From: Polynucleobacter sp. MWH-Loch1C5
GTDB taxonomy: Bacteria; Pseudomonadota; Gammaproteobacteria; Burkholderiales; Burkholderiaceae
Reading direction: 5' to 3'
Assembly (NCBI RefSeq): GCF_018881775.1
Contig: NZ_JACVPR010000001.1
Coordinates: forward strand, 372,001 to 436,000
DNA length: 64,000 nucleotides
In this document: one piece after another, positions 1 through 64,000 of the stretch
How positions within the stretch are numbered: the first letter of the stretch is position 1
Layout of the letters: the number at the start of each line of letters is the position of its first letter
Notes under the pieces: generated by a model
The model's input: the letters and a program-made list of their open reading frames with translations, nothing else
The model's database searches: none
What the model was told of the DNA's origin: nothing
Position numbers and translations under genes: made by a program

Positions 1-66
1 TAAAAATAGAACCAAACGAATGACGATTCGCACTGCCTTGCCGGCAGTCTGCATCACACCAGTCAT
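1..66 (-). CDS. LapA-like (DUF1049) membrane protein, N-terminal fragment cut by window edge
   Basis: Only the first 22 codons are inside the window. They read from an ATG at 66 that overlaps the ihfB stop as ATGA, so translation is probably coupled. The visible residues have a short basic start followed by a hydrophobic run (IVIRLVLFL), as in the first membrane helix of LapA/DUF1049 proteins. These lie directly downstream of ihfB in many Burkholderiales and in E. coli act in control of LPS assembly. The identification rests on position plus the helix start, so it is moderate. The gene is truncated by the window and is not a pseudogene on this evidence. Confidence 0.6.
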
Positions 67-398
67 TCTGTAGACTCATCCTTTTTCGAGAAGTCCACAC
101 GCTCACGCAACTCTTTGCCAGGCTTAAAGTGCGGAACATGCTTAGCGGGCACCATCACAGCTTCACCAGACTTAGGGTTGCGACCCTGACGTGGCGGACG
201 ATGATGCATCACAAAACTACCAAAGCCACGTAACTCGATACGCTTACCCTCTGCCAAAGCAGCAGACATAGTATCTAGCAAGGTTTTCACAGCTAACTCC
301 ACATCACGGGGCATTAACTGAGGAAAGGCTTGTGACAAACGCTCGACCAATTCTGATCGGGTAATTGTGGATGGGTCCTTGCGCTCTAAATCGTCCAT
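63..398 (-). CDS. ihfB: Integration host factor subunit beta
   Basis: This is the beta subunit of the heterodimeric DNA-bending protein IHF. The body matches the family from TRSELVERL onward, with the DNA-contacting beta-arm motif RNPKSGEAV and the intercalating proline. The protein is 111 residues, longer than the usual 94-100. The extra length is an 11-residue N-terminal extension (starting MDDLERKD) plus a charged tail. The position where most family members have their initiator Met is here Ile12 (ATT, 363-365), so ATG at 398 is the best start, although its ribosome-binding site is weak (TAGAG). Initiation at ATT is possible but rare. It is the last complete gene of the gyrA-rpsA supraoperon, separated from rpsA by a terminator and a GC-rich hairpin, so it probably also has its own promoter. 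Confidence 0.93.
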
Positions 399-459
399 AG
401 CTCTAATCGCTTTGCTATCGCTTGTTATTGCTCGTTATCGATTTGCATCGTTATTTAGA

Positions 460-483
460 TTACCCCGGCCAAGGCCGGGATAA
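460..483 (-). repeat. GC-rich hairpin upstream of ihfB
   Basis: The arms CCCGGCC and GGCCGGG are separated by two bases. In the minus-strand RNA the stem extends to about 10 pairs including one G-U, with loop CUUG. No T-run follows. It lies between the rpsA terminator and the ihfB start and could be a second terminator stem or a structured leader element. Confidence 0.5.
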
Positions 484-496
484 GCTCTACATTACA

Positions 497-529
497 CTAA
501 GAAAAGCGCCACGTGGGCGCTTTCTCTTA
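497..529 (-). terminator. Rho-independent terminator at the end of rpsA
   Basis: On the minus strand an AAAGCGCC arm, a five-base loop and a GGCGCTTTTC arm form an A-rich/GC/T-rich hairpin. The outer CTAAGA/TCTTAG bases extend the pairing. The outer arm includes the rpsA stop codon, so the terminator begins at the last codon. Confidence 0.75.
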
Positions 530-2203
530 GTTACCCTGATTGTCCAACTTAGCTTTGAGCAAGGCACCGAGGTTCGTAGTACCTGCACTAGCGTCGTTCT
601 GCAATTTGCTAATGGCTTCTTGCTGATCAGCGCTATCTTTTGCTTTGATAGACAAATTAATGTTACGTGACTTGCGGTCAACGTTCACAATCATGGCATT
701 CACTTTGTCGCCTTCTTTGAGAACGTTACGCGCATCTTCAACGCGGTCGGTAGAGATTTCAGAAGCACGGAGGTAACCTTCTACCTCATCGGCCAACTGA
801 ACGACTGCACCTTTTGCGTCAACAGACTTCACCACACCGTCAACAATCGCACCTTTATCAAAGGCTGATGTGAAGTTGTTGAATGGGTCACCTGACAATT
901 GCTTAATGCCCAAAGAGATACGCTCTTTTTCAACATCAATAGCCAAGACCACCGCTTCAACTTCATCACCCTTCTTGTACTTACGCACGGCTTCTTCACC
1001 GCTTTCGTTCCAAGACAAGTCAGATAAGTGGACCAAACCGTCGATACCACCAGGCAAACCGATGAATACACCAAAGTCAGTAATAGACTTGATCGCGCCA
1101 GACATCTTCTCGCCTTTTTGATGGTTACGAGCAAACTCATCCCATGGATTAGCTTTACATTGCTTCATACCCAAGCTGATACGACGCTTGTCTTCATCAA
1201 TATCTAGAACCATCACTTCAACTTCAAGACCTAACTGAACTACTTTGCTTGGAGCAACGTTCTTGTTTGTCCAATCCATTTCAGAGACGTGCACCAAACC
1301 TTCGATACCTGTTTCGATTTCAACGAATGCACCGTAATCTGTGAGGTTCGTGACCTTACCGAATAAACGCGTGTTCGGTGGGTAGCGACGTGCGATACCA
1401 ACCCATGGATCATCACCCAATTGCTTGATACCCAAAGACACACGATTCTTGTCTTGGTCATACTTCAAGATCTTAGCGGTCACTTCTTGACCGACTGTCA
1501 ACATCTCGCTAGGGTGACGTACACGACGCCATGCCAAGTCAGTAATGTGCAACAAGCCATCTACACCACCTAAGTCTACGAATGCACCGTAGTCAGTAAT
1601 GTTCTTAATGATGCCCTGAACCACAGTACCTTCTTTGAGGTTCTGCAAGAGCTTAGCGCGCTCTTCGCCTTGGCTAGCTTCTACCACCGCGCGGCGTGAG
1701 AGCACTACGTTATTACGCTTGCGATCTAATTTGATCACCTTGAACTCCATCGTCTTACCTTCGTAAGGCGATGTGTCTTTGATTGGACGTGTATCGAGCA
1801 ATGAGCCTGGCAAGAAAGCACGGATACCGTTGACCATCACAGTCAAACCACCCTTCACTTTGCCAGTGACAGCACCCATCACTAACTCACCATTTTCGAG
1901 AGCCTTCTCGAGATTGAGCCATGAGGCCAAGCGTTTGGCTTTGTCACGAGACAAAACTGTGTCGCCATAACCATTTTCGAGGGCATCAATCGCTACAGAT
2001 ACGAAATCGCCAGGTTGAACTTCGATTTCACCCTGGTCGTTATAGAATTCTTCGACGGGAATAAACGCTTCGGATTTCAAACCGGCGTTCACTACAACAA
2101 AGTTGTGATCAATTCTCACCACTTCGGCGGAAATGACTTGACCAGCCTTCATGTTCGAGCGGGCTAGGGATTCTTCAAATAGAGCTGCAAAAGATTCAGA
2201 CAT
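527..2203 (-). CDS. rpsA: 30S ribosomal protein S1
   Basis: S1 binds mRNA on the 30S subunit and is needed to start translation of structured or weak-SD messages. The 558-residue protein has six S1/OB-fold repeats. The four internal ones repeat the pattern '[23 protein letters not shown]' followed by 'RVSLGIKQL', for example near residues 194, 279, 365 and 450. Length and repeat number match proteobacterial S1. The start ATG at 2203 has no strong SD, which is also usual for rpsA. It sits in the conserved cmk-rpsA-ihfB order with a 106-base gap after cmk and a terminator at its own stop. Confidence 0.98.
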
Positions 2204-2309
2204 GTATATTCACTTTATGCCATCAGTTGACCTGATGGGTTAGGTTGCACACACCAAATTCCGCGTGGCGGTTTTTGGCACCGTTGCCTTACTCAGATCA
2301 AGATCATCA

Positions 2310-2984
2310 TCAATGACTATCTTGATACCAATCAAGGACTTGTCTCACCGCTTGATCCACTGTTAGGTTAGTTGTGTCCAAGTAATGAGATCCACTCACA
2401 GCCTGCAAGGGAGAATGACTACGACCAGAGTCTCTAGCATCACGCTCTCGCAAATCCTGCAAAAGGACTTCCATATTAGCAGAAATCCCCTTAGCTATCA
2501 ATTGTTTATAGCGTCTTTCAGCTCTTGCCTCAACACTCGCCGTGAGATAAACCTTGGTCTTCGCATCTGGAAAAACAACGCTACCCATGTCTCGGCCATC
2601 AGCGACTAGGCCGGGTGCGCTGCGGAAATTGTGTTGACGAGTCAATAAAGCCTCACGAACCCCGGGATGGATAGCCACTTCAGACGCCCTCAGACCCATT
2701 GCTTCTGTACGTATGGCATCGCTTGCATCTTCACCTGCCAAAATGATTCTATCTTCTTGAAAAATAACGTCTAATTCTTTTGCTAGGGGAATCAATTGGG
2801 CTTCGTCAGAGGTCTTAATCCCCTTCTGAAAACTCACCAAACCGACTAATCGGTATAAAGCACCACTATCTAAATAATGAAAACCTAAGGCTAAAGCCAC
2901 CCGCTGTGCAACCGTTCCCTTACCCGATGCTGTGGGTCCATCAATGGCGATTACAGGAATTTTCGAGACAAGAGAAGTGTTCAT
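2310..2984 (-). CDS. cmk: Cytidylate kinase
   Basis: It phosphorylates CMP and dCMP with ATP in pyrimidine salvage. The P-loop is at residues 14-22 ([10 protein letters not shown]), followed by the CMP-binding LDSGALYR motif near residue 40 and [11 protein letters not shown] near residue 128, all diagnostic of bacterial Cmk. The length of 224 residues is typical. ATG 2984 gives a short N-terminal lead of ten residues before the nucleotide-binding strand. It is downstream of aroA and the flavoprotein gene and upstream of rpsA, the classic placement. Confidence 0.97.
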
Positions 2985-3057
2985 TGGGGCTTAGAGAAAG
3001 AATGAGCGGCAGGTTTATTTTTCATCTTATGAAAATTAAAGCTTCATTTTAAGGGGC

Positions 3058-4176
3058 TCACTGTAGTTTTTCTACCACAGTCTTGGCAATCGATAGGCAA
3101 GATGTGAGCCCCGGAGACTCGATCCCATAAAGATGCAAGAGACCTTTTGCACCATGAATGGACGCGTCCTGAATCAGGAAATCAGCTGCTTTTTCATCAG
3201 GTCCAGAGATTTTGGGTCGAATACCTGTGTAAGCAGGTACTAACTCTTTTTCTAGAATAGGTGGATAGTAGCGCGCAATCGCTGCCTGAAATTCGGGGGT
3301 CCGGCTCTCATCAAATCGGTAATCAATCTCTTGGCGCCATTCGATATCAGGACCAAAACGAAGTTGTCCAGCCAAATCCAAAGTGACATGCACCCCTAAA
3401 TGGGCATGACCTGCTACTGGATAAATCAAATGTTTGAATGGGTTAGCGCCGCGCATCGTGAAGTAGTGCCCGACTGCGTAATAGGCTTTAGGAATATGAG
3501 CAGCGTGTGGGCCTTGAATTTTTTGCGCTAAATCACAGGCATACAAGCCCGCGGCGTTCACCACTTTTTTTGCCAACACTCTGGTTTGATCGGCATCTTC
3601 AAGTTGCAAATAGATACCTTGATCACTGACCTCTCCACCCTGAACCCGTGTGTGCGTCACCCAATCACCACCTGCTTGTTCAAAATCCGCCAATAAAGAG
3701 AGCATTAAGTGATGGCTATCGACAATACCTGAGCTAGGAGAAAAAATGGCGCCCCTCACAACAATCTCAGGTTCCATCTCATCAATTTGGGCACGACTCA
3801 AATGATATAAATCAGAGACCCCATTTTTGTCTGCAGACTGTATATAGGCCTCCAATTGATCTAACTCATCTGTGGAGCTTGCCACAATCAATTTACCTAA
3901 ACGTCGATGAGCGATCGAGCGAGCCCGACAGTACTCATAGAGCATATGCTTACCGCGCACACAGTGAAATGCTTTTTGCGAGCCGTGAGGATAGTAAATA
4001 CCTGCATGAATGACTTCAGAATTATGTGAACTGGTTTCCATACCAAAGCTCGCCTGAGCTTCAATCAACATCACCGCCTGACCGGCCATTTGCAACTCGC
4101 GTGCTACCGCTAAACCAACCACACCCGCACCAATCACCACAGTGTCACAGGCAAAGTCGTAGCGTGAGTTAGACAT
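3058..4176 (-). CDS. FAD-dependent oxidoreductase of the L-2-hydroxyglutarate oxidase family
   Basis: The protein has 372 residues. The N-terminal dinucleotide-binding motif GAGVVGLAVAREL is followed by HNSEVIHAGIYYPHGS, where flavin-contacting residues of the L2HGDH/LhgO family lie. Later family signatures are LGVHVTLDL, YTGIRPKISGP and HLYGIESPGLTSC. The family oxidises L-2-hydroxyglutarate to 2-oxoglutarate, often as metabolite repair, and related DAO enzymes act on other 2-hydroxy or amino acids. The gene is inserted between aroA and cmk, 17 bases after aroA on the same strand, so it is probably co-transcribed. The substrate is inferred only from family resemblance. Confidence 0.8.
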   Translation of the reverse strand: MSNSRYDFACDTVVIGAGVVGLAVARELQMAGQAVMLIEAQASFGMETSSHNSEVIHAGIYYPHGSQKAFHCVRGKHMLYEYCRARSIAHRRLGKLIVASSTDELDQLEAYIQSADKNGVSDLYHLSRAQIDEMEPEIVVRGAIFSPSSGIVDSHHLMLSLLADFEQAGGDWVTHTRVQGGEVSDQGIYLQLEDADQTRVLAKKVVNAAGLYACDLAQKIQGPHAAHIPKAYYAVGHYFTMRGANPFKHLIYPVAGHAHLGVHVTLDLAGQLRFGPDIEWRQEIDYRFDESRTPEFQAAIARYYPPILEKELVPAYTGIRPKISGPDEKAADFLIQDASIHGAKGLLHLYGIESPGLTSCLSIAKTVVEKLQ

Positions 4177-4193
4177 GTCGCTTGTCGACGGAC

Positions 4194-5513
4194 TTAAACA
4201 GCCGGTTTAACGACTGCCTGAAATTGCGCAAAGTAATCTGGGAAAGTTTTCGCGACACACTCAGGCTCGTTAATACGCACCGAGAGTGGTCCTAAACTCG
4301 CTAAAGAAAAACACATGGCCATGCGATGATCATCGTAGGTATCGATACCTTCTTTAGGTGTCTGCCAAGTTGTCGGTGCTTGCACCTCAATAAAATCATC
4401 TCCGGCTGTCACCCTTGCTCCTAGCTTCGCTAACTCTTTGGCCATGGCCGCAATACGATCGGTTTCTTTGACACGCCATGAAGCAATGCCTGTGAGCTTC
4501 GTCTTGCCTTCTGCAAACAAAGCTGCAACAGCTAAGGTCATCGCTGCATCAGGAATAGCCAAACAATTGAGTTCAATACCTTGTAACTTCCCAGAAGTTG
4601 TATCCACCCCTCTGACTTCAATCCAATCATCTCCTGCCATGACATTCGCGCCCATTTGATTAAGAGCGTCTGCAAAAGCCACATCCCCCTGAATACTTTG
4701 TCGCCCCACTCCAGTCACCCTCACTGGACCAGCACCAATGGCGCCTAAGGCCAAGAAATAAGAAGCTGAGGACGCATCACCTTCTACCCATAAAGTACCT
4801 GGACTTTGATAGGGCGCGCCTTGGTTTGCAGGAATATAAAAACGTTGCCACTGATCATGCCGCACCTCTACACCGAAACGAGCCATGAGCTTGAGCGTGA
4901 TTTCAATATAAGGTTTTGAAATCAACTCTCCGACCACTTCTATACATAATTCTTCTCTGGCAACCAAGGGCAAAGCCATCAATAAAGCAGTTAAAAATTG
5001 ACTCGACACATCGCCGCGCACCGGTATGACTTGATTAGTTCTGATCTGCCCCATCCCAATGCGCAAGGGCGGATAACCCTCTTTTGCTTGGTAGTCCAAA
5101 TGAGCGCCGACGCTACGCAAACCATCGACCAAATCACCAATCGGTCGCTCATGCATGCGAGACACACCATGCAAATAATAGTCACCGCCTAAGATTGCCA
5201 ATGCTGCGGTCAATGGGCGTATCGCGGTACCGGCATTACCCATAAATAAATCAGCTTGGCTTTGCGGAAAACGTCCTGCACCACCTTCTACAGTGCAATC
5301 ACCATCTGCCTCATCGATCTGTATACCTAAGGTCTTTAATGCAGTACGCATGACACGCGTGTCATCCGCATCCAATAAACCTTTTAGGCGAGTACTGCCC
5401 TGTGCGAGAGCAGCCAGTAGCAAAACTCGATTAGAAATACTTTTAGACCCTGGTAGAGCTATGGTGCCACGCGCACTTTGATAAGGGCCTAAATCAAGAT
5501 AATGCTGACTCAA
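4194..5513 (-). CDS. aroA: 3-phosphoshikimate 1-carboxyvinyltransferase (EPSP synthase)
   Basis: It transfers enolpyruvyl from PEP to shikimate-3-phosphate, the sixth step to chorismate. Class I signatures are intact: [10 protein letters not shown] near residue 20, [10 protein letters not shown] near residue 92 with the Gly and Pro that define the PEP site, and RVKETDRI near residue 345. At 439 residues it is normal for a stand-alone enzyme. Its ATG overlaps the tyrA stop as ATGA. The class I PEP site is of the glyphosate-sensitive type by motif. Confidence 0.98.
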
Positions 5514-6418
5514 TCACCTTCTCCATGATTTGTTTTTGTGTCTGCTTGCGTTTGTTGGTCAGACTCCCAACGCAAACGCGCCTGACTCGCGCGCGTAAAT
5601 GCTTTTAAGAGGGCATCACCATCTTCTTTCGCCACCCAGTCTCGCAATCGCTCAACCAACTGTGCATATTGGTCAAGCTCTTTAACCAAAGCTGTTTTAT
5701 TCGCGAGGCAAATATCACGCCACATCTCCGGGCTAGAGGCCGCAATGCGCGTGAAATCTCTAAAACCAGCACCCGCGTGACCGAACTTCACTTCGGCATC
5801 CTCGCTTCCAGACACTTGCAGCATCAAGGCAAAAGAAAGCACATGGGGCAAATGCGAGACACTCGCAAACACAGCATCATGCTGAAGCGCAGACATGCGA
5901 TGCGTCATTGCACCAGCTGCCTGCCAAAGCTCATCAATCTGACTCACAGCCTGCGGATGATTTTCTTGCAAAGGACAGATGATGGTTTGCTTTTTCTGAA
6001 AAAGATCGGCTTTGGCAGCGTTCGCACCATGATGCGCACCACCCGCAATAGGATGAGCGGGGACAAACTGCGCCACCTTATCACCCAAAGCTGTTTTCGC
6101 CGCCATAATGACGTCACTCTTGGTGCTCCCTGCGTCTGTGATCAAAGCCGTGGCTTTTAAATGAGGTTCAATAGCGTGTAAAACTGTCAAGGTTTGTGCC
6201 ACAGGCACTGCCAAGATAATCCAATCAGACTCACGCGCACAAGTCTCTAAATCAACAGCTGCGTCAATAGCTCCCATGGCTTGCGCTGTTGCTAGATTAG
6301 CGCTTGAGCGACCGACTCCCAGCACGCGTTGGCAAAAGCCCGCTTGCTTGAGTGCCAAACCCAAAGAGGCCCCAATTAAGCCAACACCCACAATACCGAG
6401 GGTTTTACTTGTACTCAT
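5510..6418 (-). CDS. tyrA: Prephenate dehydrogenase
   Basis: It oxidatively decarboxylates prephenate (or arogenate) for tyrosine. The Rossmann motif [13 protein letters not shown] is at residues 11-23, the catalytic-site region has ITDAGSTK and [10 protein letters not shown], and [10 protein letters not shown] follows near residue 190. The 302-residue protein has no chorismate mutase or ACT domain, so chorismate mutase activity comes from PheA. ATG 6418 overlaps the hisC stop (ATGA), and its own stop overlaps aroA in the same way. Cofactor and substrate preference cannot be read from the sequence. Confidence 0.95.
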
Positions 6419-7539
6419 TTTTTTAATATTTCTTTTAAGGCAGCAATGAAAGCTGCGTTTTCAGTTTGTAAACCAATTGAAATACGTAACCATTGCGGCA
6501 AACCATAATTACCGACAGGGCGAACGATGACGCCACGTTTGAGCAACTCTAAGTTAATACGAGCTCCAGCTTGATCATCATCTCCGACTTTTACCAAGAC
6601 AAAGTTTCCAGAGGAAGGTAAAAAGGTGAGTCCCATCTCTTTGAAGGCTACCGTCAACTGCTCGTAACCTTGGCGATTAACTTCATACGACTCTTTTAAA
6701 AAAGCCTCATCGGCCAAAGCTGCTATTGCAGCCGCTTGGGCCAAGCTATTCACATTAAAGGGTTGACGAATACGATTTAATAAATCGGTTAATTCTGCCT
6801 GCGCAATCCCATAACCAATGCGTAAACCTGCCAAACCATAAGCCTTAGAAAAACTGCGCGAGACAATCACGTTCGGATAAGTCTTCACCCAAGCTAGCGC
6901 GTTGTACTGCTGCTCAGGTCTTAAGAATTCGTTATAAGCCTCATCAATGACTACCACGATATGACTCGGCACCTTTTGGATAAAAGCTTCAATCTCAGAT
7001 CCAGGTAAAAAGCTACCTGTTGGATTATTCGGGTTCGCCACAAAGATGAGCTTTGTTTGAGGTGTAATAGCCTGCAACATGGCATTGAGATCATGGCCAT
7101 AATCGGCTGTTGCCCGGACTTCTACGGCTTTTGCACCCACTGCTTGAGTGGCTAAGGGATAAACTGCAAAGGCATGTTTCGAGAACACAACCTCATCTGC
7201 ATCCGTCGCGACCGCACGAGCAGTTAACTCCAAAATATCATTACTGCCATTACCCAATGTAATCCACTCAAACGGTACTTGATATTTTTTTGCAATGGCG
7301 CCCTTGAGATCAAAACCATTCGAGTCGGGGTAACGGCCTAATTCTGCAGCGGCTGCGAGCATGGCATCTTGCGCTGATTTGGGCATGCCTAAAGGATTTT
7401 CATTCGAGGCTAATTTAACAATCTTGCTCTCATCTAAATTAAATTGACGAGCCACCTCACTGATCGGTTTACCCCCTACATAAGGGGCAATCTCACGAAT
7501 ATGAGGTAAACCGAATTGAGCTTGATCATTAGATTTCAT
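6415..7539 (-). CDS. hisC: Histidinol-phosphate / aromatic aminotransferase
   Basis: This is a PLP aminotransferase of fold type I. SNENPLG lies near residue 45, NPNNPTG near 160, and SRSFSKAYGLAGLRIG near 220 carries the PLP lysine. I place the start at ATG 7539 (MKSNDQ). A longer frame begins eight codons earlier with a TTG, which seems unneeded. Within an aromatic-amino-acid supraoperon between pheA and tyrA, this paralogue is often a broad-specificity enzyme that also transaminates phenylpyruvate and hydroxyphenylpyruvate. That role is inferred from context. Confidence 0.94.
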   Translation of the reverse strand: MKSNDQAQFGLPHIREIAPYVGGKPISEVARQFNLDESKIVKLASNENPLGMPKSAQDAMLAAAAELGRYPDSNGFDLKGAIAKKYQVPFEWITLGNGSNDILELTARAVATDADEVVFSKHAFAVYPLATQAVGAKAVEVRATADYGHDLNAMLQAITPQTKLIFVANPNNPTGSFLPGSEIEAFIQKVPSHIVVVIDEAYNEFLRPEQQYNALAWVKTYPNVIVSRSFSKAYGLAGLRIGYGIAQAELTDLLNRIRQPFNVNSLAQAAAIAALADEAFLKESYEVNRQGYEQLTVAFKEMGLTFLPSSGNFVLVKVGDDDQAGARINLELLKRGVIVRPVGNYGLPQWLRISIGLQTENAAFIAALKEILKK

Positions 7540-7590
7540 CGCGCAATATCTTTCTTGGGTCAATAGACGTTGTCTCTTAGGTCAATTGAA

Positions 7591-8670
7591 TTAATGGGCG
7601 CGTGGATAGGAACCCAAGTTTTTATAAAACGCCGCTTCTGCTTGTAACTCAGCCAAGGCTTTAGCTACTGCAGCTTCACTCGCATGACCATCAATATCAA
7701 TATAGAAGAAATATTCCCAGGTGCCTCTACGTGCCGGTCTAGACTCGAGACGATTCATGGATACACCATGTTTCGCTAAAGGAGCCAATAGTTGATAGAC
7801 GGCTCCCGGCTTATTAGCTACCGAGAGAATCAAAGAGGTTTGGTCTCGGCCCGTCGGTTCACAAGCACCATGACTGATCACCACAAAACGAGTGCGATTA
7901 TGAGGATCATCCTGTATTTGCGTATGCGCCATCAACAAACCATACTGCGTCGCTGCACGCTCACTGGCGATCGCTGCAATCTGAGGATTTTCACTGGCCA
8001 TTTTTGCTGCGACACCATTGCTATTAACCGGTTGCTGCTCAATATGGGGTAGATGATTCGCTAACCAACGGTGGCACTGGGCCAAAGCTTGGGGATGAGC
8101 ACAAATTTTCTGGATACCTTCGAGCTTACCTGATTGTGTGAGCAGCTGATGCTCAATCGGCAAAGCAATTTCACCGGTAATTTTTAGATCAGTATCTAAT
8201 AACAAATCAAGTGTGCGCGATACAGCCCCCTCAGAAGAGTTTTCTACAGGGACAATGCCATAGTTGGCTGCACGTGCGTCCACAGCACGAAAAACTTCAT
8301 CAATGGTGGCGCATGAAACTGTTTCAATGGACTGACCAAATTGCGCAAAGGCGGCGTCTTGTGAAAATGTGCCAGCAGGGCCAAGATAAGCAATTCGATC
8401 AGGGGCCTCCAGGGCACGGCAGGCAGACATAATCTCACGCCAAATGGCCGCCACTCCCTCAGCTTGCAAGGGTCCCGTATTTTTATTTTGCAAAGCTTGA
8501 ATCACTTGGCGCTCACGCTCAGGACGGAATACAGGCGCCCCTTGAGCATGTTTAATTTTGCCGACTTCTTGCGCTGCCTGAGCACGCTCACTCAAGAGCT
8601 TGAGTAATTGCTCATCCAATTGATCAATCTTGGCTCGCCAGGGTGCTAAATCTTTATCATCAGACGCCAC
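7591..8670 (-). CDS. pheA: Bifunctional chorismate mutase / prephenate dehydratase
   Basis: There are three domains. An AroQ chorismate mutase covers about residues 8-95 (RAKIDQLDEQLLKLL). A prephenate dehydratase follows from about 95 (YLGPAGTFSQDAA, then NSSEGAVSRTLDLL). A C-terminal ACT domain carries the Phe-binding ESRP motif. It converts chorismate to phenylpyruvate and is normally feedback-inhibited by phenylalanine. No in-frame ATG exists at the 5' end. A GTG at 8670 sits 7 bases after an AAGGAG ribosome-binding site, while the alternative TTG at 8676 is only 1 base from it. The start lies inside the serC 3' end. Confidence 0.96.
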   Translation of the reverse strand: MASDDKDLAPWRAKIDQLDEQLLKLLSERAQAAQEVGKIKHAQGAPVFRPERERQVIQALQNKNTGPLQAEGVAAIWREIMSACRALEAPDRIAYLGPAGTFSQDAAFAQFGQSIETVSCATIDEVFRAVDARAANYGIVPVENSSEGAVSRTLDLLLDTDLKITGEIALPIEHQLLTQSGKLEGIQKICAHPQALAQCHRWLANHLPHIEQQPVNSNGVAAKMASENPQIAAIASERAATQYGLLMAHTQIQDDPHNRTRFVVISHGACEPTGRDQTSLILSVANKPGAVYQLLAPLAKHGVSMNRLESRPARRGTWEYFFYIDIDGHASEAAVAKALAELQAEAAFYKNLGSYPRAH

Positions 8671-9751
8671 GCTCAAACTCCTTCATGAAGTGAACTAAAG
8701 CCTCAACACCGGCGAGTGGCATTGCGTTGTAAATACTCGCTCGCATACCACCCACACTCTTATGCCCCTTAAGATTGGCTAAGCCTCTCTTGGCCGCTTC
8801 CTCTACAAAACGCTCATTGAGTGATTCATCTTTGAGGTAGAAAGTAACATTCATGCGCGAACGACAAGTCGGCGCTACTTTAGAGGTATACAAAGTACTT
8901 TGATCGATACAGTCATACAACATCGTTGCTTTCTGAATATTGATCTTTTCCATGGCGGCAACACCACCTTGACGCTTTAACCACTTAAATACTGCGCCTG
9001 CCAAATACACACCAAAAGTCGGTGGTGTATTGAGCATCGAATCGTTTTCGGCTTGTTTCGTCCAATCCCAAACCATGGGTGTAATCGGCATGGCATGACC
9101 CAATAAATCCTTACGAACTATTGTGATACCAAGACCGGCAGGCCCAATATTTTTTTGCGCCCCACCAAAGAGTACGCCGAATTGTTGAATGTCCCAAACC
9201 CGAGAAAGAATATTGCTCGAGACATCCGCGACGAGTGGTTGATTGACCTTGGGGATATCCTGGAATTCAACACCGCCGACTGTTTCATTCGAGCAAATGT
9301 GTACATAAGCCGCATCATCACTTAACTGCCAAGTACTTCTTGCCGGTATGTCTGTAAAACCGTTCGCCTGACTAGTCGCAGCAATATGCGCTTGTCCGTA
9401 TTTGGCAGCTTCCTTCACTGACTTTTCTGTCCAAATCCCCGTGACGACAAAATCGGCTTTGGGGCCATTTTTGGCCAAAGACATGAGATTCATCGGAATA
9501 GCCGCGTTTTGACCAATCGCGCCACCCTGTAAGAAGAGGACTGCGTAATCGTCAGGTATAGCCATCAAGTCTCGTAAGTCTTGCACCGCTTCTTGATAGC
9601 AGGCCATGAAAGCTTTGCCGCGATGGCTAACTTCCATCACGCCCATACCTAAATCTTGCCAATTAATGATGTCACGCGTCGCTTGTTGCAGGACTTCTTC
9701 TGGCAATGTCGCCGGTCCTGGAGCAAAGTTATAGACGCGTTGCTCAGGCAT
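8660..9751 (-). CDS. serC: Phosphoserine aminotransferase
   Basis: It makes 3-phosphoserine from 3-phosphohydroxypyruvate and also serves pyridoxal-phosphate synthesis. Class V aminotransferase features are present: [11 protein letters not shown] at the N-terminus, SHRGKAF, and [10 protein letters not shown] near residue 195 with the PLP lysine. The start is ATG 9751 ([12 protein letters not shown]). A frame extension to 9784 adds eleven unlikely residues. From 9751 the protein has 363 residues, matching the E. coli enzyme, and overlaps the gyrA end by 8 bases. Confidence 0.97.
8678..8683 (-). promoter_or_regulatory. Ribosome-binding site deciding the pheA GTG start
   Basis: AAGGAG on the minus strand, within the last codons of serC, has 7-base spacing to GTG 8670. 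It indicates translational coupling of pheA to serC. Confidence 0.7.
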
Positions 9752-12416
9752 TCGGCTCTCCATCAGTAGCCATGTCCTCATCACCTACATCGTCACCCTC
9801 ATCGTCACCGTCATCACTCTCAGCGATACGCTGCAGACCCGACAAAGTAGTTCCCTCATCGACGTTAATCAAAGTGACGCCTTGAGTGGCTCGCCCCATT
9901 TCACGAATTTCAGCCACACGGGTGCGCACTAAAACACCACCTGTCGTGATCAACATAATTTGATCTTTTTCTGAAACCAAAACCGCCGCAACGACTTTAC
10001 CGTTACGCTCAGATGTTTGAATCGCAATCATGCCTTTGGTGCCACGACCATGGCGAGTGTACTCAGCAATAGGAGTCCGCTTACCAAAGCCATTCTCGGT
10101 CGCCGTCAATACGCTACTTGGCACATCTGGATTGGCCAAAGCCTCGGCTTCAGAAGGTGCCACTAACATCGCAATCACCTCTTGGCTGGCTTCTAGGTTC
10201 ATACCACGCACACCGCGAGCGGTACGGCCCATCGGACGGACATCATTCTCATCAAAACGGACTGCCTTACCCGCGTCTGAGAAGAGCATGACGTCGTGAT
10301 AACCATCCGTAATGGCAGCGCCAACGAGATGATCACCCTCATCGAGATCGACTGCAATGATGCCTGCCTTACGCGGGTTAGAGAAATCGGATAAACGAGA
10401 CTTCTTCACCACACCTTTTCGGGTTGCCATAAATACATATTTGTCATCTTCATAAGCCTTGATCGGCAATATGACGGTAATCTTCTCTCCATCCACTAAG
10501 GGGAAGATGTTCACGATCGGTTTACCACGAGAGGTGCGACCTCCCTGAGGGACTTCCCAAACCTTTAACCAATACATACGGCCACGGTCTGAGAAACACA
10601 AGATCGTGTCGTGCGTGTTGGCGACAAACAGGGTATCAATCCAATCCTCATCTTTGGTCGCCGCCGCTTGCTTACCACGACCCCCACGTTTTTGGGCGCG
10701 GTACTCAGACAGGGGTTGGCTCTTCATATAGCCTGCGTGCGACAAAGTCACCACCAAATCCTGAGGTGTAATCAAATCTTCTGTAAATAGCTCGGTGGCA
10801 TTCAGTTCAATCTGAGAACGACGACCACTATCACCACCAGCTTGACCAAACTCATTGCGCACAGCCTCAAGCTCTTCCTTGATGATGACTGCAATACGCT
10901 CAGGTTTAGCCAAAATATCTAAAAGGTCAGCAATCTGCAACATGACATCTTTGTACTCAGACAAGATCTTGTCTTGCTCAAGCCCTGTTAGGCGCTGCAA
11001 GCGCATTTGGAGAATTTCTTGAGCCTGCCCCTCGGATAGTTTGTATAAACCATCGTTTTGCATACCCACCGCAGGATCCAAGTTCTCAGGGCGGAAGGAC
11101 TCGCGACCGCCTGGTGCATCAGCTTGCGCGCGCGAAAGCATTTCGCGAACCACTGCTGAATCCCATGAACGCATCATCAACTCACGTTTGGCCTCTGGCG
11201 GAGTCGGGGCTGCTTTAATAATTGCAATAAAGTCATCAATATTCGCTAAAGCGACCGCCAAGCCTTCCAAAACATGGCCACGTTCGCGTGCTTTTTTGAG
11301 TTCAAATACCGTGCGACGTGTCACCACTTCACGGCGATGCGACAAGAAACACTCCAGCATTTGCTTCAGATTCAAAAGACGCGGCTGGTTATCCACCAGT
11401 GCGACCATATTCATACCGAAGGTATCTTGCAGCTGGGTGTTTTTGTACAGATTATTTAAAACAACCTCAGGCACCTCACCGCGCTTGAGCTCGATCACAA
11501 CGCGCATACCTGATTTATCAGACTCATCGCGAATATCTGAAATACCTTCAATTTTCTTCTCAGTAATCAGCTCAGCAATGCGTTCTAGCAATGACTTTTT
11601 ATTCACCTGATAAGGCAGCTCATCCACGATGATGGCTTGACGCTGACCACGGTCAATATCTTCAAAATGCGTCTTGGCTCGCATGACGACGCGACCGCGA
11701 CCCGTTTTATAGCCCTCACGAACACCTTGAATACCGTAAATAATTCCAGCGGTAGGGAAGTCAGGTGCAGGAATGATGTCAATCAACTCATCAATCGTGC
11801 ACTCAGGGTTATCCAAAAGATGCAAACAAGCAGCCACGACTTCATCGAGGTTATGTGGCGGAATATTCGTGGCCATACCCACAGCAATACCCGATGAACC
11901 ATTAATCAATAGATTGGGAATACGTGCCGGGAGAATTAAGGGTTCTTTTTCGCTGCCGTCATAGTTAGGCCCGAAATCAACCGTTTCCTTATCAATATCA
12001 TTGAGTAGTTCATGGGCAATCTTAGCTAAGCGAATCTCGGTATAACGCATCGCCGCAGCGCTATCACCGTCCACAGATCCAAAGTTACCTTGGCCATCGA
12101 CCAACATATAACGCAAAGAAAAGTCTTGCGCCATACGCACAATCGTGTCGTAAACCGCTGAATCACCATGCGGGTGATATTTACCAATCACATCACCCAC
12201 GATACGTGCAGATTTTTTATAGGCCCTATTCCAGTCATTATTGAGCTCATGCATGGCAAATAAAACACGGCGATGAACCGGTTTTAAGCCGTCACGAACG
12301 TCTGGCAAGGCTCGTCCTACAATGACGCTCATGGCGTAGTCCAAATAGGAACGACGCATCTCGTCTTCTAGGGATATGGGGAGTGTCTCTTTGGCTGCGT
12401 TATTAGTGGTTTCCAT
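9744..12416 (-). CDS. gyrA: DNA gyrase subunit A
   Basis: This is the DNA-cleaving subunit of gyrase. The catalytic tyrosine is Tyr125 in [11 protein letters not shown]. The quinolone-resistance-determining region reads GDSAVYDTI with Ser86 and Asp90 in the positions of E. coli Ser83 and Asp87, so it is wild type by motif. The C-terminal beta-pinwheel carries a GyrA box (QKRGGRGK near residue 560). The end is a strongly acidic tail rich in DDGDDEGDD. The length of 890 residues is standard. It is the first gene of the supraoperon, and the divergent ompA-like gene begins about 110 bases away. Confidence 0.98.
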
Positions 12417-12432
12417 GCCCTTAATTTTATCA

Positions 12433-12463
12433 TTGACTCCTTGCTAATTACCTGATTTATAGT
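12433..12463 (+). promoter_or_regulatory. Candidate promoter for the ompA-like gene
   Basis: TTGACT at 12433-12438 is followed at 17-19 bases by a TTTATAGT stretch, in the gap between gyrA (minus) and the ompA-like gene (plus). Spacing is slightly long if TATAGT is the -10 box. This is a visual call only. Confidence 0.4.
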
Positions 12464-12523
12464 GCTAAACTAATGGAAATCCGTTTGGATTCGAGGGTTA
12501 CGGAACTTTACGAGGAAATAAAA

Positions 12524-13102
12524 ATGAAAAAAATGCTGCAATTGATGGTAGTCGCCGGTGTTGCTGTAAGCGCAAGCGCTTTCGCACAACAAAGAAGTGT
12601 TGATAACTGGGTAAATAGCACAGGTACAGTTTGGAGAAACGGTACTAATGAATTGTGCTGGAGAAATAGCAGCTGGACACCAGCAACTGCTGCCGCAGGT
12701 TGCGATGGTGCTGTTGCCGCTCAAGCCACTCCAACCAAGCCAGTGAGCTCAAAGGTGAGCTTGACGGCTGATGCCCTGTTTGATTTTGACAAATCAAACA
12801 TCAAGCCAGCCGCTAAAGCAAGCTTAGACAGCTTGGCTGAGAAAATCAAAACTTTGACATTGGAAGTGGTGATTGCTGTGGGTCATACCGACGCTATCGG
12901 TACAGACGCATACAACCAGAAACTCTCAGTACGTCGTGCTAATTCAGTGAAAAAATACTTGATCAGCAAGGGTATTGATGCCAACCGTATTTACGTTGAA
13001 GGTAAAGGCGAGTCACAGCCAGTCGCTGACAACAAAACTGCAGAAGGTCGCGCTAAGAACCGTCGCGTAGAGATCGAAGTGATCGGTACACGTAAGAACT
13101 AA
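12524..13102 (+). CDS. OmpA-family outer membrane protein
   Basis: The protein has 192 residues from ATG 12524, which follows a GAGGAA ribosome-binding site. A longer frame from 12473 would destroy the signal peptide. Residues 1-22 are a Sec signal (basic KK, hydrophobic core, cleavage after SAFA). A small Trp/Cys-bearing region then leads to a C-terminal OmpA peptidoglycan-binding domain, with LFDFDKSNIKP, VGHTDAIG and the NRRVEIEV end. There is no full beta-barrel, so this is the short OmpA/Pal-like type common in Burkholderiales. It probably tethers the envelope to peptidoglycan. A strong terminator follows. Confidence 0.93.
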   Translation: MKKMLQLMVVAGVAVSASAFAQQRSVDNWVNSTGTVWRNGTNELCWRNSSWTPATAAAGCDGAVAAQATPTKPVSSKVSLTADALFDFDKSNIKPAAKASLDSLAEKIKTLTLEVVIAVGHTDAIGTDAYNQKLSVRRANSVKKYLISKGIDANRIYVEGKGESQPVADNKTAEGRAKNRRVEIEVIGTRKN

Positions 13103-13120
13103 GCCAATCAGCTGCTCAGA

Positions 13121-13147
13121 AAGCCCGGTTCGCCGGGCTTTTTTTAT
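13121..13147 (+). terminator. Rho-independent terminator after the ompA-like gene
   Basis: The hairpin AAGCCCGG-TTCG-CCGGGCTT carries a stable UUCG tetraloop and is followed by a run of T residues. Confidence 0.92.
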
Positions 13148-13220
13148 GCGCTCTATTTAATGAGCTCATGATTGTTAGCTCTGGCCGGCTTAATTCATTA
13201 TCCCCGTATAAAATAGGCGT

Positions 13221-13910
13221 ATGAATGTAGATACCAGTGAAATCAATAAATTCAGTGAACTCGCTCACCGCTGGTGGGATCCGAGTAGTGAATTTAAACC
13301 CTTGCATGCCATCAACCCCCTCAGACTCAACTGGATTGATGGGCGTGTAGGCTTAGCCGGCAAAAAAGTGGTCGATATTGGCTGTGGTGGCGGCATTTTG
13401 AGTGAATCCATGGCCAGCCGTGGAGCTGACGTGAAAGGTATTGATTTATCCGAGCGCGCCTTATCGGTCGCCGAATTACATAGCCTTGAATCCGGAGTTG
13501 CAGTGTCTTATGAGTACCTCAGCGCCGAAGATCTTGCCGCACGTGAACCCGGTCAATATGACGTCGTGACTTGCATGGAAATGTTAGAACACGTTCCCGA
13601 CCCAAGTGCTATTGTGAAAGCCTGTGCCCAACTCGTGAAACCTGGTGGTCAAGTATTTTTCAGCACACTCAATCGCAATCCAAAATCCTATCTTTTAGCG
13701 ATTTTGGGCGCTGAGTATGTATTACGTCTACTACCACGTGGCACCCATGACTATAAAAAATTCATTAAACCTTCTGAATTACATCAGATGGTACGTTCGG
13801 CCGGTTTGGAGTTACAAGAAATTCGCGGCATGAGCTACAACCCATTCACTGAGGTATTTCGTCTGAATTCAGACACGGATGTGAACTATATGATTGCCTG
13901 TAGCAAATAA
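13221..13910 (+). CDS. ubiG: Ubiquinone biosynthesis O-methyltransferase
   Basis: UbiG performs both O-methylations of ubiquinone synthesis with S-adenosylmethionine. The N-terminus has [19 protein letters not shown], specific to UbiG. SAM motif I is [13 protein letters not shown] near residue 50, and [11 protein letters not shown] follows near residue 118. Its length of 229 residues is typical. A TATAAAAT sequence lies only about 7 bases before the ATG, so if used as a -10 box the message would be nearly leaderless. This is uncertain because no good -35 is visible. The gph gene follows after 5 bases. Confidence 0.97.
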
Positions 13911-13915
13911 GCCCC

Positions 13916-14572
13916 ATGAATAGAGACTATCAAGGGGTTTTTTTTGATTTAGATGGCACGCTTGCAGATACGGCTCCCGATCTAGTTGCTGCTATTAATG
14001 CAGTGCGCATCGAACGCGGACTGGCGGCATTACCTTATGAACAATTACGACCGCTCGCCTCAGCAGGTGCTAGGGGTTTAATTGGTGGGGCTTTTAACTA
14101 TGGTCCCGATCATCCCGAGTTTGAAGAATTAAGAAGTCAGTTTTTAGGCTTTTATGAACAGGCGTTGTGTGTCAACACACGTTTATTTGAGGGCATGCCT
14201 GAAGTGCTTGAGGCTTTAGAAACTCAAGAACTCGCCTGGGGAATTGTGACCAATAAAGCAGCGCGTCTGACCGATCCCCTCGTGCAAGCCTTGGGCTTAA
14301 GCGAACGCAGCGCTGCCACTGTGAGTGGAGACACCACACCACACGCCAAACCCCACCCTGCCCCGATACTCCAAGCAGCACAGTGGGCTAAAGTCTCTGC
14401 CCAACATTGCATTTATGTCGGTGACGATTTGCGTGATATTCAAGCGGGGCAAGCCGCAGGCATGATCACGGTCGCTGCAGCCTATGGCTACTGTGGTTGC
14501 GAAGAACCCATTGATACATGGGGGGCTGATCACATCATTCATAGTCCGCTTGAGTTACTAAAACTTCTTTAA
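13916..14572 (+). CDS. gph: Phosphoglycolate phosphatase, HAD family
   Basis: HAD motif I is FDLDGTLADTAPDL at residues 10-23, motif II is the Thr in IVTNKAARL, and motif III/IV is YVGDDLRDIQAG near residue 165. The ubiG-gph pair is conserved in Burkholderiales and pseudomonads, where the product is annotated Gph or MupP. MupP acts on MurNAc-6-phosphate in peptidoglycan recycling, so that substrate is an alternative. The length of 218 residues fits both. Confidence 0.88.
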   Translation: MNRDYQGVFFDLDGTLADTAPDLVAAINAVRIERGLAALPYEQLRPLASAGARGLIGGAFNYGPDHPEFEELRSQFLGFYEQALCVNTRLFEGMPEVLEALETQELAWGIVTNKAARLTDPLVQALGLSERSAATVSGDTTPHAKPHPAPILQAAQWAKVSAQHCIYVGDDLRDIQAGQAAGMITVAAAYGYCGCEEPIDTWGADHIIHSPLELLKLL

Positions 14573-14575
14573 TTG

Positions 14576-15829
14576 ATGAGTCAGCCAAGCCTCTCTACGA
14601 CCCTACGCTTTTGGTTCAAACTCGGCTTGATAAGCTTTGGCGGTCCAGCAGGACAAATTGCCATGATGCATGATGAAATCGTTGTGCGTAAAAAATGGTT
14701 GAGCGAGGAATCCTTTAAGCATGCTCTGAACTATTGCATGGTCTTACCCGGACCAGAAGCACAACAATTAGCCACTTATCTAGGCTGGCTACTGCATGGC
14801 ACTAAGGGGGGCGTGATCGCTGGCATTTTATTTTTATTGCCGTCTTTCTTTTTACTCACCGCCTTGAGTTACATCTACTTAAGCTATGGTGATCAGATCT
14901 GGTTAAGCTCAATCTTTGAAGCAATCAAACCCGCAGTTTTAGCGATTATTTTGATAACTGCCTATCGCATGGGTAAAAAGACCATACATAGCAAGTTACT
15001 CGCGCTCGTCATGGTGCTATCTCTATTGGCTCATATGGTTTTTGCTATTCCTTTTCCCTTGATTATTTTCATAAGCGCTTTAGTGGGATATGTGTACAGC
15101 AGAAAATCTAGCGCTTTGATAGTTCCGGAAAATACTAGCGCGCAGGGCCATGGGATGCCTGACTCTGCCTGGCATATTCTTTTAGTGATCGGCTTACTCT
15201 GGCTCATCCCCGTGATTGCATTAATTACTCTTGGCGGTTGGCAAAATCCTCTGACGCAAATGTCGTGGTTCTTTACCAAAATGGCTTTTGTCACTTTTGG
15301 TGGCGCTTATGCAGTACTGCCTTACATCTATCAGGCCGCTGTAGAACATTTTCAATGGCTCACACCCACCCAGATGCTCGATGCCCTAGCCCTTGGGGAA
15401 AGCACCCCAGGGCCACTGATCATGATTGTGGCTTTTGTCGGCTACTTGGGCGCGAGTGCGCAAGACTATTGGTTAGGCGATAGCCATTTATTGATGGGCA
15501 GCCTAGGGGCACTCGTTGCGACCTGGTTTACTTTTTTACCTTCATTCTTATTTATTCTGCTGGGTGCGCCTTGGGTAGAAAAAACAAAGGGGCAACTCAA
15601 AGTACAAATCCCCTTGCAATTTATCTCCGCAGCGGTGATTGGTATGATTTTGCAATTAGCGGTTTTCTTTGGCTTTCATGTATTAGTGACTGAATCATTC
15701 ACCTTGAATATCTCCGGCCTTGTGATTGCGCTGGCAAGTGCCGTTGCACTCGGTAAAGCGGGCTGGTCAATTTTGCAGGTCATCGGCGCCGCTGCAACTG
15801 TGGGTCTAGTGACCGCCTGGATCGCATAA
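14576..15829 (+). CDS. chrA: Chromate transporter, long-chain CHR family
   Basis: This membrane protein of 417 residues is built from two homologous halves. The first begins FWFKLGLISFGGPAGQIAMMHDEIV and contains the PGPEAQQLA motif. The second has KMAFVTFGGAYAVLPYI and ALGESTPGPLIMIVAFVGY. These are the FGGP and PGP motifs of the CHR family, whose characterised members export chromate. ATG 14576 is preferred over the TTG one codon earlier. It follows gph by 3 bases, and its stop overlaps the selU start (TAATG). Chromate as the natural substrate is inferred from family. Confidence 0.9.
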   Translation: MSQPSLSTTLRFWFKLGLISFGGPAGQIAMMHDEIVVRKKWLSEESFKHALNYCMVLPGPEAQQLATYLGWLLHGTKGGVIAGILFLLPSFFLLTALSYIYLSYGDQIWLSSIFEAIKPAVLAIILITAYRMGKKTIHSKLLALVMVLSLLAHMVFAIPFPLIIFISALVGYVYSRKSSALIVPENTSAQGHGMPDSAWHILLVIGLLWLIPVIALITLGGWQNPLTQMSWFFTKMAFVTFGGAYAVLPYIYQAAVEHFQWLTPTQMLDALALGESTPGPLIMIVAFVGYLGASAQDYWLGDSHLLMGSLGALVATWFTFLPSFLFILLGAPWVEKTKGQLKVQIPLQFISAAVIGMILQLAVFFGFHVLVTESFTLNISGLVIALASAVALGKAGWSILQVIGAAATVGLVTAWIA

Positions 15830-16866
15830 TGACTGCGCGACTTCAATTATCTGAACTCGGTCAATTCGATAGCATCATTGACGTGCGCTCACCCGCTGAG
15901 TTTGCGCTCGACCATATCCCTGGAGCCATTAACTGCCCGGTACTCAATGATGAAGAACGAGTTGAAGTCGGTACTATTTACCATCAAGAATCCCCCTTCG
16001 CGGCAAAAAAAATTGGCGCCCGCCTCATCGCAAAAAACATTGCCCACCATTTAGAACATCAATTTGCCGCGCAAGATAAAGGCTGGCGACCACTCGTTTA
16101 TTGTTGGCGAGGCGGTAAGCGCAGTCAATCGATGACTCATATCCTGCGCCAAATTGGCTGGTCTGCGGAACTATTAAATGGGGGCTATAAGCAATATCGC
16201 AAATGGGTGGTGGAGTATCTACATACAGAAGTTGTCGCGTATTCTTTTCGCGTCATCAGTGGCAGCACAGGAAGTGCCAAGAGTTCCATCCTCAAGAAAT
16301 TAGCTCAAATGGGCGAGCAAGTACTTGACCTGGAGTCCCTCGCTAATCACAAAGGCTCGGTACTCGGTAGCTTAGGCACACAACCCTCTCAAAAGATGTT
16401 TGAGTCACTGATCTTCTCTCAGTTACAAGGATTTTCCTCCGAGCGAGTCGTATACGTCGAAGCAGAAAGTAAAAAAATTGGTCTGCTACAAGTGCCTGAC
16501 ACCCTGATACACCGTATGCGCCAAAGCCCCTGTGTGCAAATTAATGCGAGCCTAGATGCCCGTATTGACTATCTCATGTCCGACTACCCATACATGATGA
16601 ATGATCCACAACGCCTCATCGAAAAGATTTCTTGCTTAAAAGAAATTCAGGGGCAAGAGAAAATTCAATACTGGATCGAGCTCATTGAAAACAAAGATTG
16701 GCATACATTAATACATGCTTTACTCGAGCAACACTACGATGTGTTGTATAAGAAATCTCAATCAGGAAACTACCGGGGCTATCAAACTGCAACAGTGATT
16801 GATACCAACTCCTTAGAACCAAGCGCCATAGAGTTGATTGCTAAACAAATTCTGGCGAGCGCCTAA
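15829..16866 (+). CDS. selU: tRNA 2-selenouridine synthase
   Basis: It replaces sulfur with selenium in the wobble 2-thiouridine of tRNAs for Lys, Glu and Gln, using selenophosphate and a geranyl intermediate. The N-terminal rhodanese domain (FDSIIDVRSPAEFALDHIPGA) includes the catalytic cysteine in YCWRGGKRSQSM near residue 98. The C-terminal half has a P-loop-like GSTGSAKSSILKKL near residue 143. The length of 345 residues is close to E. coli SelU. No selD is visible in the window, so the selenophosphate source must lie elsewhere. Confidence 0.93.
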   Translation: MTARLQLSELGQFDSIIDVRSPAEFALDHIPGAINCPVLNDEERVEVGTIYHQESPFAAKKIGARLIAKNIAHHLEHQFAAQDKGWRPLVYCWRGGKRSQSMTHILRQIGWSAELLNGGYKQYRKWVVEYLHTEVVAYSFRVISGSTGSAKSSILKKLAQMGEQVLDLESLANHKGSVLGSLGTQPSQKMFESLIFSQLQGFSSERVVYVEAESKKIGLLQVPDTLIHRMRQSPCVQINASLDARIDYLMSDYPYMMNDPQRLIEKISCLKEIQGQEKIQYWIELIENKDWHTLIHALLEQHYDVLYKKSQSGNYRGYQTATVIDTNSLEPSAIELIAKQILASA

Positions 16867-16878
16867 GAGAATATAAAT

Positions 16879-18321
16879 ATGCCTTCGATTGATACCCAAT
16901 TTTTATATTTATTGCTTGGCATCCTTTTTATTCTTATTCCAATTTCGGTTTATCTAGCGACGATTGAGTTTCATGATCAACAGGTCTACCTATGGTGCAT
17001 CGGTGGATTAGGAGCTGGCATAGGAATGTCCTTGATTAGTCTAAGGGGGAATATTCCTGATTTCTTCAGCTATTACATCGCTCAAGCCGCAGTCATTGTG
17101 GGTTACATCTGTAGAGCTCTAGCTATTCGCTACGAACTGAATAAGAATTTCTCTAAGTTTGTGAAGATTTATGTCGTCATAGGCTTCCTCTATTCAACGA
17201 GCTTTAGCTACCTTGTTGCTAGCCAACAACCAGAAGCTTTACGACTCATACTAGTGATGCTTGCTCAACTAGCTCTATCTATTGATCTCTTAGTGATTAG
17301 CCTAAGAAATTACCGTATTACCCACAATAAAGGTAATCAATTAATTGCTGTCATGGCTTTATTGATCATGCTAAGTATGGCTGTAAGCATCATCATTCCT
17401 GCGCTCACCAAAGATAGTTATAGCGTTTTTTCTAGTGGTTTAGATAAGCTCATCCCCTTTACGCTCATGCTCAGCGCCTATGTGCTAGGTAACTTTGGCT
17501 TTGTACAAATGCGCTTAGATAAGTTATGGAAAAAACAATTGGCGATTAAGGATGAATTAGTCGTCACACAATTAAAACAAAAATCACTAGAAGAAATCAT
17601 TCAAGAAAAAAATCACTTATTAAAAGCTTTATCTTTATCCAGTAAAGCCAATAATATGGGTGCCATGCTTGGTGCTATTGCTCATGAAGTAAACCAACCT
17701 CTAACCGCTATGCGCTTGAGTACTGAATTACTCATCAATAAACCCACGACCAGCCCCCAAGAAACCCAAGAAATCTTGGGTAGCATCTTACGCGACAATA
17801 TTCGCGCCTCAGATTTAGTAAAAAATCTGCGCCAATTTTTTAGCTCGAAGAATGCTCAATTCGAAAAGATTTCTTTGAATGGCATCATTTTTGATGTTCA
17901 AAAAATGCTTGATTCTGAACTTCATCTTCATCAAATCGAATTCAGGACTCATCTCAAAGAAGATGTATCTCTGCTAGGGGATAAAAACCAACTACAAATG
18001 GTCATCCTGAATTTACTGACCAATGCTATCGATGCAGTCAGACATATCTCAGGTAATAAAAAGATTGAGATTCAAACTCAGCGCACTGAAAAAGGTCTAG
18101 AAATCCTTGTTGAGGATAATGGCTCTGGCATACCAGAAGAGCAGTGCAAACGATTATTCAATATCTTTGAAACCAGTAAAGACGAAGGCATGGGCATTGG
18201 TCTTTGGTTGAGCAAAATTATTATCGACAACCATCAGGGTACTTTAGACTTGGTCCACACAAGCCCCAGTGGAACTTGCTTTCGCATTCAATTTTCTAAT
18301 CAAAGACTTTTCTCCCTCTAG
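16879..18321 (+). CDS. Sensor histidine kinase with seven-helix membrane sensor, orphan
   Basis: The 480-residue protein has seven predicted membrane helices at about residues 8-28, 35-55, 62-83, 95-114, 121-142, 154-175 and 190-210. A coiled coil (212-255) leads to the HisKA domain with the phosphorylated His269 in AHEVNQPLTAMRLS. The HATPase region has N box NLLTNAIDA, DNGSGI, LFNIFETSK and GMGIGLWLSK. No response regulator or receiver domain is adjacent. It lies 12 bases after selU, so it may be co-transcribed. The signal sensed is unknown. Confidence 0.88.
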   Translation: MPSIDTQFLYLLLGILFILIPISVYLATIEFHDQQVYLWCIGGLGAGIGMSLISLRGNIPDFFSYYIAQAAVIVGYICRALAIRYELNKNFSKFVKIYVVIGFLYSTSFSYLVASQQPEALRLILVMLAQLALSIDLLVISLRNYRITHNKGNQLIAVMALLIMLSMAVSIIIPALTKDSYSVFSSGLDKLIPFTLMLSAYVLGNFGFVQMRLDKLWKKQLAIKDELVVTQLKQKSLEEIIQEKNHLLKALSLSSKANNMGAMLGAIAHEVNQPLTAMRLSTELLINKPTTSPQETQEILGSILRDNIRASDLVKNLRQFFSSKNAQFEKISLNGIIFDVQKMLDSELHLHQIEFRTHLKEDVSLLGDKNQLQMVILNLLTNAIDAVRHISGNKKIEIQTQRTEKGLEILVEDNGSGIPEEQCKRLFNIFETSKDEGMGIGLWLSKIIIDNHQGTLDLVHTSPSGTCFRIQFSNQRLFSL

Positions 18322-18535
18322 GTATTCAGAGTTAAACACTGCAATACGGTCCTGAGCGTTCTAGAGGAATACATTCTCTTAGCATGCGATGGGTAAGTGA
18401 CTCACTGCTTAAATATTGATTGCACAATCATCCAAAAGATTGCCGCCCAGTACTCTTTAACAAAAACCATCTCTGACTTAAATGGGTTTTGCAAAGGTAT
18501 TGAATCAGCGAGGCAATCACACCTCACTGAGTAAA
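18322..18535. other. Intergenic region between the histidine kinase and ssrA
   Basis: This 214-base stretch has no credible ORF or tRNA. On the minus strand downstream of ssrA, two weak hairpins could end the tmRNA transcript. One is CAGTGAGG...CCTCGCTG at about 18505-18529. The other is an AAAACCCAT...ATGG arm followed by TTTTTGTT at about 18464-18494. Neither is strong. Confidence 0.4.
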
Positions 18536-18894
18536 TGGTGGAGCCGGCGGGGATCGAACCCGCGTCCGCAAATCCTCCACATAGAGTTCTACATACTTAG
18601 TTGTGTCTTTTAATTTAACCTAACTCACACGGACCAACACGTTTGAATCAAGCGGTTCGCTTAGTTTTCGAGCTGCACATCGCGACTCTATGCAACCTTA
18701 TCTCATGTATATGACCCTGATGTAGCTTGCGCTACCTGACCCAAGAGCAAATCAGTTCAGGGGCAGCAGCAATTAAGCTGCTAGTGCGTAACGTTCGTCG
18801 TTAGCAGTTATTACATTCCCAATGTTTTACGAGATGTCGGGTCCTCGGTATGCCCTCAATGCTTTGCAATCCACGTCGAAACCATGTCGGCCCC
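18536..18894 (-). ncRNA. ssrA: Transfer-messenger RNA, one piece
   Basis: The minus strand starts GGGGCCGACATGGTTTCGAC and ends in a tRNA-like 3' half (GGTTCGATCCCCGCCGGCTCCACCA-type, with the encoded CCA at 18538-18536). The length is 359 bases, close to the 363 of E. coli. The internal tag frame is present in the expected place and the arms of the tRNA-like domain pair. It rescues ribosomes stalled on broken mRNAs together with SmpB. It is a single molecule and not the permuted two-piece form. Confidence 0.96.
18773..18805 (-). other. tmRNA tag-peptide reading frame (ANDERYALAA)
   Basis: Reading the minus strand from GCT at 18805 gives Ala-Asn-Asp-Glu-Arg-Tyr-Ala-Leu-Ala-Ala then TAA. The LAA end is the ClpXP/ClpAP degradation signal, and AND at the start fits the SspB-binding part. 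The upstream TAATAACT stretch fits the resume-codon context. Confidence 0.93.
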
Positions 18895-18950
18895 AATATG
18901 CATATCGGTAGAGCTATTCTAAACCCTTTTGCTGATTTAGACTTGAAGTA

Positions 18951-19433
18951 ATGAGTTCAACAACAACTAGAAAATCGAGCTACTGCCATACAAAATGGGG
19001 AGCCGCCATACTCGAGTGGTCGGATCAGACTATTTTTCGCTTGGAATTCGTAGGTCTTGGTCCATATCCTTACCCTGCGAGCTTCAAGTCCGACCCTCAA
19101 GGACAAAAGGTCTGTAACGCTTTACTAAAAGGTCAGCCTGGGTATTTTTTGGCCCCACAAGGCACCGCCTTTCAAAAAGCGGTTTGGCAAGCCCTGCTTT
19201 CTATCCCACACGGTGAACTACGTAGCTACCAGGAAATTGCTCAGGCGATCGGTAGACCACAAAGTGTACGCGCCGTAGCCAATGCTATCGGCGCAAACCC
19301 AATTTGTGTCTTGATTCCCTGCCATCGCGTTATTCGTAGCGACGGCTCAATCGGGGGCTATAGTAGTGGCCTTGCGATCAAGCGCCAATTACTCGTTCGC
19401 GAAGGACATACGCAATTTGCCGAGCCGGTCTAA
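18951..19433 (+). CDS. ogt: Methylated-DNA-[protein]-cysteine S-methyltransferase
   Basis: It repairs O6-methylguanine by one-time transfer of the alkyl group to its own cysteine. The active-site motif is IPCHRVI near residue 131, with GTAFQKAVWQAL and RAVANAIGANP before it, all in the MGMT winged-helix domain. At 160 residues it is the Ogt type with no Ada sensor domain. Its 3' end overlaps the convergent TehA-like gene by 4 bases. Confidence 0.94.
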   Translation: MSSTTTRKSSYCHTKWGAAILEWSDQTIFRLEFVGLGPYPYPASFKSDPQGQKVCNALLKGQPGYFLAPQGTAFQKAVWQALLSIPHGELRSYQEIAQAIGRPQSVRAVANAIGANPICVLIPCHRVIRSDGSIGGYSSGLAIKRQLLVREGHTQFAEPV

Positions 19434-20398
19434 TCAACCCAATGCGGGTCTTTCATATGAATAGCCATCAAAGTTCTAAAGAAGAGCCCCATAATCAGGA
19501 CGGTGCTAAAGACCATAGCCATATAGGCTACATAAATGAAATGAGGAGAAAAATAACTGTAATTAAATAAGGCAATGGTGAACGAAGCACTTGGGAAAGA
19601 ATAAGCCCACCAAGACATAAAAAAGGGCAACTTAGCAAAACGCTTGAATTGCAACAATAAAAATAGGGCAAAAAATAAGCCAATAGCAATCAAGATATGC
19701 CCGAAACCATCAAGAGGCGCTGAGCCATCTTGCCCTGTCAGTGCTATCCAAGATGAGAACGCGACTGTAGGCGGCGCTAAGAAAATAGCCATCGTAGGTT
19801 TTAAGCGATCAGGTAGCTCGGGTTGCACAAACATCAAGCGATACATGACCAGTGATAACAGGACCACCCAGAAGATCAAACCGATGCCGTAGAAAAACCA
19901 CGATAATTCGATGTATCCCAAGCGCACCCCACCCAGAGGGATCACTACGTTACCAACCGCTGGAATAAACCAGACAGGGCAGGCATGAGCTGCCTGCAGA
20001 TTCTCGCGATGGACCCAAGCATTTAAGACAGCCAGCATGGCCACCAAATGCAGCGCTGCCCCAGACAACCAGACATATTCAGCCAGCGTGACTGAGTAGT
20101 GATAAATCACCGCAGCCAGCAGACAAACACCGACCGATATAGCTCCGAAAAATGCTGATTTAACGGGGTGATTCCATTCCTCAATCAGCTTCTCAGGACT
20201 CACCCACTGCTTACGCAACAAACCCAAAGATAAGATTAAAAATACAAGTGTCGCAAGGAGTCCAAAAATATTTGCAACCATGATTGCCTCCGGATAGGCT
20301 ACGATCGCTGCAAACTTAAACCAGATGAGTGATAGACCGGATAAGCCCATGACCATCGCAAAAGCAGATACCGGGGGCGATGCTAGAAAGGTTCTCAT
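19430..20398 (-). CDS. SLAC1/TehA-family anion channel or C4-dicarboxylate-type transporter
   Basis: This 322-residue, very hydrophobic protein has about ten helices. It opens with FLASPPVSAFAMVMGLSGLSL, as in TehA/SLAC1 (TDT) proteins, and has the central VWFIPAVGNVVIPLGG and WWAYSFPSASFTIA motifs. Relatives include TehA, the yeast malate transporter Mae1 and plant SLAC1 anion channels. The name 'tellurite resistance' reflects overexpression phenotypes, so an anion channel is the safer call. It diverges from the ferric-reductase-like gene across a 42-base gap. Confidence 0.85.
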   Translation of the reverse strand: MRTFLASPPVSAFAMVMGLSGLSLIWFKFAAIVAYPEAIMVANIFGLLATLVFLILSLGLLRKQWVSPEKLIEEWNHPVKSAFFGAISVGVCLLAAVIYHYSVTLAEYVWLSGAALHLVAMLAVLNAWVHRENLQAAHACPVWFIPAVGNVVIPLGGVRLGYIELSWFFYGIGLIFWVVLLSLVMYRLMFVQPELPDRLKPTMAIFLAPPTVAFSSWIALTGQDGSAPLDGFGHILIAIGLFFALFLLLQFKRFAKLPFFMSWWAYSFPSASFTIALFNYSYFSPHFIYVAYMAMVFSTVLIMGLFFRTLMAIHMKDPHWVD

Positions 20399-20440
20399 TA
20401 TTTATTTTTAGTAAATGGGATATGACATCATAATCAAAGA

Positions 20441-21874
20441 ATGCCAAAAACTATAGTTAGACACCTTGCCTACCTGTTTTATCTAGGGGTTTTGATCCTA
20501 CCCATACTGGTCCTTGATCATGAAGCGGCATTGATTCGACCATTCAGAGACCAACTCTCCTCATATATAGCCCTCATTGCTCTCAATATTCTTTTACTAG
20601 AATTTTTCCTCTCAGGCCGTATCCGTTTTTTATCGAGGCACCTCGGACTCGATTGGATATTGCAAACGCATCAGCTATTTGCTCGTGTTGCACTCGCTTT
20701 TTTAGTCATCCACCCATTTATTTACTCACTACCTAACCACCCCAATCATTCCCCGGGTCCAGCCACTTCAGAATATTTGGGCATGAATGGTGCAGGTCTG
20801 ATCAGCGGTATTGCGGCACTGATCGCCTTGATAGCAATCGTGGCGCTTGCTTTAGGGCGCGAAGAAGCAAAAATGCGCTATGAAACATGGCGCTTCACAC
20901 ACATGCTACTCGCCGTGATCGTCAGTGCTCTAGGGCTTTACCATGTCTTAGCCGTTGGCTTTTACATACAACAACAGACTCTACAGATCTATTACCTAGG
21001 CCTGGGGGTCTTAGCAACCCTGTCTTTGGCATGGACCTATATTCTGAAACCCCTCACCCAGAGCAGAGAAGCCTATGCCATTACCAAAATTGAAAATATC
21101 ACTTCACAGCAATTTCTCTTAACGATCAAAAAATTATCTGGCTCTCTGCCACAGATCCAACCTGGCCAATATCTTTGGCTGAAATATGGCTCAAGCAAAC
21201 CTTATCCTGAAAATCCTTTTTCGATTGCTCTCGTTAATCACGAGCAAAAGGAAATGAGTCTTCTGATCAAAGTAGTCGGTGACTTCACTGCCCAATTACA
21301 ACAAGCCCGCATCGGGGAGCGTATCTATATTGATGCAGCCTATGGTGACTTTGCGCAACAGGCTCTGAACTCTGAAAAACCGATTGTGATGATTGCCGGT
21401 GGCATTGGACTCGCGCCATTTTTAAGTGTCTTATCCAAAGCCAAAGAAATCGCTTTCAAAAACAAAATCCACTTCATCTATGGCAATCGCCTTGAAGATC
21501 AAATCATCGATATCACCAAACTGATACAACTGGCCGATTTGAAATCATTCACTATCGAGACGATAGTAAATGAGCCTACTGCCGCGTATACAGGGCTTTG
21601 TGGAATGATTGATTTAAATAACATCCAGACATCATTACAAAAAGCCCAATTAAATCCCAAAGAGTGCTTGTTTTTTATTTGCGGACCTAGCGCCATGATT
21701 GATGCCACCGAAGCAGCTCTTGAACAATTAGCGGTGCCACTGGCGCAAATTGATGCAGAGAAGTTTCAATATAACTTAGCTGCCCATACGCCAAGAACCC
21801 AAGCAACCCTAGCTCGCTGCCTCATAGGTACTCTATTGATTATCGCCGTGAGTGTGTGGCGCTCACTGAGTTGA
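20441..21874 (+). CDS. Ferric-reductase-like flavocytochrome (NADPH-oxidase family)
   Basis: The first half holds about six membrane helices with heme-ligand-type histidines (THQLFARVA, IHPFIY, RFTHMLLAVI, LYHVLAV). From about residue 215 a ferredoxin-NADP-reductase module follows: an FAD-binding region with PENPFSIAL, and NAD(P)-binding parts with MIAGGIGLAPFLSVL and FFICGPSAMID. The final residues form an extra hydrophobic helix. Such proteins pass electrons from NAD(P)H across the membrane to iron, oxygen or a periplasmic partner. The electron acceptor cannot be deduced. It overlaps the convergent uup by 12 bases. Confidence 0.83.
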   Translation: MPKTIVRHLAYLFYLGVLILPILVLDHEAALIRPFRDQLSSYIALIALNILLLEFFLSGRIRFLSRHLGLDWILQTHQLFARVALAFLVIHPFIYSLPNHPNHSPGPATSEYLGMNGAGLISGIAALIALIAIVALALGREEAKMRYETWRFTHMLLAVIVSALGLYHVLAVGFYIQQQTLQIYYLGLGVLATLSLAWTYILKPLTQSREAYAITKIENITSQQFLLTIKKLSGSLPQIQPGQYLWLKYGSSKPYPENPFSIALVNHEQKEMSLLIKVVGDFTAQLQQARIGERIYIDAAYGDFAQQALNSEKPIVMIAGGIGLAPFLSVLSKAKEIAFKNKIHFIYGNRLEDQIIDITKLIQLADLKSFTIETIVNEPTAAYTGLCGMIDLNNIQTSLQKAQLNPKECLFFICGPSAMIDATEAALEQLAVPLAQIDAEKFQYNLAAHTPRTQATLARCLIGTLLIIAVSVWRSLS

Positions 21875-23782
21875 GCGCTGATCTAACACTTCCCAACGCA
21901 ACATGAGCTTCTCAATTTCTTGCTCAATCATCTGCAATTGATGCTTTAACTGAGGCACTTGCTCTGCACCTGCCTTATATAACTCGGGCTTAGCTAACTC
22001 TTCCCCAATTCTGGCCTGCTGCGCTTCTAATAACTCAATTTGTTCTGGTATTTTTTCCAGTTCAGCACGCTCTTTACTATTGAGTTTCTGAACTGCATTC
22101 TTTTTCACTTCTGACTTAAAAGTGCCGGGCTTCTCGGCTTTTTCATTTTTACCGCTTTTATCATGTGCTACAGAATTAGCTATAGCCTGAGGGGTTGAGC
22201 GAGCTTTTTGAATTTTCCAATCCTCATACCCACCCTCATATTCTCGCCAATATCCATGACCTTCATAAGCAATCACACTCGTGACTACGTTATCCAAAAA
22301 GGAGCGATCATGGCTGACTAAGAAAACAGTTCCCTTGTAGTCCTGTAATAGCTGCTCTAAGAGATCAAGGGTGTCAATATCCAAATCATTCGTTGGCTCA
22401 TCTAATACCAAGACATTGGCTGGCTTCGCAAAGAGTCTAGCGAGCATCAATCGATTTCTTTCGCCACCCGATAAAGATGCAATGGGAGATGCGCTACGTT
22501 CTGGCGCAAATAAAAAATCTCCTAAATAACTCTTTACGTGCTTGCGCGTGCCGTTAATTTCGACCCATTCACTACCGGGACTAATATAGTCCTCAAGACT
22601 TAATGCTAAGTTGAGCCCATCACGCATTTGATCAAAATAAGCAATCTCTAACTGTGTGCCCTGCTTCACATGACCACTCTGCGGCTCAATCAGACCCAAA
22701 ATAATCTTGAGCAAGGTTGTTTTTCCTGCTCCATTAGGCCCAATCAAACCGACCTTATCGCCACGCAAGATAGTGGCCGAGAAATCAAGCACGATTGGTT
22801 TATCGTACGCCAGACTCACTTTGTCTAGCTCAGCCACAATCTTGCCACTTCGAGCACCCTGTGCAATATCGAGCTTCACCTGCCCTAAAGCTTCACGTCT
22901 TTGGGCACGCTCAGCTCGTAAACGCTCTAGTCTGGCAATTCGGGCGACACTACGTGTGCGCCTGGCCTCTACACCCTTACGAATCCAGACCTCTTCTTGA
23001 GCCAATAATTTATCTGCACGTGCTTGCGCCAAATTTTCTGCGTTTAATTCTTGCTCTTTTTGTGCTTGATAAGCCGTAAAGTTCCCTGGGTAACTACGCA
23101 AAATACCGCGATCTAATTCCACAATACGGGTACTAATTCGGTCTAAAAATGATCGATCATGTGTCACAAATACAATGGCGCCCTGATAGGCCAAGAGCGT
23201 TTCTTCTAGCCATGCAATTGAGTCTAGATCCAAATGATTCGTGGGCTCATCTAGGAATAAGACATCGGGAGCGGCGACTAAAGCTTGCGCTAAAGCGACC
23301 CGCTTACGATTACCACCGGATAGATCTTGAATTTTGGCTTCGGAATCGAGCTTAAGACGTTGCAGTGTCTCTGTGATTCTTTGCTCCCAATTCCACGCCC
23401 CCAAACTGTCAATTTTTGTTTGAAGTTGATCGAGTTCTTCTTGAGTCGCCTCACTCCATGCCTGATGTGACAGTTCTTCATAACGCTCGCGCGCATCCTT
23501 AGCGGCTTGCAGGCCCCGTGAAACTGCTGCAAAGATAGTTTCTTGTGATTCCAAAACAGGCTCTTGCGCGACATAGGCCATGCGCAAACCTTGCTGATAT
23601 TGCAACAAACCATCATCTGGCTTCTCTAGGCCCGCGAGAATTTTAAGTAGGGAAGATTTGCCAGTGCCATTTCGGCCAATGAGCCCCACTCTCTCTGCGC
23701 CCTCAAGAGAAAAATCTGTATCCGCTAAAAGATCGACGTGGCCAAATGCTAATTTGGCGTGTGTAAAAACAATGAATGCCAT
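21863..23782 (-). CDS. uup: ABC-F ATPase Uup
   Basis: There are two ABC ATPase domains and no membrane segments. Walker [13 protein letters not shown] (near residue 36) and [12 protein letters not shown] (near 350) each have an LSGGN/LSGGE signature and a [12 protein letters not shown] or [12 protein letters not shown] Walker B. The C-terminus is a charged coiled coil (about 560-635), which distinguishes Uup from other ABC-F proteins. Uup is linked to ribosome function and to transposon precise excision through branched DNA binding. At 639 residues it is full length. Confidence 0.93.
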
Positions 23783-23838
23783 CCCTACATTATCCTGCTA
23801 AAGCACTGAAGGCCTGTGGAATCGTTGATAATGTCACT

Positions 23839-24585
23839 GTGGAAAAAGTAAGAATCTCTAAATTAATGTCAGAACGAGGGCTATGCTCACGTCGCGAAGC
23901 TGATCAATACATAGAGCAAGGTTTAGTGCTGCTCGATGGCGAAGTAGTCACCGAACTGGGCACACGCGCCTACCCACATCAGACCATTGAACTCAAAAAA
24001 GCAGCTCTGGTTCAACAAGCTAAACGCTATACGATTTTGCTCAACAAACCCGTGGGGTACATTTCTCATTTTGATGAAGAGCGTCAGTATCAGCCTGCCG
24101 CATCCCTCATTACACCCGAAAATCACTTTATCCCTGCCCAGCAACATCATCTTGCACAACAATTACCTGCCAAGTTCAACACAAAAGGTCTAGCGCCTGC
24201 AGGACGCCTAGATATCGACTCAACAGGCTTACTCGTCTTAACGCAAGATGGTCGTATTGCTAAATTACTCATTGGCGAAGATAGTCCAATCGAAAAAGAA
24301 TATCTAGTCAGAGTCTCCGGTCAACTGAGCGATTCAGGCTTACAACTACTCAATCATGGCCTCAAGCTCGATGGCGTACCTCTCAAACGCGCAAAAGTCA
24401 GCTGGCAAAATCAAGATCAATTACGTTTTGTCCTACGCGAAGGTAAAAAAAGACAAATTCGTCGCATGTGTGAATTGGTGGGCCTCAAGGTGATTGGCCT
24501 TAAAAGAATCCGTATTGGACAAGTTACCTTAGGGCAACTCCCGGCGGGAAAATGGCGTCATTTATTGCCCTCTGAGCGCTTCTAA
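23839..24585 (+). CDS. rluF: 23S rRNA pseudouridine synthase, RluF/RsuA family
   Basis: An N-terminal S4 RNA-binding domain ([20 protein letters not shown]) is followed by the pseudouridine synthase domain. The catalytic aspartate is in [15 protein letters not shown], and the end has [15 protein letters not shown]. It resembles RluF most. An insertion of about 35 residues (about 24080-24185) between the first synthase strand and the catalytic motif is longer than usual. The start is uncertain. GTG 23839 puts the S4 domain at the N-terminus, whereas ATG 23776 would add 21 residues and overlap the divergent uup by 7 bases. Confidence 0.83.
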
Positions 24586-24627
24586 ACCCGCATTCGAGTC
24601 TTATAAGCCTTAATTTCGGTGGTATTT

Positions 24628-24647
24628 CCTTGATTCAGCAAGGTTTT
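24628..24647 (+). terminator. Weak candidate terminator after the pseudouridine synthase
   Basis: CCTTG and CAAGG form a 5-base stem with a 6-base loop, followed by TTTT. The stem is short and the call is tentative. Confidence 0.3.
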
Positions 24648-24685
24648 GCCGACACTTTTTAGGGAAAAAGCCTAAAATATGGGCT

Positions 24686-25987
24686 ATGAAGAAACCTGAA
24701 CTCCTTGCCCCTGCCGGTAGTCTTGAAATGCTCAATACTGCTTTCGCCTTTGGTGCGGATGCGATCTATGCTGGCCAACCACGTTACTCATTGCGTGTTC
24801 GCAATAACGAGTTTGGCAATCTCGATATTTTGCGCCAAGGTATTGATCGTGCTCACGAGCTCGGCAAGCACTTTTATTTGGTTTCTAATATTTTTCCGCA
24901 TGGCTCCAAGACCAGAACTTATGTTGAGGACATGAAGCCTGTGATTGCCCTCAAACCCGATGCGCTGATCATGTCTGATCCTGGTTTGATCCTATTGGTA
25001 CGCGAAAACTTTCCTGAGATGCCGATTCATTTATCAGTGCAAGCCAATACAGTGAATGGTCAAGCCGCACGATTTTGGCGTTCAGTAGGTATTTCACGCG
25101 TCATCTTATCCCGTGAACTCTCATTAGATGAAATTGAAGCGGTGCGCCAAGATTGTCCTGAGATGGAGTTAGAAGTATTTATCCATGGGGCTCTATGTAT
25201 CGCTTACTCTGGACGCTGCTTGTTATCGGGCTACTTCAATCGTCGCGACCCTAACCAAGGTACTTGCACAAATTCATGCCGCTGGGACTATAAAGTGGCT
25301 CAGGCTCAAGAAGATGCAACCGGGGATATTTATTTACTCGAAGAAGGTAATCGCCCTGGCGAATGGATGCCCATTGAAGAGGATATGCATGGCACCTATA
25401 TCCTCAACTCAAAAGATTTACGTGCGATTGAACACGTACAACGTTTAACCGAAATGGGTATCGACTCATTAAAGATCGAAGGCCGCACCAAGTCGCCCTA
25501 CTATGTGGCACGTACCTGTCAGTCTTATCGTGCAGCCATTGAAGATGCAGCTGCAGGTCGTCCACTCAACCCTGAATTACTGGGTCACCTAGAAGGCCTA
25601 GCAAATCGCGGCTATACCGACGGCTTCTATCAACGTCATCATGATGAAGATTATCAAAACTACTTACGTGGCTATTCTTTATCAGGTCGCAGCTTATATG
25701 TTGGCCAAGTCACTCACTATGATGAGGCCCGTGGCATGGTGCAAATTGAGGCCAAGAATCGTTTCGCCATGGGTGATCGATTAGAAATCATTGAGCCACA
25801 GGGAAATACTGATATTGTTTTAGAGGAGATCTATAACGATAAGGGTGAGTTGATGCGCGTAGTTCCTGGAGCAGGCTATAAAGTTTGGGCAAAGTGGCCT
25901 AAGACGACCGTGGGCGCATTTGTGGCTCGCTATGTTGCTCAAGACAACGCATCCAAATTAGAGCAAATTCAAATTATTGAAGCCTAA
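24686..25987 (+). CDS. trhP: tRNA uridine-34 hydroxylation protein, peptidase U32 family
   Basis: This is a YegQ/TrhP-type U32 protein of 433 residues, needed for prephenate-dependent 5-hydroxylation of wobble uridine in tRNA. The N-terminus KPELLAPAGSLEMLNTAFAFG is the TIM-barrel start. The U32 signature is EVFIHGALCIAYSGRCLLSGYF, with a cysteine cluster extending to GTCTNSCRW. DSLKIEGRTKSPYYVA is also diagnostic. The cysteines fit an iron-sulfur site. A beta-barrel C-terminal domain follows from about residue 335. The old name 'collagenase-like protease' is not supported here. Confidence 0.9.
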   Translation: MKKPELLAPAGSLEMLNTAFAFGADAIYAGQPRYSLRVRNNEFGNLDILRQGIDRAHELGKHFYLVSNIFPHGSKTRTYVEDMKPVIALKPDALIMSDPGLILLVRENFPEMPIHLSVQANTVNGQAARFWRSVGISRVILSRELSLDEIEAVRQDCPEMELEVFIHGALCIAYSGRCLLSGYFNRRDPNQGTCTNSCRWDYKVAQAQEDATGDIYLLEEGNRPGEWMPIEEDMHGTYILNSKDLRAIEHVQRLTEMGIDSLKIEGRTKSPYYVARTCQSYRAAIEDAAAGRPLNPELLGHLEGLANRGYTDGFYQRHHDEDYQNYLRGYSLSGRSLYVGQVTHYDEARGMVQIEAKNRFAMGDRLEIIEPQGNTDIVLEEIYNDKGELMRVVPGAGYKVWAKWPKTTVGAFVARYVAQDNASKLEQIQIIEA

Positions 25988-26030
25988 GGGTGTGTTCTAA
26001 TGCATTCAATCGTTTTAGATTGAAAACTGC

Positions 26031-26885
26031 ATGACGACTAGCAAACATCTCTATCACCTCACGCATTATGAATATGATCGTGCGGTTCAACTCAGCCCTC
26101 ATGTGGTTCGCCTCAAGCCTAGCAAAGATTGCCGCACCCCGATTACAAACTACCATTTAAATATTCAGCCGATACCTCAATCACTGCACTGGCTCACAGA
26201 TTTTTATGGCAATGATGTAGCACAATTTGATTTGGGTTCCAAAACAGAATCCCTAATCGTGGAAGTTCACTTTAGTGCTGCTATTGATCAATATCAGGCC
26301 CATGAAAACTGGCCCAACCCTGATTTAGATATCGCCTCATGGCATCATTGGCATGCCAGCGCATTTAATCTGAGCCCCTATCTTGGCGTTGAAAATGTCA
26401 CTCCTCGATTAGGAGAATTTCTCAACCAGTGGCAAAGTCAGCGTGCAGTCTATTTAGAAGACCTTCAAGAAATAAACCAAGGTGTTTACAAAGCAATCCG
26501 CTACGTAGTGCGTGAAGAAGCTGGGGTTCAAACTCCAGAACAAACGCTTACTGAGGGCTCAGGCTCATGCCGTGATTCTGCTTGGTTATTAATTCATGTT
26601 CTCCGACACCAAGGTATAGCAGCCCGTTTTGTCTCAGGCTACTTACTCGAAGACACCCAAGCCAACGAGCACCAAGAGATGCCCAGAACTAATGATTTGC
26701 ATGCTTGGTGCGAAGTACATATTCCAGAAATGGGCTGGGTGGGTCTAGACCCCACCTCAGGGCAATTTACAGGCGCTCACCATATCCCCGTGGCCTATGC
26801 TCCAGAACCGATGGGAGCAGCGCCGATTTTTGGTTATCTAGATGAGTGCCAAGCCACACTCCAACACACCATCAAGCTGACTTAG
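26031..26885 (+). CDS. Transglutaminase-like cysteine protease family protein
   Basis: The protein has 284 residues with no signal peptide. The N-terminal bacterial transglutaminase-like domain (YHLTHYEYDRAVQLSPHVVRLKP) precedes a papain-fold core. The triad is the Cys in GSGSCRDSAWLLIHVLR, the His in LHAWCEVHIP and the Asp in GLDPTSG. Homologues often sit beside circularly permuted ATP-grasp and alpha-E proteins, but none is present here. Substrates of this group are mostly unknown. The 3' end overlaps the convergent monooxygenase-like gene by 14 bases. Confidence 0.87.
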   Translation: MTTSKHLYHLTHYEYDRAVQLSPHVVRLKPSKDCRTPITNYHLNIQPIPQSLHWLTDFYGNDVAQFDLGSKTESLIVEVHFSAAIDQYQAHENWPNPDLDIASWHHWHASAFNLSPYLGVENVTPRLGEFLNQWQSQRAVYLEDLQEINQGVYKAIRYVVREEAGVQTPEQTLTEGSGSCRDSAWLLIHVLRHQGIAARFVSGYLLEDTQANEHQEMPRTNDLHAWCEVHIPEMGWVGLDPTSGQFTGAHHIPVAYAPEPMGAAPIFGYLDECQATLQHTIKLT

Positions 26886-27174
26886 ATGAGAGCGTGAAAT
26901 GCTCTACTTGAGGCGGGTTCAAAAAGTAAGGACCGACATGAGAACGCCAGAGAGCAAACGCATCAGAACCACGAAAATCGACCGTGTGATTTTCTAAAGT
27001 ATCCCAATAAATCATGAGAAGAAAACGGCCGGGTTGCTCGATACCCGCATTCAACTTATAGCCCCGAAAACCTTTGGCAGGAACAATCGCAGCCGCAACC
27101 CCCTGGGCAACGGCTTGTTCGAATTCAGCACGTTTTGCGGGATCAATTTGAATATCGACAACTTCTAAAATCAT
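26872..27174 (-). CDS. Antibiotic biosynthesis monooxygenase (ABM) domain protein
   Basis: A small ferredoxin-like fold protein of 100 residues. ILEVVDIQIDPAKRAEFEQAV begins the ABM barrel and FLLMIYWDTLENHTVDFRGS is the family's typical central strand and helix. ATG 27174 is chosen because AGGAG lies 7-11 bases upstream. The longer frame to 27234 runs into crcB. Members include heme-degrading and quinone-forming monooxygenases, but many have unknown function and no specific substrate can be given. Confidence 0.82.
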   Translation of the reverse strand: MILEVVDIQIDPAKRAEFEQAVAQGVAAAIVPAKGFRGYKLNAGIEQPGRFLLMIYWDTLENHTVDFRGSDAFALWRSHVGPYFLNPPQVEHFTLSSKSA

Positions 27175-27188
27175 GAGGGTCTCCTTTT

Positions 27189-27569
27189 TTATGATTGGGC
27201 TGCACGCATGACGGCAATGCCGAGAATAGTGCAAATAATACTACCCGTTACATGCAATGCGATTGTGAATAAAGCACGGCCATAATGGGCTATCTGCAAC
27301 ATATTGACCACCTCTATACTAAATGCAGAGAAGGTAGTTAAGCCGCCTAAAAAGCCAGTCATGATCAATAGCTTGATATTTTCAGAGGCGCCATCGTGTA
27401 GCGCAAACCAAGTAAAGGCTAAACCAATTAAAAAGCCACCCACGCAGTTGACTAAAAGGGTTCCCAAAGGAAATAGACTGAGCCAGGGGTTCAACCAAAG
27501 GCTGACTAGCCAACGACAAATAGCCCCTAATGAGGCACCTGCACTAATGGACAAGATAGCTGCAATCAT
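27189..27569 (-). CDS. crcB: Fluoride-specific ion channel CrcB/Fluc
   Basis: This 126-residue protein has four helices and works as a dual-topology dimer that lets fluoride out of the cell. The signature motifs are LGAICRWL, GTLLVNCVGGFLIG with the pore-lining Asn, and TGFLGGLTTFSAFS with the Phe box and central sodium-site Thr/Ser. No fluoride riboswitch consensus is visible in the short gap upstream. It precedes the ABM gene by 14 bases. Confidence 0.95.
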   Translation of the reverse strand: MIAAILSISAGASLGAICRWLVSLWLNPWLSLFPLGTLLVNCVGGFLIGLAFTWFALHDGASENIKLLIMTGFLGGLTTFSAFSIEVVNMLQIAHYGRALFTIALHVTGSIICTILGIAVMRAAQS

Positions 27570-27634
27570 TTTCTAATTTTTTCCTACAAAGAGCAGGGAT
27601 AGTGCTCTTGAATAATCTGGATTATGCTCTACTC

Positions 27635-28186
27635 ATGAGAAAAAATATATGTGTCTTTTGCGGCTCTAAGTCGGGTGAAAATCTAGAGATTATCGAACGT
27701 GCCGCGAGTTTGGGTCGACGTATTGCACAAGAAAATTATGGCATTGTCTTTGGTGGTGGTCGCTACGGTCTCATGGGTGCAGTTGCACAAGCAGCTTTAG
27801 AAGCTGGCGGTCATGTCACCGGCATTATTCCTACAGGTTTATCTGAGCGAGAGCCGGTACAACAGCAATTGACAGAATTATTTGTAGTCGATGACATCAT
27901 CGCGCGCAAACGTTTAATGATCGATAAATCCGACATCTTTGTTGTCCTGCCTGGTGGTTTAGGTACCCTGGATGAGCTGTTTGAGGTTTGGACAGGTATT
28001 CAAATCAAAGCTCATGAAAAGAAATTGGTGATTGCTAATTGGTACGGCTACTACGATACGCTCTTGAAGTTCATGAAGGAAATTGATGCTCAAGGCTTCC
28101 TCAATGGTGATCATTTAAATGCTGTAGCAGTCACTCAAGATTTGGATGATCTGATGGCAATCATTCAACAATCTATCAAGCCATGA
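27635..28186 (+). CDS. LOG family protein (nucleotide 5'-monophosphate phosphoribohydrolase)
   Basis: The Rossmann-like fold starts NICVFCGSKSG, and the catalytic motif PGGLGTLDELFE is near residue 105. The nucleotide-binding GGGRYGLMGAVA is near residue 42. LOG enzymes cleave cytokinin or purine nucleoside monophosphates to base and ribose phosphate, and in non-plant bacteria they are probably nucleotide-salvage or cleanup enzymes. ATG 27635 is preferred over the upstream GTG at 27602. Its stop overlaps the next gene as ATGA. Confidence 0.9.
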   Translation: MRKNICVFCGSKSGENLEIIERAASLGRRIAQENYGIVFGGGRYGLMGAVAQAALEAGGHVTGIIPTGLSEREPVQQQLTELFVVDDIIARKRLMIDKSDIFVVLPGGLGTLDELFEVWTGIQIKAHEKKLVIANWYGYYDTLLKFMKEIDAQGFLNGDHLNAVAVTQDLDDLMAIIQQSIKP

Positions 28187-29625
28187 AAACCCAATTAAAT
28201 ATTGATTTCTTTGGCGCCGCAGGTGAGGTGACGGGCTCCAAACACGGCCTGTCAGGTCAGTGCTTAGGCCAGCCATTCAAGATACTCATTGACTATGGGA
28301 TGCACCAAGGGGGACGTGATGCTGATGAGAAGAACTTACGTCACTTGCCATGGGATCCCACTGCAATAGACGCCATCACACTAACGCATGCACACATCGA
28401 TCACAGCGGTCTTTTGCCACGTCTATGCGCTCAAGGCTTTAAAGGTCATATTTACTGTACAGCAGCCACCTTTGCTTTATTAAAAATCCTACTACTGGAC
28501 TCAGCCCATATCCAAAAGAACGACTATGATCGCGCCGTAAAGAAAAAAGAGCGCGGTCGCTATCGTGGCGAGTTACCGGCTGTTTTGTATAGCACGCATG
28601 ATGTCGAAGCCTGCCTTAAAAAGGTTAAAGTCATTGATTACAACAACCCGACTGAGATCTTGCCTGGTATTACTCTAGAGTTCCATAACGCGGGACACAT
28701 TCTAGGCTCAGCGATTGCAACTCTAGACTTCCGCTTAGATTCAGATAACAGTGAAACCTATCGCGTGACCGCTTCTGGAGACTTGGGGATGTTTAATAAA
28801 CCCTTACTCCCCAACCCGGAATATATCCATCGAACAGATGCTCTATTGATCGAGGCAACCTATGGCGATCGTGACCACAAATCCTTAGATGAAACTCGCG
28901 CAGAACTCACAGAAGTCATTAATAAAACATTAGCTCACGGCGGCAATATCATCATGCCAGCATTTGCTGTAGGACGTGCTCAAGAAATTTTATTGATGCT
29001 GATGGCTTTAGTAAAAGCCCAAAAAGTTCCCGAACTCCATGTATGGCTCGACTCCCCCATGGCAGTGGCGGCAACGCATTTAACTGAACAATATTTTTCG
29101 GAATTAGATGAAGACGCTCAAGCCCTGATTACTTGGTACAAACGCAATCCTCATGCACTTCATTTGCGCTTTGTCGCTGATGTTGAAGAATCTAAAGCGT
29201 TGAATCGCATTCGCAGTGGCGCTGTCATTATTTCTGCTAGTGGCATGTGCGAAGCCGGTCGTATATTGCATCACCTGAAACACAATTTACCTGATGCTCG
29301 AAACGCCATCATCATGACTGGTTTTCAGGCATACGGCACACTCGGTCGGCGCATCGTAGATGGTCAAACCATGGTACGGATCATGGGAGAGGAAATTAAT
29401 GTCAAAGCCAGTGTGCATACGATTGGCGGCTTATCGGCTCATGCTGGACAAGCTGATTTACTGAATTGGTTAAAGGGTTTTCAGCGAGCCCCACAAAAGA
29501 CTTATATCGTCCATGGCGAGACAGAGCCCACCCAGATCTTCCAGAAAAAAATAATGAGTGAGCTTGGCTGGCTAGGAGTCCAAGTGGCGAAAGCCTTGCA
29601 ACATGAGCGACTACTTGATCAATAA
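28183..29625 (+). CDS. Beta-CASP metallo-beta-lactamase fold RNA hydrolase
   Basis: The 480-residue protein has the metal site HAHIDHSG near residue 70 (HxHxDH) and later His/Asp ligands (HNAGHILGSA, SGDLG). The beta-CASP insertion has PAFAVGRAQEIL, SGMCEAGRILHHLKH and GFQAYGTLGRRI. The end reads VHGETEP with the last His. The family includes CPSF73/Int11-like nucleases and bacterial RNA-processing enzymes. It is translationally coupled to the LOG gene. The RNA target is unknown. The 3' end overlaps the convergent membrane protein by 15 bases. Confidence 0.9.
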   Translation: MKTQLNIDFFGAAGEVTGSKHGLSGQCLGQPFKILIDYGMHQGGRDADEKNLRHLPWDPTAIDAITLTHAHIDHSGLLPRLCAQGFKGHIYCTAATFALLKILLLDSAHIQKNDYDRAVKKKERGRYRGELPAVLYSTHDVEACLKKVKVIDYNNPTEILPGITLEFHNAGHILGSAIATLDFRLDSDNSETYRVTASGDLGMFNKPLLPNPEYIHRTDALLIEATYGDRDHKSLDETRAELTEVINKTLAHGGNIIMPAFAVGRAQEILLMLMALVKAQKVPELHVWLDSPMAVAATHLTEQYFSELDEDAQALITWYKRNPHALHLRFVADVEESKALNRIRSGAVIISASGMCEAGRILHHLKHNLPDARNAIIMTGFQAYGTLGRRIVDGQTMVRIMGEEINVKASVHTIGGLSAHAGQADLLNWLKGFQRAPQKTYIVHGETEPTQIFQKKIMSELGWLGVQVAKALQHERLLDQ

Positions 29626-29964
29626 ATCAGAATGCTGATTCAAGGGCTCTTCATCTGGGACTGGGTAAGAGTCAGCTGAGTAACGTGGTCCCTTCATGAT
29701 GATGACTAAAACGCAGCCCACAGTGAGCGCAATCATCATTGAAATATAGAAAAAGAAGAAGCCCCACAAAAAGAAATCCATTTGCATGATCCACTCTTGA
29801 CTTCTGGGCATCTCAACCCAACCTGCATAGGCACGACCCATGAGCCCTAAGCCAGGCAGAAGGACAAAACCGGCAAACCAGAACCAGTGTATTTTCTTAA
29901 AAATACGCCATTCCCAGCCAGCGGCAGAGCGCACGACGGGTTGATGTTTTTTGAGCCAATCCAT
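29611..29964 (-). CDS. Small membrane protein of unknown function
   Basis: A 117-residue protein that I do not recognise. It has a basic, Trp-rich N-terminus (residues 1-28), a helix at about 27-46, and a second strongly hydrophobic helix at about 66-90 (FFLWGFFFFYISMMIALTVG). It ends in an acidic/proline tail. Codon use resembles its neighbours. It is flanked by a convergent RNA hydrolase gene and, upstream on the same strand after 56 bases, the HI0933-type flavoprotein. A protein of this length and composition is likely expressed, but no function can be given. Confidence 0.65.
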   Translation of the reverse strand: MDWLKKHQPVVRSAAGWEWRIFKKIHWFWFAGFVLLPGLGLMGRAYAGWVEMPRSQEWIMQMDFFLWGFFFFYISMMIALTVGCVLVIIMKGPRYSADSYPVPDEEPLNQHSDLLIK

Positions 29965-30020
29965 GAAAGCATTTAATCACCAAAGCAAAACCTGCGTGAT
30001 GACCTAGCTCAATGTTTGAG

Positions 30021-31277
30021 TTAATTTTGGGGCTTATTGAGAGCAGAATGAGGGCTGGGCAATGCGTTAGCACATGCATAAGCACTAGACCATGCCCACT
30101 GGAAGTTATGCCCACCTAGATGCCCTGTGACATCGACGCATTCGCCAATGAAATATAAACCTGGATATTGTTTAGACATGAGCGTACGGCTATTTAAGGC
30201 ATGTGTATCTACACCTCCGACCATGACTTCAGCCTTTTTCCATCCCAAGGTGCCAGCGGGCTTAACATGATAAGTGCACAAGAGTTTCGATAAGCGCTGT
30301 CGATCTTTTTTCCCAACCTCAGCCCACTTACGCCCTGCTAAACCAGCCTGCTGTGCAAAATACTTGGCTAGCCTAGTTGGCAATACCGTCGCCAATAATG
30401 TTTCCGTTTGCTTTAAACGCAGGCTCTCATCATTGAATAAAGCGTCACACGCTGGACTGCTGATAAATTCAATCTCTAAGGTCTCACCCTCTAACCAATA
30501 ACTACTCGCTTGTAAAACCGCAGGTCCCGAAACACCCTTGTGCGTCAGTAACAAATCTTCATCAAAGTGACAAACACCATAATGCGACTGGCTTCCCGCA
30601 CGAATCACGACTGGCAAACTCAGGCCGGCGAGTTCTAAAAGGTCTGCCTGTGCCTCATCAGTAAAAGACAATGGCACTAGAGCCGGCCTCACAGGCACGA
30701 TTGGTATTTGCAATGCCTGAGCAAAACGCAAAGCAAAGTCAGTAGCGCCAATAGCCGGCACCGGTAAACCTCCAGTAGCCATCACGACCGCGGGTGCATG
30801 ACAAACAATCTCTTGATCATTTTTGAAAATCGTGACTGACCATGTGCCATCCTGCGGCGCGATATTTTGTACCTTAACAGGATGCCAAAGATCGACTTGG
30901 CCAAGTTGACACTCTTTGAATAACATCGCAATGATGTCTTTAGCTGAATGGTCACAAAATAACTGGCCACGATGTTTTTCGTGATACGGGATTTGATAGC
31001 GCTCCATCAATGCAATAAAGTCACGTGGCGTGTACTGCGATAAAGCACTTTTTACAAAATGTGGATTTTTAGACAAGAAGTGATTGGGGCTAGAGTGAAG
31101 GTTGGTAAAGTTACAGCGCCCTCCACCACTAATCCTGATTTTCTCTCCTAAGACCTCGGCATGATCCAGTAGCAGGACACGCTGACCCAACTGACCCGCC
31201 TGTCCGGCACAAAATAAGCCCGCCGCTCCAGCACCGATGATAATCACATCAAAATCATGGGGCTGAGCAGACATCAT
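30021..31277 (-). CDS. FAD-dependent oxidoreductase, HI0933/YhiN family
   Basis: The protein has 418 residues with the FAD-binding IIGAGAAGLFCAGQAGQLG near residue 12 and the family-specific ISGGGRCNFTN near residue 50. Later motifs are ATGGLPVPAIGATDFALRFA and GECVDVTGHLGGHNFQWAWSSA at the C-terminus. HI0933 proteins are flavoproteins of uncertain substrate and some are annotated as aminoacetone oxidase family. ATG 31277 overlaps the stop of the upstream DUF4442 gene (ATGA). Confidence 0.9.
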   Translation of the reverse strand: MMSAQPHDFDVIIIGAGAAGLFCAGQAGQLGQRVLLLDHAEVLGEKIRISGGGRCNFTNLHSSPNHFLSKNPHFVKSALSQYTPRDFIALMERYQIPYHEKHRGQLFCDHSAKDIIAMLFKECQLGQVDLWHPVKVQNIAPQDGTWSVTIFKNDQEIVCHAPAVVMATGGLPVPAIGATDFALRFAQALQIPIVPVRPALVPLSFTDEAQADLLELAGLSLPVVIRAGSQSHYGVCHFDEDLLLTHKGVSGPAVLQASSYWLEGETLEIEFISSPACDALFNDESLRLKQTETLLATVLPTRLAKYFAQQAGLAGRKWAEVGKKDRQRLSKLLCTYHVKPAGTLGWKKAEVMVGGVDTHALNSRTLMSKQYPGLYFIGECVDVTGHLGGHNFQWAWSSAYACANALPSPHSALNKPQN

Positions 31278-31744
31278 GCCCTTTTCTCTTGCTTGGGTTT
31301 TTTCTTACGCACATAGAGCGTTTTTGTGATTCGGGCAACGACATCGCCCTCTTGATCAATAACATCGACCACAAAATCTTTTAGGACTTTTGCACCCTCT
31401 TGGGCTGCAACAATAATTGCTTGTAGATCTTCTTCATTTAACTGAAAGCTAGCCTTGACTGTGCCACGGCCCGGTTTGAGAAATTCTATTTTGGCGGCTT
31501 GGTCCCAAACCACGTAGGCTTTTCCTAAATTAGCTTGCACCATCATCATAAAAAATGGGTCCGTCATGGCAAACAGGCTACCCCCGAAATGAACCCCAAC
31601 GATATTACGGTTAAGTAAACCCATGCGCAATCGCACTTTGGCGCTTCGATAATCCCGACCAATATCTAAGACCTTAATCCCCGCACCAATAAAGGGTGGC
31701 CAGCAGTTCATGCCAAACTTGAGGAGAGTAGGATTAAGTTTCAT
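31274..31744 (-). CDS. DUF4442 hotdog-fold thioesterase-like protein
   Basis: A 156-residue single-domain protein. NCWPPFIGAGIKV near the N-terminus, then RSAKVRLRMGLLNRNIVGVHFGGSLFAM with the hotdog helix, and WDQAAKIEFLKPGRG are typical of DUF4442, a clade near PaaI/YiiD acyl-CoA thioesterases. A lysine-rich tail ends the protein. Enzyme activity has not been established for most members. It is co-transcribed with the HI0933 flavoprotein. Confidence 0.82.
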   Translation of the reverse strand: MKLNPTLLKFGMNCWPPFIGAGIKVLDIGRDYRSAKVRLRMGLLNRNIVGVHFGGSLFAMTDPFFMMMVQANLGKAYVVWDQAAKIEFLKPGRGTVKASFQLNEEDLQAIIVAAQEGAKVLKDFVVDVIDQEGDVVARITKTLYVRKKKPKQEKRA

Positions 31745-31834
31745 AGGCTGCAGTTGACGGTTTTGTGATTATTTTGCAAAAAGTAGGACAATACGGTTTT
31801 TAGTCATTAATAACTAGAATCCGGAGATTATTTC

Positions 31835-33544
31835 ATGTCAGAGCAAAATAAGCCAAAACGCCTCAACGAGCGTTCTAGAATGATTACTGAGGGCGTGGCT
31901 CGAGCACCTAATCGTTCTATGTATTACGCCATGGGTTATGAGGAAGAGGATTTCCAGAAACCGATGATTGGTGTTGCCAACGGGCATTCGACGATCACAC
32001 CGTGTAATAGCGGTTTGCAAAAACTCGCGGATGCGGTGGTTGACGCCATTGAAAATGGGGGTGGCAACTCTCAATTGTTCGGCACACCAACAGTGTCTGA
32101 TGGTATCGGTATGGGTACCGAAGGCATGAAATATTCTCTCGTCTCCCGTGAAGTGATTGCTGACTCGATTGAGACTTGCGTCAATGGCCTCTGGCAAGAC
32201 GGTGTAGTAGTGATTGGTGGCTGCGACAAAAATATGCCCGGCGGCATGATTGCCCTAGCGCGTACCAATGTCCCTGGTATTTATGTCTATGGTGGCACGA
32301 TCAAAGCGGGTCATTACAAGGGTAAAGAACTCAATATCGTGTCTGCATTCGAAGCCGTTGGCGAATTCACATCAGGCCGCTTATCAGAAGAGGATCTCAA
32401 GGGCGTTGAACAACACGCTTGCCCAGGTAGCGGTTCATGTGGTGGTATGTATACCGCCAACACCATGAGCTCTTCATTTGAAGCTTTGGGTATGAGCCTG
32501 CCTTACTCATCGACCATGGCTAACGAAGATCAAGAAAAAGTAGAGAGCGCCGCCGAGTCTGCACGCGTTCTGATTGAGGCGGTTAAACAAGGCATTCGTC
32601 CGCGCGACATCATCACTAAAAAATCTATCGAAAATGCTGTGAGCGTGATCATGGCTGTAGGTGGCTCAACGAATGCCGTTCTGCACTTCCTTGCGATTGC
32701 TAGTGCTGCTGAGGTGGATTGGACGATTGACGACTTTGAAAGAATCCGTCGACGCGTACCTGTGATTGCCGACATGAAACCCTCAGGCAAATATTTAGCT
32801 ACTGACTTGCATGAAGCAGGTGGTATCCCACAAATCATGAAAATATTGCTAGATGGCGGCTTGTTGCATGGCGACTGTATGACTATCACCGGTAAGACAG
32901 TTGCAGAACTTCTCAAAGATATTCCCTCTAAGCCCCGTGCTGATCAAGACGTGATTCGTACTTTGGATAATCCAATTTATGCTCAGGGTCACCTAGCGAT
33001 TTTGAAAGGCAATCTATCACCCGAAGGTTGCGTAGCTAAGATCACAGGCTTGAAGAACCCTAGCATTACCGGTCCTGCACGCGTGTTTGATTCTGAGGAC
33101 GACGCTATGACTGCCATTATGGCGAACAAGATCAAAGCCGGTGATGTGGTTGTGATTCGCTATGAAGGTCCTAAAGGTGGCCCTGGTATGCGCGAAATGC
33201 TCGCCCCCACCTCTGCTTTAGTAGGTCAAGGTTTAGGTGAGAGCGTTGGACTCATCACGGATGGTCGTTTCTCTGGGGGCACTTGGGGTATGGTCGTGGG
33301 TCACGTGGCACCAGAGGCCTATGTGGGCGGCACGATTGCGCTCGTTCAAGAAGGTGACTCAATCACGATTGATGCGCACCAACAGTTGATTCAGTTGAAT
33401 GTGGATGAGGCAGAAATTGCCAAACGCCGCGCCGCATGGAAGCAACCTAAGCCACGCTATACACGCGGCCTCTTGGCTAAATATGCCAAGTTAGCCAGCA
33501 CAGCGAGTAAAGGTGCGGTGACAGATCTGAATTTAGATCTCTAG
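31835..33544 (+). CDS. ilvD: Dihydroxy-acid dehydratase
   Basis: It dehydrates 2,3-dihydroxy-isovalerate and -3-methylvalerate to the keto acids in valine, isoleucine and pantothenate synthesis. The 569-residue protein has cluster cysteines in [10 protein letters not shown] (near residue 130) and [18 protein letters not shown] (near 192-210). [23 protein letters not shown] and GRFSGGTWG are also hallmarks. This is the form often carrying a [2Fe-2S] cluster. A CCGGAG ribosome-binding site precedes ATG 31835. A bidirectional hairpin terminator follows. Confidence 0.97.
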
Positions 33545-33581
33545 GCACTCGTGCTGAGCTCGATCATCAGCTCAGAAAGAT

Positions 33582-33607
33582 AAAAGGCCACTACATAGTG
33601 GCCTTTT
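33582..33607 (+). terminator. Bidirectional terminator between ilvD and the copper chaperone gene
   Basis: AAAAGGCCACTA and TAGTGGCCTTTT form a perfect 12-base inverted repeat, with A-rich and T-rich flanks on both strands. It can serve ilvD (plus) and the convergent PCu(A)C gene (minus). A second 7-base inverted repeat (CTGAGCT...AGCTCAG) lies just before it at about 33553-33574. Confidence 0.88.
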
Positions 33608-33631
33608 ATTATTGTGGTGAGGATAAAACGA

Positions 33632-34117
33632 TCAGTGCTTATGGCTACCGTGGCCACCATGACCAGAATGTCCACCCTTCATATCGATGACTTTGACCTT
33701 GATCTCAACTTCGCCTGCTTTTTCAAAGCGTAATTTGACAGGCACAACCTCTCCAGCCTTGAGCGGGCCATTCAGATCAATGAACATGAGGTGTAAGCCA
33801 CCTGGCTTTAATTCAACCTTACCCTTCGCAGGTACATCGATTGCTTTTACTTCACGCATTTTCATGACATTGTCTTCCATACTCATCGTATGTAATTCCA
33901 TGGTCTTAGAAGCAGGCGAAGACGCAGATAAAAGACGATCTGCCGCACCCTTATTTTCGATAGTCAAGAATCCACCACCCGCTTTTTGAGCAGGAACCGT
34001 GGCTCGCGCGAAGGGTTTTTCAATCTTGATATCGCCCACTCTAAATTCATCAGAGGCAAAAGCGATACCTGAGAGACTCAAGAGAGTCGTCAATAAAGCA
34101 ATACGTAGTGATTTCAT
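33632..34117 (-). CDS. Periplasmic copper chaperone PCu(A)C
   Basis: The start ATG at 34117 has a GAGGAG ribosome-binding site, and the longer frame to 34171 would mask the signal. Residues 1-22 are a Sec signal peptide ending AFAS. The mature cupredoxin-like domain has the copper ligands of the H(M)x10Mx21HxM pattern: MELHTMSMEDNVMKM and LKPGGLHLMFIDL. A His/Gly-rich tail (GGHSGHGGHGSHKH) adds metal-binding capacity. The family delivers Cu(I) to the CuA site of cytochrome oxidase, with ScoI. No cox gene is in the window. Confidence 0.92.
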   Translation of the reverse strand: MKSLRIALLTTLLSLSGIAFASDEFRVGDIKIEKPFARATVPAQKAGGGFLTIENKGAADRLLSASSPASKTMELHTMSMEDNVMKMREVKAIDVPAKGKVELKPGGLHLMFIDLNGPLKAGEVVPVKLRFEKAGEVEIKVKVIDMKGGHSGHGGHGSHKH

Positions 34118-34240
34118 TTTTTCTCCTCGAATGGCTAATTTGACTTCATTGTAGCTTTGCAGAATTGGCAAAACTTGCGTTATCTCAAATTATGTGGATT
34201 TTGTCAGGAATTTGACCCCCTCATGCCCTATGATTGAAAG

Positions 34241-34999
34241 ATGAGTTTTTCTAGAAAAATTGCCCTATTTGCTGATCTCCATAGCAATTTAGAAGCTTTT
34301 GAAGCCTGCTATGAACACGCCCTTGAAAACGGCGTGGGTGAGTTCGTTTTTTTAGGTGACTTGGTGGGCTATAACGCCGACCCAGTAGCAGTCCTGAATC
34401 GCATCATGGATTTAGTTGCCAGAGGCAGTGCCCATGCCATTCTTGGTAATCATGATGAAGCTATCTTTACAGATCACTCCACTCAAATGAATGCCAATGC
34501 CTGGCAAGCAATACAGTGGACGCGTGCTCAATTGAGTAATGAGCATGTGGAGTTCCTGAAAAGTCTACCCTTAGTACATCAAGCTGAAGATGTAAGCTAT
34601 GTCCATGCGAGTGCAGCCAAACCAGAAAAATGGCCTTATCTAGACTCAGGTCTTGCGGCTTGGCATTGTGCTGAAGCAGCCCAAACGACCTATACCTTTG
34701 TCGGTCATGTGCATGAAGCCACGGTTTACTATCAAAGCACAGTTGGTAAATTAATGCGCTTTCAGCCACATGCCGGCGAGCCTGTACCGATGTCGCGTCA
34801 CCGTCGCTGGGTGAGCGTGGCAGGATCGCTCGGTCAACCTCGAGATGGAATACCCCAGGCAGCCTACGCCATTTTTGAGCCCGAAGAAGAACAGACAACT
34901 TTCTTTAGGATTTCTTATGATCATTACCGCGCAGCCGATAAGGTCATACGAGCAGGTCTACCCCAAGATTTAGCGAATCGCTTACTCACGGGTCAATAA
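34241..34999 (+). CDS. Calcineurin-like metallophosphoesterase
   Basis: A 252-residue cytosolic protein with all metal motifs: ADLHSN (Asp12, His14), FLGDLVGYN (Asp40), GNHDEA (Asn70, His71), a YVHAS histidine near residue 124 and FVGHVH near residue 150. The compact arrangement matches prokaryotic phosphodiesterase/phosphoprotein-phosphatase relatives. The TAA stop is followed immediately by the ATG of the kinase-USP gene. The tight coupling suggests that this enzyme may counteract the kinase, which is inference. Confidence 0.87.
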   Translation: MSFSRKIALFADLHSNLEAFEACYEHALENGVGEFVFLGDLVGYNADPVAVLNRIMDLVARGSAHAILGNHDEAIFTDHSTQMNANAWQAIQWTRAQLSNEHVEFLKSLPLVHQAEDVSYVHASAAKPEKWPYLDSGLAAWHCAEAAQTTYTFVGHVHEATVYYQSTVGKLMRFQPHAGEPVPMSRHRRWVSVAGSLGQPRDGIPQAAYAIFEPEEEQTTFFRISYDHYRAADKVIRAGLPQDLANRLLTGQ

Positions 35000-36418
35000 A
35001 TGAATCAAGAACTTCAATCAGTCGCTGAACTCTTTCAGGCAGGGAAAGAAATTGATGGCTTTCGCCTCGGTGAAGAAGTTCACCGTGGTGGTATGGCAGT
35101 TTTATTTGAAGCCTTTAAAGAAGGGGTTGATTACCCCCTACTCATGAAGGTACCGCGCATTGGTCGCGATCAGCCAGTAGAAAGTCTGATTGGATTTGAG
35201 ACTGAATTGATTTTGATGAAGACAATCAAAAGCCCCTTCGTACCCAGAGTCGCTGGCACGGGCAACATGGCGCGTAAGCCTTATATCGCAATGGAAAAAA
35301 TCACGGGTCAGTCTTTACAAGATTTACTCGAGAATCAAGGGGGTCGCCTTGAATCCATCGATGATGTGATTCAGATTGCTGCTAACTTAGCCTTAGCGAT
35401 TGCGAGTTTGCACGCCCAGGATGTGATTCATCTTGATCTCAAGCCAGAAAATATTCTTTTAGGCCCCAATCATCAGGTTTACTTAATTGATTTTGGCTTG
35501 GCTCACCACACACGCTACCCCGATTTACTCGCAGAAGAAATGCGTAAAGGCGTGGGCTCCGCTCCCTATATATCTCCCGAACAAGTGATGGGCATCCGTA
35601 ACGATTGGCGGAGTGATATCTATGCTTTAGGCGCAATCATGTATGAAATGCTCACCGGTGAATTTCCCTTTGGAAATCCATCCAGCCTGTCTGGGCTGCG
35701 CAAACGGATGTGGTCACCAGCGATTCCACCGCGGGTACTTCGCAAAGAAATTCCTGCATGGTTACAAGAAGTGGTTCTGCGCTGCCTAGAACCTTATGCA
35801 GCAGAGCGCTACCAAAGCGCCACACGTATACGCCAATTACTCAAATCACCAGAGAGTGTCAGCATCACGGCACGCGGCGAGAATCTATTACCGCCGAGCC
35901 TTTGGCAAAATATCAAACTCTGGTTTAAAGCAGCTGGGTACGAACCTTCTAGCTGCCCCAAACCGAGTAGCGCACAAGATAATGCGCCACTCATCGTCGT
36001 GGCTATTGATACACGCTCTCACGATGAAGTCTTACGTGAACGCATGCAACAAACGGCTAAAGATCTTTTATATGCTTATCCAGAAAGTCGCTTGATCTGC
36101 TTAAGTAGTATTACAGGAACCCCCGCCTTTGAGGGTGATCAAGAAGCAGAAACCGCCACCGGTATTGTGCGCGGGCATTTAGTGCAACTCATGGATTGGG
36201 CTAAACCATTGAAACTCTCTTCTGAACGAGTGTCATACCATGTTCTTGAAGCACTCGATCCCGCCGCTCGTATTGTTGAATTCGCCAACGATAATCATGC
36301 TGCCATGATCCTGATTGGTGCCTCTCATAAGATACCGACTAAAGTGGCGCCTTGGCGCACCTCTATGACGAAGATTGTTGAAGAAGCGCACTGTAGCGTG
36401 CATATTGTTCGGGCTTAG
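35000..36418 (+). CDS. Ser/Thr protein kinase fused to a universal stress protein domain
   Basis: The 472-residue protein is a fusion. Residues 20-285 are a Hanks-type kinase. It has a Gly-rich VHRGGMAVLFEA, Lys50 in LMKVPR, a catalytic loop HLDLKPEN (Asp146, Asn151), DFG at 164-166, APYISPEQ and SDIYALG. The HRD arginine is replaced by Leu. From about residue 330 a UspA domain runs to the C-terminus (VVAIDTRSHDE to ILIGASHK and CSVHIVRA). There is no membrane segment or extracellular sensor. The USP part may be sensor or substrate, but this cannot be decided from sequence. Confidence 0.88.
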   Translation: MNQELQSVAELFQAGKEIDGFRLGEEVHRGGMAVLFEAFKEGVDYPLLMKVPRIGRDQPVESLIGFETELILMKTIKSPFVPRVAGTGNMARKPYIAMEKITGQSLQDLLENQGGRLESIDDVIQIAANLALAIASLHAQDVIHLDLKPENILLGPNHQVYLIDFGLAHHTRYPDLLAEEMRKGVGSAPYISPEQVMGIRNDWRSDIYALGAIMYEMLTGEFPFGNPSSLSGLRKRMWSPAIPPRVLRKEIPAWLQEVVLRCLEPYAAERYQSATRIRQLLKSPESVSITARGENLLPPSLWQNIKLWFKAAGYEPSSCPKPSSAQDNAPLIVVAIDTRSHDEVLRERMQQTAKDLLYAYPESRLICLSSITGTPAFEGDQEAETATGIVRGHLVQLMDWAKPLKLSSERVSYHVLEALDPAARIVEFANDNHAAMILIGASHKIPTKVAPWRTSMTKIVEEAHCSVHIVRA

Positions 36419-36428
36419 AGGTCTAGGC

Positions 36429-37316
36429 TTAATTCTTTTTACTACCGCCTAGCAATCCGGTAGTGAGCGCCGTACCTAGAACAATCACTGCGCCACCCAA
36501 CAGCATGAGGGGAGTGAATGCTTCAGCCAAAAAGATCTCGCCCCAAACGACCCCAAACAATGGAATTAAAAAAGTCACCGCAATCGCTCGCGCCGGACCG
36601 AGTTCATCGATCAGCTTGAAATACATGATGTAGGCGTATGCGGTAGAGATAGTACCCAAACCCAACATCGCCCAATAGACCTTGACTGGGAGCGCCTGCG
36701 CAGGCCAAAGATAAATTGCTAGCGGTAGGAGATAAAGTGCCCCTAAGAACATACTGCCAAATGTGAGCTTTAAGGGGGGAATATCAGCACAGGTGCGCTT
36801 AATGTAGTTGGCAGCCGCACCATAAGACAAGGTGCCTAATAAGGCGCTCGCCACAGGAATTATGGCAGCCTCAACGCCTTCCAATAATCGTTCAGCAACT
36901 AAGATGAGGACACCACAAAAACCTAGAAAGAGACCTAGAGCACGTGCTGCCGACAAAGACTCTTTAAGAAACAGGTAAGCCACCAATGCGCCCCACAGAG
37001 GTGCTGTGGAATTAAGAATCGCCCCCACCCCAGCACTGAGTGTTTGCATGGCAAAAGCGATCAAGCAAAAAGGAATAGCCGAGTTAAAAAGTGCAACTAC
37101 AGATAAACGTCTGAACTCTGGCGCTGCTATTTTTAAATGTATGCGCCAGCCGGTCATCAGCAAAAAGATGGGGATGAGTGTCAAGGCCGCTGTAGCGAGC
37201 CTTAATTGAGCTAACACAATGGGGCCTAAATCATGAATCGCTAAGCGAATGAACAAATATGAAGCACCCCAAACAGCGCCTAGCAGAACAAAATGAATAG
37301 CCTGATTCAATGACAT
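36429..37316 (-). CDS. EamA-family (DMT) transporter
   Basis: This 295-residue protein has ten predicted helices in two EamA repeats. The first starts VLLGAVWGASYLFIRLAI and the second has ALLGTLSYGAAANYIKR followed by TISTAYAYIMYFKLIDELGPARA. It ends in a Gly/Lys/Asn tail. Drug/metabolite transporters of this kind export amino acids, purines or other metabolites, and the substrate is not evident. It converges on the kinase-USP gene with a 10-base gap. Confidence 0.87.
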   Translation of the reverse strand: MSLNQAIHFVLLGAVWGASYLFIRLAIHDLGPIVLAQLRLATAALTLIPIFLLMTGWRIHLKIAAPEFRRLSVVALFNSAIPFCLIAFAMQTLSAGVGAILNSTAPLWGALVAYLFLKESLSAARALGLFLGFCGVLILVAERLLEGVEAAIIPVASALLGTLSYGAAANYIKRTCADIPPLKLTFGSMFLGALYLLPLAIYLWPAQALPVKVYWAMLGLGTISTAYAYIMYFKLIDELGPARAIAVTFLIPLFGVVWGEIFLAEAFTPLMLLGGAVIVLGTALTTGLLGGSKKN

Positions 37317-37431
37317 TCTGTGATTATCCTACTAAAGACCTGTACAACAAGTTGATCAAGACTCTAACGGGCTAGCTCATAGGCAACCCGATACAATCAT
37401 AGGAGTCACTCTTTGCAAAGAATAAATACAT

Positions 37432-38010
37432 ATGGACTTCAATACTTTCGCCCTCGCTACAGGCGTTGTTGCCTTAGCTGAAATCGGCGACAAGACTCAA
37501 CTACTCTCACTGATGTTGGCTGGTCGCTACCCCAAACAGCACTGGGCCATCATCGCTGGTATTTTTCTAGCGACTATTTTGAATCATGCTCTGGCTGCGT
37601 GGTTAGGTCACTGGCTCACCCAATGGTTCGACCCCCAATGGCTGCAATGGATCTTAGGGGGTAGCTTTATCGCCATCGGTCTATGGTTACTCATTCCAGA
37701 CAAACTCGACGAAAATCAAGCAACACCCCCTGTCAAAGGCTTTATCCAGGTCTTAGGCATTACTACAGCCTTGTTTTTTATTGCCGAAATGGGCGATAAA
37801 ACCCAACTCGCCACGGTGGCATTGGGGGCAAGGTATGATGACTTATTCGCAACCGTCATTGGCACGACACTGGGCATGATGCTAGCCAATGCCCCAGCGG
37901 TTTGGCTTGGGCAGCGCTTTACAAAGTGGCTCCCTGAGCGCTGGGTACATGCCATGGCTGCCATTATTTTTATTGCTATTGGAATAAGTAGTTTTATTTT
38001 CTTGAATTAG
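37432..38010 (+). CDS. GDT1/TMEM165 (UPF0016) family cation exporter
   Basis: A 192-residue membrane protein made of two repeats, each with three helices. Both signature motifs are present: AEIGDKTQLLSL near residue 17 and AEMGDKTQLATVAL near residue 117. Bacterial relatives (MneA/Mnx) export manganese, and eukaryotic GDT1/TMEM165 move Ca/Mn. No yybP-ykoY manganese riboswitch can be recognised in the 115-base gap upstream. pepN follows after 9 bases. Confidence 0.9.
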   Translation: MDFNTFALATGVVALAEIGDKTQLLSLMLAGRYPKQHWAIIAGIFLATILNHALAAWLGHWLTQWFDPQWLQWILGGSFIAIGLWLLIPDKLDENQATPPVKGFIQVLGITTALFFIAEMGDKTQLATVALGARYDDLFATVIGTTLGMMLANAPAVWLGQRFTKWLPERWVHAMAAIIFIAIGISSFIFLN

Positions 38011-38019
38011 GTCATTGAT

Positions 38020-40617
38020 ATGCCAGTTAGAACAGATACCCCTATTACTTTTCATCGCCAAGATTACCAGGCGCCTAGCCATTGGATTGATCAGATTGAA
38101 CTCGATATCGCATTAATTCCAGCCAAGACGATTGTGGTCAATCGGATGCAGGTCAAGCGTAATCCTGTGCACAAAGAAAATATCTTGTTTCTCAACGGTG
38201 TCGAACAAGAGTTAATCAGTATCAAGGTCAACAATCACGCCTATGAGCACTACGAGCAAACTGCGGAAGGACTGAAGCTTTTTGACTTACCCGAACAATT
38301 TGAATTAGCCATCACAAGCTCATGCTGCCCAGAAAAAAATACTTCTTTGATGGGTTTATATGTCTCGAATGGCAACTTCTTTACACAATGCGAAGCTGAG
38401 GGTTTTAGAAAAATCACTTACTTCCTAGATCGCCCCGATGTCATGTCTAAATATAAAGTGACATTAAGGGCAATTAAACAGCAACTGCCGGTGCTCCTAT
38501 CTAACGGCAATCTGGTCAAAGAAGAAGATCTCGGCAACGGTTGGCATGCGGTTACATGGGAAGATCCATTCTATAAACCTTGCTATCTTTTTGCTCTAGT
38601 CGCTGGTAAGTTGGCCTGTATTGAAAGACGTATTCAGACTGAATCAGGTCGCAGTAAATTACTACAAGTATGGGTCGAAGCTAAAGATTTAGATAAGACT
38701 AAACATGCCATGGACTCACTGATTGCTTCGATCCGCTGGGACGAAAAGCGCTTTGGTCTCGAGCTAGATCTCGATCGCTTCATGATTGTGGCTGTCAGTG
38801 ATTTCAATATGGGCGCGATGGAAAATAAAGGTTTAAACATCTTTAACACCAAATTTGTTCTCGCCCACCCTGAAACAGCCACTGATATTGACTACGCCAA
38901 TATTGAAAGCGTCGTTGCGCACGAGTATTTCCATAACTGGACTGGTAATCGTGTCACCTGTCGTGATTGGTTCCAACTATCTCTTAAAGAAGGCTTAACA
39001 GTCTTCAGAGATCAAGAATTTTCAGCCGATCAAATGGGTAGTACTTCAGGTCGCGCAGTCAAACGCATCGAGGATGTACGTCTCTTGCGTCAAATTCAGT
39101 TTCCCGAAGATGCAGGACCGATGGCACATCCCATTCGACCCGATAGCTATCAAGAAATTAATAATTTCTATACGGTTACCGTCTATGAAAAAGGTGCCGA
39201 AATTATTCGGATGCAGCAAACACTCCTCGGTCAAGAAGGCTTTCGCAAGGGTATGGACTTGTACTTTGCACGCCATGATGGTCAAGCCGTGACTTGTGAC
39301 GATTTCGTGGCGGCAATGAGCGACGCCAATCAAAAAGATTTAGAGCAATTTAAACGCTGGTACAGTCAAGCTGGCACGCCCAGAGTGCATGTGACTGAAT
39401 CGTATGAGGCAGGTCGCTATCGCGTCCAACTCAGTCAAACTTGCCCACCAACCCCCGGTCAAGCCAACAAACAGCCATTTCATATTCCATTGCTATACAA
39501 GCTGATTGGCGTAGCAGATCAAAATGAGGAACTTTTTGAGCTCAAAGATCGTGAAGCCACTATCGAATGGACGGGCCTGTCACAAAAACCCATTCTGTCA
39601 ATCAATCGTCACTTTTCAGCGCCGATTATTCTGGAATTTGAGCAAAGCAATGCAGAGTTACTCACTCTCTTTGCCAACGATGATGATGCCTTCAATCGCT
39701 GGGAAGCGATTCAGAAAATCTATGTTCGCCATATTCTAGATAAGAAACTACTAGATTCAGACACACTCAAAGCACTCGAAGATTTGTTGCTAGATTCCCA
39801 TATTGATCCAGCATTCAAAGAATTAGTCTTCACTCTACCTGCTGAGAGTTATCTTTATGAGCAAGTGGCGGTCATAGAACCCCAAGAATTGCATTACGCG
39901 CGACGCTCGATTCGTGCCCAACTGGCTAATAGCCTGCAAAATCATTGGTTGCATATTTATCAAACCCTGAATAGCGATGCTGCTTATAGCCCTGATCCGA
40001 AATCTATGGGACAGCGCAGCCTCAAAAACTTAGCTTTGCAACTACTCGCCGAAAGCGCACATGCTAGTAGCGCCACTTTATTGCAGGAGCAATATACACA
40101 AGCGAACAATATGACCGATCGCTATGGGGCTCTGAGTGCGATGGTGCAGTTTAACCACCCTCAAACCGATCATTACCTGGCGGACTTCCATCAACGCTTT
40201 AGCAATGATGCTTTAGTGATCGATAAATGGTTTATGTTGCAAGCCACACGCCAACCCATGCTAGATGGCAGCCGACCTTTACTCGATGACATTCAATATT
40301 TAAGACGTCATCCTGATTTTCAGATAAAGAACCCCAATCGGGTACGCAGCTTAATTCATGCTTTTTGTATGAATAATCATGCAGGCTTTCATATGACTTC
40401 CGGCGCCAGCTACTCATTTTGGGCTGAGCAAGTGATTGAGCTTGACAGTATTAATCCTCAAGTAGCGGCTCGTTTAGCTCGCGCGCTCGATCGTTGGCAA
40501 CAATTTGCAAGTCCTTATCGGGAAAAAATGGAAAGCGCATTAAAATCAGTTGCAGCACACCAGCAGCTCTCTGCGGATGTGAGTGAAATCATTCAAAAAG
40601 CATTACAAAAGAACTAA
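38020..40617 (+). CDS. pepN: Aminopeptidase N
   Basis: This M1 metallopeptidase of 865 residues is close to E. coli PepN. The exopeptidase motif [13 protein letters not shown] lies near residue 266. The zinc motif HEYFHNW is near residue 301, with the distant Glu in [13 protein letters not shown] about 20 residues later. The C-terminal helical ERAP-like domain is intact. It removes N-terminal residues from peptides in the cytosol. The 3' end overlaps the longer frame of the next gene but not the chosen fbp start. Confidence 0.97.
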
Positions 40618-40633
40618 TACTGAAGAGGGAATC

Positions 40634-41614
40634 ATGAGTCAGACCACCTTGCATCAATTTCTGCAACAGCGCGGTTCAAAAGAACCCGGGCTGAATGCAT
40701 TGTTACTGCAAATCACGGTGGCCTGCCAGGCCATTGCCAAACAGGTTGAACAGGGTGCACTGGCTGGCATCATTGGCTCAGCAGGTAGCGGCAATGTGCA
40801 AGGTGAAACACAACAAAAATTAGATATTCTATCCAATGACATTCTTTTACAAGAATGTGTGAAAGAAGCTAGTTTGGCAGCCATGGCTTCAGAAGAAATG
40901 GAAACCATTCACCCCGCCAATGCCAATGGTGAATATCTACTCTTATTTGATCCTCTAGATGGCTCGTCCAATATTGATGTGAATGTATCGATTGGCACGA
41001 TCTTTTCAGTGCTGCGCAAAAAACATCAAGGTGCGGCGCATGAAAATGATTTTCTGCAGGTCGGTCGCGAGCAATTATTGGCCGGCTATGTGGTGTATGG
41101 ACCGCAAACCACTCTAGTCTTCACCTTAGGTCAAGGTGTTCATATGTTTACCTTTGATCATCAGACCCAACAATTTGTACTGATCAAAGAAAATATTCAA
41201 GTTCAAGCAGATACCAAAGAATTTGCGATCAATATGTCGAACATGCGTCATTGGGCTGCCCCCGTTAAACGCTATGTCGATGAATGCCTTTTAGGTGTAG
41301 AAGGTGCTCGTCAGAAAGACTTTAATATGCGCTGGATCGCATCCATGGTAGCCGATGTACATCGCATTTTGTGTCGCGGGGGTGTATTTATGTACCCCTG
41401 GGATAAGCGCGACCCCACGAAACCAGGTAAGTTGCGTCTCATGTATGAGGCCAACCCTATGAGCTGGCTCATAGAGCAAGCCGGTGGCGCTTCAATCAAC
41501 GGCACTCAGTCCATTCTAGACATCCCACCCGAAAAACTTCATCAACGCGTCTCGGTGATTCTGGGCTCCAAGAATGAAGTTAGCAGAATCCAAAACTATC
41601 ATCAGAATGGGTAG
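40634..41614 (+). CDS. fbp: Fructose-1,6-bisphosphatase class I
   Basis: A gluconeogenic phosphatase of 326 residues. The metal/substrate motif [20 protein letters not shown] is near residue 105, and [11 protein letters not shown] and [21 protein letters not shown] are present. ATG 40634 follows an AGAGGGA ribosome-binding site. The frame could start at 40583 inside pepN, but the added residues are not family-like. The pepN-fbp pair is seen in other Burkholderiales. Confidence 0.96.
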
Positions 41615-41664
41615 CCACCTCCCAATCACTACCATCCTCTATTAGGCGGCTACCCGAGGATGGT
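41609..41664. repeat. Interleaved inverted repeats between convergent fbp and ald
   Basis: GGGTAGCC (41609-41616) pairs with GGCTACCC (41648-41655), and ACCATCCTC (41631-41639) pairs with GAGGATGGT (41656-41664). The two pairings interleave (A-B-A'-B'), so they are mutually exclusive folds. A covers the fbp stop codon and B' touches the ald stop codon. There are no T-runs. This is probably a bidirectional transcription-end structure. Confidence 0.6.
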
Positions 41665-42779
41665 CAGTGCAATAGTTGACCAGGGCTCACATACTCACAC
41701 CCTTGAGCTTCGGCAACGGCCTTACAAGTCACAAAACCCTGGTACACATTCAGACCATTCATTAAGTGGCGGTTCACCTGTAAAGCATGGTCGATACCTA
41801 AATTTGCCAATTGATGAATGAAAGGTGCTGTCGCATGATTTAAGGCGAGCGTTGATGTCCGTGCAACGGCACCTGGCATATTGGCCACACAATAATGAAT
41901 CACATCATGCATCCGATAAGCAGGTTCCGAATGAGTTGTTGGGCGAGAGGTTTCAAAACAACCCCCTTGATCAATGGCCACATCAACCAAGACCGAACCC
42001 GCTTTCATTTCTTTGACAAGCTGCTCGCTCACTAACTTAGGCGCCTTCGCCCCAGGAATTAACACTCCGCCAATCACTACATCAGCCATGAGAACGGCTC
42101 GCTGCAAATTAGCTTGACTAGAATACAAAGTCTGAATGCGATTGCCATAAAGAGCATCCAAATAGCGCAGGCGCTCTAAACTAGTATCCAAAATAGTGAC
42201 TTGAGCTCCCAAGCCGACTGCCATTTGTAGGGCGTTCGTACCAACAACACCCGCACCAATGATCACTAACTTGGCTGATGGAACCCCACTCACGCCACCC
42301 AATAAGACACCGCGACCCCCTTGAGATTTTTCAAGTTGATGAGCGGCTGCTTGAACAGCCATTCGCCCTGCCACCTCACTCATAGGAGCCAGTAATGGCA
42401 GACGCCCTGCATCATCACTGACGGTCTCATAGGCGATACATTTAGCTTTAGAAGCCAGCAGTGCGCGAGTTTGTTCGAAGTCCGGAGCGAGATGTAAATA
42501 GGTAAATAAAGTTTGATGGCTTTTTAAGCGGGCACACTCCTCGACCTGGGGCTCTTTGACTTTTACAATCAATTGCGCCTCGTCAAAAATGGCTCGTGCA
42601 TGATCCACGATATGAGCGCCAGCTAATGCATAGTGTTCATCAGTAAATCCAATCGCCGCTCCCGCATCTCTTTCAACAAATACTGGATGCCCCGCTTGCA
42701 CAAGCTCATAAACGATATCCGGCACCAGTCCTACGCGATATTCGTGATTTTTAATTTCTTTAGGTACTCCAATAATCAT
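41664..42779 (-). CDS. ald: Alanine dehydrogenase
   Basis: It reversibly deaminates L-alanine to pyruvate with NAD. The 371-residue protein begins MIIGVPKEIKNHEYRVGLVP. It has catalytic Lys and His in VKVKEPQ and LFTYLHLAPD, and the NAD motif VIIGAGVVGTNALQMAVGLGA near residue 170. DQGGCFETSRPTTHSEP is the family's C-terminal signature. It overlaps the upstream amino-acid permease by 4 bases (ATGA), so uptake and oxidation of alanine are likely linked. Confidence 0.96.
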   Translation of the reverse strand: MIIGVPKEIKNHEYRVGLVPDIVYELVQAGHPVFVERDAGAAIGFTDEHYALAGAHIVDHARAIFDEAQLIVKVKEPQVEECARLKSHQTLFTYLHLAPDFEQTRALLASKAKCIAYETVSDDAGRLPLLAPMSEVAGRMAVQAAAHQLEKSQGGRGVLLGGVSGVPSAKLVIIGAGVVGTNALQMAVGLGAQVTILDTSLERLRYLDALYGNRIQTLYSSQANLQRAVLMADVVIGGVLIPGAKAPKLVSEQLVKEMKAGSVLVDVAIDQGGCFETSRPTTHSEPAYRMHDVIHYCVANMPGAVARTSTLALNHATAPFIHQLANLGIDHALQVNRHLMNGLNVYQGFVTCKAVAEAQGCEYVSPGQLLH

Positions 42780-44158
42780 GCAGACTCCTTTGTTTGATCA
42801 TGTTGACGATGTAAACCAAATATGAAATACAGCAGCGCTAAAACAATCAGAATGGGTGGGCCGACATAAAAACCCATACGCGTGTTTTCTGAATAGGCCA
42901 TCAGGGCGATCACAAAAAATACGCCAAATAAAGCAAACCAAGAGGCATAAGGCCAAAAGATCGCTCGATAACTTAACTTTTCAACTTGCTCTTGTGTCAA
43001 ACTTTTTCTAAAGGCAATTTGCGTGCTTAAGATGGCAACCCAAACAAATAGGCCAATCAGCGTGACAGCTGCGGTAATCCACTGAAACGCTTTCTCAGGC
43101 ACAAAGTAATTAATGATGACGCCACATGTAGGAAGTAAGACCGTCATCACGATCGCATTCACTGGCACGCCTTGAGGTGAAAGACGTTTAAATAGTTTCG
43201 GAGCTTGCCCCTGTGAAGAGAGACCGAGTAAGAGGCGACCACCACTAAAAATGCCGGCGTTACATGAAGATAAAGCAGCAGTAATGACTACGAAATTGAT
43301 AATTCCAGCGGCCTCACGCAAACCCATACTCTCAAACATAGCGACAAATGGACTGCCATGGAGCCCCACTTCATTCCATGGGAATAAGCAAAGAATGACA
43401 AACAAAGCACCTACGTAGAAGATCAAAATACGCCAAGCTAATGAATCAATTGCCATCGGGATAGTACGTGTAGGATCTTGAGCCTCTCCGGCAGACAAAC
43501 CAATCATCTCAATACCTACATAGGCAAATAAGACCATTTGCATGGAGAGTAAGAAGCCAGAGATGCCATTGGGAAAGAATCCGCCGTGTTGCCATAAATT
43601 GGCAATACCGACAGGCTCACCGCCCCTACCCCAACCCACCACAATCATGCCCATACCTATGGCAATCATCGTGACAATCGCGACTACCTTGATTAAGGAA
43701 AACCAAAACTCAAACTCACCAAAAACTTTGACGGCTAGAAAATTAATACAGCCCATCGCCAAAATGGATGCAAGAGCCCATATCCACTGAGGTACATCAG
43801 GAAACCACAGCCCCATATAAACACCCACTGCAGTCACCTCAGCGAGCCCCACCACCACCCAATACGTCCAATAGCCCCAACCGACCATATAACCGGCCAA
43901 GGGGCTCAGGTATTGGCGTGCATAGTGTGCAAATGAACCCGATACAGGATCATGGACAGCCATTTCACCGAGAGCGCGTAACACAATAAATGCAATCGCC
44001 CCCGCTAAGATGTAAGCCAGGATGATGGAAGGACCCGCCAACTGAATAGCTGTGGCAGAACCCAAAAATAGACCCACTCCAATGGTTGAGCCCAAAGCCA
44101 TGAGGCGAATGTGGCGCGACTGCAAACTACGTTGCAAGCCGTGATTATCAGAAACCAT
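42776..44158 (-). CDS. Amino acid permease (CycA/AAT family)
   Basis: A 460-residue APC-superfamily protein with twelve helices. The N-terminal LMALGSTIGVGLFLGSATAIQLAGPS and GEMAVHDPVSGSFAHYARQYLSP match the D-serine/D-alanine/glycine and proline AAT permeases. The start has a strong AAGGAG ribosome-binding site. Its coupling to ald makes alanine or glycine a likely substrate, but specificity is inferred from context only. The CphA-side operon is separated by a 246-base gap. Confidence 0.88.
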   Translation of the reverse strand: MVSDNHGLQRSLQSRHIRLMALGSTIGVGLFLGSATAIQLAGPSIILAYILAGAIAFIVLRALGEMAVHDPVSGSFAHYARQYLSPLAGYMVGWGYWTYWVVVGLAEVTAVGVYMGLWFPDVPQWIWALASILAMGCINFLAVKVFGEFEFWFSLIKVVAIVTMIAIGMGMIVVGWGRGGEPVGIANLWQHGGFFPNGISGFLLSMQMVLFAYVGIEMIGLSAGEAQDPTRTIPMAIDSLAWRILIFYVGALFVILCLFPWNEVGLHGSPFVAMFESMGLREAAGIINFVVITAALSSCNAGIFSGGRLLLGLSSQGQAPKLFKRLSPQGVPVNAIVMTVLLPTCGVIINYFVPEKAFQWITAAVTLIGLFVWVAILSTQIAFRKSLTQEQVEKLSYRAIFWPYASWFALFGVFFVIALMAYSENTRMGFYVGPPILIVLALLYFIFGLHRQHDQTKESA

Positions 44159-44404
44159 TTTTTCTCCTTATTTGCTAACAATAGACAAGTAAGGGTCAGA
44201 GCATAGGTAGATGAATCCGGAATGTATAGCCGTAAGAAAATACAAAAATACTAAAAGTGATAAAAGTATCAGTACCTAGTTTTTGTGAGTGAATAGCAAT
44301 AAGGCTCTAGAATTTTCAGCCGGCAATTACTTACAAAGAAATAAGTAATTTCCTACAGAAAAATCAGTAACTAGAAGCTGAGTTTTGAAATAATGCCCGT
44401 GCGA
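44159..44404. other. Intergenic region with an inverted repeat upstream of the permease gene
   Basis: The 246-base AT-rich gap has no ORF of note. AATTACTTA (44325-44333) and TAAGTAATT (44342-44350) form a perfect 9-base inverted repeat with an 8-base spacer. It could be an operator for a dimeric regulator or a weak end-of-transcript hairpin for the gene ending at 44405. No T-run follows on either strand. Confidence 0.5.
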
Positions 44405-45529
44405 TTAAGTCGGGATTTTGATATCAGTCGTCTCTGGTCTGACCCAGCGAGGTGACTCGCGTGACGTATCGATACATCCACCTGCGCCGTAGACTCCTTT
44501 AGGGTCACGGTAGCGCATCATACGATGAAGGACGGTTTGGTATTGTTGGGGGTCTTGTAAAGTGGCTTTGACGCATGACTCGACCAGGCTCTCATTCATG
44601 ACAGGCTCATCTTTGGTATTGCGCTGTACGCCATCTTTCCAGTGATAAACCTCAACGCATTTAGTCTCCAGGGTAAATGGGTAGTCCCGTTTCCAAAAAT
44701 TGGTAAATAAATTACGGCCTAGGTAAATAACCCAAGAACCTTCATAGCCAGGGATGTCAGAAGAAATACCATCGGGGTTCCTGAACCAAACTCGATCGCC
44801 CGGAACGTAATACTTCATAGGAAAAGGTTCTTCCATAGAACCATACTCGCGCAAAAATACTTCGTGAAATTCCCCTGAGCGAATGGCACGTTTAGCTGAG
44901 CGCTCTTCCAATAGCTTTAATAGGCCAGGATTGGTGCTCTGAATTTCTCGCGCAATACTCAGTAAGATGACGTACTCGGTGGCCCGGTAACAAGAGAAAG
45001 AGTAGGCATGCTCAGCATCTTGTGGTTGAGTCGCTTTGACCAAAGCATCAATGATGGGCACACCATCATTCAGGAGAAAACCTGCCTCTTCATCGTAATG
45101 CCAACAATCTTCCGGCCGTTCAATAGCGTCAGTATCAAAGTTCAGTGCCGCCCGATAACCCGCATCCACCACATACAGACGAATACGAATTGCAGACTGC
45201 AACTCAGCCAAACTGGGGAAAGCAAATGGAATCGTCGCCAATAGCATGGCGATTAATATTTCACGCTCAAGATCACGTGCGGTTTTTTGTAAATGGAGTT
45301 TTTCGTATAAACGCGTGGTATCCCATGCGGGGGCATAGCGTTCTTGGAATGCATCTGATAGATAAAAGCCTAGATAATCAGGGCCATGCTCAACGCATAA
45401 GTCATCCTGCAAACCATAACTTTGTACGTAAGCCTTGAATTCCTCTTCTAGCCCTTGACCTTGGCTAGCTAGCTGAATGAAATGTATGCCACATGTCTTA
45501 AATCGACGCTGTGGAGCATTAGCACTCAT
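44405..45529 (-). CDS. Tgl-like (NlpC/P60-type) transglutaminase homologue in the cyanophycin locus
   Basis: A 374-residue cytosolic protein with a GAGGG ribosome-binding site. The middle resembles Bacillus spore-coat transglutaminase Tgl as I remember it. It shares a helix with a central cysteine (YSFSCYRATEYVILLSIA, Cys180; Tgl has FECATAIVIIYYLA) and downstream strands YVPGDRVWFRNPD (241-253) and YEGSWVIYLG (262-271; Tgl has LGDCLYFKNPE and RGENVILLG). The Tgl catalytic Glu of the RGEN motif aligns with Ser here, so activity may differ. The first 110 and last 90 residues are extra. It is the last gene of the ABC-DUF1854 operon, 13 bases after DUF1854. Confidence 0.6.
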   Translation of the reverse strand: MSANAPQRRFKTCGIHFIQLASQGQGLEEEFKAYVQSYGLQDDLCVEHGPDYLGFYLSDAFQERYAPAWDTTRLYEKLHLQKTARDLEREILIAMLLATIPFAFPSLAELQSAIRIRLYVVDAGYRAALNFDTDAIERPEDCWHYDEEAGFLLNDGVPIIDALVKATQPQDAEHAYSFSCYRATEYVILLSIAREIQSTNPGLLKLLEERSAKRAIRSGEFHEVFLREYGSMEEPFPMKYYVPGDRVWFRNPDGISSDIPGYEGSWVIYLGRNLFTNFWKRDYPFTLETKCVEVYHWKDGVQRNTKDEPVMNESLVESCVKATLQDPQQYQTVLHRMMRYRDPKGVYGAGGCIDTSRESPRWVRPETTDIKIPT

Positions 45530-45542
45530 AAATACCCTCTTA

Positions 45543-46004
45543 TTACAAGAATCGATCGAGCAAACGTCGACTCTGCTTATCTAAACGGCCGATATCATCA
45601 ATGAGGTATTGCACGCCGTTGGTATCCGAAATCAAACAAGTTGTTTTCGAAATGCGGCGGATATCATCCTCACCTTTTAATATCAGAACCGTATCTCCTC
45701 GATTCGTTTTTATCTGCCAACTACTCGGTGTAGCAAAAGTAGATACCGAGACGATTTTTTCAATCAGTGGCACAAACTCTCTTGAGGCTAATTCTTCTTG
45801 GATGAGGGCCTGGTTGTCAATAGTGGTTTCAGCTAGGTGATTGAGCCACACCAACTCATGACCCTCACGATCCATGATTGATATACCGTCTTGGGCCGCA
45901 CTAATGGGGAAAGCTCGCACCGGAACCACCTGCTCAAAAACCTGGCCTTGTTCATCCCTTAAACGTAAGTGCCCAAAAGCATCCCGACTTAACTGAAAAC
46001 TCAT
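45543..46004 (-). CDS. DUF1854 protein associated with cyanophycin metabolism
   Basis: A 153-residue protein without signal or membrane segments. It starts SFQLSRDAFGHLRLRDEQGQ, and the regions VVPVRAFPISAAQDGISIMDREGHELVW and DTVLILKGEDDIRRI fit DUF1854. The C-terminus reads YLIDDIGRLDKQSRRLLDRFL. DUF1854 proteins are recurrently found beside an ABC transporter and cphA in Burkholderiales, and databases label them by that association. ATG 46004 overlaps the ABC gene stop (ATGA). The biochemical role is unknown. Confidence 0.82.
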   Translation of the reverse strand: MSFQLSRDAFGHLRLRDEQGQVFEQVVPVRAFPISAAQDGISIMDREGHELVWLNHLAETTIDNQALIQEELASREFVPLIEKIVSVSTFATPSSWQIKTNRGDTVLILKGEDDIRRISKTTCLISDTNGVQYLIDDIGRLDKQSRRLLDRFL

Positions 46005-48268
46005 GATTGCACCTCGTTACCTACATCATCTTGCGATTGACGGGCTTGGGTTTCATACATACGCCGATAGGTACCATCCAAGGCCATCAACTCATCATGG
46101 TTGCCGATTTCAATGACCTGACCTTTATTGAGAACCACCAAGCGATCTGCTTTTCTGAGAGTCGAGAGACGATGTGCAATCGCAATCGTAGTTCGACCTC
46201 GCACCAGATTATCTAGCGCCTTTTGAATTTCTTTTTCAGTAGTACTGTCTACCGATGAAGTGGCCTCATCCAAGATCAGAATTTGCGGATCGATCAGTAG
46301 CGCACGGGCAATTGAAATACGCTGACGCTCACCACCGGAGAGTGACTGACCACGCTCACCGACGAGGGAATCATAGCCATGCGGCAGGCGTAAGATGAAT
46401 TCATGGGCATGGGCAGCACGTGCAGCCTCAATAATTTCTGCGCGAGTAGCACCCGGCTTGCCATAAGCAATATTTTCTGCAATCGTGCCAAAGAATAAGA
46501 AAGGTTCTTGCAGTACCAAACCGATATTTTTACGGTAGTCTGCAATGGCAATCGAGCGAATATCAACACCATCTAAGGTAATCGTTCCTTCTGCTGCATC
46601 ATAGAAACGACAAATCAAGTTGACCAAGGTACTCTTGCCCGAACCGCTGTGACCTACCAAACCAATCATCTCACCGGGCTGAATATCCAGACTGATTCCC
46701 TTAGTAACAGCGCGATTGCCATAACGAAAACCAACGTTTTGTAGTTGAATATGACCGCGTACTTTATCGATGCGGACCGGGTTTTGTGGTTCAGGAACGC
46801 TCGAGACGTGATCCAAGATATCAAAAATTCGTTTGGCGCCTGTCGCCGCTTTTTGTGTAAAAGAAACGATGCGACTCATAGAGTCTAAACGCGTATAAAA
46901 ACGGCCAATATAGGCTAAGCAAGCAGTGAGCATACCTACTGTAATCGCATCATTAGCGATCTGCCAAATACCAAAAGCCCAAACGACTAAGAGGCCAATT
47001 TCTGTGAGTAAGGTAATGGTGGGTGAGAACAAGGCCCATACACGATTGACACGGTCATTGACTGCTAAGTTATGTTGGTTCGATGCATGAAAACGCTCAG
47101 CTTCACGATTTTCTTGGGCAAACGCTTTCACCACTCGAATACCCGGAATAGTGTCTGCTAAAACACTCGTGACTTCAGACCAAATACGATCGATCTTCTC
47201 AAAGCCAAAGCGCAATTTATCGCGCACGATATGAATCATCCACGCAATAAATGGTAGCGGCAATAAGGTCACCAATGCCAACCACGGATCGATCGAAATC
47301 AAGATCGCAGCGGTCATGAGAATCATGAGCACATCGGTGGCAAAGTCGAGTAAATGCAAAGATAAAAACAAACAAATACGATCAGACTCAGAACCAATAC
47401 GGGCAATTAAATCACCCGTTCTCTTCGCGCCAAAATACTCCAAAGATAATTTCATGAGATGGCTATAGGTCGTGGTTCGCAGATCTGCACCAATACGCTC
47501 ACTCACCAAAGCCAGAATATAAGTTTTAGCCCATCCCAATACCCAGGCCACAATCGCAGCGAGCAATAAGCCACCCATGTATAAGCCAGCCAAGGTGTAA
47601 TTCATTGGTTGACCATTTTGATAAGGCAAGAGCACATCGTCCATCAATGGCATCGTCAAATAGGGTGGCACCAAGGTCGCAGCCGTTGAAGCTAGGGTGA
47701 GAACGAAGCCCCAAAAGAGTTGGGTTTTATAGGGCTTTGCAAAACGCCACAAACGAAACAGGGTCCAGGTCGATGGCGGAGTCGTGTTTTCAGCAGTACA
47801 TGCCGGACATTCATCCTGATCGGGTGGCAAAGGCACCCAACAAGTGGGGCATAAAGATTGCGCATCGGCCTCATCATCCTCATCAGCAACACCCTGTGCA
47901 CGCTTTTGCTCTAACTTCAATTGCTGCACCAATCGATTGGCTGCAGGGTTTTGTGCCAAAGTAAAACGCCAAATACCTAAACGTTCTTGAGTATTGACGA
48001 GCTCTAGGCTACCCACCCCCGCATGATCGTGAAGATGTAATTTAAGCGCAGGGTCAACCGACCAAGTTTGCGCCAGCACACCTTGATCATCAAACGCCAG
48101 TAAGCGTTGTGTCGTCAAACATAAGAGGCTTTGGCTATATTGCAACTTTAAATTGAGATCCAATTCCACACAAACCAACACCTGCTCCTCAAGCGCCAAA
48201 ACGGGTTGAAGAGCCTCTTGCCAAAAAGGGGCAAGACGCGTAATGGGCAGGCGATTTTGTGAGTTCAA
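46001..48268 (-). CDS. ABC exporter with N-terminal PH-like region and zinc ribbon, cyanophycin-associated
   Basis: A 755-residue fused half-exporter. Residues 1-125 form a beta-rich region (SLLCLTTQRLLAFDDQG) resembling bacterial PH-like domains. A zinc ribbon with Cys140, Cys143, Cys154 and Cys157 follows. An ABC type-1 six-helix domain spans about 180-470, then an ATPase with Walker A GHSGSGKSTL, signature LSGGERQR, Walker B ILILDEATSS and IAHRLST. It leads the minus operon with DUF1854 and the Tgl-like gene, divergent from cphA'. The cargo is unknown; a lipid, peptide or cyanophycin-derived dipeptide is possible. Confidence 0.85.
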   Translation of the reverse strand: MNSQNRLPITRLAPFWQEALQPVLALEEQVLVCVELDLNLKLQYSQSLLCLTTQRLLAFDDQGVLAQTWSVDPALKLHLHDHAGVGSLELVNTQERLGIWRFTLAQNPAANRLVQQLKLEQKRAQGVADEDDEADAQSLCPTCWVPLPPDQDECPACTAENTTPPSTWTLFRLWRFAKPYKTQLFWGFVLTLASTAATLVPPYLTMPLMDDVLLPYQNGQPMNYTLAGLYMGGLLLAAIVAWVLGWAKTYILALVSERIGADLRTTTYSHLMKLSLEYFGAKRTGDLIARIGSESDRICLFLSLHLLDFATDVLMILMTAAILISIDPWLALVTLLPLPFIAWMIHIVRDKLRFGFEKIDRIWSEVTSVLADTIPGIRVVKAFAQENREAERFHASNQHNLAVNDRVNRVWALFSPTITLLTEIGLLVVWAFGIWQIANDAITVGMLTACLAYIGRFYTRLDSMSRIVSFTQKAATGAKRIFDILDHVSSVPEPQNPVRIDKVRGHIQLQNVGFRYGNRAVTKGISLDIQPGEMIGLVGHSGSGKSTLVNLICRFYDAAEGTITLDGVDIRSIAIADYRKNIGLVLQEPFLFFGTIAENIAYGKPGATRAEIIEAARAAHAHEFILRLPHGYDSLVGERGQSLSGGERQRISIARALLIDPQILILDEATSSVDSTTEKEIQKALDNLVRGRTTIAIAHRLSTLRKADRLVVLNKGQVIEIGNHDELMALDGTYRRMYETQARQSQDDVGNEVQS

Positions 48269-48407
48269 GCGAGGATGATTTTGGTTGATAATGAGGGCAC
48301 ATTATCGCAAATTTAGGCTCTATCCCCATGCAGTTTTTTGTCAACCCAAATCCAAGTTATGCGTTTAGAGCCAACGTATAAGAATAACTGCCAGCTGCCA
48401 CCCCTAA
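48269..48407. promoter_or_regulatory. Divergent promoter region of the cyanophycin locus
   Basis: The 139-base gap between the two divergent operons must hold both promoters. I see AT-rich segments, including GTATAAGAAT near 48375 that could be a plus-strand -10 box, but no convincing -35 or operator. The cphA' start has no clear ribosome-binding site. Confidence 0.4.
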
Positions 48408-50558
48408 ATGACTAAAAAATATATAGAAATCAAAGACTTAAAGATGATCAAGGGGCCCAGCATGTGGACCTATACGCCGATCATCGAAGCACTTGTTGAT
48501 ATTCATGATTTAGAAGACTACCCCTCCAACCTCTTACCTGGCTTTACCGACCGTCTAGTTGCCTGGCTACCGAGTCTAGAGGAACACCATTGCAGCTACG
48601 AAGAACACGGTGGTTTTGTGCGTCGCTTACACGAAGGAACCTGGCCGGCTCATATCCTGGAACACGTCACCTTGGAATTACAAAATTTGGCCGGCATGCC
48701 CGGTGGTTTTGGTAAGGCTCGCGAAACCAGTCAGCGCGGTGTGTATAAGGTGGTCGTCAGAGCCTGGCATGAAGAGATTACCAAAAAAGCGCTCTTTCAT
48801 GCTCGCGATCTCTTGATGGCAGCGATTGAAGATCGCCCCTTTGACGTACCTCAGGCAGTCAGTGAAATTGAGGAGTTAGTCGATAGCCTCTATCTAGGCC
48901 CGAGTACAGCGTGTATTGTGAATGCCGCGCGTGATCGCGATATTCCCACACATCGTCTGACTGAAGGCAATTTAGTGCAGTTGGGCTATGGCTGCAAACA
49001 GCGTCGTATTTGGACCGCAGAAACCGATCAAACCAGTGCGATTGCTGAAGGCATTTCTCGAGACAAAGACTTAACTAAATCTCTCTTAGCATCCTGTGGA
49101 GTACAAGTACCTGAGGGTCGCATGGTGGATAGCCCCAGTGATGCTTGGGCAGCCGCACAAGACATTGGTGTGCCTGTGGTGGTTAAACCATATGACGGTA
49201 ATCATGCACGTGGCGTGTTTACCAATCTCACCTCCCAAGATGAAATCGAAAAAGCCTACGTGAATGCTCTGCGTCAAGGTAGCGGCGTGATGGTGGAACG
49301 TTATATCGATGGTGATGAGCACCGCCTCTTGGTCGTGGGTCGCAAAGTTGTGGCGGCCTCAAAAGGTGAATCCGCTTGGGTGACCGGTGATGGTCGTCGC
49401 ACTGTACGTCAACTGATTGATGAAGAACTCAATACCGATCCACGCCGTGGCGATGCCGAACTACAACCACTCAGCCCTGTCTACTTCGACCACCTCCTCG
49501 ATATTACTCTAGCCAAACAACAATTAGAGCTCGATGCAGTTCCTACTGCAGGTCAAGAAGTATTAGTACAGCGCTCGGGCAATATGGCTTTTGAAGTGAC
49601 ACATTTGATACATCCTGAAGTCGCCCACCAAGCCACCTTAGCCGCGCGCGTCGTTGGTTTAGACATTGCTGGCATTGACTTGGTCACCACAGATATTTCT
49701 AAACCACTTGAAGAAACGGGTGGCGCGATTGTGGAGGTGAACGCGGGCCCAGGCTTAATCATGCATCTTAAACCCGCCATAGGTACGCCACAGCCCGTTG
49801 GCCAGGCGATTGTCGAACATCTTTTCCCCAATGGCGATCAAGGACGCATTCCGATTGTGGGAGTCGCCGGTTCACGCGGTAAAACTTTAGTTGCCCAGTT
49901 ATGCGCCCACCTATTACAACTGACCGGTCTCAAAGTCGGTCTCGCTTGTAGTAAAGGGGCGTACTTTAGCCAACGCTTGCAAGTCAGCGGCGATTGTGCC
50001 AATTGGGCAAGCTCAAATCGAATCCTCATGAATCGTCAAATCGAAGCGGCTGTTTTTGAAAACAGTAATCGCATGATTCTGAACGAGGGCTTAGCCTATG
50101 ATCGCTGCCAGGTCGGCATCGTTACCCATTTAGACCCTAACGACACCGTGCCTGAGTGCGATATTTTGGAAGAGCGTCAAATCTACAATGTCTTACGTAC
50201 TCAGGTGGATGTGGTGCTACCTCAAGGTTTTGCGGTGCTCAATGGTGACGATCCACTCGTTGCTGAAATGGCTGAACTCTGTGATGGTGAAGTCATTTTC
50301 TTCAGTCGCTATGGCATGAATGAAACCGTACAAAAACATCTTGAGGCAGGCGGTAAAGCGATTTTTACGGACGACACCCAAATTGTTCTGGCAGAAGGTG
50401 CTGAGCGTCATGTCCTCATGCCGATTAAAAACATCCCCGTACTTCAGGCTAGCACTAAGCAACATACTTTAGAGTATGTCTTAGCGGCTATCGGTGCGGG
50501 TTGGTCAATGAATTTATCAAAAGAAGTGATGGCCGCTGGCCTACAAACTTATCAATAA
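48408..50558 (+). CDS. cphA': Cyanophycin synthetase paralogue lacking the Mur-ligase C-terminus (CphA' type)
   Basis: The protein has 716 residues against about 850-900 for CphA. The N-terminal domain has a metal-protease-like H-x2-E-H-x3-E motif (His82, Glu85, His86, Glu90 in AHILEHVTLE). The ATP-grasp domain is intact (LGPSTACIVNAA, RLTEGNLVQLGYG, KPYDGNHARGV, EVNAGPGLIMHL). The Mur-ligase part keeps a P-loop-like GSRGKT (Lys492) but has ENSNRMI where cphA has ETARGGI and HLDPNDTVP for NIGEGDHLG, and it ends before the last Mur domain. This parallels CphA2, which joins beta-Asp-Arg dipeptides. Only 1 base separates it from cphA, so it is not a frameshifted remnant. Confidence 0.85.
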   Translation: MTKKYIEIKDLKMIKGPSMWTYTPIIEALVDIHDLEDYPSNLLPGFTDRLVAWLPSLEEHHCSYEEHGGFVRRLHEGTWPAHILEHVTLELQNLAGMPGGFGKARETSQRGVYKVVVRAWHEEITKKALFHARDLLMAAIEDRPFDVPQAVSEIEELVDSLYLGPSTACIVNAARDRDIPTHRLTEGNLVQLGYGCKQRRIWTAETDQTSAIAEGISRDKDLTKSLLASCGVQVPEGRMVDSPSDAWAAAQDIGVPVVVKPYDGNHARGVFTNLTSQDEIEKAYVNALRQGSGVMVERYIDGDEHRLLVVGRKVVAASKGESAWVTGDGRRTVRQLIDEELNTDPRRGDAELQPLSPVYFDHLLDITLAKQQLELDAVPTAGQEVLVQRSGNMAFEVTHLIHPEVAHQATLAARVVGLDIAGIDLVTTDISKPLEETGGAIVEVNAGPGLIMHLKPAIGTPQPVGQAIVEHLFPNGDQGRIPIVGVAGSRGKTLVAQLCAHLLQLTGLKVGLACSKGAYFSQRLQVSGDCANWASSNRILMNRQIEAAVFENSNRMILNEGLAYDRCQVGIVTHLDPNDTVPECDILEERQIYNVLRTQVDVVLPQGFAVLNGDDPLVAEMAELCDGEVIFFSRYGMNETVQKHLEAGGKAIFTDDTQIVLAEGAERHVLMPIKNIPVLQASTKQHTLEYVLAAIGAGWSMNLSKEVMAAGLQTYQ

Positions 50559-50559
50559 T

Positions 50560-53124
50560 ATGGAACTGACTCGCATCCGCGCACTTCGAGGCCCTAATAT
50601 CTGGGGCAAACATACAGCCATTGAAGCTTTGGTTTATTGCGAACCGAATGAGCGAGCTTTGGATAATCTTCAAGGTTTCGAAACACGCTTACGTAGTCGC
50701 TTCCCACAATTAGGCCCCATATCCAATACCCAAAATGAGCCCGTCTCATTAGCACACGTACTCGAGGTTTGTACTCGCGACCTACAAGCGCAGGCAGGTT
50801 GCCCTGTGGCCTTTAGTCGCACCATGAGCACACCAGATGATGGTGTCTATATCGTTGTTGTTGAGTACACCGAAGAAAAAGTGGGAAGACTCGCCTTAGA
50901 TCTAGCCATCAAACTTTGTCAGTCTGCCTTAATTGATAATGGCTCACACCTTGAGGAATACATCTCCCAGCTTCAGGAACTTGATGAAGATATTCGCTTA
51001 GGCCCTAGCACCGCATCGATCGTAGATGCGGCCATTGCGCGAGGCATCCCCTATCAACGCTTAACAGAAGGCAGCCTCGTACAACTGGGCTGGGGCAGCA
51101 AACAAAGGCGGATTCAGGCAGCTGAAACGAGTGAAACGTCTGCCATTGCTGAATCGATTGCACAAGACAAGGATTTAACTAAGCGTCTCTTAAATGCTGC
51201 TGGTGTACCAGTTCCCATGGGTAAGATTGTCACAACAGCGGATGAGGCATGGGAAACCTATTTAGAGCTGAAAGTGCCTGTGGCCATCAAACCCCGTGAT
51301 GGTAATCAAGGCAAAGGTGTAGCTGTCAACATCAGCACACGTGAACAAATTGATATCGCTTTTGCTGCTGCCTCTAAGATTTCTTCAGAAGTGATTGTGG
51401 AGAGGTATTTACCGGGACAAGATCACCGCTTTTTAGTGATTGGCAATCAATTGGTTGCTGCTGCCAGACGTGAACCTCCCTATGTCACGGGTGACGGCGT
51501 GCATACGGTGCGCGAACTCGTTGAAGAAGTGAATAAAGATCCACTGCGTGGCGATGGTCACGCCACATCACTGAGCAAAATCAGGATTGATGAAATCGCT
51601 ATTTCCACGCTCAAAAATCAAGACTTAAGCCCTGAGTCAGTACCCGCGAAAGGTTTGCGCGTGACTCTCAGAAATAATGCCAATCTCAGCACCGGGGGTA
51701 CGGCTACCGATGTGACTGAAGATGTTCACCCTGATTTAGCTGCTTCTGCGATTGCTGCTGCACAGATGGTGGGCTTAGATATTTGTGGTGTCGACGTAGT
51801 CTGCGAAAACGTTTTCAAACCGCTTGAAGAACAAGGTGGCGGTATCGTTGAAGTGAATGCGGCCCCTGGCTTACGTATGCATCTACATCCTTCATACGGC
51901 AAAGGCCGACCTGTCGGTGAAGCCATTATTTCCACGATGTTTGGTCCCGGAGAGGACGGTCGTATCCCTACCGTCGCCGTGACGGGCACGAATGGTAAAA
52001 CCACGACAGTGAGAATGATTGCTCACATTTTTAAGGAGCAAGGCCTGCGCGTAGGTTTTACCGGCACCGATGGTGTTTATGTGAACGGTCGACGTATTGA
52101 CACGGGTGACTGCAGTGGTCCGAAAAGTGCCCGTAATGTTTTAATGCATCCTGATGTGGATGCTGCTGTCTTAGAAACTGCGCGTGGCGGTATTTTGCGT
52201 GAAGGCCTTGGCTTTGATCGCTGTCATGTGGCTGTTGTGACCAATATTGGTGAAGGTGATCACCTAGGCATGAACTACATCAACACGGCCGCAGAAATTG
52301 CGAATGTGAAACGCGTGATTGTGCAAAATGTGGCTCCGTCGGGGATGGCTGTTCTCAATGCCGCAGACCCCTTGGTTGCCAAAATGGCTAAAGTTTGCCC
52401 CGGTCAAGTCACCTACTTTGCTAGAGATGTACAGCATCCGATCATGGCCAAACATCGCGCCCAAGGTCAGCGTGTGATTTTTGTACAAGACCAACACATC
52501 ATAGCTGCTGAAGGTAAGAAAGAGTTTCATATTCCTCTTAGCTCGATTCCCATCACTGCCAATGGCATGATTAGCTTTCAGGTAGAAAACACCATGGCTG
52601 TAATTGGTGCTGCATGGGCACTCAATATCTCTTGGGATGTGATTTCTCAGGCGCTATCAAGCTTTGTTAGCGATGCCAACAACGTGCCTGGGCGCTTTAA
52701 TTTATTTACTTATCGTCAAGCCACTATCATTGCTGACTATGGCCATAATCCTGATGCGATTGCCGCTTTGTCTGAAACAATCAGCCAAATGCCAGCCAAG
52801 AAACGTATGGTTGTTATCAGTGGCGCAGGTGATCGTCGCGATCAAGATATTCGTAAACAAACAGAAATCTTAGGACAGCACTTTGACCATGTGATTCTTT
52901 ATGAAGATCAGTGCCAAAGAGGTCGAGCTGATGGCGAAGTGGTTGCCATCTTACGTCAAGGCCTAAGCGACTCTAAAATTGTGAAGAAAATTGAAGAGAT
53001 CCAAGGTGAGTTCAAAGCGATTGACTCCGCCTTTAGTCAAATAGAAGCGGGCGATGTTTGCTTAGTACTCGTTGATCAAGTAGAAGAGGCTTTGGCTCAT
53101 ATCCAAAGCAAGATAAGTAGCTAA
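50560..53124 (+). CDS. cphA: Cyanophycin synthetase
   Basis: It polymerises Asp and Arg into cyanophycin, a nitrogen and carbon store. The 854 residues include an N-terminal domain, an ATP-grasp domain (LGPSTASIVDAA, KPRDGNQGKGV, EVNAAPGLRMHL) and a full Mur-ligase half with GTNGKTTTVR (Lys480), ETARGGI, NIGEGDHLG and the C-terminal DYGHNPDAI. The N-domain hydrolase motif is degraded: AHVLEVCTRDLQ has Val70 and Asp74 where cphA' has His86 and Glu90. By motif it should be a competent but primer-dependent polymerase. It is co-transcribed with cphA' and converges on tcdA. Confidence 0.95.
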   Translation: MELTRIRALRGPNIWGKHTAIEALVYCEPNERALDNLQGFETRLRSRFPQLGPISNTQNEPVSLAHVLEVCTRDLQAQAGCPVAFSRTMSTPDDGVYIVVVEYTEEKVGRLALDLAIKLCQSALIDNGSHLEEYISQLQELDEDIRLGPSTASIVDAAIARGIPYQRLTEGSLVQLGWGSKQRRIQAAETSETSAIAESIAQDKDLTKRLLNAAGVPVPMGKIVTTADEAWETYLELKVPVAIKPRDGNQGKGVAVNISTREQIDIAFAAASKISSEVIVERYLPGQDHRFLVIGNQLVAAARREPPYVTGDGVHTVRELVEEVNKDPLRGDGHATSLSKIRIDEIAISTLKNQDLSPESVPAKGLRVTLRNNANLSTGGTATDVTEDVHPDLAASAIAAAQMVGLDICGVDVVCENVFKPLEEQGGGIVEVNAAPGLRMHLHPSYGKGRPVGEAIISTMFGPGEDGRIPTVAVTGTNGKTTTVRMIAHIFKEQGLRVGFTGTDGVYVNGRRIDTGDCSGPKSARNVLMHPDVDAAVLETARGGILREGLGFDRCHVAVVTNIGEGDHLGMNYINTAAEIANVKRVIVQNVAPSGMAVLNAADPLVAKMAKVCPGQVTYFARDVQHPIMAKHRAQGQRVIFVQDQHIIAAEGKKEFHIPLSSIPITANGMISFQVENTMAVIGAAWALNISWDVISQALSSFVSDANNVPGRFNLFTYRQATIIADYGHNPDAIAALSETISQMPAKKRMVVISGAGDRRDQDIRKQTEILGQHFDHVILYEDQCQRGRADGEVVAILRQGLSDSKIVKKIEEIQGEFKAIDSAFSQIEAGDVCLVLVDQVEEALAHIQSKISS

Positions 53125-53136
53125 AGGCTGCCAGAG

Positions 53137-53919
53137 CTAGCTCTTCTTTATAGTTGCAGTCGCTTTTTTCTGCATTTGTGCCAAGATTTCAGAGGCGGCT
53201 GCTAAACCCATGGTGGCAGTCACAGTCATCGCCGAGCCATAGCTTGAGCATGCCAAACCCTGCCCCCCTTGACCTTTGACAGGTTCATCAGAATAAATAA
53301 CTCGGACACCCATTTTTTTATGGGTCTCTTTAGGATAGCCAAATTGTCTTCTTAAGGTGTAGCGGATCTTGGATAAGATTGGATCTTGTGAGGACTCCGA
53401 CAGGTCAGCTCTACATATACGGGTTGGATCGATCTTACCCCCGGCAGCGCCACACACGACTAGCGGTATTTTTTTCTGAGCATAAACAATGAGGGCTGTT
53501 TTCATGCGCACATCATCGCTTGCATCCAATATATAAGTCGGATGATGGATGTCTTTAAGTAAGTGAGTTTCAAAGTTTTCAGGCTTTAAAAAATCGTCCA
53601 CTAGCCCTAGCTGTATAGCCGGATTAATCTTGAGAAGACGTTCTTGCATCGCTATCGTCTTAGCTTGACCACAGGTATTGGTCAAAGCATGTAACTGACG
53701 ATTGATATTACTCGGTGCAATATGATCAAAATCAATCAGGGTCATATGCCCAACGCCAGTCCTGGCTAAAGCCTCAGCCGCCCAAGAACCGACTCCACCC
53801 AAACCTACGACGATGACATGCGCCTGCCTAAAGTATTGCAGGGCATCACTGCCATAAATACGCGCGACGCCACCGAAGGCGCGTTCTTGAAATTGTTGAT
53901 CTTCTAAAGTCATAAGCAT
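53137..53919 (-). CDS. tcdA: tRNA threonylcarbamoyladenosine dehydratase
   Basis: This ThiF/E1-like enzyme cyclises t6A to ct6A at position 37 of ANN-decoding tRNAs using ATP. The 260-residue protein has RAFGGVARIYG at the N-terminus, VIVVGLGGVGSWAAEALARTG as the nucleotide motif, DHIAPSNINRQ, and the catalytic-cysteine region CGAAGGKIDPTRI. Its C-terminal GLACSSYGSAMTVTATMG also fits. The start may be ATG 53919 or ATG 53913. It is downstream of and convergent to cphA. Confidence 0.94.
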   Translation of the reverse strand: MLMTLEDQQFQERAFGGVARIYGSDALQYFRQAHVIVVGLGGVGSWAAEALARTGVGHMTLIDFDHIAPSNINRQLHALTNTCGQAKTIAMQERLLKINPAIQLGLVDDFLKPENFETHLLKDIHHPTYILDASDDVRMKTALIVYAQKKIPLVVCGAAGGKIDPTRICRADLSESSQDPILSKIRYTLRRQFGYPKETHKKMGVRVIYSDEPVKGQGGQGLACSSYGSAMTVTATMGLAAASEILAQMQKKATATIKKS

Positions 53920-53940
53920 GACTATATAAGAAATTGAAAA

Positions 53941-53967
53941 GAAAAAACCCGCTCCGAAGAGCGGGTT
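53941..53967 (-). terminator. Rho-independent terminator after the symporter gene
   Basis: On the minus strand, AACCCGCTC-TTCG-GAGCGGGTT is followed by a T-rich run (TTTTCTTTTC). The 9-base stem with a UUCG loop is strong and lies about 50 bases after the symporter stop. Confidence 0.93.
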
Positions 53968-54015
53968 GAAATGTGAGGCCCCTGCAGCGAGGCCATCACT
54001 CTTGGCTAAACTTTA

Positions 54016-56142
54016 TTAAGCTTTGTCGCCACGTAACGTTGGGTAACGTACATGGTCAACGAGCTCTTGAATGTCCTTACGTGGAGCTGGTGTTAATAAG
54101 CTCACGATGACAATCAATGCGATACCAACAGGTACACCAAAGATACCAGCTGAAATCGGAGCAATACCCCACCAGAGTTCAACTGGAGAAGTCACACCGA
54201 AGACGCTACGTAACCATGGATGTGTTGTGATCATGTAGTAGAAGGTGATACCGAAACCACCGATCATACCCACACAAGCACCCCACTTGTTAGCACGCTT
54301 CCAGAAGATACCGAGAGCCAATGCTGGGAAGAAGGCAGCCGCAGCAAATGAGAACGCAGCAGAAACGAGGAACAAGATGTCCGCAGGTTTCTGAGCAGCC
54401 ACATAAGCAGCAGCAAGAGCCACTACCAACAAGAGGATCTTAGAGATCATCACGCGCTTACCAGTTGAAGCGTTAGGATCAATCATCTTGTAGTACAAGT
54501 CGTGTGACAAAGCGTTAGCGATTGTCAAGAGCAAGCCGTCAGCTGTTGACAAAGCAGCAGCCAAACCACCCGCAGCGACCATACCAGAGATTACGTATGG
54601 CAGACCACCGATTTCTGGGGTAGCCAACACGATGATGTCACCACCGATACGCATTTCACCTAACTGGAAAATACCGTCTTTGTTAACGTCAGCGATAGAG
54701 AGCAACGCTGGGTCAACCTTAGCCCATTGATTAATCCAGGCCGGCAGTTGATCAAACGGTGTTCCCACCAAGACGTTAAACACCTCGTATTTCACCAAAA
54801 CTGCCAAGGCAGGTGCAGTGAAGTAGAGCAAGAAGATGAAGAACAATGACCATGTCACTGACTCACGAGCTTCTTTCACAGATGGTGTGGTGTAGTAACG
54901 CATCAAGATGTGTGGCAAAGCAGCTGTACCGACCATCAAACAGAAAATCAAAGCTAGGAAGTTACGACGTGATGTGTCGTAAGCAGTACGTGCTTTTTCA
55001 TCTCCATTTGGATCACCAGCAAACTGTTGTGAGTGACGTGGCATACCAGCGAGTGGTCGTGCACGTGCCTCATTAGCAGCTTTAGCTTTCGTCCAAGCAT
55101 CTTTAGCAGCAGCTTCATCCTTAGGTACAGCAGCTAAAGCTTTCTCAGCAGCAGCAATATCAGCAGCTGGCGCATTAGCAGCCTTCAGATCAGCCAGTTT
55201 CTTCTCAGCAGCAGCTTTATCAGCAGCCAAAGCAGCAGGAATATCCTTCAACTTGGCACCGAGGTCATCAGCACGCTGTTTGAATACTGCGATCACTTCG
55301 AGTTCCTTAGGATCTTTAATCAATTCAGCTTCACGGGCTGTCACTTTTTCAAGTTGGAAGCCGTAAACCAATTGAGGAATTGGGAAACTTGTCTGCTTCA
55401 CAGACAACCAAATCACAGGAATCAAGTAAGCGATGATCAAGATGATGTACTGGGCAACTTGTGTCCAAGTCACCGCACGCATACCACCCAAGAATGAACA
55501 GACCAAGATACCACCAAGACCCAAGAAAATACCGAGTTCAAATGGCACACCTGTCAAACGTGTTGTGATCAAACCTACACCGTAGATCTGAGCGACCACA
55601 TAAACGAATGAACAGATAATGGCTGCCAAGATACCCAATAAACGTGGCAAATTACCATCGTAACGAGCACCGAGGAAGTCAGGGATCGTGAACTGACCAA
55701 ACTTACGCAAGTATGGAGCGAGGAACAACGCTACCAAACAGTAGCCACCAGTCCAACCCATGATGAACGCGAGTCCACCGTAGCCTGTTAGGTAGAGAGT
55801 ACCAGCCATACCGATGAAGGACGCAGCCGACATCCAGTCTGAGCCTGTTGCCATACCGTTGTACACCGCTGGCACACGACGACCAGCCACATAGTATTCT
55901 GAAGCGTCATTTGTACGGCTCATCACACCGATACCGGCGTAGAGCAATACTGTGGCGCCCAAGAAGATGTAACCAATCCAGTTACGTGGCAAGCCCATTT
56001 GCTCCATGATCGCCAAAACAATCACGAAAGCAATAAAGCCCCCCGTATACCAAGCGTAGATCTTGTTAAGTTGTTTCTTAAATGCAGCGTTGCTTGACGC
56101 AGAAAATGCGCCGCCGCCGCTTTCAGGAGCTAATCCAGCCAT
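54016..56142 (-). CDS. Sodium:solute symporter (VC_2705/ActP-like) with Ala-rich insert and EF-hand loop
   Basis: A 708-residue SSS-family transporter starting at ATG 56142, six bases after AGGAGG. The core motifs are SEYYVAGRRVPAVYNGMATGSDWMSAASF and GGLAAALSTADGLLLTIANALSHDLYYK. Residues of about 268-370 form an Ala/Lys/Asp-rich, probably helical insert between two membrane segments. Residues 485-496 (DVNKDGIFQLGE) match the EF-hand calcium loop pattern. Homologues paired with a DUF4212 subunit are annotated as acetate or other organic-acid carriers, but the substrate here is unproven. The DUF4212 gene lies 1 base upstream. Confidence 0.88.
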   Translation of the reverse strand: MAGLAPESGGGAFSASSNAAFKKQLNKIYAWYTGGFIAFVIVLAIMEQMGLPRNWIGYIFLGATVLLYAGIGVMSRTNDASEYYVAGRRVPAVYNGMATGSDWMSAASFIGMAGTLYLTGYGGLAFIMGWTGGYCLVALFLAPYLRKFGQFTIPDFLGARYDGNLPRLLGILAAIICSFVYVVAQIYGVGLITTRLTGVPFELGIFLGLGGILVCSFLGGMRAVTWTQVAQYIILIIAYLIPVIWLSVKQTSFPIPQLVYGFQLEKVTAREAELIKDPKELEVIAVFKQRADDLGAKLKDIPAALAADKAAAEKKLADLKAANAPAADIAAAEKALAAVPKDEAAAKDAWTKAKAANEARARPLAGMPRHSQQFAGDPNGDEKARTAYDTSRRNFLALIFCLMVGTAALPHILMRYYTTPSVKEARESVTWSLFFIFLLYFTAPALAVLVKYEVFNVLVGTPFDQLPAWINQWAKVDPALLSIADVNKDGIFQLGEMRIGGDIIVLATPEIGGLPYVISGMVAAGGLAAALSTADGLLLTIANALSHDLYYKMIDPNASTGKRVMISKILLLVVALAAAYVAAQKPADILFLVSAAFSFAAAAFFPALALGIFWKRANKWGACVGMIGGFGITFYYMITTHPWLRSVFGVTSPVELWWGIAPISAGIFGVPVGIALIVIVSLLTPAPRKDIQELVDHVRYPTLRGDKA
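55075..55240 (-). repeat. Degenerate GCTGC/GCAGC-rich low-complexity tract in the symporter gene
   Basis: The part of the symporter encoding the Ala/Lys-rich insert contains many in-frame GCTGCT-type runs (AGCAGC on the plus strand, for example 55075-55080, 55206-55215 and 55231-55238). This kind of tract can change length by slippage without a frameshift. Confidence 0.55.
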
Positions 56143-56143
56143 A

Positions 56144-56407
56144 TTAAGCCTCCTCTTCTTCTGCACATCCGTGCTCTTGATCTAAATTGTTCATATATCG
56201 CGCATAGAAGGCGATGATCAGAACATAGATCACCAATGAACCCTGCGCACCCATCCAGAAGCTAAATGGCCAGCCAAAGAATGAGAAGCTTAGGTCGCGG
56301 GCGTTATACCCAACCACAAACGTGACAATGAACCAGATAGCCAACAGCACAGCTGTGATTCTGAGGTTCTTTTGCCAGTATTGGCGATGCGATTCCGTTA
56401 ATTGCAT
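56144..56407 (-). CDS. DUF4212 small subunit of the sodium:solute symporter
   Basis: An 87-residue membrane protein with two helices, at about 17-37 (AVLLAIWFIVTFVVGY) and 50-70. The family motif includes the NLRITAVLL start and the SFFGWPFSFWMGAQGSL loop. It ends with an acidic CAEEEEA tail. DUF4212 proteins are always next to a VC_2705-type symporter and probably assist it. The gene ends 1 base before the symporter start. An AGGAGAAACTG-like site precedes its ATG. Confidence 0.9.
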   Translation of the reverse strand: MQLTESHRQYWQKNLRITAVLLAIWFIVTFVVGYNARDLSFSFFGWPFSFWMGAQGSLVIYVLIIAFYARYMNNLDQEHGCAEEEEA

Positions 56408-56499
56408 AACAGTTTCTCCTCGTTGTTACAAAACCAGGTTGCCCTGGACCATATGCGATTCATTGGTTAACACCAACTTGCAACCGAACCGCTCCTCCC

Positions 56500-57072
56500 T
56501 CACGAAACTTTGAGTCCAGTTTCCCGCTCCAATTGGGCGGCCACTTTGGGCTCAAAACCCTTCAGATGCTTAATGATTTTCATAGCCTCTTCAGGTTCAT
56601 GACGATCGACATGAACCCGCGCCAACTGATACCAGGCGTAAGGGCTCATGGGTTGCAATTTGGTATTGTGTTTGAGAGCTTTAATCGCCTCATCAAACTT
56701 ATTGAGCTGAATAAGAACGAGACCAAGACCATACCAAGCACGGTCGATTTTGTCGTCAAGCTCAATCGCTTTGCGGAAACTAAATTCTGCGTCTTCGATT
56801 TGTTTTTCTTCTTCTTGCATAAAACCTAGATTGAACCAAGCGTAGGCTGGCGCATCCGGTTTGGCTACTAATCGCTTATACAGGGCAATCGCCTCTTGCT
56901 TCTCACCAAGTTCTGCGTGTAGATGGGCCTTGCTTGCCAAGGCATAAGAATCATTCGGGTACTCATCGAGCATTTCAGAAAAAATATCAATTGCAGCTTG
57001 TTTCTGGCCAAAAACAATGCAAGCCACTGCGCGCCACTTGTAGGATTGCCATTTCATATCAAAGTTCATCAT
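56500..57072 (-). CDS. Tetratricopeptide repeat protein
   Basis: A 190-residue protein of TPR helices from end to end. Repeats start near residues 37, 71, 106 and 140 with the A-x3-A/G-x-Y/F pattern (SYALASKAHLHAELGEKQEA, AWFNLGFMQEEEKQIEDA, AWYGLGLVLIQLNKFDEA, AWYQLARVHVDRHEPEEA). No signal peptide or enzyme domain is visible. It is likely a protein-interaction scaffold. Its ATG overlaps the stop of the upstream 98-residue membrane protein gene, so the two probably act together. Confidence 0.85.
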   Translation of the reverse strand: MMNFDMKWQSYKWRAVACIVFGQKQAAIDIFSEMLDEYPNDSYALASKAHLHAELGEKQEAIALYKRLVAKPDAPAYAWFNLGFMQEEEKQIEDAEFSFRKAIELDDKIDRAWYGLGLVLIQLNKFDEAIKALKHNTKLQPMSPYAWYQLARVHVDRHEPEEAMKIIKHLKGFEPKVAAQLERETGLKVS

Positions 57073-57365
57073 TTACACCCCACCATGCCCATCGCAATAC
57101 AGTGCTCTACCTTAGCAATCGTGATTGCGATGTAGAAAACAGAAACCACACAAAAAGCCACAAATGGAATATGACGCTCAGCAACCATTTTTGGAGAAAT
57201 CAACTTCGCAATGAAAGTCCAGGGCCTGTTAATAATCTGGAACAGCTGATAAAAGAGATTGGTATCTCGCTTATTGCCTGCAAAAATGAAAAGAATGCCT
57301 TGCCCGATCAGGGACAGCGCACCGATGTACAAAACAAGTTGCAGAGTATTCAAAAATTGAATCAA
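57069..57365 (-). CDS. Small two-helix membrane protein of unknown function
   Basis: A 98-residue protein with hydrophobic helices at about residues 8-28 (LQLVLYIGALSLIGQGILFIF) and 67-87 (IPFVAFCVVSVFYIAITIA), joined by a basic loop. It belongs to the 'hypothetical membrane protein' class seen upstream of TPR genes in this group. I do not recognise a named family. The overlap with the TPR gene (ATGA) supports translation. Confidence 0.72.
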   Translation of the reverse strand: MIQFLNTLQLVLYIGALSLIGQGILFIFAGNKRDTNLFYQLFQIINRPWTFIAKLISPKMVAERHIPFVAFCVVSVFYIAITIAKVEHCIAMGMVGCK

Positions 57366-57554
57366 ACCAAGTCTCCAGCCAAGTTCTTATGGCGCAACTA
57401 TGACTTTGTAAGCTACAAGAAAATATTGGTGCTTACCCTAGGAAAAATAATCAATTAAAACAATTACTTAGTACTTGTTTTCCATTTAATACCCTTAAAT
57501 AAATTAAGTTTTATTAATAATTGAGAGTCAGCAAACCAAACTTATAAAGCAGGC
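57366..57554. other. AT-rich intergenic region
   Basis: The 189-base gap between the small membrane protein gene and the exonuclease gene is AT-rich, with no coding signal or convincing hairpin. It should contain the promoter for the membrane protein-TPR pair on the minus strand. Confidence 0.5.
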
Positions 57555-58193
57555 TTAAGTACGTGGAATCCAGCGGGATTGTTTGGCTAAATGGCTCAAA
57601 GCCCGGCAATTAGAGGCGAGCGGGCGTAATTGGGGCCAGATTTGCATCAATAGCTCTGCGGTGGCGAAGGTATCTGCTGCAGCTTGATGCCTAACCGCAC
57701 ACTGAATGCCAAAATGCGCCATCCATTGATCTAGAGTACGGGCTTTAATTTGTGGGTAACTGGCTGCCGCCAAGGGCTCAATATCAATCCAAAGGTTCTT
57801 GATTTTTTTACCAATAAAATACTGATACGCCCGCTGAATCATGGCTTCATCAAAGGCTGCATGAAATGCAAAGAGCGGAGAGTTACCCACCCAATCTCGA
57901 AATTGCGACAAAACCAGGACTGGATCTTGACCCGAGCGTTGGGCATGAGCACCAATCCCGTGTAACAAGATATTGTCCTTATCCGAGACCTCATCTTGCC
58001 GAAGTACTGCCTCAAAACTATCACTGAGATCGAGCGTGATTTTCTGTTTGGCATGATCGACCTGTATCGCTAAAGCTGCGATGGCCAATAAACGATCTCG
58101 ATAAGGATCTAGACCACTCGTCTCGACATCCAAGACGATCCAACGATTTTCATCGGCGCCCGTTGAAGAAAAGAATCTATCAAACCAAGACAT
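57555..58193 (-). CDS. 3'-5' exonuclease, DnaQ/Pol III epsilon-like
   Basis: The protein has 212 residues from ATG 58193 (MSWFDRFF). Exo I motif VLDVETSGLDP is at residues 18-28 (Asp, Glu). Exo II lies near FAFHAAFDEAMI, and Exo III has AVRHQAAADTFATAELL with the His and Asp of the DEDDh class. The frame extends to 58280 inside the upstream gene, but the extra residues look unrelated. It begins 1 base after the cNMP/CBS gene. This gene pair is recurrent beside VC_2705 symporters. Confidence 0.88.
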   Translation of the reverse strand: MSWFDRFFSSTGADENRWIVLDVETSGLDPYRDRLLAIAALAIQVDHAKQKITLDLSDSFEAVLRQDEVSDKDNILLHGIGAHAQRSGQDPVLVLSQFRDWVGNSPLFAFHAAFDEAMIQRAYQYFIGKKIKNLWIDIEPLAAASYPQIKARTLDQWMAHFGIQCAVRHQAAADTFATAELLMQIWPQLRPLASNCRALSHLAKQSRWIPRT

Positions 58194-58194
58194 C

Positions 58195-60105
58195 TTAACG
58201 ACCATAGTCCAGTTCCAGACGCTGCTGGAGGGTTCTGATGGTTTTAATCGACTCCTTAAGAATCCGTCGATCAATATCATTCAAGGATGCGTACTCCATC
58301 ATATTGGGATTGTCTGCTATTGAAGCTCCTTCAATCTGTATCGACAGGCGTAGCATTTGTAAAAACTCAAAGGCGCTCACCCATGCCTCATACTCACGCT
58401 CAGGGACTTCTAGAGCCCGACCCACTTGCAATAAGCGCTCACGCGTACTGGTGACAGTAATACCTTTAGCAAGAGAATAAATACGTGCGGCATCGACCAC
58501 AATGGCCGTGCCCTGCATTTTTAAATCAATACATTCTTTGCCAGCTACTTTTTGCGTATCAATACCACCATGCCAACTGATAGGCACTCGCATACGTAAT
58601 GAATTATCAGCCAGTAGCTTAATGAAACGTGGAATCGCTTGAGCTTGACGTGTAACTAAATCACGCATAGGCGTGACTAGATCAGCGTTACCTGCGACCA
58701 CACGGAAGTCAAAATAAATACTAGCGTTCAACAAATCTTCAGGACTACCATGCTCAATCCAATGGGAAAAGCGTTCGAGCCACTCAGTATCTGATAAACA
58801 AATTTTGGGATTGCTCGCCATGACTTGCCCTTTACACAAGGGGTAGCCACATGCATCGAGGGCAAGATTCACTTCTTTTGCAAAACTCAAATACTTGTTG
58901 CGTTCAGCATCGGGGTCAGAGCTTACAAAAACTAAAGCATTGTCTTGATCCGTCGCAATCGTTTGCTCACCCCGCCCTTCCGAACCTAGAGCCAACCAAG
59001 CAAAGGTCTTCAAATCCAACTGATGTTGATTGGCATGAATGAGTACCAAACGCTCACAAATTAAATCATTAAGATGGCTAATCAGAGCCGTGAGTTGCCG
59101 AGCCTGAACTCCTTGCCCCAATAAATTCTTGGCGAAATTCCTAATATCTTTTGCACAGGTGATGAGTGTCGCGACATCCTCGGCAGTCCGAATCGCGCTA
59201 CTAATATTTTTAAGAGACAAACGCTGCGCAGCAAATAAATCACGCTCAGATACGATATTGACAATCTCCTGGCCATCCATGACAGGTACATGACGAATAC
59301 CATACTTAGACATCATCAAGGCAGCATCCTGCGCGGTATCCATGACCGTTAAAGCCTTAACCCCCCGAGTCATGACGTCTGAAATGGGTCGTTCAAGACT
59401 GACTGCAGGCATGGTGACACGACCTAAAATGTCATAGCGCGTCAAAATACCGACTAAGTCTTTTTGGCTATTCGTCACCAGAATCGACCCTACCCGACGC
59501 TCATGCATTTGCTTTAAAGCTTCTTGAATCGATGTGTGCTCCTGTACAAAGAGTGGTTTTTTTCTAGGCAAGGCCCCCAAAGGCGTCTCTAACGACTGTT
59601 CGGCAAAAACCTGCGAGGCGTAATGGCGTTGCAGAATTTTTCTCGACTGCTCCAAAAACTTGAGAATTCTTTGATTCAGAAAATCAGCAAATGGTCCAGA
59701 CTGCTCAGCCAATTGCAACATCGCATCACGACTGATGGTCAAACAAAAACAATCCCCCTGGGCAGAATAAGTGGCTGTCACAGCACGCCCAGCCATCGCT
59801 GCACTCACGGGGAAAAATTCACCGGTTTCAATGGCATGAGCAGCACCGGCTTCTTGTGCAATTCCTTTACGGGCTACGACCGTACCTTGACGTACAAAAT
59901 ATAAACGGTTAATCGGTCCATGATTGGGATCCAGAATGACTTCATCAGGCTCGAAATAGGATTCTTTGGCAGCTTTAATAAATTGATCGATGTGTTCTGC
60001 CTGCATTTCTGAAAATGGCAAGACCTGCATCAATTGTTGGCGCAAGTTCACCACCAAACTTTTTGACGGACTTAAATCTTTAGGCATTTCATGAATTTCC
60101 GACAT
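58195..60105 (-). CDS. cNMP-binding/CBS/DUF294 putative nucleotidyltransferase
   Basis: A 636-residue multidomain protein. A cyclic-nucleotide-binding-like domain spans about 20-150, and a CBS pair spans about 165-290 (VGSILVTNSQKDLVGILTRYDIL, IRHVPVMDGQEIVNIVSERDL). A GlnD-like nucleotidyltransferase (DUF294) follows with GSEGRGEQTIATDQDNA near residue 377, then a substrate-binding DUF294 C-terminal domain. ATG 60105 has GGGAGG at 6 bases, and the TTG one codon earlier is not needed. It probably senses nucleotides and modifies a protein or metabolite, perhaps controlling the symporter. That link is inferred from recurrent neighbourhood. Confidence 0.88.
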   Translation of the reverse strand: MSEIHEMPKDLSPSKSLVVNLRQQLMQVLPFSEMQAEHIDQFIKAAKESYFEPDEVILDPNHGPINRLYFVRQGTVVARKGIAQEAGAAHAIETGEFFPVSAAMAGRAVTATYSAQGDCFCLTISRDAMLQLAEQSGPFADFLNQRILKFLEQSRKILQRHYASQVFAEQSLETPLGALPRKKPLFVQEHTSIQEALKQMHERRVGSILVTNSQKDLVGILTRYDILGRVTMPAVSLERPISDVMTRGVKALTVMDTAQDAALMMSKYGIRHVPVMDGQEIVNIVSERDLFAAQRLSLKNISSAIRTAEDVATLITCAKDIRNFAKNLLGQGVQARQLTALISHLNDLICERLVLIHANQHQLDLKTFAWLALGSEGRGEQTIATDQDNALVFVSSDPDAERNKYLSFAKEVNLALDACGYPLCKGQVMASNPKICLSDTEWLERFSHWIEHGSPEDLLNASIYFDFRVVAGNADLVTPMRDLVTRQAQAIPRFIKLLADNSLRMRVPISWHGGIDTQKVAGKECIDLKMQGTAIVVDAARIYSLAKGITVTSTRERLLQVGRALEVPEREYEAWVSAFEFLQMLRLSIQIEGASIADNPNMMEYASLNDIDRRILKESIKTIRTLQQRLELDYGR

Positions 60106-60166
60106 CAATAGCCTCCCTATAATGAGGTCTAGCTTATCAAAGAAAGAAAAACCTTATACTTCCTTT

Positions 60167-60802
60167 ATGACTCGATTATCTGATTTACGTCAAACTTATA
60201 TGAAAGGCAGCCTTTCTGAGGAGGATGTCGCGAAAGACCCTACTGAGCAGTTTCATATTTGGTTTGAACAGGCACGCCAATCTGAGATTGCTGAACCCAA
60301 TGCCATGACGGTCGCTAGCATAGATGCATCAGGCAAGCCCAGTGCACGAGTAGTCTTAATTAAAGAAGTGGATCAGCGTGGCTTTGTCTTTTTTACGAAC
60401 TACGAGAGTCGTAAAGGCCAAGCACTGATTGCCAATCCCCATGCCGCTCTCTTGTTCTTCTGGCCAGAACTAGAAAGACAAATCCGTATCGAAGGACGCG
60501 TCGAGAAAATTGATGCTAGCGAGAGTGATGCTTATTACCACTCACGCCCACTCGACTCCCGTATTGGGGCGTGGGCATCACCGCAAAGCCAAGTGATTTC
60601 CGGGCGTAGTTATTTAGTCGCTAAAGCCGCTGAGTATGGTCTCAAATTTGCCTTAAATCCCCCACGCCCACCTCACTGGGGAGGCTTTCGAGTTATTCCT
60701 GAGCAATTTGAGTTTTGGCAAGGACGTCCTTCGCGTCTGCATGACCGTATTCAATATATCCAAGAAAACGGTCAGTGGCGCACACAACGCTTAGCGCCCT
60801 AA
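60167..60802 (+). CDS. pdxH: Pyridoxamine 5'-phosphate oxidase
   Basis: This FMN enzyme makes pyridoxal 5'-phosphate from PNP or PMP. The 211-residue protein from ATG 60167 has EPNAMTVASIDASGKPSARVVLIKEVD, FFTNYESRKGQAL and LLFFWPELERQIRIEGRVEK. The C-terminal WQGRPSRLHDRIQYIQ is the substrate-binding signature. The longer start at 60122 lacks support. It is upstream of and convergent to msrA. Confidence 0.97.
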   Translation: MTRLSDLRQTYMKGSLSEEDVAKDPTEQFHIWFEQARQSEIAEPNAMTVASIDASGKPSARVVLIKEVDQRGFVFFTNYESRKGQALIANPHAALLFFWPELERQIRIEGRVEKIDASESDAYYHSRPLDSRIGAWASPQSQVISGRSYLVAKAAEYGLKFALNPPRPPHWGGFRVIPEQFEFWQGRPSRLHDRIQYIQENGQWRTQRLAP

Positions 60803-60821
60803 AGACACTTTTGTATGACTG

Positions 60822-61352
60822 CTAATCTTTTAGATATTGGCTAAATTGTTGGCGAAACTTCTGTACTTTAGGCCCCACCACAAAAGCACAATATCCCTGA
60901 AAAGGATGATTTACAAAATAATTTTGGTGATAGGCTTCCGCTGGGTAATACACGCCTAATGGACTGAGCTCAGTGACGATAGGGTCACTATAAATACCCC
61001 GCTCTTCGAGTTGCTCGATGGTCTGCCTGGCAACTCTCTCTTGCTCAGCACCCTGGTAATAAATCACTGAACGGTATTGAGTACCCACATCGTTACCCTG
61101 GCGATTTAAAGTCGTTGGATCATGAATCGCAAAAAAGACTTCGAGGATCTGCGCATAAGAAATGATTGTCGTATCAAACTCGACCTTCACCACTTCAGCA
61201 TGTCCTGTGCTTCCTGTACAAATAGACTCATAATCAGGGTTGAGGGTATGACCACCGGTATAACCTGACTCGACATGACGCACGCCTTGCAGCTGCTGAT
61301 ACACCGCTTCTAAGCACCAGAAACAACCCCCACCTAACACCGCATAGTCCAT
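60822..61352 (-). CDS. msrA: Peptide methionine sulfoxide reductase A
   Basis: It repairs S-epimers of methionine sulfoxide. The 176-residue protein from ATG 61352 has the catalytic motif GGGCFWCLEAVYQQL at residues 7-21. The following motifs SGYTGGHTLNPDYESICTGSTGHAE and GNDVGTQYRSVIYY are intact. The frame to 61424 overlaps the polymerase gene and adds 24 residues, so it is rejected as the start. No MsrB domain is attached. Confidence 0.96.
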   Translation of the reverse strand: MDYAVLGGGCFWCLEAVYQQLQGVRHVESGYTGGHTLNPDYESICTGSTGHAEVVKVEFDTTIISYAQILEVFFAIHDPTTLNRQGNDVGTQYRSVIYYQGAEQERVARQTIEQLEERGIYSDPIVTELSPLGVYYPAEAYHQNYFVNHPFQGYCAFVVGPKVQKFRQQFSQYLKD

Positions 61353-61393
61353 AAACAGTGACTTTCTATTGTTTTCATGAAGAAGGCTTGATG

Positions 61394-62704
61394 CTAATGC
61401 TTTCCAGGTTTTCCTGCTGACCAAACACCCAAGCCCCCCTCTTCTAAATTGAGATCTGGAATGTGGTTAAAAGCAATACGGGGCGGCCCTTTCTCAATCG
61501 CATGATGAGCTCCCCCAAAGTACAAAGTATTTTTACCGTAACGCAAATTAATGGCATCTAAAGCCTCATCTAAAGGATGCTGATCATCTTCAAACATACT
61601 CAGCGTGATTCCTGCAGCATTCTCTAATTCACTCAAAATAACACCCACAGCAACAGGTTGTACATGGGATTCACGAGGATAGTGTTGCCACATAGTTTCT
61701 AAAGCCTTCAAAAAAGTGGTGGTTTGTTGTGTGGCCCCAAACTGAACTTCATCTGCCCAACGTAAATAACTATGCTCAGCCTTCCTAGAACCTCGAATCA
61801 CTAACTTCACTTTGACCGTCAATCTCTTAGAGGCAAAGCCATAATGTCTTAAACGTGCTGCAGCACGCTGCAAGAGGCGATGCGCCACCGCAAATGCACC
61901 GGTCGCATTGCGGTATTCTGGAGGCAACACATGCGAGTGTGAAACCGATGACTTTTCTGTCGCAGGGTCTGGCACCCACTCCCCACGCAGACGCGCCCAC
62001 ATACGCTCGCCTTCAACCCCACCCCAAACACGTCGCAATTCAGCTTGGCTGGCAGCACATAATTTGGCAACCGTATCAATCCCATAACGGTGTAAACGTT
62101 CTTCCATGGCCACACTGATGCCATTGAGATCTCGTAGAGCCAAACGATGCAAAATATTCGGCAAATCAGCCTGCTCAATCACCACTAAACCATTGGGCTT
62201 TTGCATATTACTCGCCGTTTTTGCCAAATAACGATTAGGCGCAATGCCAATTGAACAGCGCAAATATTCCCCAACGCGGGTATAAATAGCTTCTTTAATT
62301 TGTATAGCGAGACGCTCAGCATTAGCACGCTCACGATCACGCCCGCTTAACTCACACCACATCTCATCAATCGAACGCACTGCGGTCACAGGCAAACACG
62401 ACTCTACGGCAGCAATCAAACGATGGTGCAAACGAATGTATTCAGGGGGCCTGGCTTCGACAATTTCAATGCCGGGGCATAAGCGTTTTGCCTCACGCAC
62501 ACCCGTTCCTGTTTTGACGCCAAACCGCTTGGCCTCCACGCTAGCAGCAATACAACAAGTGCTATCCGTCACTACTGCAACAATACCCACAGGCTTACCT
62601 CGTAAATCAGGTCGCATTTGTTGCTCAGCCGAGGCAAAATACGAGTTGAAATCAACGTATAAAGCTCGTAAAGCTGTTGGCGTTGTTTGTGTAACAGATT
62701 TCAT
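61394..62704 (-). CDS. Y-family DNA polymerase, probably SOS-induced
   Basis: The 436-residue protein has the IMS catalytic domain. It starts LYVDFNSYFASAEQQ (metal Asp and steric-gate region), then RSIDEMWCEL near residue 111, the Asp-Glu pair of the active site. A helix-hairpin-helix region lies near GISVAMEERLHRYGI and a little-finger domain covers about 255-370. It is closest to the UmuC/ImuB-DinB group but does not match E. coli UmuC or DinB closely, and no umuD lies beside it. ATG 62704 is the only plausible start, and a LexA operator ends one base before it, so translation may be leaderless. Confidence 0.88.
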   Translation of the reverse strand: MKSVTQTTPTALRALYVDFNSYFASAEQQMRPDLRGKPVGIVAVVTDSTCCIAASVEAKRFGVKTGTGVREAKRLCPGIEIVEARPPEYIRLHHRLIAAVESCLPVTAVRSIDEMWCELSGRDRERANAERLAIQIKEAIYTRVGEYLRCSIGIAPNRYLAKTASNMQKPNGLVVIEQADLPNILHRLALRDLNGISVAMEERLHRYGIDTVAKLCAASQAELRRVWGGVEGERMWARLRGEWVPDPATEKSSVSHSHVLPPEYRNATGAFAVAHRLLQRAAARLRHYGFASKRLTVKVKLVIRGSRKAEHSYLRWADEVQFGATQQTTTFLKALETMWQHYPRESHVQPVAVGVILSELENAAGITLSMFEDDQHPLDEALDAINLRYGKNTLYFGGAHHAIEKGPPRIAFNHIPDLNLEEGGLGVWSAGKPGKH

Positions 62705-62705
62705 A

Positions 62706-62727
62706 ATACTGTATAAATATACAGTAT
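62706..62727. promoter_or_regulatory. LexA (SOS) operator
   Basis: A perfect 22-base palindrome, ATACTGTATA-AA-TATACAGTAT, contains CTGT-N8-ACAG at 62709-62724, the proteobacterial LexA consensus. It abuts the polymerase ATG (62704) on the minus strand and lies 33 bases before the aldehyde dehydrogenase ATG (62761) on the plus strand, so it could control both. Confidence 0.93.
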
Positions 62728-62760
62728 AAAAATAAATTGGCCTATAGTGAGATAAAAATA

Positions 62761-64000
62761 ATGAATGCCCTACACCTACAACTCGAAGATCTAAAAAAGG
62801 CTTATCAACACGATGCCAATCCCAGTTACGAAGTGCGTAAAGAAAGAATCTTGCGCGTCGTGCAAATGATTGATCGTTATGAAGATAATTTGTGCAAGGT
62901 GGTCCAAGCAGACTTCGGCTATCGCCACCCTGTGGAAACTCGTTTGGCTGAATTGAATATGGTCAGACAAGCAGCTAAACATACGATTAAACATTTACGC
63001 GAATGGATGCGCCCACAACTAGCGGAAGTCCCTTGGCATTTACGACCCTCTCGCGCCTGGACTCAAGCCCAAGCTAAAGGGGTCGTGGGTATCGTCAGCC
63101 CGTGGAATTACCCAATCCAGTTAGCCCTGGTGCCAGCGATTGCCGCCTTAGCCGCAGGCAATCGAGTTTGGCTCAAGCCTTCTGAACGCAGCCCGAGAAC
63201 ATCTGGCTATTTAGCCACACTGATTAATGAATTTTTTCACCCTCTAGAGTTTTCTGTCACCACAGGCGATGCTCAAGTCGCTCGTGATTTTGTGAGCCTA
63301 CCTTTTGACCATTTATTTTTTACGGGCTCTACCGCTGTTGGAAAAATGGTCATGCGCGCTGCAGCTGACCACCTAACACCTGTGACTCTCGAATTAGGCG
63401 GCAAAAGTCCTGCCATGATTGCCAGCGATGCCGACATTGAAGATGCAGCACGACGTATTGCCTACGGCAAATTACTCAATAACGGTCAAACCTGTATTGC
63501 TCCAGATTACGTCTTATTACAAAGTGCCCAGAAAGAACATTTCTTAAAAGCCTTGCATACCGCTGTGAGAGAACTGTATGGCAAGACAGAGCTCACTCAA
63601 GCGATCGATGCACGCCAACAAGAACGCTGGGAACAATTAACGCAAGAGGCAGTCAGTAAAGGGGCACAACGTCATGAGCTATTAGATCCTCTAGCGACTG
63701 GTTTTACACCCTGCGCTTTAACTCAAGTACCCCACAATAGCCTCATCATGCAAGAAGAAATCTTTGGTCCTATCTTGCCCATCATTGAAGTTGCAGACAG
63801 CGCTGCCGCCATCGAGTATGTACAAAATCATGAACGCCCTCTTGCACTTTATTGGTTTGGAAAAAACAAAAAGCAATTGCAAACAGTGCTCGAGCAAACC
63901 CACTCAGGAGGCGTGGCTATCAACGACACCCTATTGCACATCACCGTTGAGAATTTACCTTTTGGAGGTATTGGCCCTAGTGGCATGGGTGCTTATCACG
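62761..64000 (+). CDS. Aldehyde dehydrogenase, coniferyl-aldehyde-dehydrogenase-like, 3' end outside window
   Basis: The reading frame is open to the window end (413 codons seen). NAD-aldehyde-dehydrogenase motifs are present: VGIVSPWNYPIQLAL, WLKPSERSPRTS, FFTGSTAVGKMVM, VTLELGGKSPAMI with the general-base Glu, and the catalytic cysteine in NNGQTCIAPDYVLL. QEEIFGPILP lies near the visible end. The GQTCIAPDY form is typical of coniferyl aldehyde and fatty-aldehyde dehydrogenases. The membrane-anchor region, if any, lies beyond the window. It is divergent from the SOS polymerase. Confidence 0.9.
   Translation, partial: MNALHLQLEDLKKAYQHDANPSYEVRKERILRVVQMIDRYEDNLCKVVQADFGYRHPVETRLAELNMVRQAAKHTIKHLREWMRPQLAEVPWHLRPSRAWTQAQAKGVVGIVSPWNYPIQLALVPAIAALAAGNRVWLKPSERSPRTSGYLATLINEFFHPLEFSVTTGDAQVARDFVSLPFDHLFFTGSTAVGKMVMRAAADHLTPVTLELGGKSPAMIASDADIEDAARRIAYGKLLNNGQTCIAPDYVLLQSAQKEHFLKALHTAVRELYGKTELTQAIDARQQERWEQLTQEAVSKGAQRHELLDPLATGFTPCALTQVPHNSLIMQEEIFGPILPIIEVADSAAAIEYVQNHERPLALYWFGKNKKQLQTVLEQTHSGGVAINDTLLHITVENLPFGGIGPSGMGAYH

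Follow-up and report, generated by a model that had tools for sequence, protein, structure and literature searches.

The reference enzyme of the cyanophycin synthetase (CphA1) family used here is that of Synechocystis (SuCphA1), a chain of N-G-M architecture that carries three active sites. Its N site is defined by the motif Cx19HxxEH, in which C59, H79 and H83 bind the metal and E82 is the general base, H57, F67, R70 and E87 being supporting residues (PMC9262961). In the G domain, the Asp pocket is composed of R323, S396 and R458, and the large loop S396-G399 binds Asp (PMC9427784). Two further positions were probed by mutagenesis, namely H267, whose change to Ala abolishes G-domain activity in known enzymes, and the D585/H586 pair, mutated to inactivate the M domain of SuCphA1 (PMC9262961). 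In the Tatumella enzyme (TmCphA1), all four motif residues of the N site are missing, and the protein is active with added primer; the available text of PMC9262961 mentions no partner protein for it. TmCphA1 becomes primer-independent in trans when provided with an engineered SuCphA1 (H267A; D585A H586A), in which the N site alone is left, or with an isolated N domain bearing solubilising changes (PMC9262961). Cyanobacterial CphA2 forms another branch, with an altered or lost M P-loop, no Mlid (PMC9427784) and a G domain that is kept, and the N motif is absent from it (PMC9262961).

Pairs of cphA genes have been described in betaproteobacteria. In Sideroxydans two cphA genes lie side by side and were called CphA1 and CphA2. 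In the activated-sludge 'Group 1', two cphA copies are accompanied by an ABC gene, and cphB is absent (PMC10687191; PMC5178258); in Accumulibacter the copies are neighbours and are reported as evenly expressed (PMC10687191). Herminiimonas has two cphA copies and no cyanophycinase (PMC5670224). For the cyanophycin synthetase homologues of Ralstonia eutropha H16, a review reports no detectable cyanophycin, a result that can be read either way. Compared by description, these systems share the two-gene arrangement with the locus presented here, and a division of active sites is not mentioned in the available parts of these papers. Likewise, no report of an active-site split between CphA' and CphA was found in the open-licence PubMed Central literature. 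The two-gene arrangement itself is already in print.

The cphA'/cphA locus

The window (the whole stretch of 64,000 nucleotides that was analysed) belongs to a Polynucleobacter genome of 1.65 Mb with a reported completeness of 99.98%. It carries two cph genes on the same strand (Table 1), whose open reading frames are both intact where the first-pass annotation had placed them and are separated by 1 nt (TAA 50556-50558, T, ATG 50560). The upstream gene is designated cphA', which we take to be the name used for the Ralstonia eutropha homologue. Judged by profile scores, both products are members of the CphA1 family: CphA passes PRK14016 (1227.9 bits, cut-off 877) and TIGR02068 (992.5 bits, cut-off 850), and CphA' passes the former (1029.1 bits) and stays below the equivalog cut-off of the latter (741.5 bits).

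Table 1. Features of the locus and its divergent neighbours, in window coordinates
Feature	Positions	Strand	Description
TGL-family (Bacillus-type) transglutaminase-like protein	44405..45529	-	Same gene run as the two following genes
DUF1854 protein	45543..46004	-	NCBIfam NF052234 'cyanophycin metabolism-associated DUF1854 family protein'
ABC exporter-type protein	46001..48268	-	Divergent from cphA'; NCBIfam NF052233 'cyanophycin metabolism-associated ABC transporter'
cphA'	48408..50558	+	716 aa; intact N domain, G domain that keeps the ATP site and lacks the Asp pocket, degenerate M domain, no Mlid
Predicted metallopeptidase-like N site of CphA'	48585..48677	+	His60, Cys62, Phe70, Arg73, His82, Glu85, His86, Glu90 = SuCphA1 H57, C59, F67, R70, H79, E82, H83, E87
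Deletion point of the Asp-binding large loop in the CphA' G domain	49578..49592	+	SuCphA1 S396-G399; from the alignment
Arg597 and Asp601 of CphA'	50196..50210	+	SuCphA1 603 and 607; fixed in 114/114 CphA'
cphA	50560..53124	+	854 aa; loss of the N site, complete M domain with Mlid, G domain complete at tested catalytic and Asp-pocket positions except His267 -> Gln
Decayed N-site helix of CphA	50755..50781	+	His66, Glu69, Val70, Asp74; preceding Cys/His loop shortened
Gln250 of CphA (G-domain P-loop)	51307..51309	+	Position of SuCphA1 His267
Intact M P-loop of CphA	51985..52008	+	GTNGKTTT
Asp567-His568 of CphA	52258..52263	+	SuCphA1 D585/H586

With both proteins aligned to SuCphA1 as residue reference, the pair displays the same N-G-M architecture, CphA' sharing the Cx19HxxEH motif and CphA the M site and the Asp pocket. 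The difference is that the sites are on two proteins, since CphA' is without Asp pocket, M site and Mlid, and CphA is without N site and has Gln for H267. A self-sufficient CphA1, namely one chain with the N motif, an Asp-adding G domain and an Arg-adding M domain, is therefore found in neither protein. CphA is a candidate primer-dependent CphA1: its N motif is absent, its M domain is intact, and its G domain is intact at the tested positions except for Gln at H267.

Comparative sample

A CphA search of 300 Burkholderiales genomes matched 114 of them. These were typed by hand, among the matches listed, into 103 pair-type genomes, 9 with a single CphA and 2 others (G030 and G136, with only CphA' or a fragment), G229 being placed with the single-CphA genomes on the basis of its genus. 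Sequence regions were obtained for 97 of the 102 pair genomes other than the window's own, leaving out G005, G011, G051, G174 and G287 for their short or split matches, and for 6 of the 9 single-type genomes. A class-wide search matched 19 of 369 genomes, 16 of them outside the order, of which 14 were read (3 pairs and 11 singles; G314 and G527 left out). The final set, window included, comprises 114 CphA' and 114 CphA from 97 pair genomes, 13 named Polynucleobacter loci, 3 pairs from another order of the class and a further CphA' found at the end of a contig. Among named genomes, CphA' has 13 close relatives, all of them Polynucleobacter.

In all 109 loci where both genes were read, CphA' comes first and on the same strand as CphA, with a median gap of 27 nt. 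Outside the pairs, 21 CphA were collected. In seventeen of them, all single genes, one chain carries the three sites. The other four come as two copies each at two extra loci, L113 and L134, of two genomes; excluded from this count, they have an intact G pocket and M site and Gln at 267, and both copies lack the N motif. The site sequences, their conservation and the gene linkage were observed directly in this sample, and the pattern of complementary predicted sites is widespread in Burkholderiales, far beyond the window.

The N site

The complete Cx19HxxEH motif, together with the equivalents of H57, F67, R70 and E87, is present in CphA' and not in CphA, whose loop equivalent to the H57/C59 region is shortened and carries neither residue. 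All eight residues are kept in each of the 114 CphA'. For the set of five (H57, C59, H79, E82 and H83) the counts are 114/114 in CphA' versus 0/114 in CphA, and the counts for the pairs were the same in a separate N-domain alignment and in an alignment-free pattern search. The contrast between the two proteins in this predicted site is far beyond chance. HxxEH is retained in 3 of 111 CphA, without the Cys. The AlphaFold model of CphA' is poor, with a mean pLDDT of 54 and values below 50 in the loop with Cys62.

These results bear on the first-pass annotation, which had described in CphA' a motif of His82, Glu85, His86 and Glu90 and in CphA its change to Val70 and Asp74. The residue numbers are correct: the four CphA' residues align with H79, E82, H83 and E87, thus matching the known hydrolytic site of the SuCphA1 N domain at the level of sequence, and Val70 and Asp74 occupy the alignment columns of H83 and E87. 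The description was right for these four residues and overlooked the third metal ligand, Cys62.

The motif-less state of CphA recalls TmCphA1, whose activity with added primer (PMC9262961) is likewise proposed for CphA. The two differ in that CphA retains His66 and Glu69 of the motif and adjoins a motif-bearing partner.

The G and M domains

The Asp pocket R323/S396/R458 is found in 114/114 CphA and in 17/17 single CphA1, versus 0/114 CphA'. In the window CphA', R323 is replaced by Gly and R458 by Ile, and the replacement is uniform throughout the family (R323 to Gly in 109/114, S396 deleted in 114/114, R458 to Leu or Ile in 110/114). Owing to this loss, CphA' is probably unable to elongate a chain and probably takes up no Asp in the known way. 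The ATP set of the G domain (K220, K261, R309, D431 and E450) is present in 111/114 CphA' and 114/114 CphA. At position 267, His occurs in 108/114 CphA' and Gln in 110/114 CphA.

The M site (K499/E558/D585/H586/H748) is complete in 114/114 CphA and in 8/114 CphA'. In the window, the M P-loop of CphA' reads GSRGKTL versus GTNGKTT, the His of the Asp-His pair is changed to Thr, the DHLG stretch is gone and the protein ends at about SuCphA1 residue 722, so that the entire Mlid is missing. The degraded and truncated Mur-ligase half that had been ascribed to CphA' is thereby borne out, as is the complete one ascribed to CphA, where M P-loop, Asp-His pair and Mlid are all kept. The proposal of complementary intact and degraded sites held as well, with the N motif confined to CphA' and the reverse distribution for the M site. 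The truncation is not a fresh frameshift, since CphA' has 716 aa in all 13 named Polynucleobacter loci; in three further members of the genus (L074, L076 and L078) it has 730 aa. The possibility that CphA' is a frameshifted pseudogene was rejected on account of intact frames, similar lengths and dN/dS values well below 1.

Of the 239 columns of the M core, only 15 reach 97% fixation or more in the 104 CphA' whose M core is degenerate. They include 603 (Arg) and 607 (Asp), the two M-domain residues of SuCphA1 named as touching the polymer in the N site (PMC9262961), the chance of finding both among the fixed columns being 0.004. Position 607 is the more telling of the two, since Arg at 603 is also present in 102/114 CphA. 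In addition, solubility of the isolated N domain was achieved only after modification of a loop that lies against the M domain (PMC9262961). The M core of CphA' may thus be retained to brace and wall in the N site.

The first-pass annotation had not noted the lost Asp pocket of CphA', the change of His267 to Gln in CphA or the wide conservation of the pair in Burkholderiales.

Evolution and selection

CphA' is monophyletic in a FastTree tree (support 1.0). CphA' and CphA together form one clade apart from other CphA, and the CphA clade itself has a low support of 0.27. Under loss-only (Dollo) parsimony on this one tree, the M set disappeared 14 times within CphA' and not once in CphA. The loss of the Asp pocket in CphA' and that of the N site in CphA are each common to all members and were probably single old events that were inherited. 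For this reason, the 114 loci are not independent. In the three pairs from another order, CphA' is without H267 in 3/3 and has lost some ATP residues in 2/3, with the N site whole in 3/3. Kept there despite these losses and in all 114 CphA', the N site is the preserved part of the protein.

Over 110 loci, the distances within one family correlate with those within the other (r 0.73; none of 1000 permutations as high). Both genes are under purifying selection among the 13 Polynucleobacter loci. In CphA', dN/dS is lowest in the N domain (median 0.015) and highest in the M core (0.043), and in CphA it is highest in the N domain (0.032), each value being based on 13-25 sequence pairs.

Neighbouring genes and cyanophycin breakdown

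DUF1854 genes occur in 101 of the 103 pair genomes (among the matches listed), in 0 of the 9 single-CphA genomes and in one other (G030, with its CphA' at a contig end). In 88 of the 101 the gene is at most 10 kb upstream, and 83 of those 88 copies lie on the other strand. An ABC gene was present in 81 of 97 pair loci, for which a short flank was examined, and on the opposite strand in 77 of the 81; in wider flanks of 20 loci chosen for a nearby DUF1854, both genes were present in 20/20. The transglutaminase was found in 29 of the 103 pair genomes (among the matches listed), usually elsewhere in the genome, and in 1 of 197 other genomes. A core role was rejected on the grounds of this restricted and mostly unlinked occurrence, and an accessory role at the cph locus is possible.

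Cyanophycinase above cut-off characterises the single-CphA genomes (9/9) versus 7 of the 103 pair genomes (among the matches listed), and three of these seven have an extra cph locus with the cyanophycinase close by. In the window genome, profile searches for cyanophycinase (TIGR02069), S51 peptidase (PF03575), IaaA (PF01112) and IadA (TIGR01975) gave no match.

Proposed division of labour and its alternatives

The sequence evidence makes it rather probable that CphA' is a dedicated cyanophycin hydrolase supplying primers to CphA, a primer-dependent polymerase. Both would descend from a three-site cyanophycin synthetase whose gene was duplicated long ago, after which the work was divided. CphA would slowly start the first chain, the N domain of CphA' (as an endo-cyanophycinase) would cut this nascent chain into short primers, and CphA would extend these by addition of Asp in its G domain and of Arg in its M domain, with no cutting of its own, the M domain of CphA' persisting mainly for its structural role. 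Together, the pair would do the job that elsewhere falls to one CphA1, the two proteins probably being joined in a mixed oligomer or held close together at the growing chain. Enzymatic activity, primer supply in vivo and physical association of the pair are what we infer here. That CphA' makes primers for CphA had been suggested in the first-pass annotation and is the best reading on account of the complementary sites, the genes 1 nt apart on one strand and the published rescue of TmCphA1 in trans; the recycling of beta-Asp-Arg ends, suggested alongside, did not gain support. The rescuing SuCphA1 mutant (N+ G- M-) resembles the proposed CphA' in that its N site alone is left and serves a primer-dependent enzyme in trans (PMC9262961). 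It differs in being a point mutant of one species, CphA' being natural, truncated and endowed with H267 but not with the Asp pocket.

Several observations do not fit easily. Gln at 267 in 110/114 CphA, together with the inactivating effect of H267A, counts against the proposed elongation by CphA. Conversely, the ATP set and H267 are kept in CphA' more widely than would be required of a plain hydrolase mounted on a scaffold. The M set kept in 8/114 CphA' and HxxEH in 3/111 CphA count against a clean split. Besides, a motif-less CphA need not have a partner, as illustrated by TmCphA1 and by the four extra-locus CphA without N motif in both copies. A three-way split prompted by the H267 pattern, with Asp addition by CphA' and Arg addition by CphA, was rejected because the Asp pocket is in CphA and not in CphA', and also because H267 is absent from both proteins in pairs L064, L107, L112 and L117.

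The uniform replacement of the Asp pocket, combined with the retention of K220/K261/R309/D431/E450 in 111/114 and of H267 in 108/114 CphA', is also what would be seen if CphA' were a second ligase with a changed acceptor, whose G domain joins a unit other than Asp (e.g. beta-Asp-Arg, as in CphA2) to the chain end and whose N domain trims. Loss of the M P-loop and Mlid, as in CphA2 (PMC9427784), points in the same direction. However, pairs from the other order drop H267 or ATP residues and keep the N site, an altered pocket could simply be dead, and the N motif is absent from CphA2 (PMC9262961), which also seems to keep the large loop lost by CphA', as inferred from lengths (in two CphA2 chains, the net extra length of the loop region is the same as in CphA1, judged by lengths alone). 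We regard such a ligase as unlikely, and membership of CphA' in CphA2 itself was rejected given its whole N motif.

The near-constant ABC/DUF1854 cluster and the mostly missing cyanophycinase would be explained by a separate polymer system with a product that is carried out of the cytoplasm. CphA would start and extend a cyanophycin-like polyamide, CphA' would cut export-sized pieces and primers, the ABC and DUF1854 proteins would export the pieces and, in some lineages, the transglutaminase would fix them to proteins. This scheme is offered as speculation, and we doubt that it holds in this form.

Cyanophycinase being absent from most pair genomes, CphA' could alternatively mobilise the polymer, its N domain breaking down stored cyanophycin. 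The cyanophycinase counts above and the empty searches in the window genome speak for this, but the N domain characterised in PMC9262961 works slowly, and its main products are tetramers, so that it would not release Asp and Arg, and cphA' directly precedes a synthetase gene. The known dipeptidases are absent as well, although degradation by another kind of enzyme is possible. Altogether, mobilisation appears distinctly improbable as the role of CphA'. Finally, the repeated decay of the M domain and the vanished Asp pocket could mark CphA' as a decaying duplicate kept as an inactive subunit that holds CphA in shape, but this is very hard to believe when N-site residues including F67 and E87 are fixed in 114/114, the dN/dS of the N domain is 0.015 and a mere scaffold is not expected to keep Zn ligands and a general base while other sites go.

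Meaning of the pair

If CphA' does make primers for CphA, nature divides a three-site polymer machine, with primer-making and polymer-making in separate proteins, a split otherwise described in the available literature only as laboratory mutants (PMC9262961). This division of labour is directly testable in vitro with the two proteins, and the pair would be a natural two-protein system for the control of chain number in biotechnology. It might also explain the lack of measurable polymer when such genes are expressed, and it raises the question of polymer use in bacteria without a known cyanophycinase. For the family at large, the reported share of motif-less CphA1 is about 17-20%. The Burkholderiales CphA of this sample would score as 'primer-dependent' by motif, yet a likely primer maker adjoins each of them, so that part of the motif-less CphA1 may need to be re-read.

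Gene neighbourhood and breakdown functions

Neighbouring features in the window
Feature	Position	Strand	Remarks
ABC protein	46001-48268	-	N-terminal extension of ~170-180 residues
TGL-family transglutaminase-like gene	44405-45529	-	Lies beside the DUF1854 gene and the gene of the ABC (exporter-type) protein listed above

The extension of the ABC protein contains a zinc-ribbon-like stretch (CPTCW...CPAC) ahead of the transmembrane region, and relatives with 66-73% identity (best segment) were found in 20 wider flanks from across Burkholderiales. The TGL-like protein matches Bacillus Tgl weakly (E 1.4e-4), with a Cys seemingly aligned with the catalytic Cys of the Bacillus enzyme. Among 300 sampled Burkholderiales genomes, with pair type assigned among the matches listed, 29 of the 30 TGL genomes carry the CphA'/CphA pair; TGL occurs in 29/103 pair genomes versus 1/197 remaining genomes. 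None of four models of known cyanophycin breakdown proteins, namely TIGR02069 (cyanophycinase), PF03575 (S51 peptidase), PF01112 (IaaA) and TIGR01975 (IadA), was matched in the window genome.

Additional loci and variants of mixed state

Besides the CphA'/CphA system, genomes G269 and G056 possess a second pair of full-length, oppositely oriented CphA genes (loci L113 and L134, respectively), with a cyanophycinase nearby; both copies at each locus lack the N-domain metallopeptidase-like motif and have Gln at 267 (SuCphA1 numbering).

Three CphA proteins (loci L076, L078 and L100) retain HxxEH but not the Cys/His loop, and are possibly intermediates or reversions. Eight long CphA' proteins (866-883 aa; L028, L037, L038, L041, L044, L045, L048 and L067) retain the M catalytic residues of the Arg-adding site but have lost the Asp pocket of the G domain, and may represent an intermediate stage.
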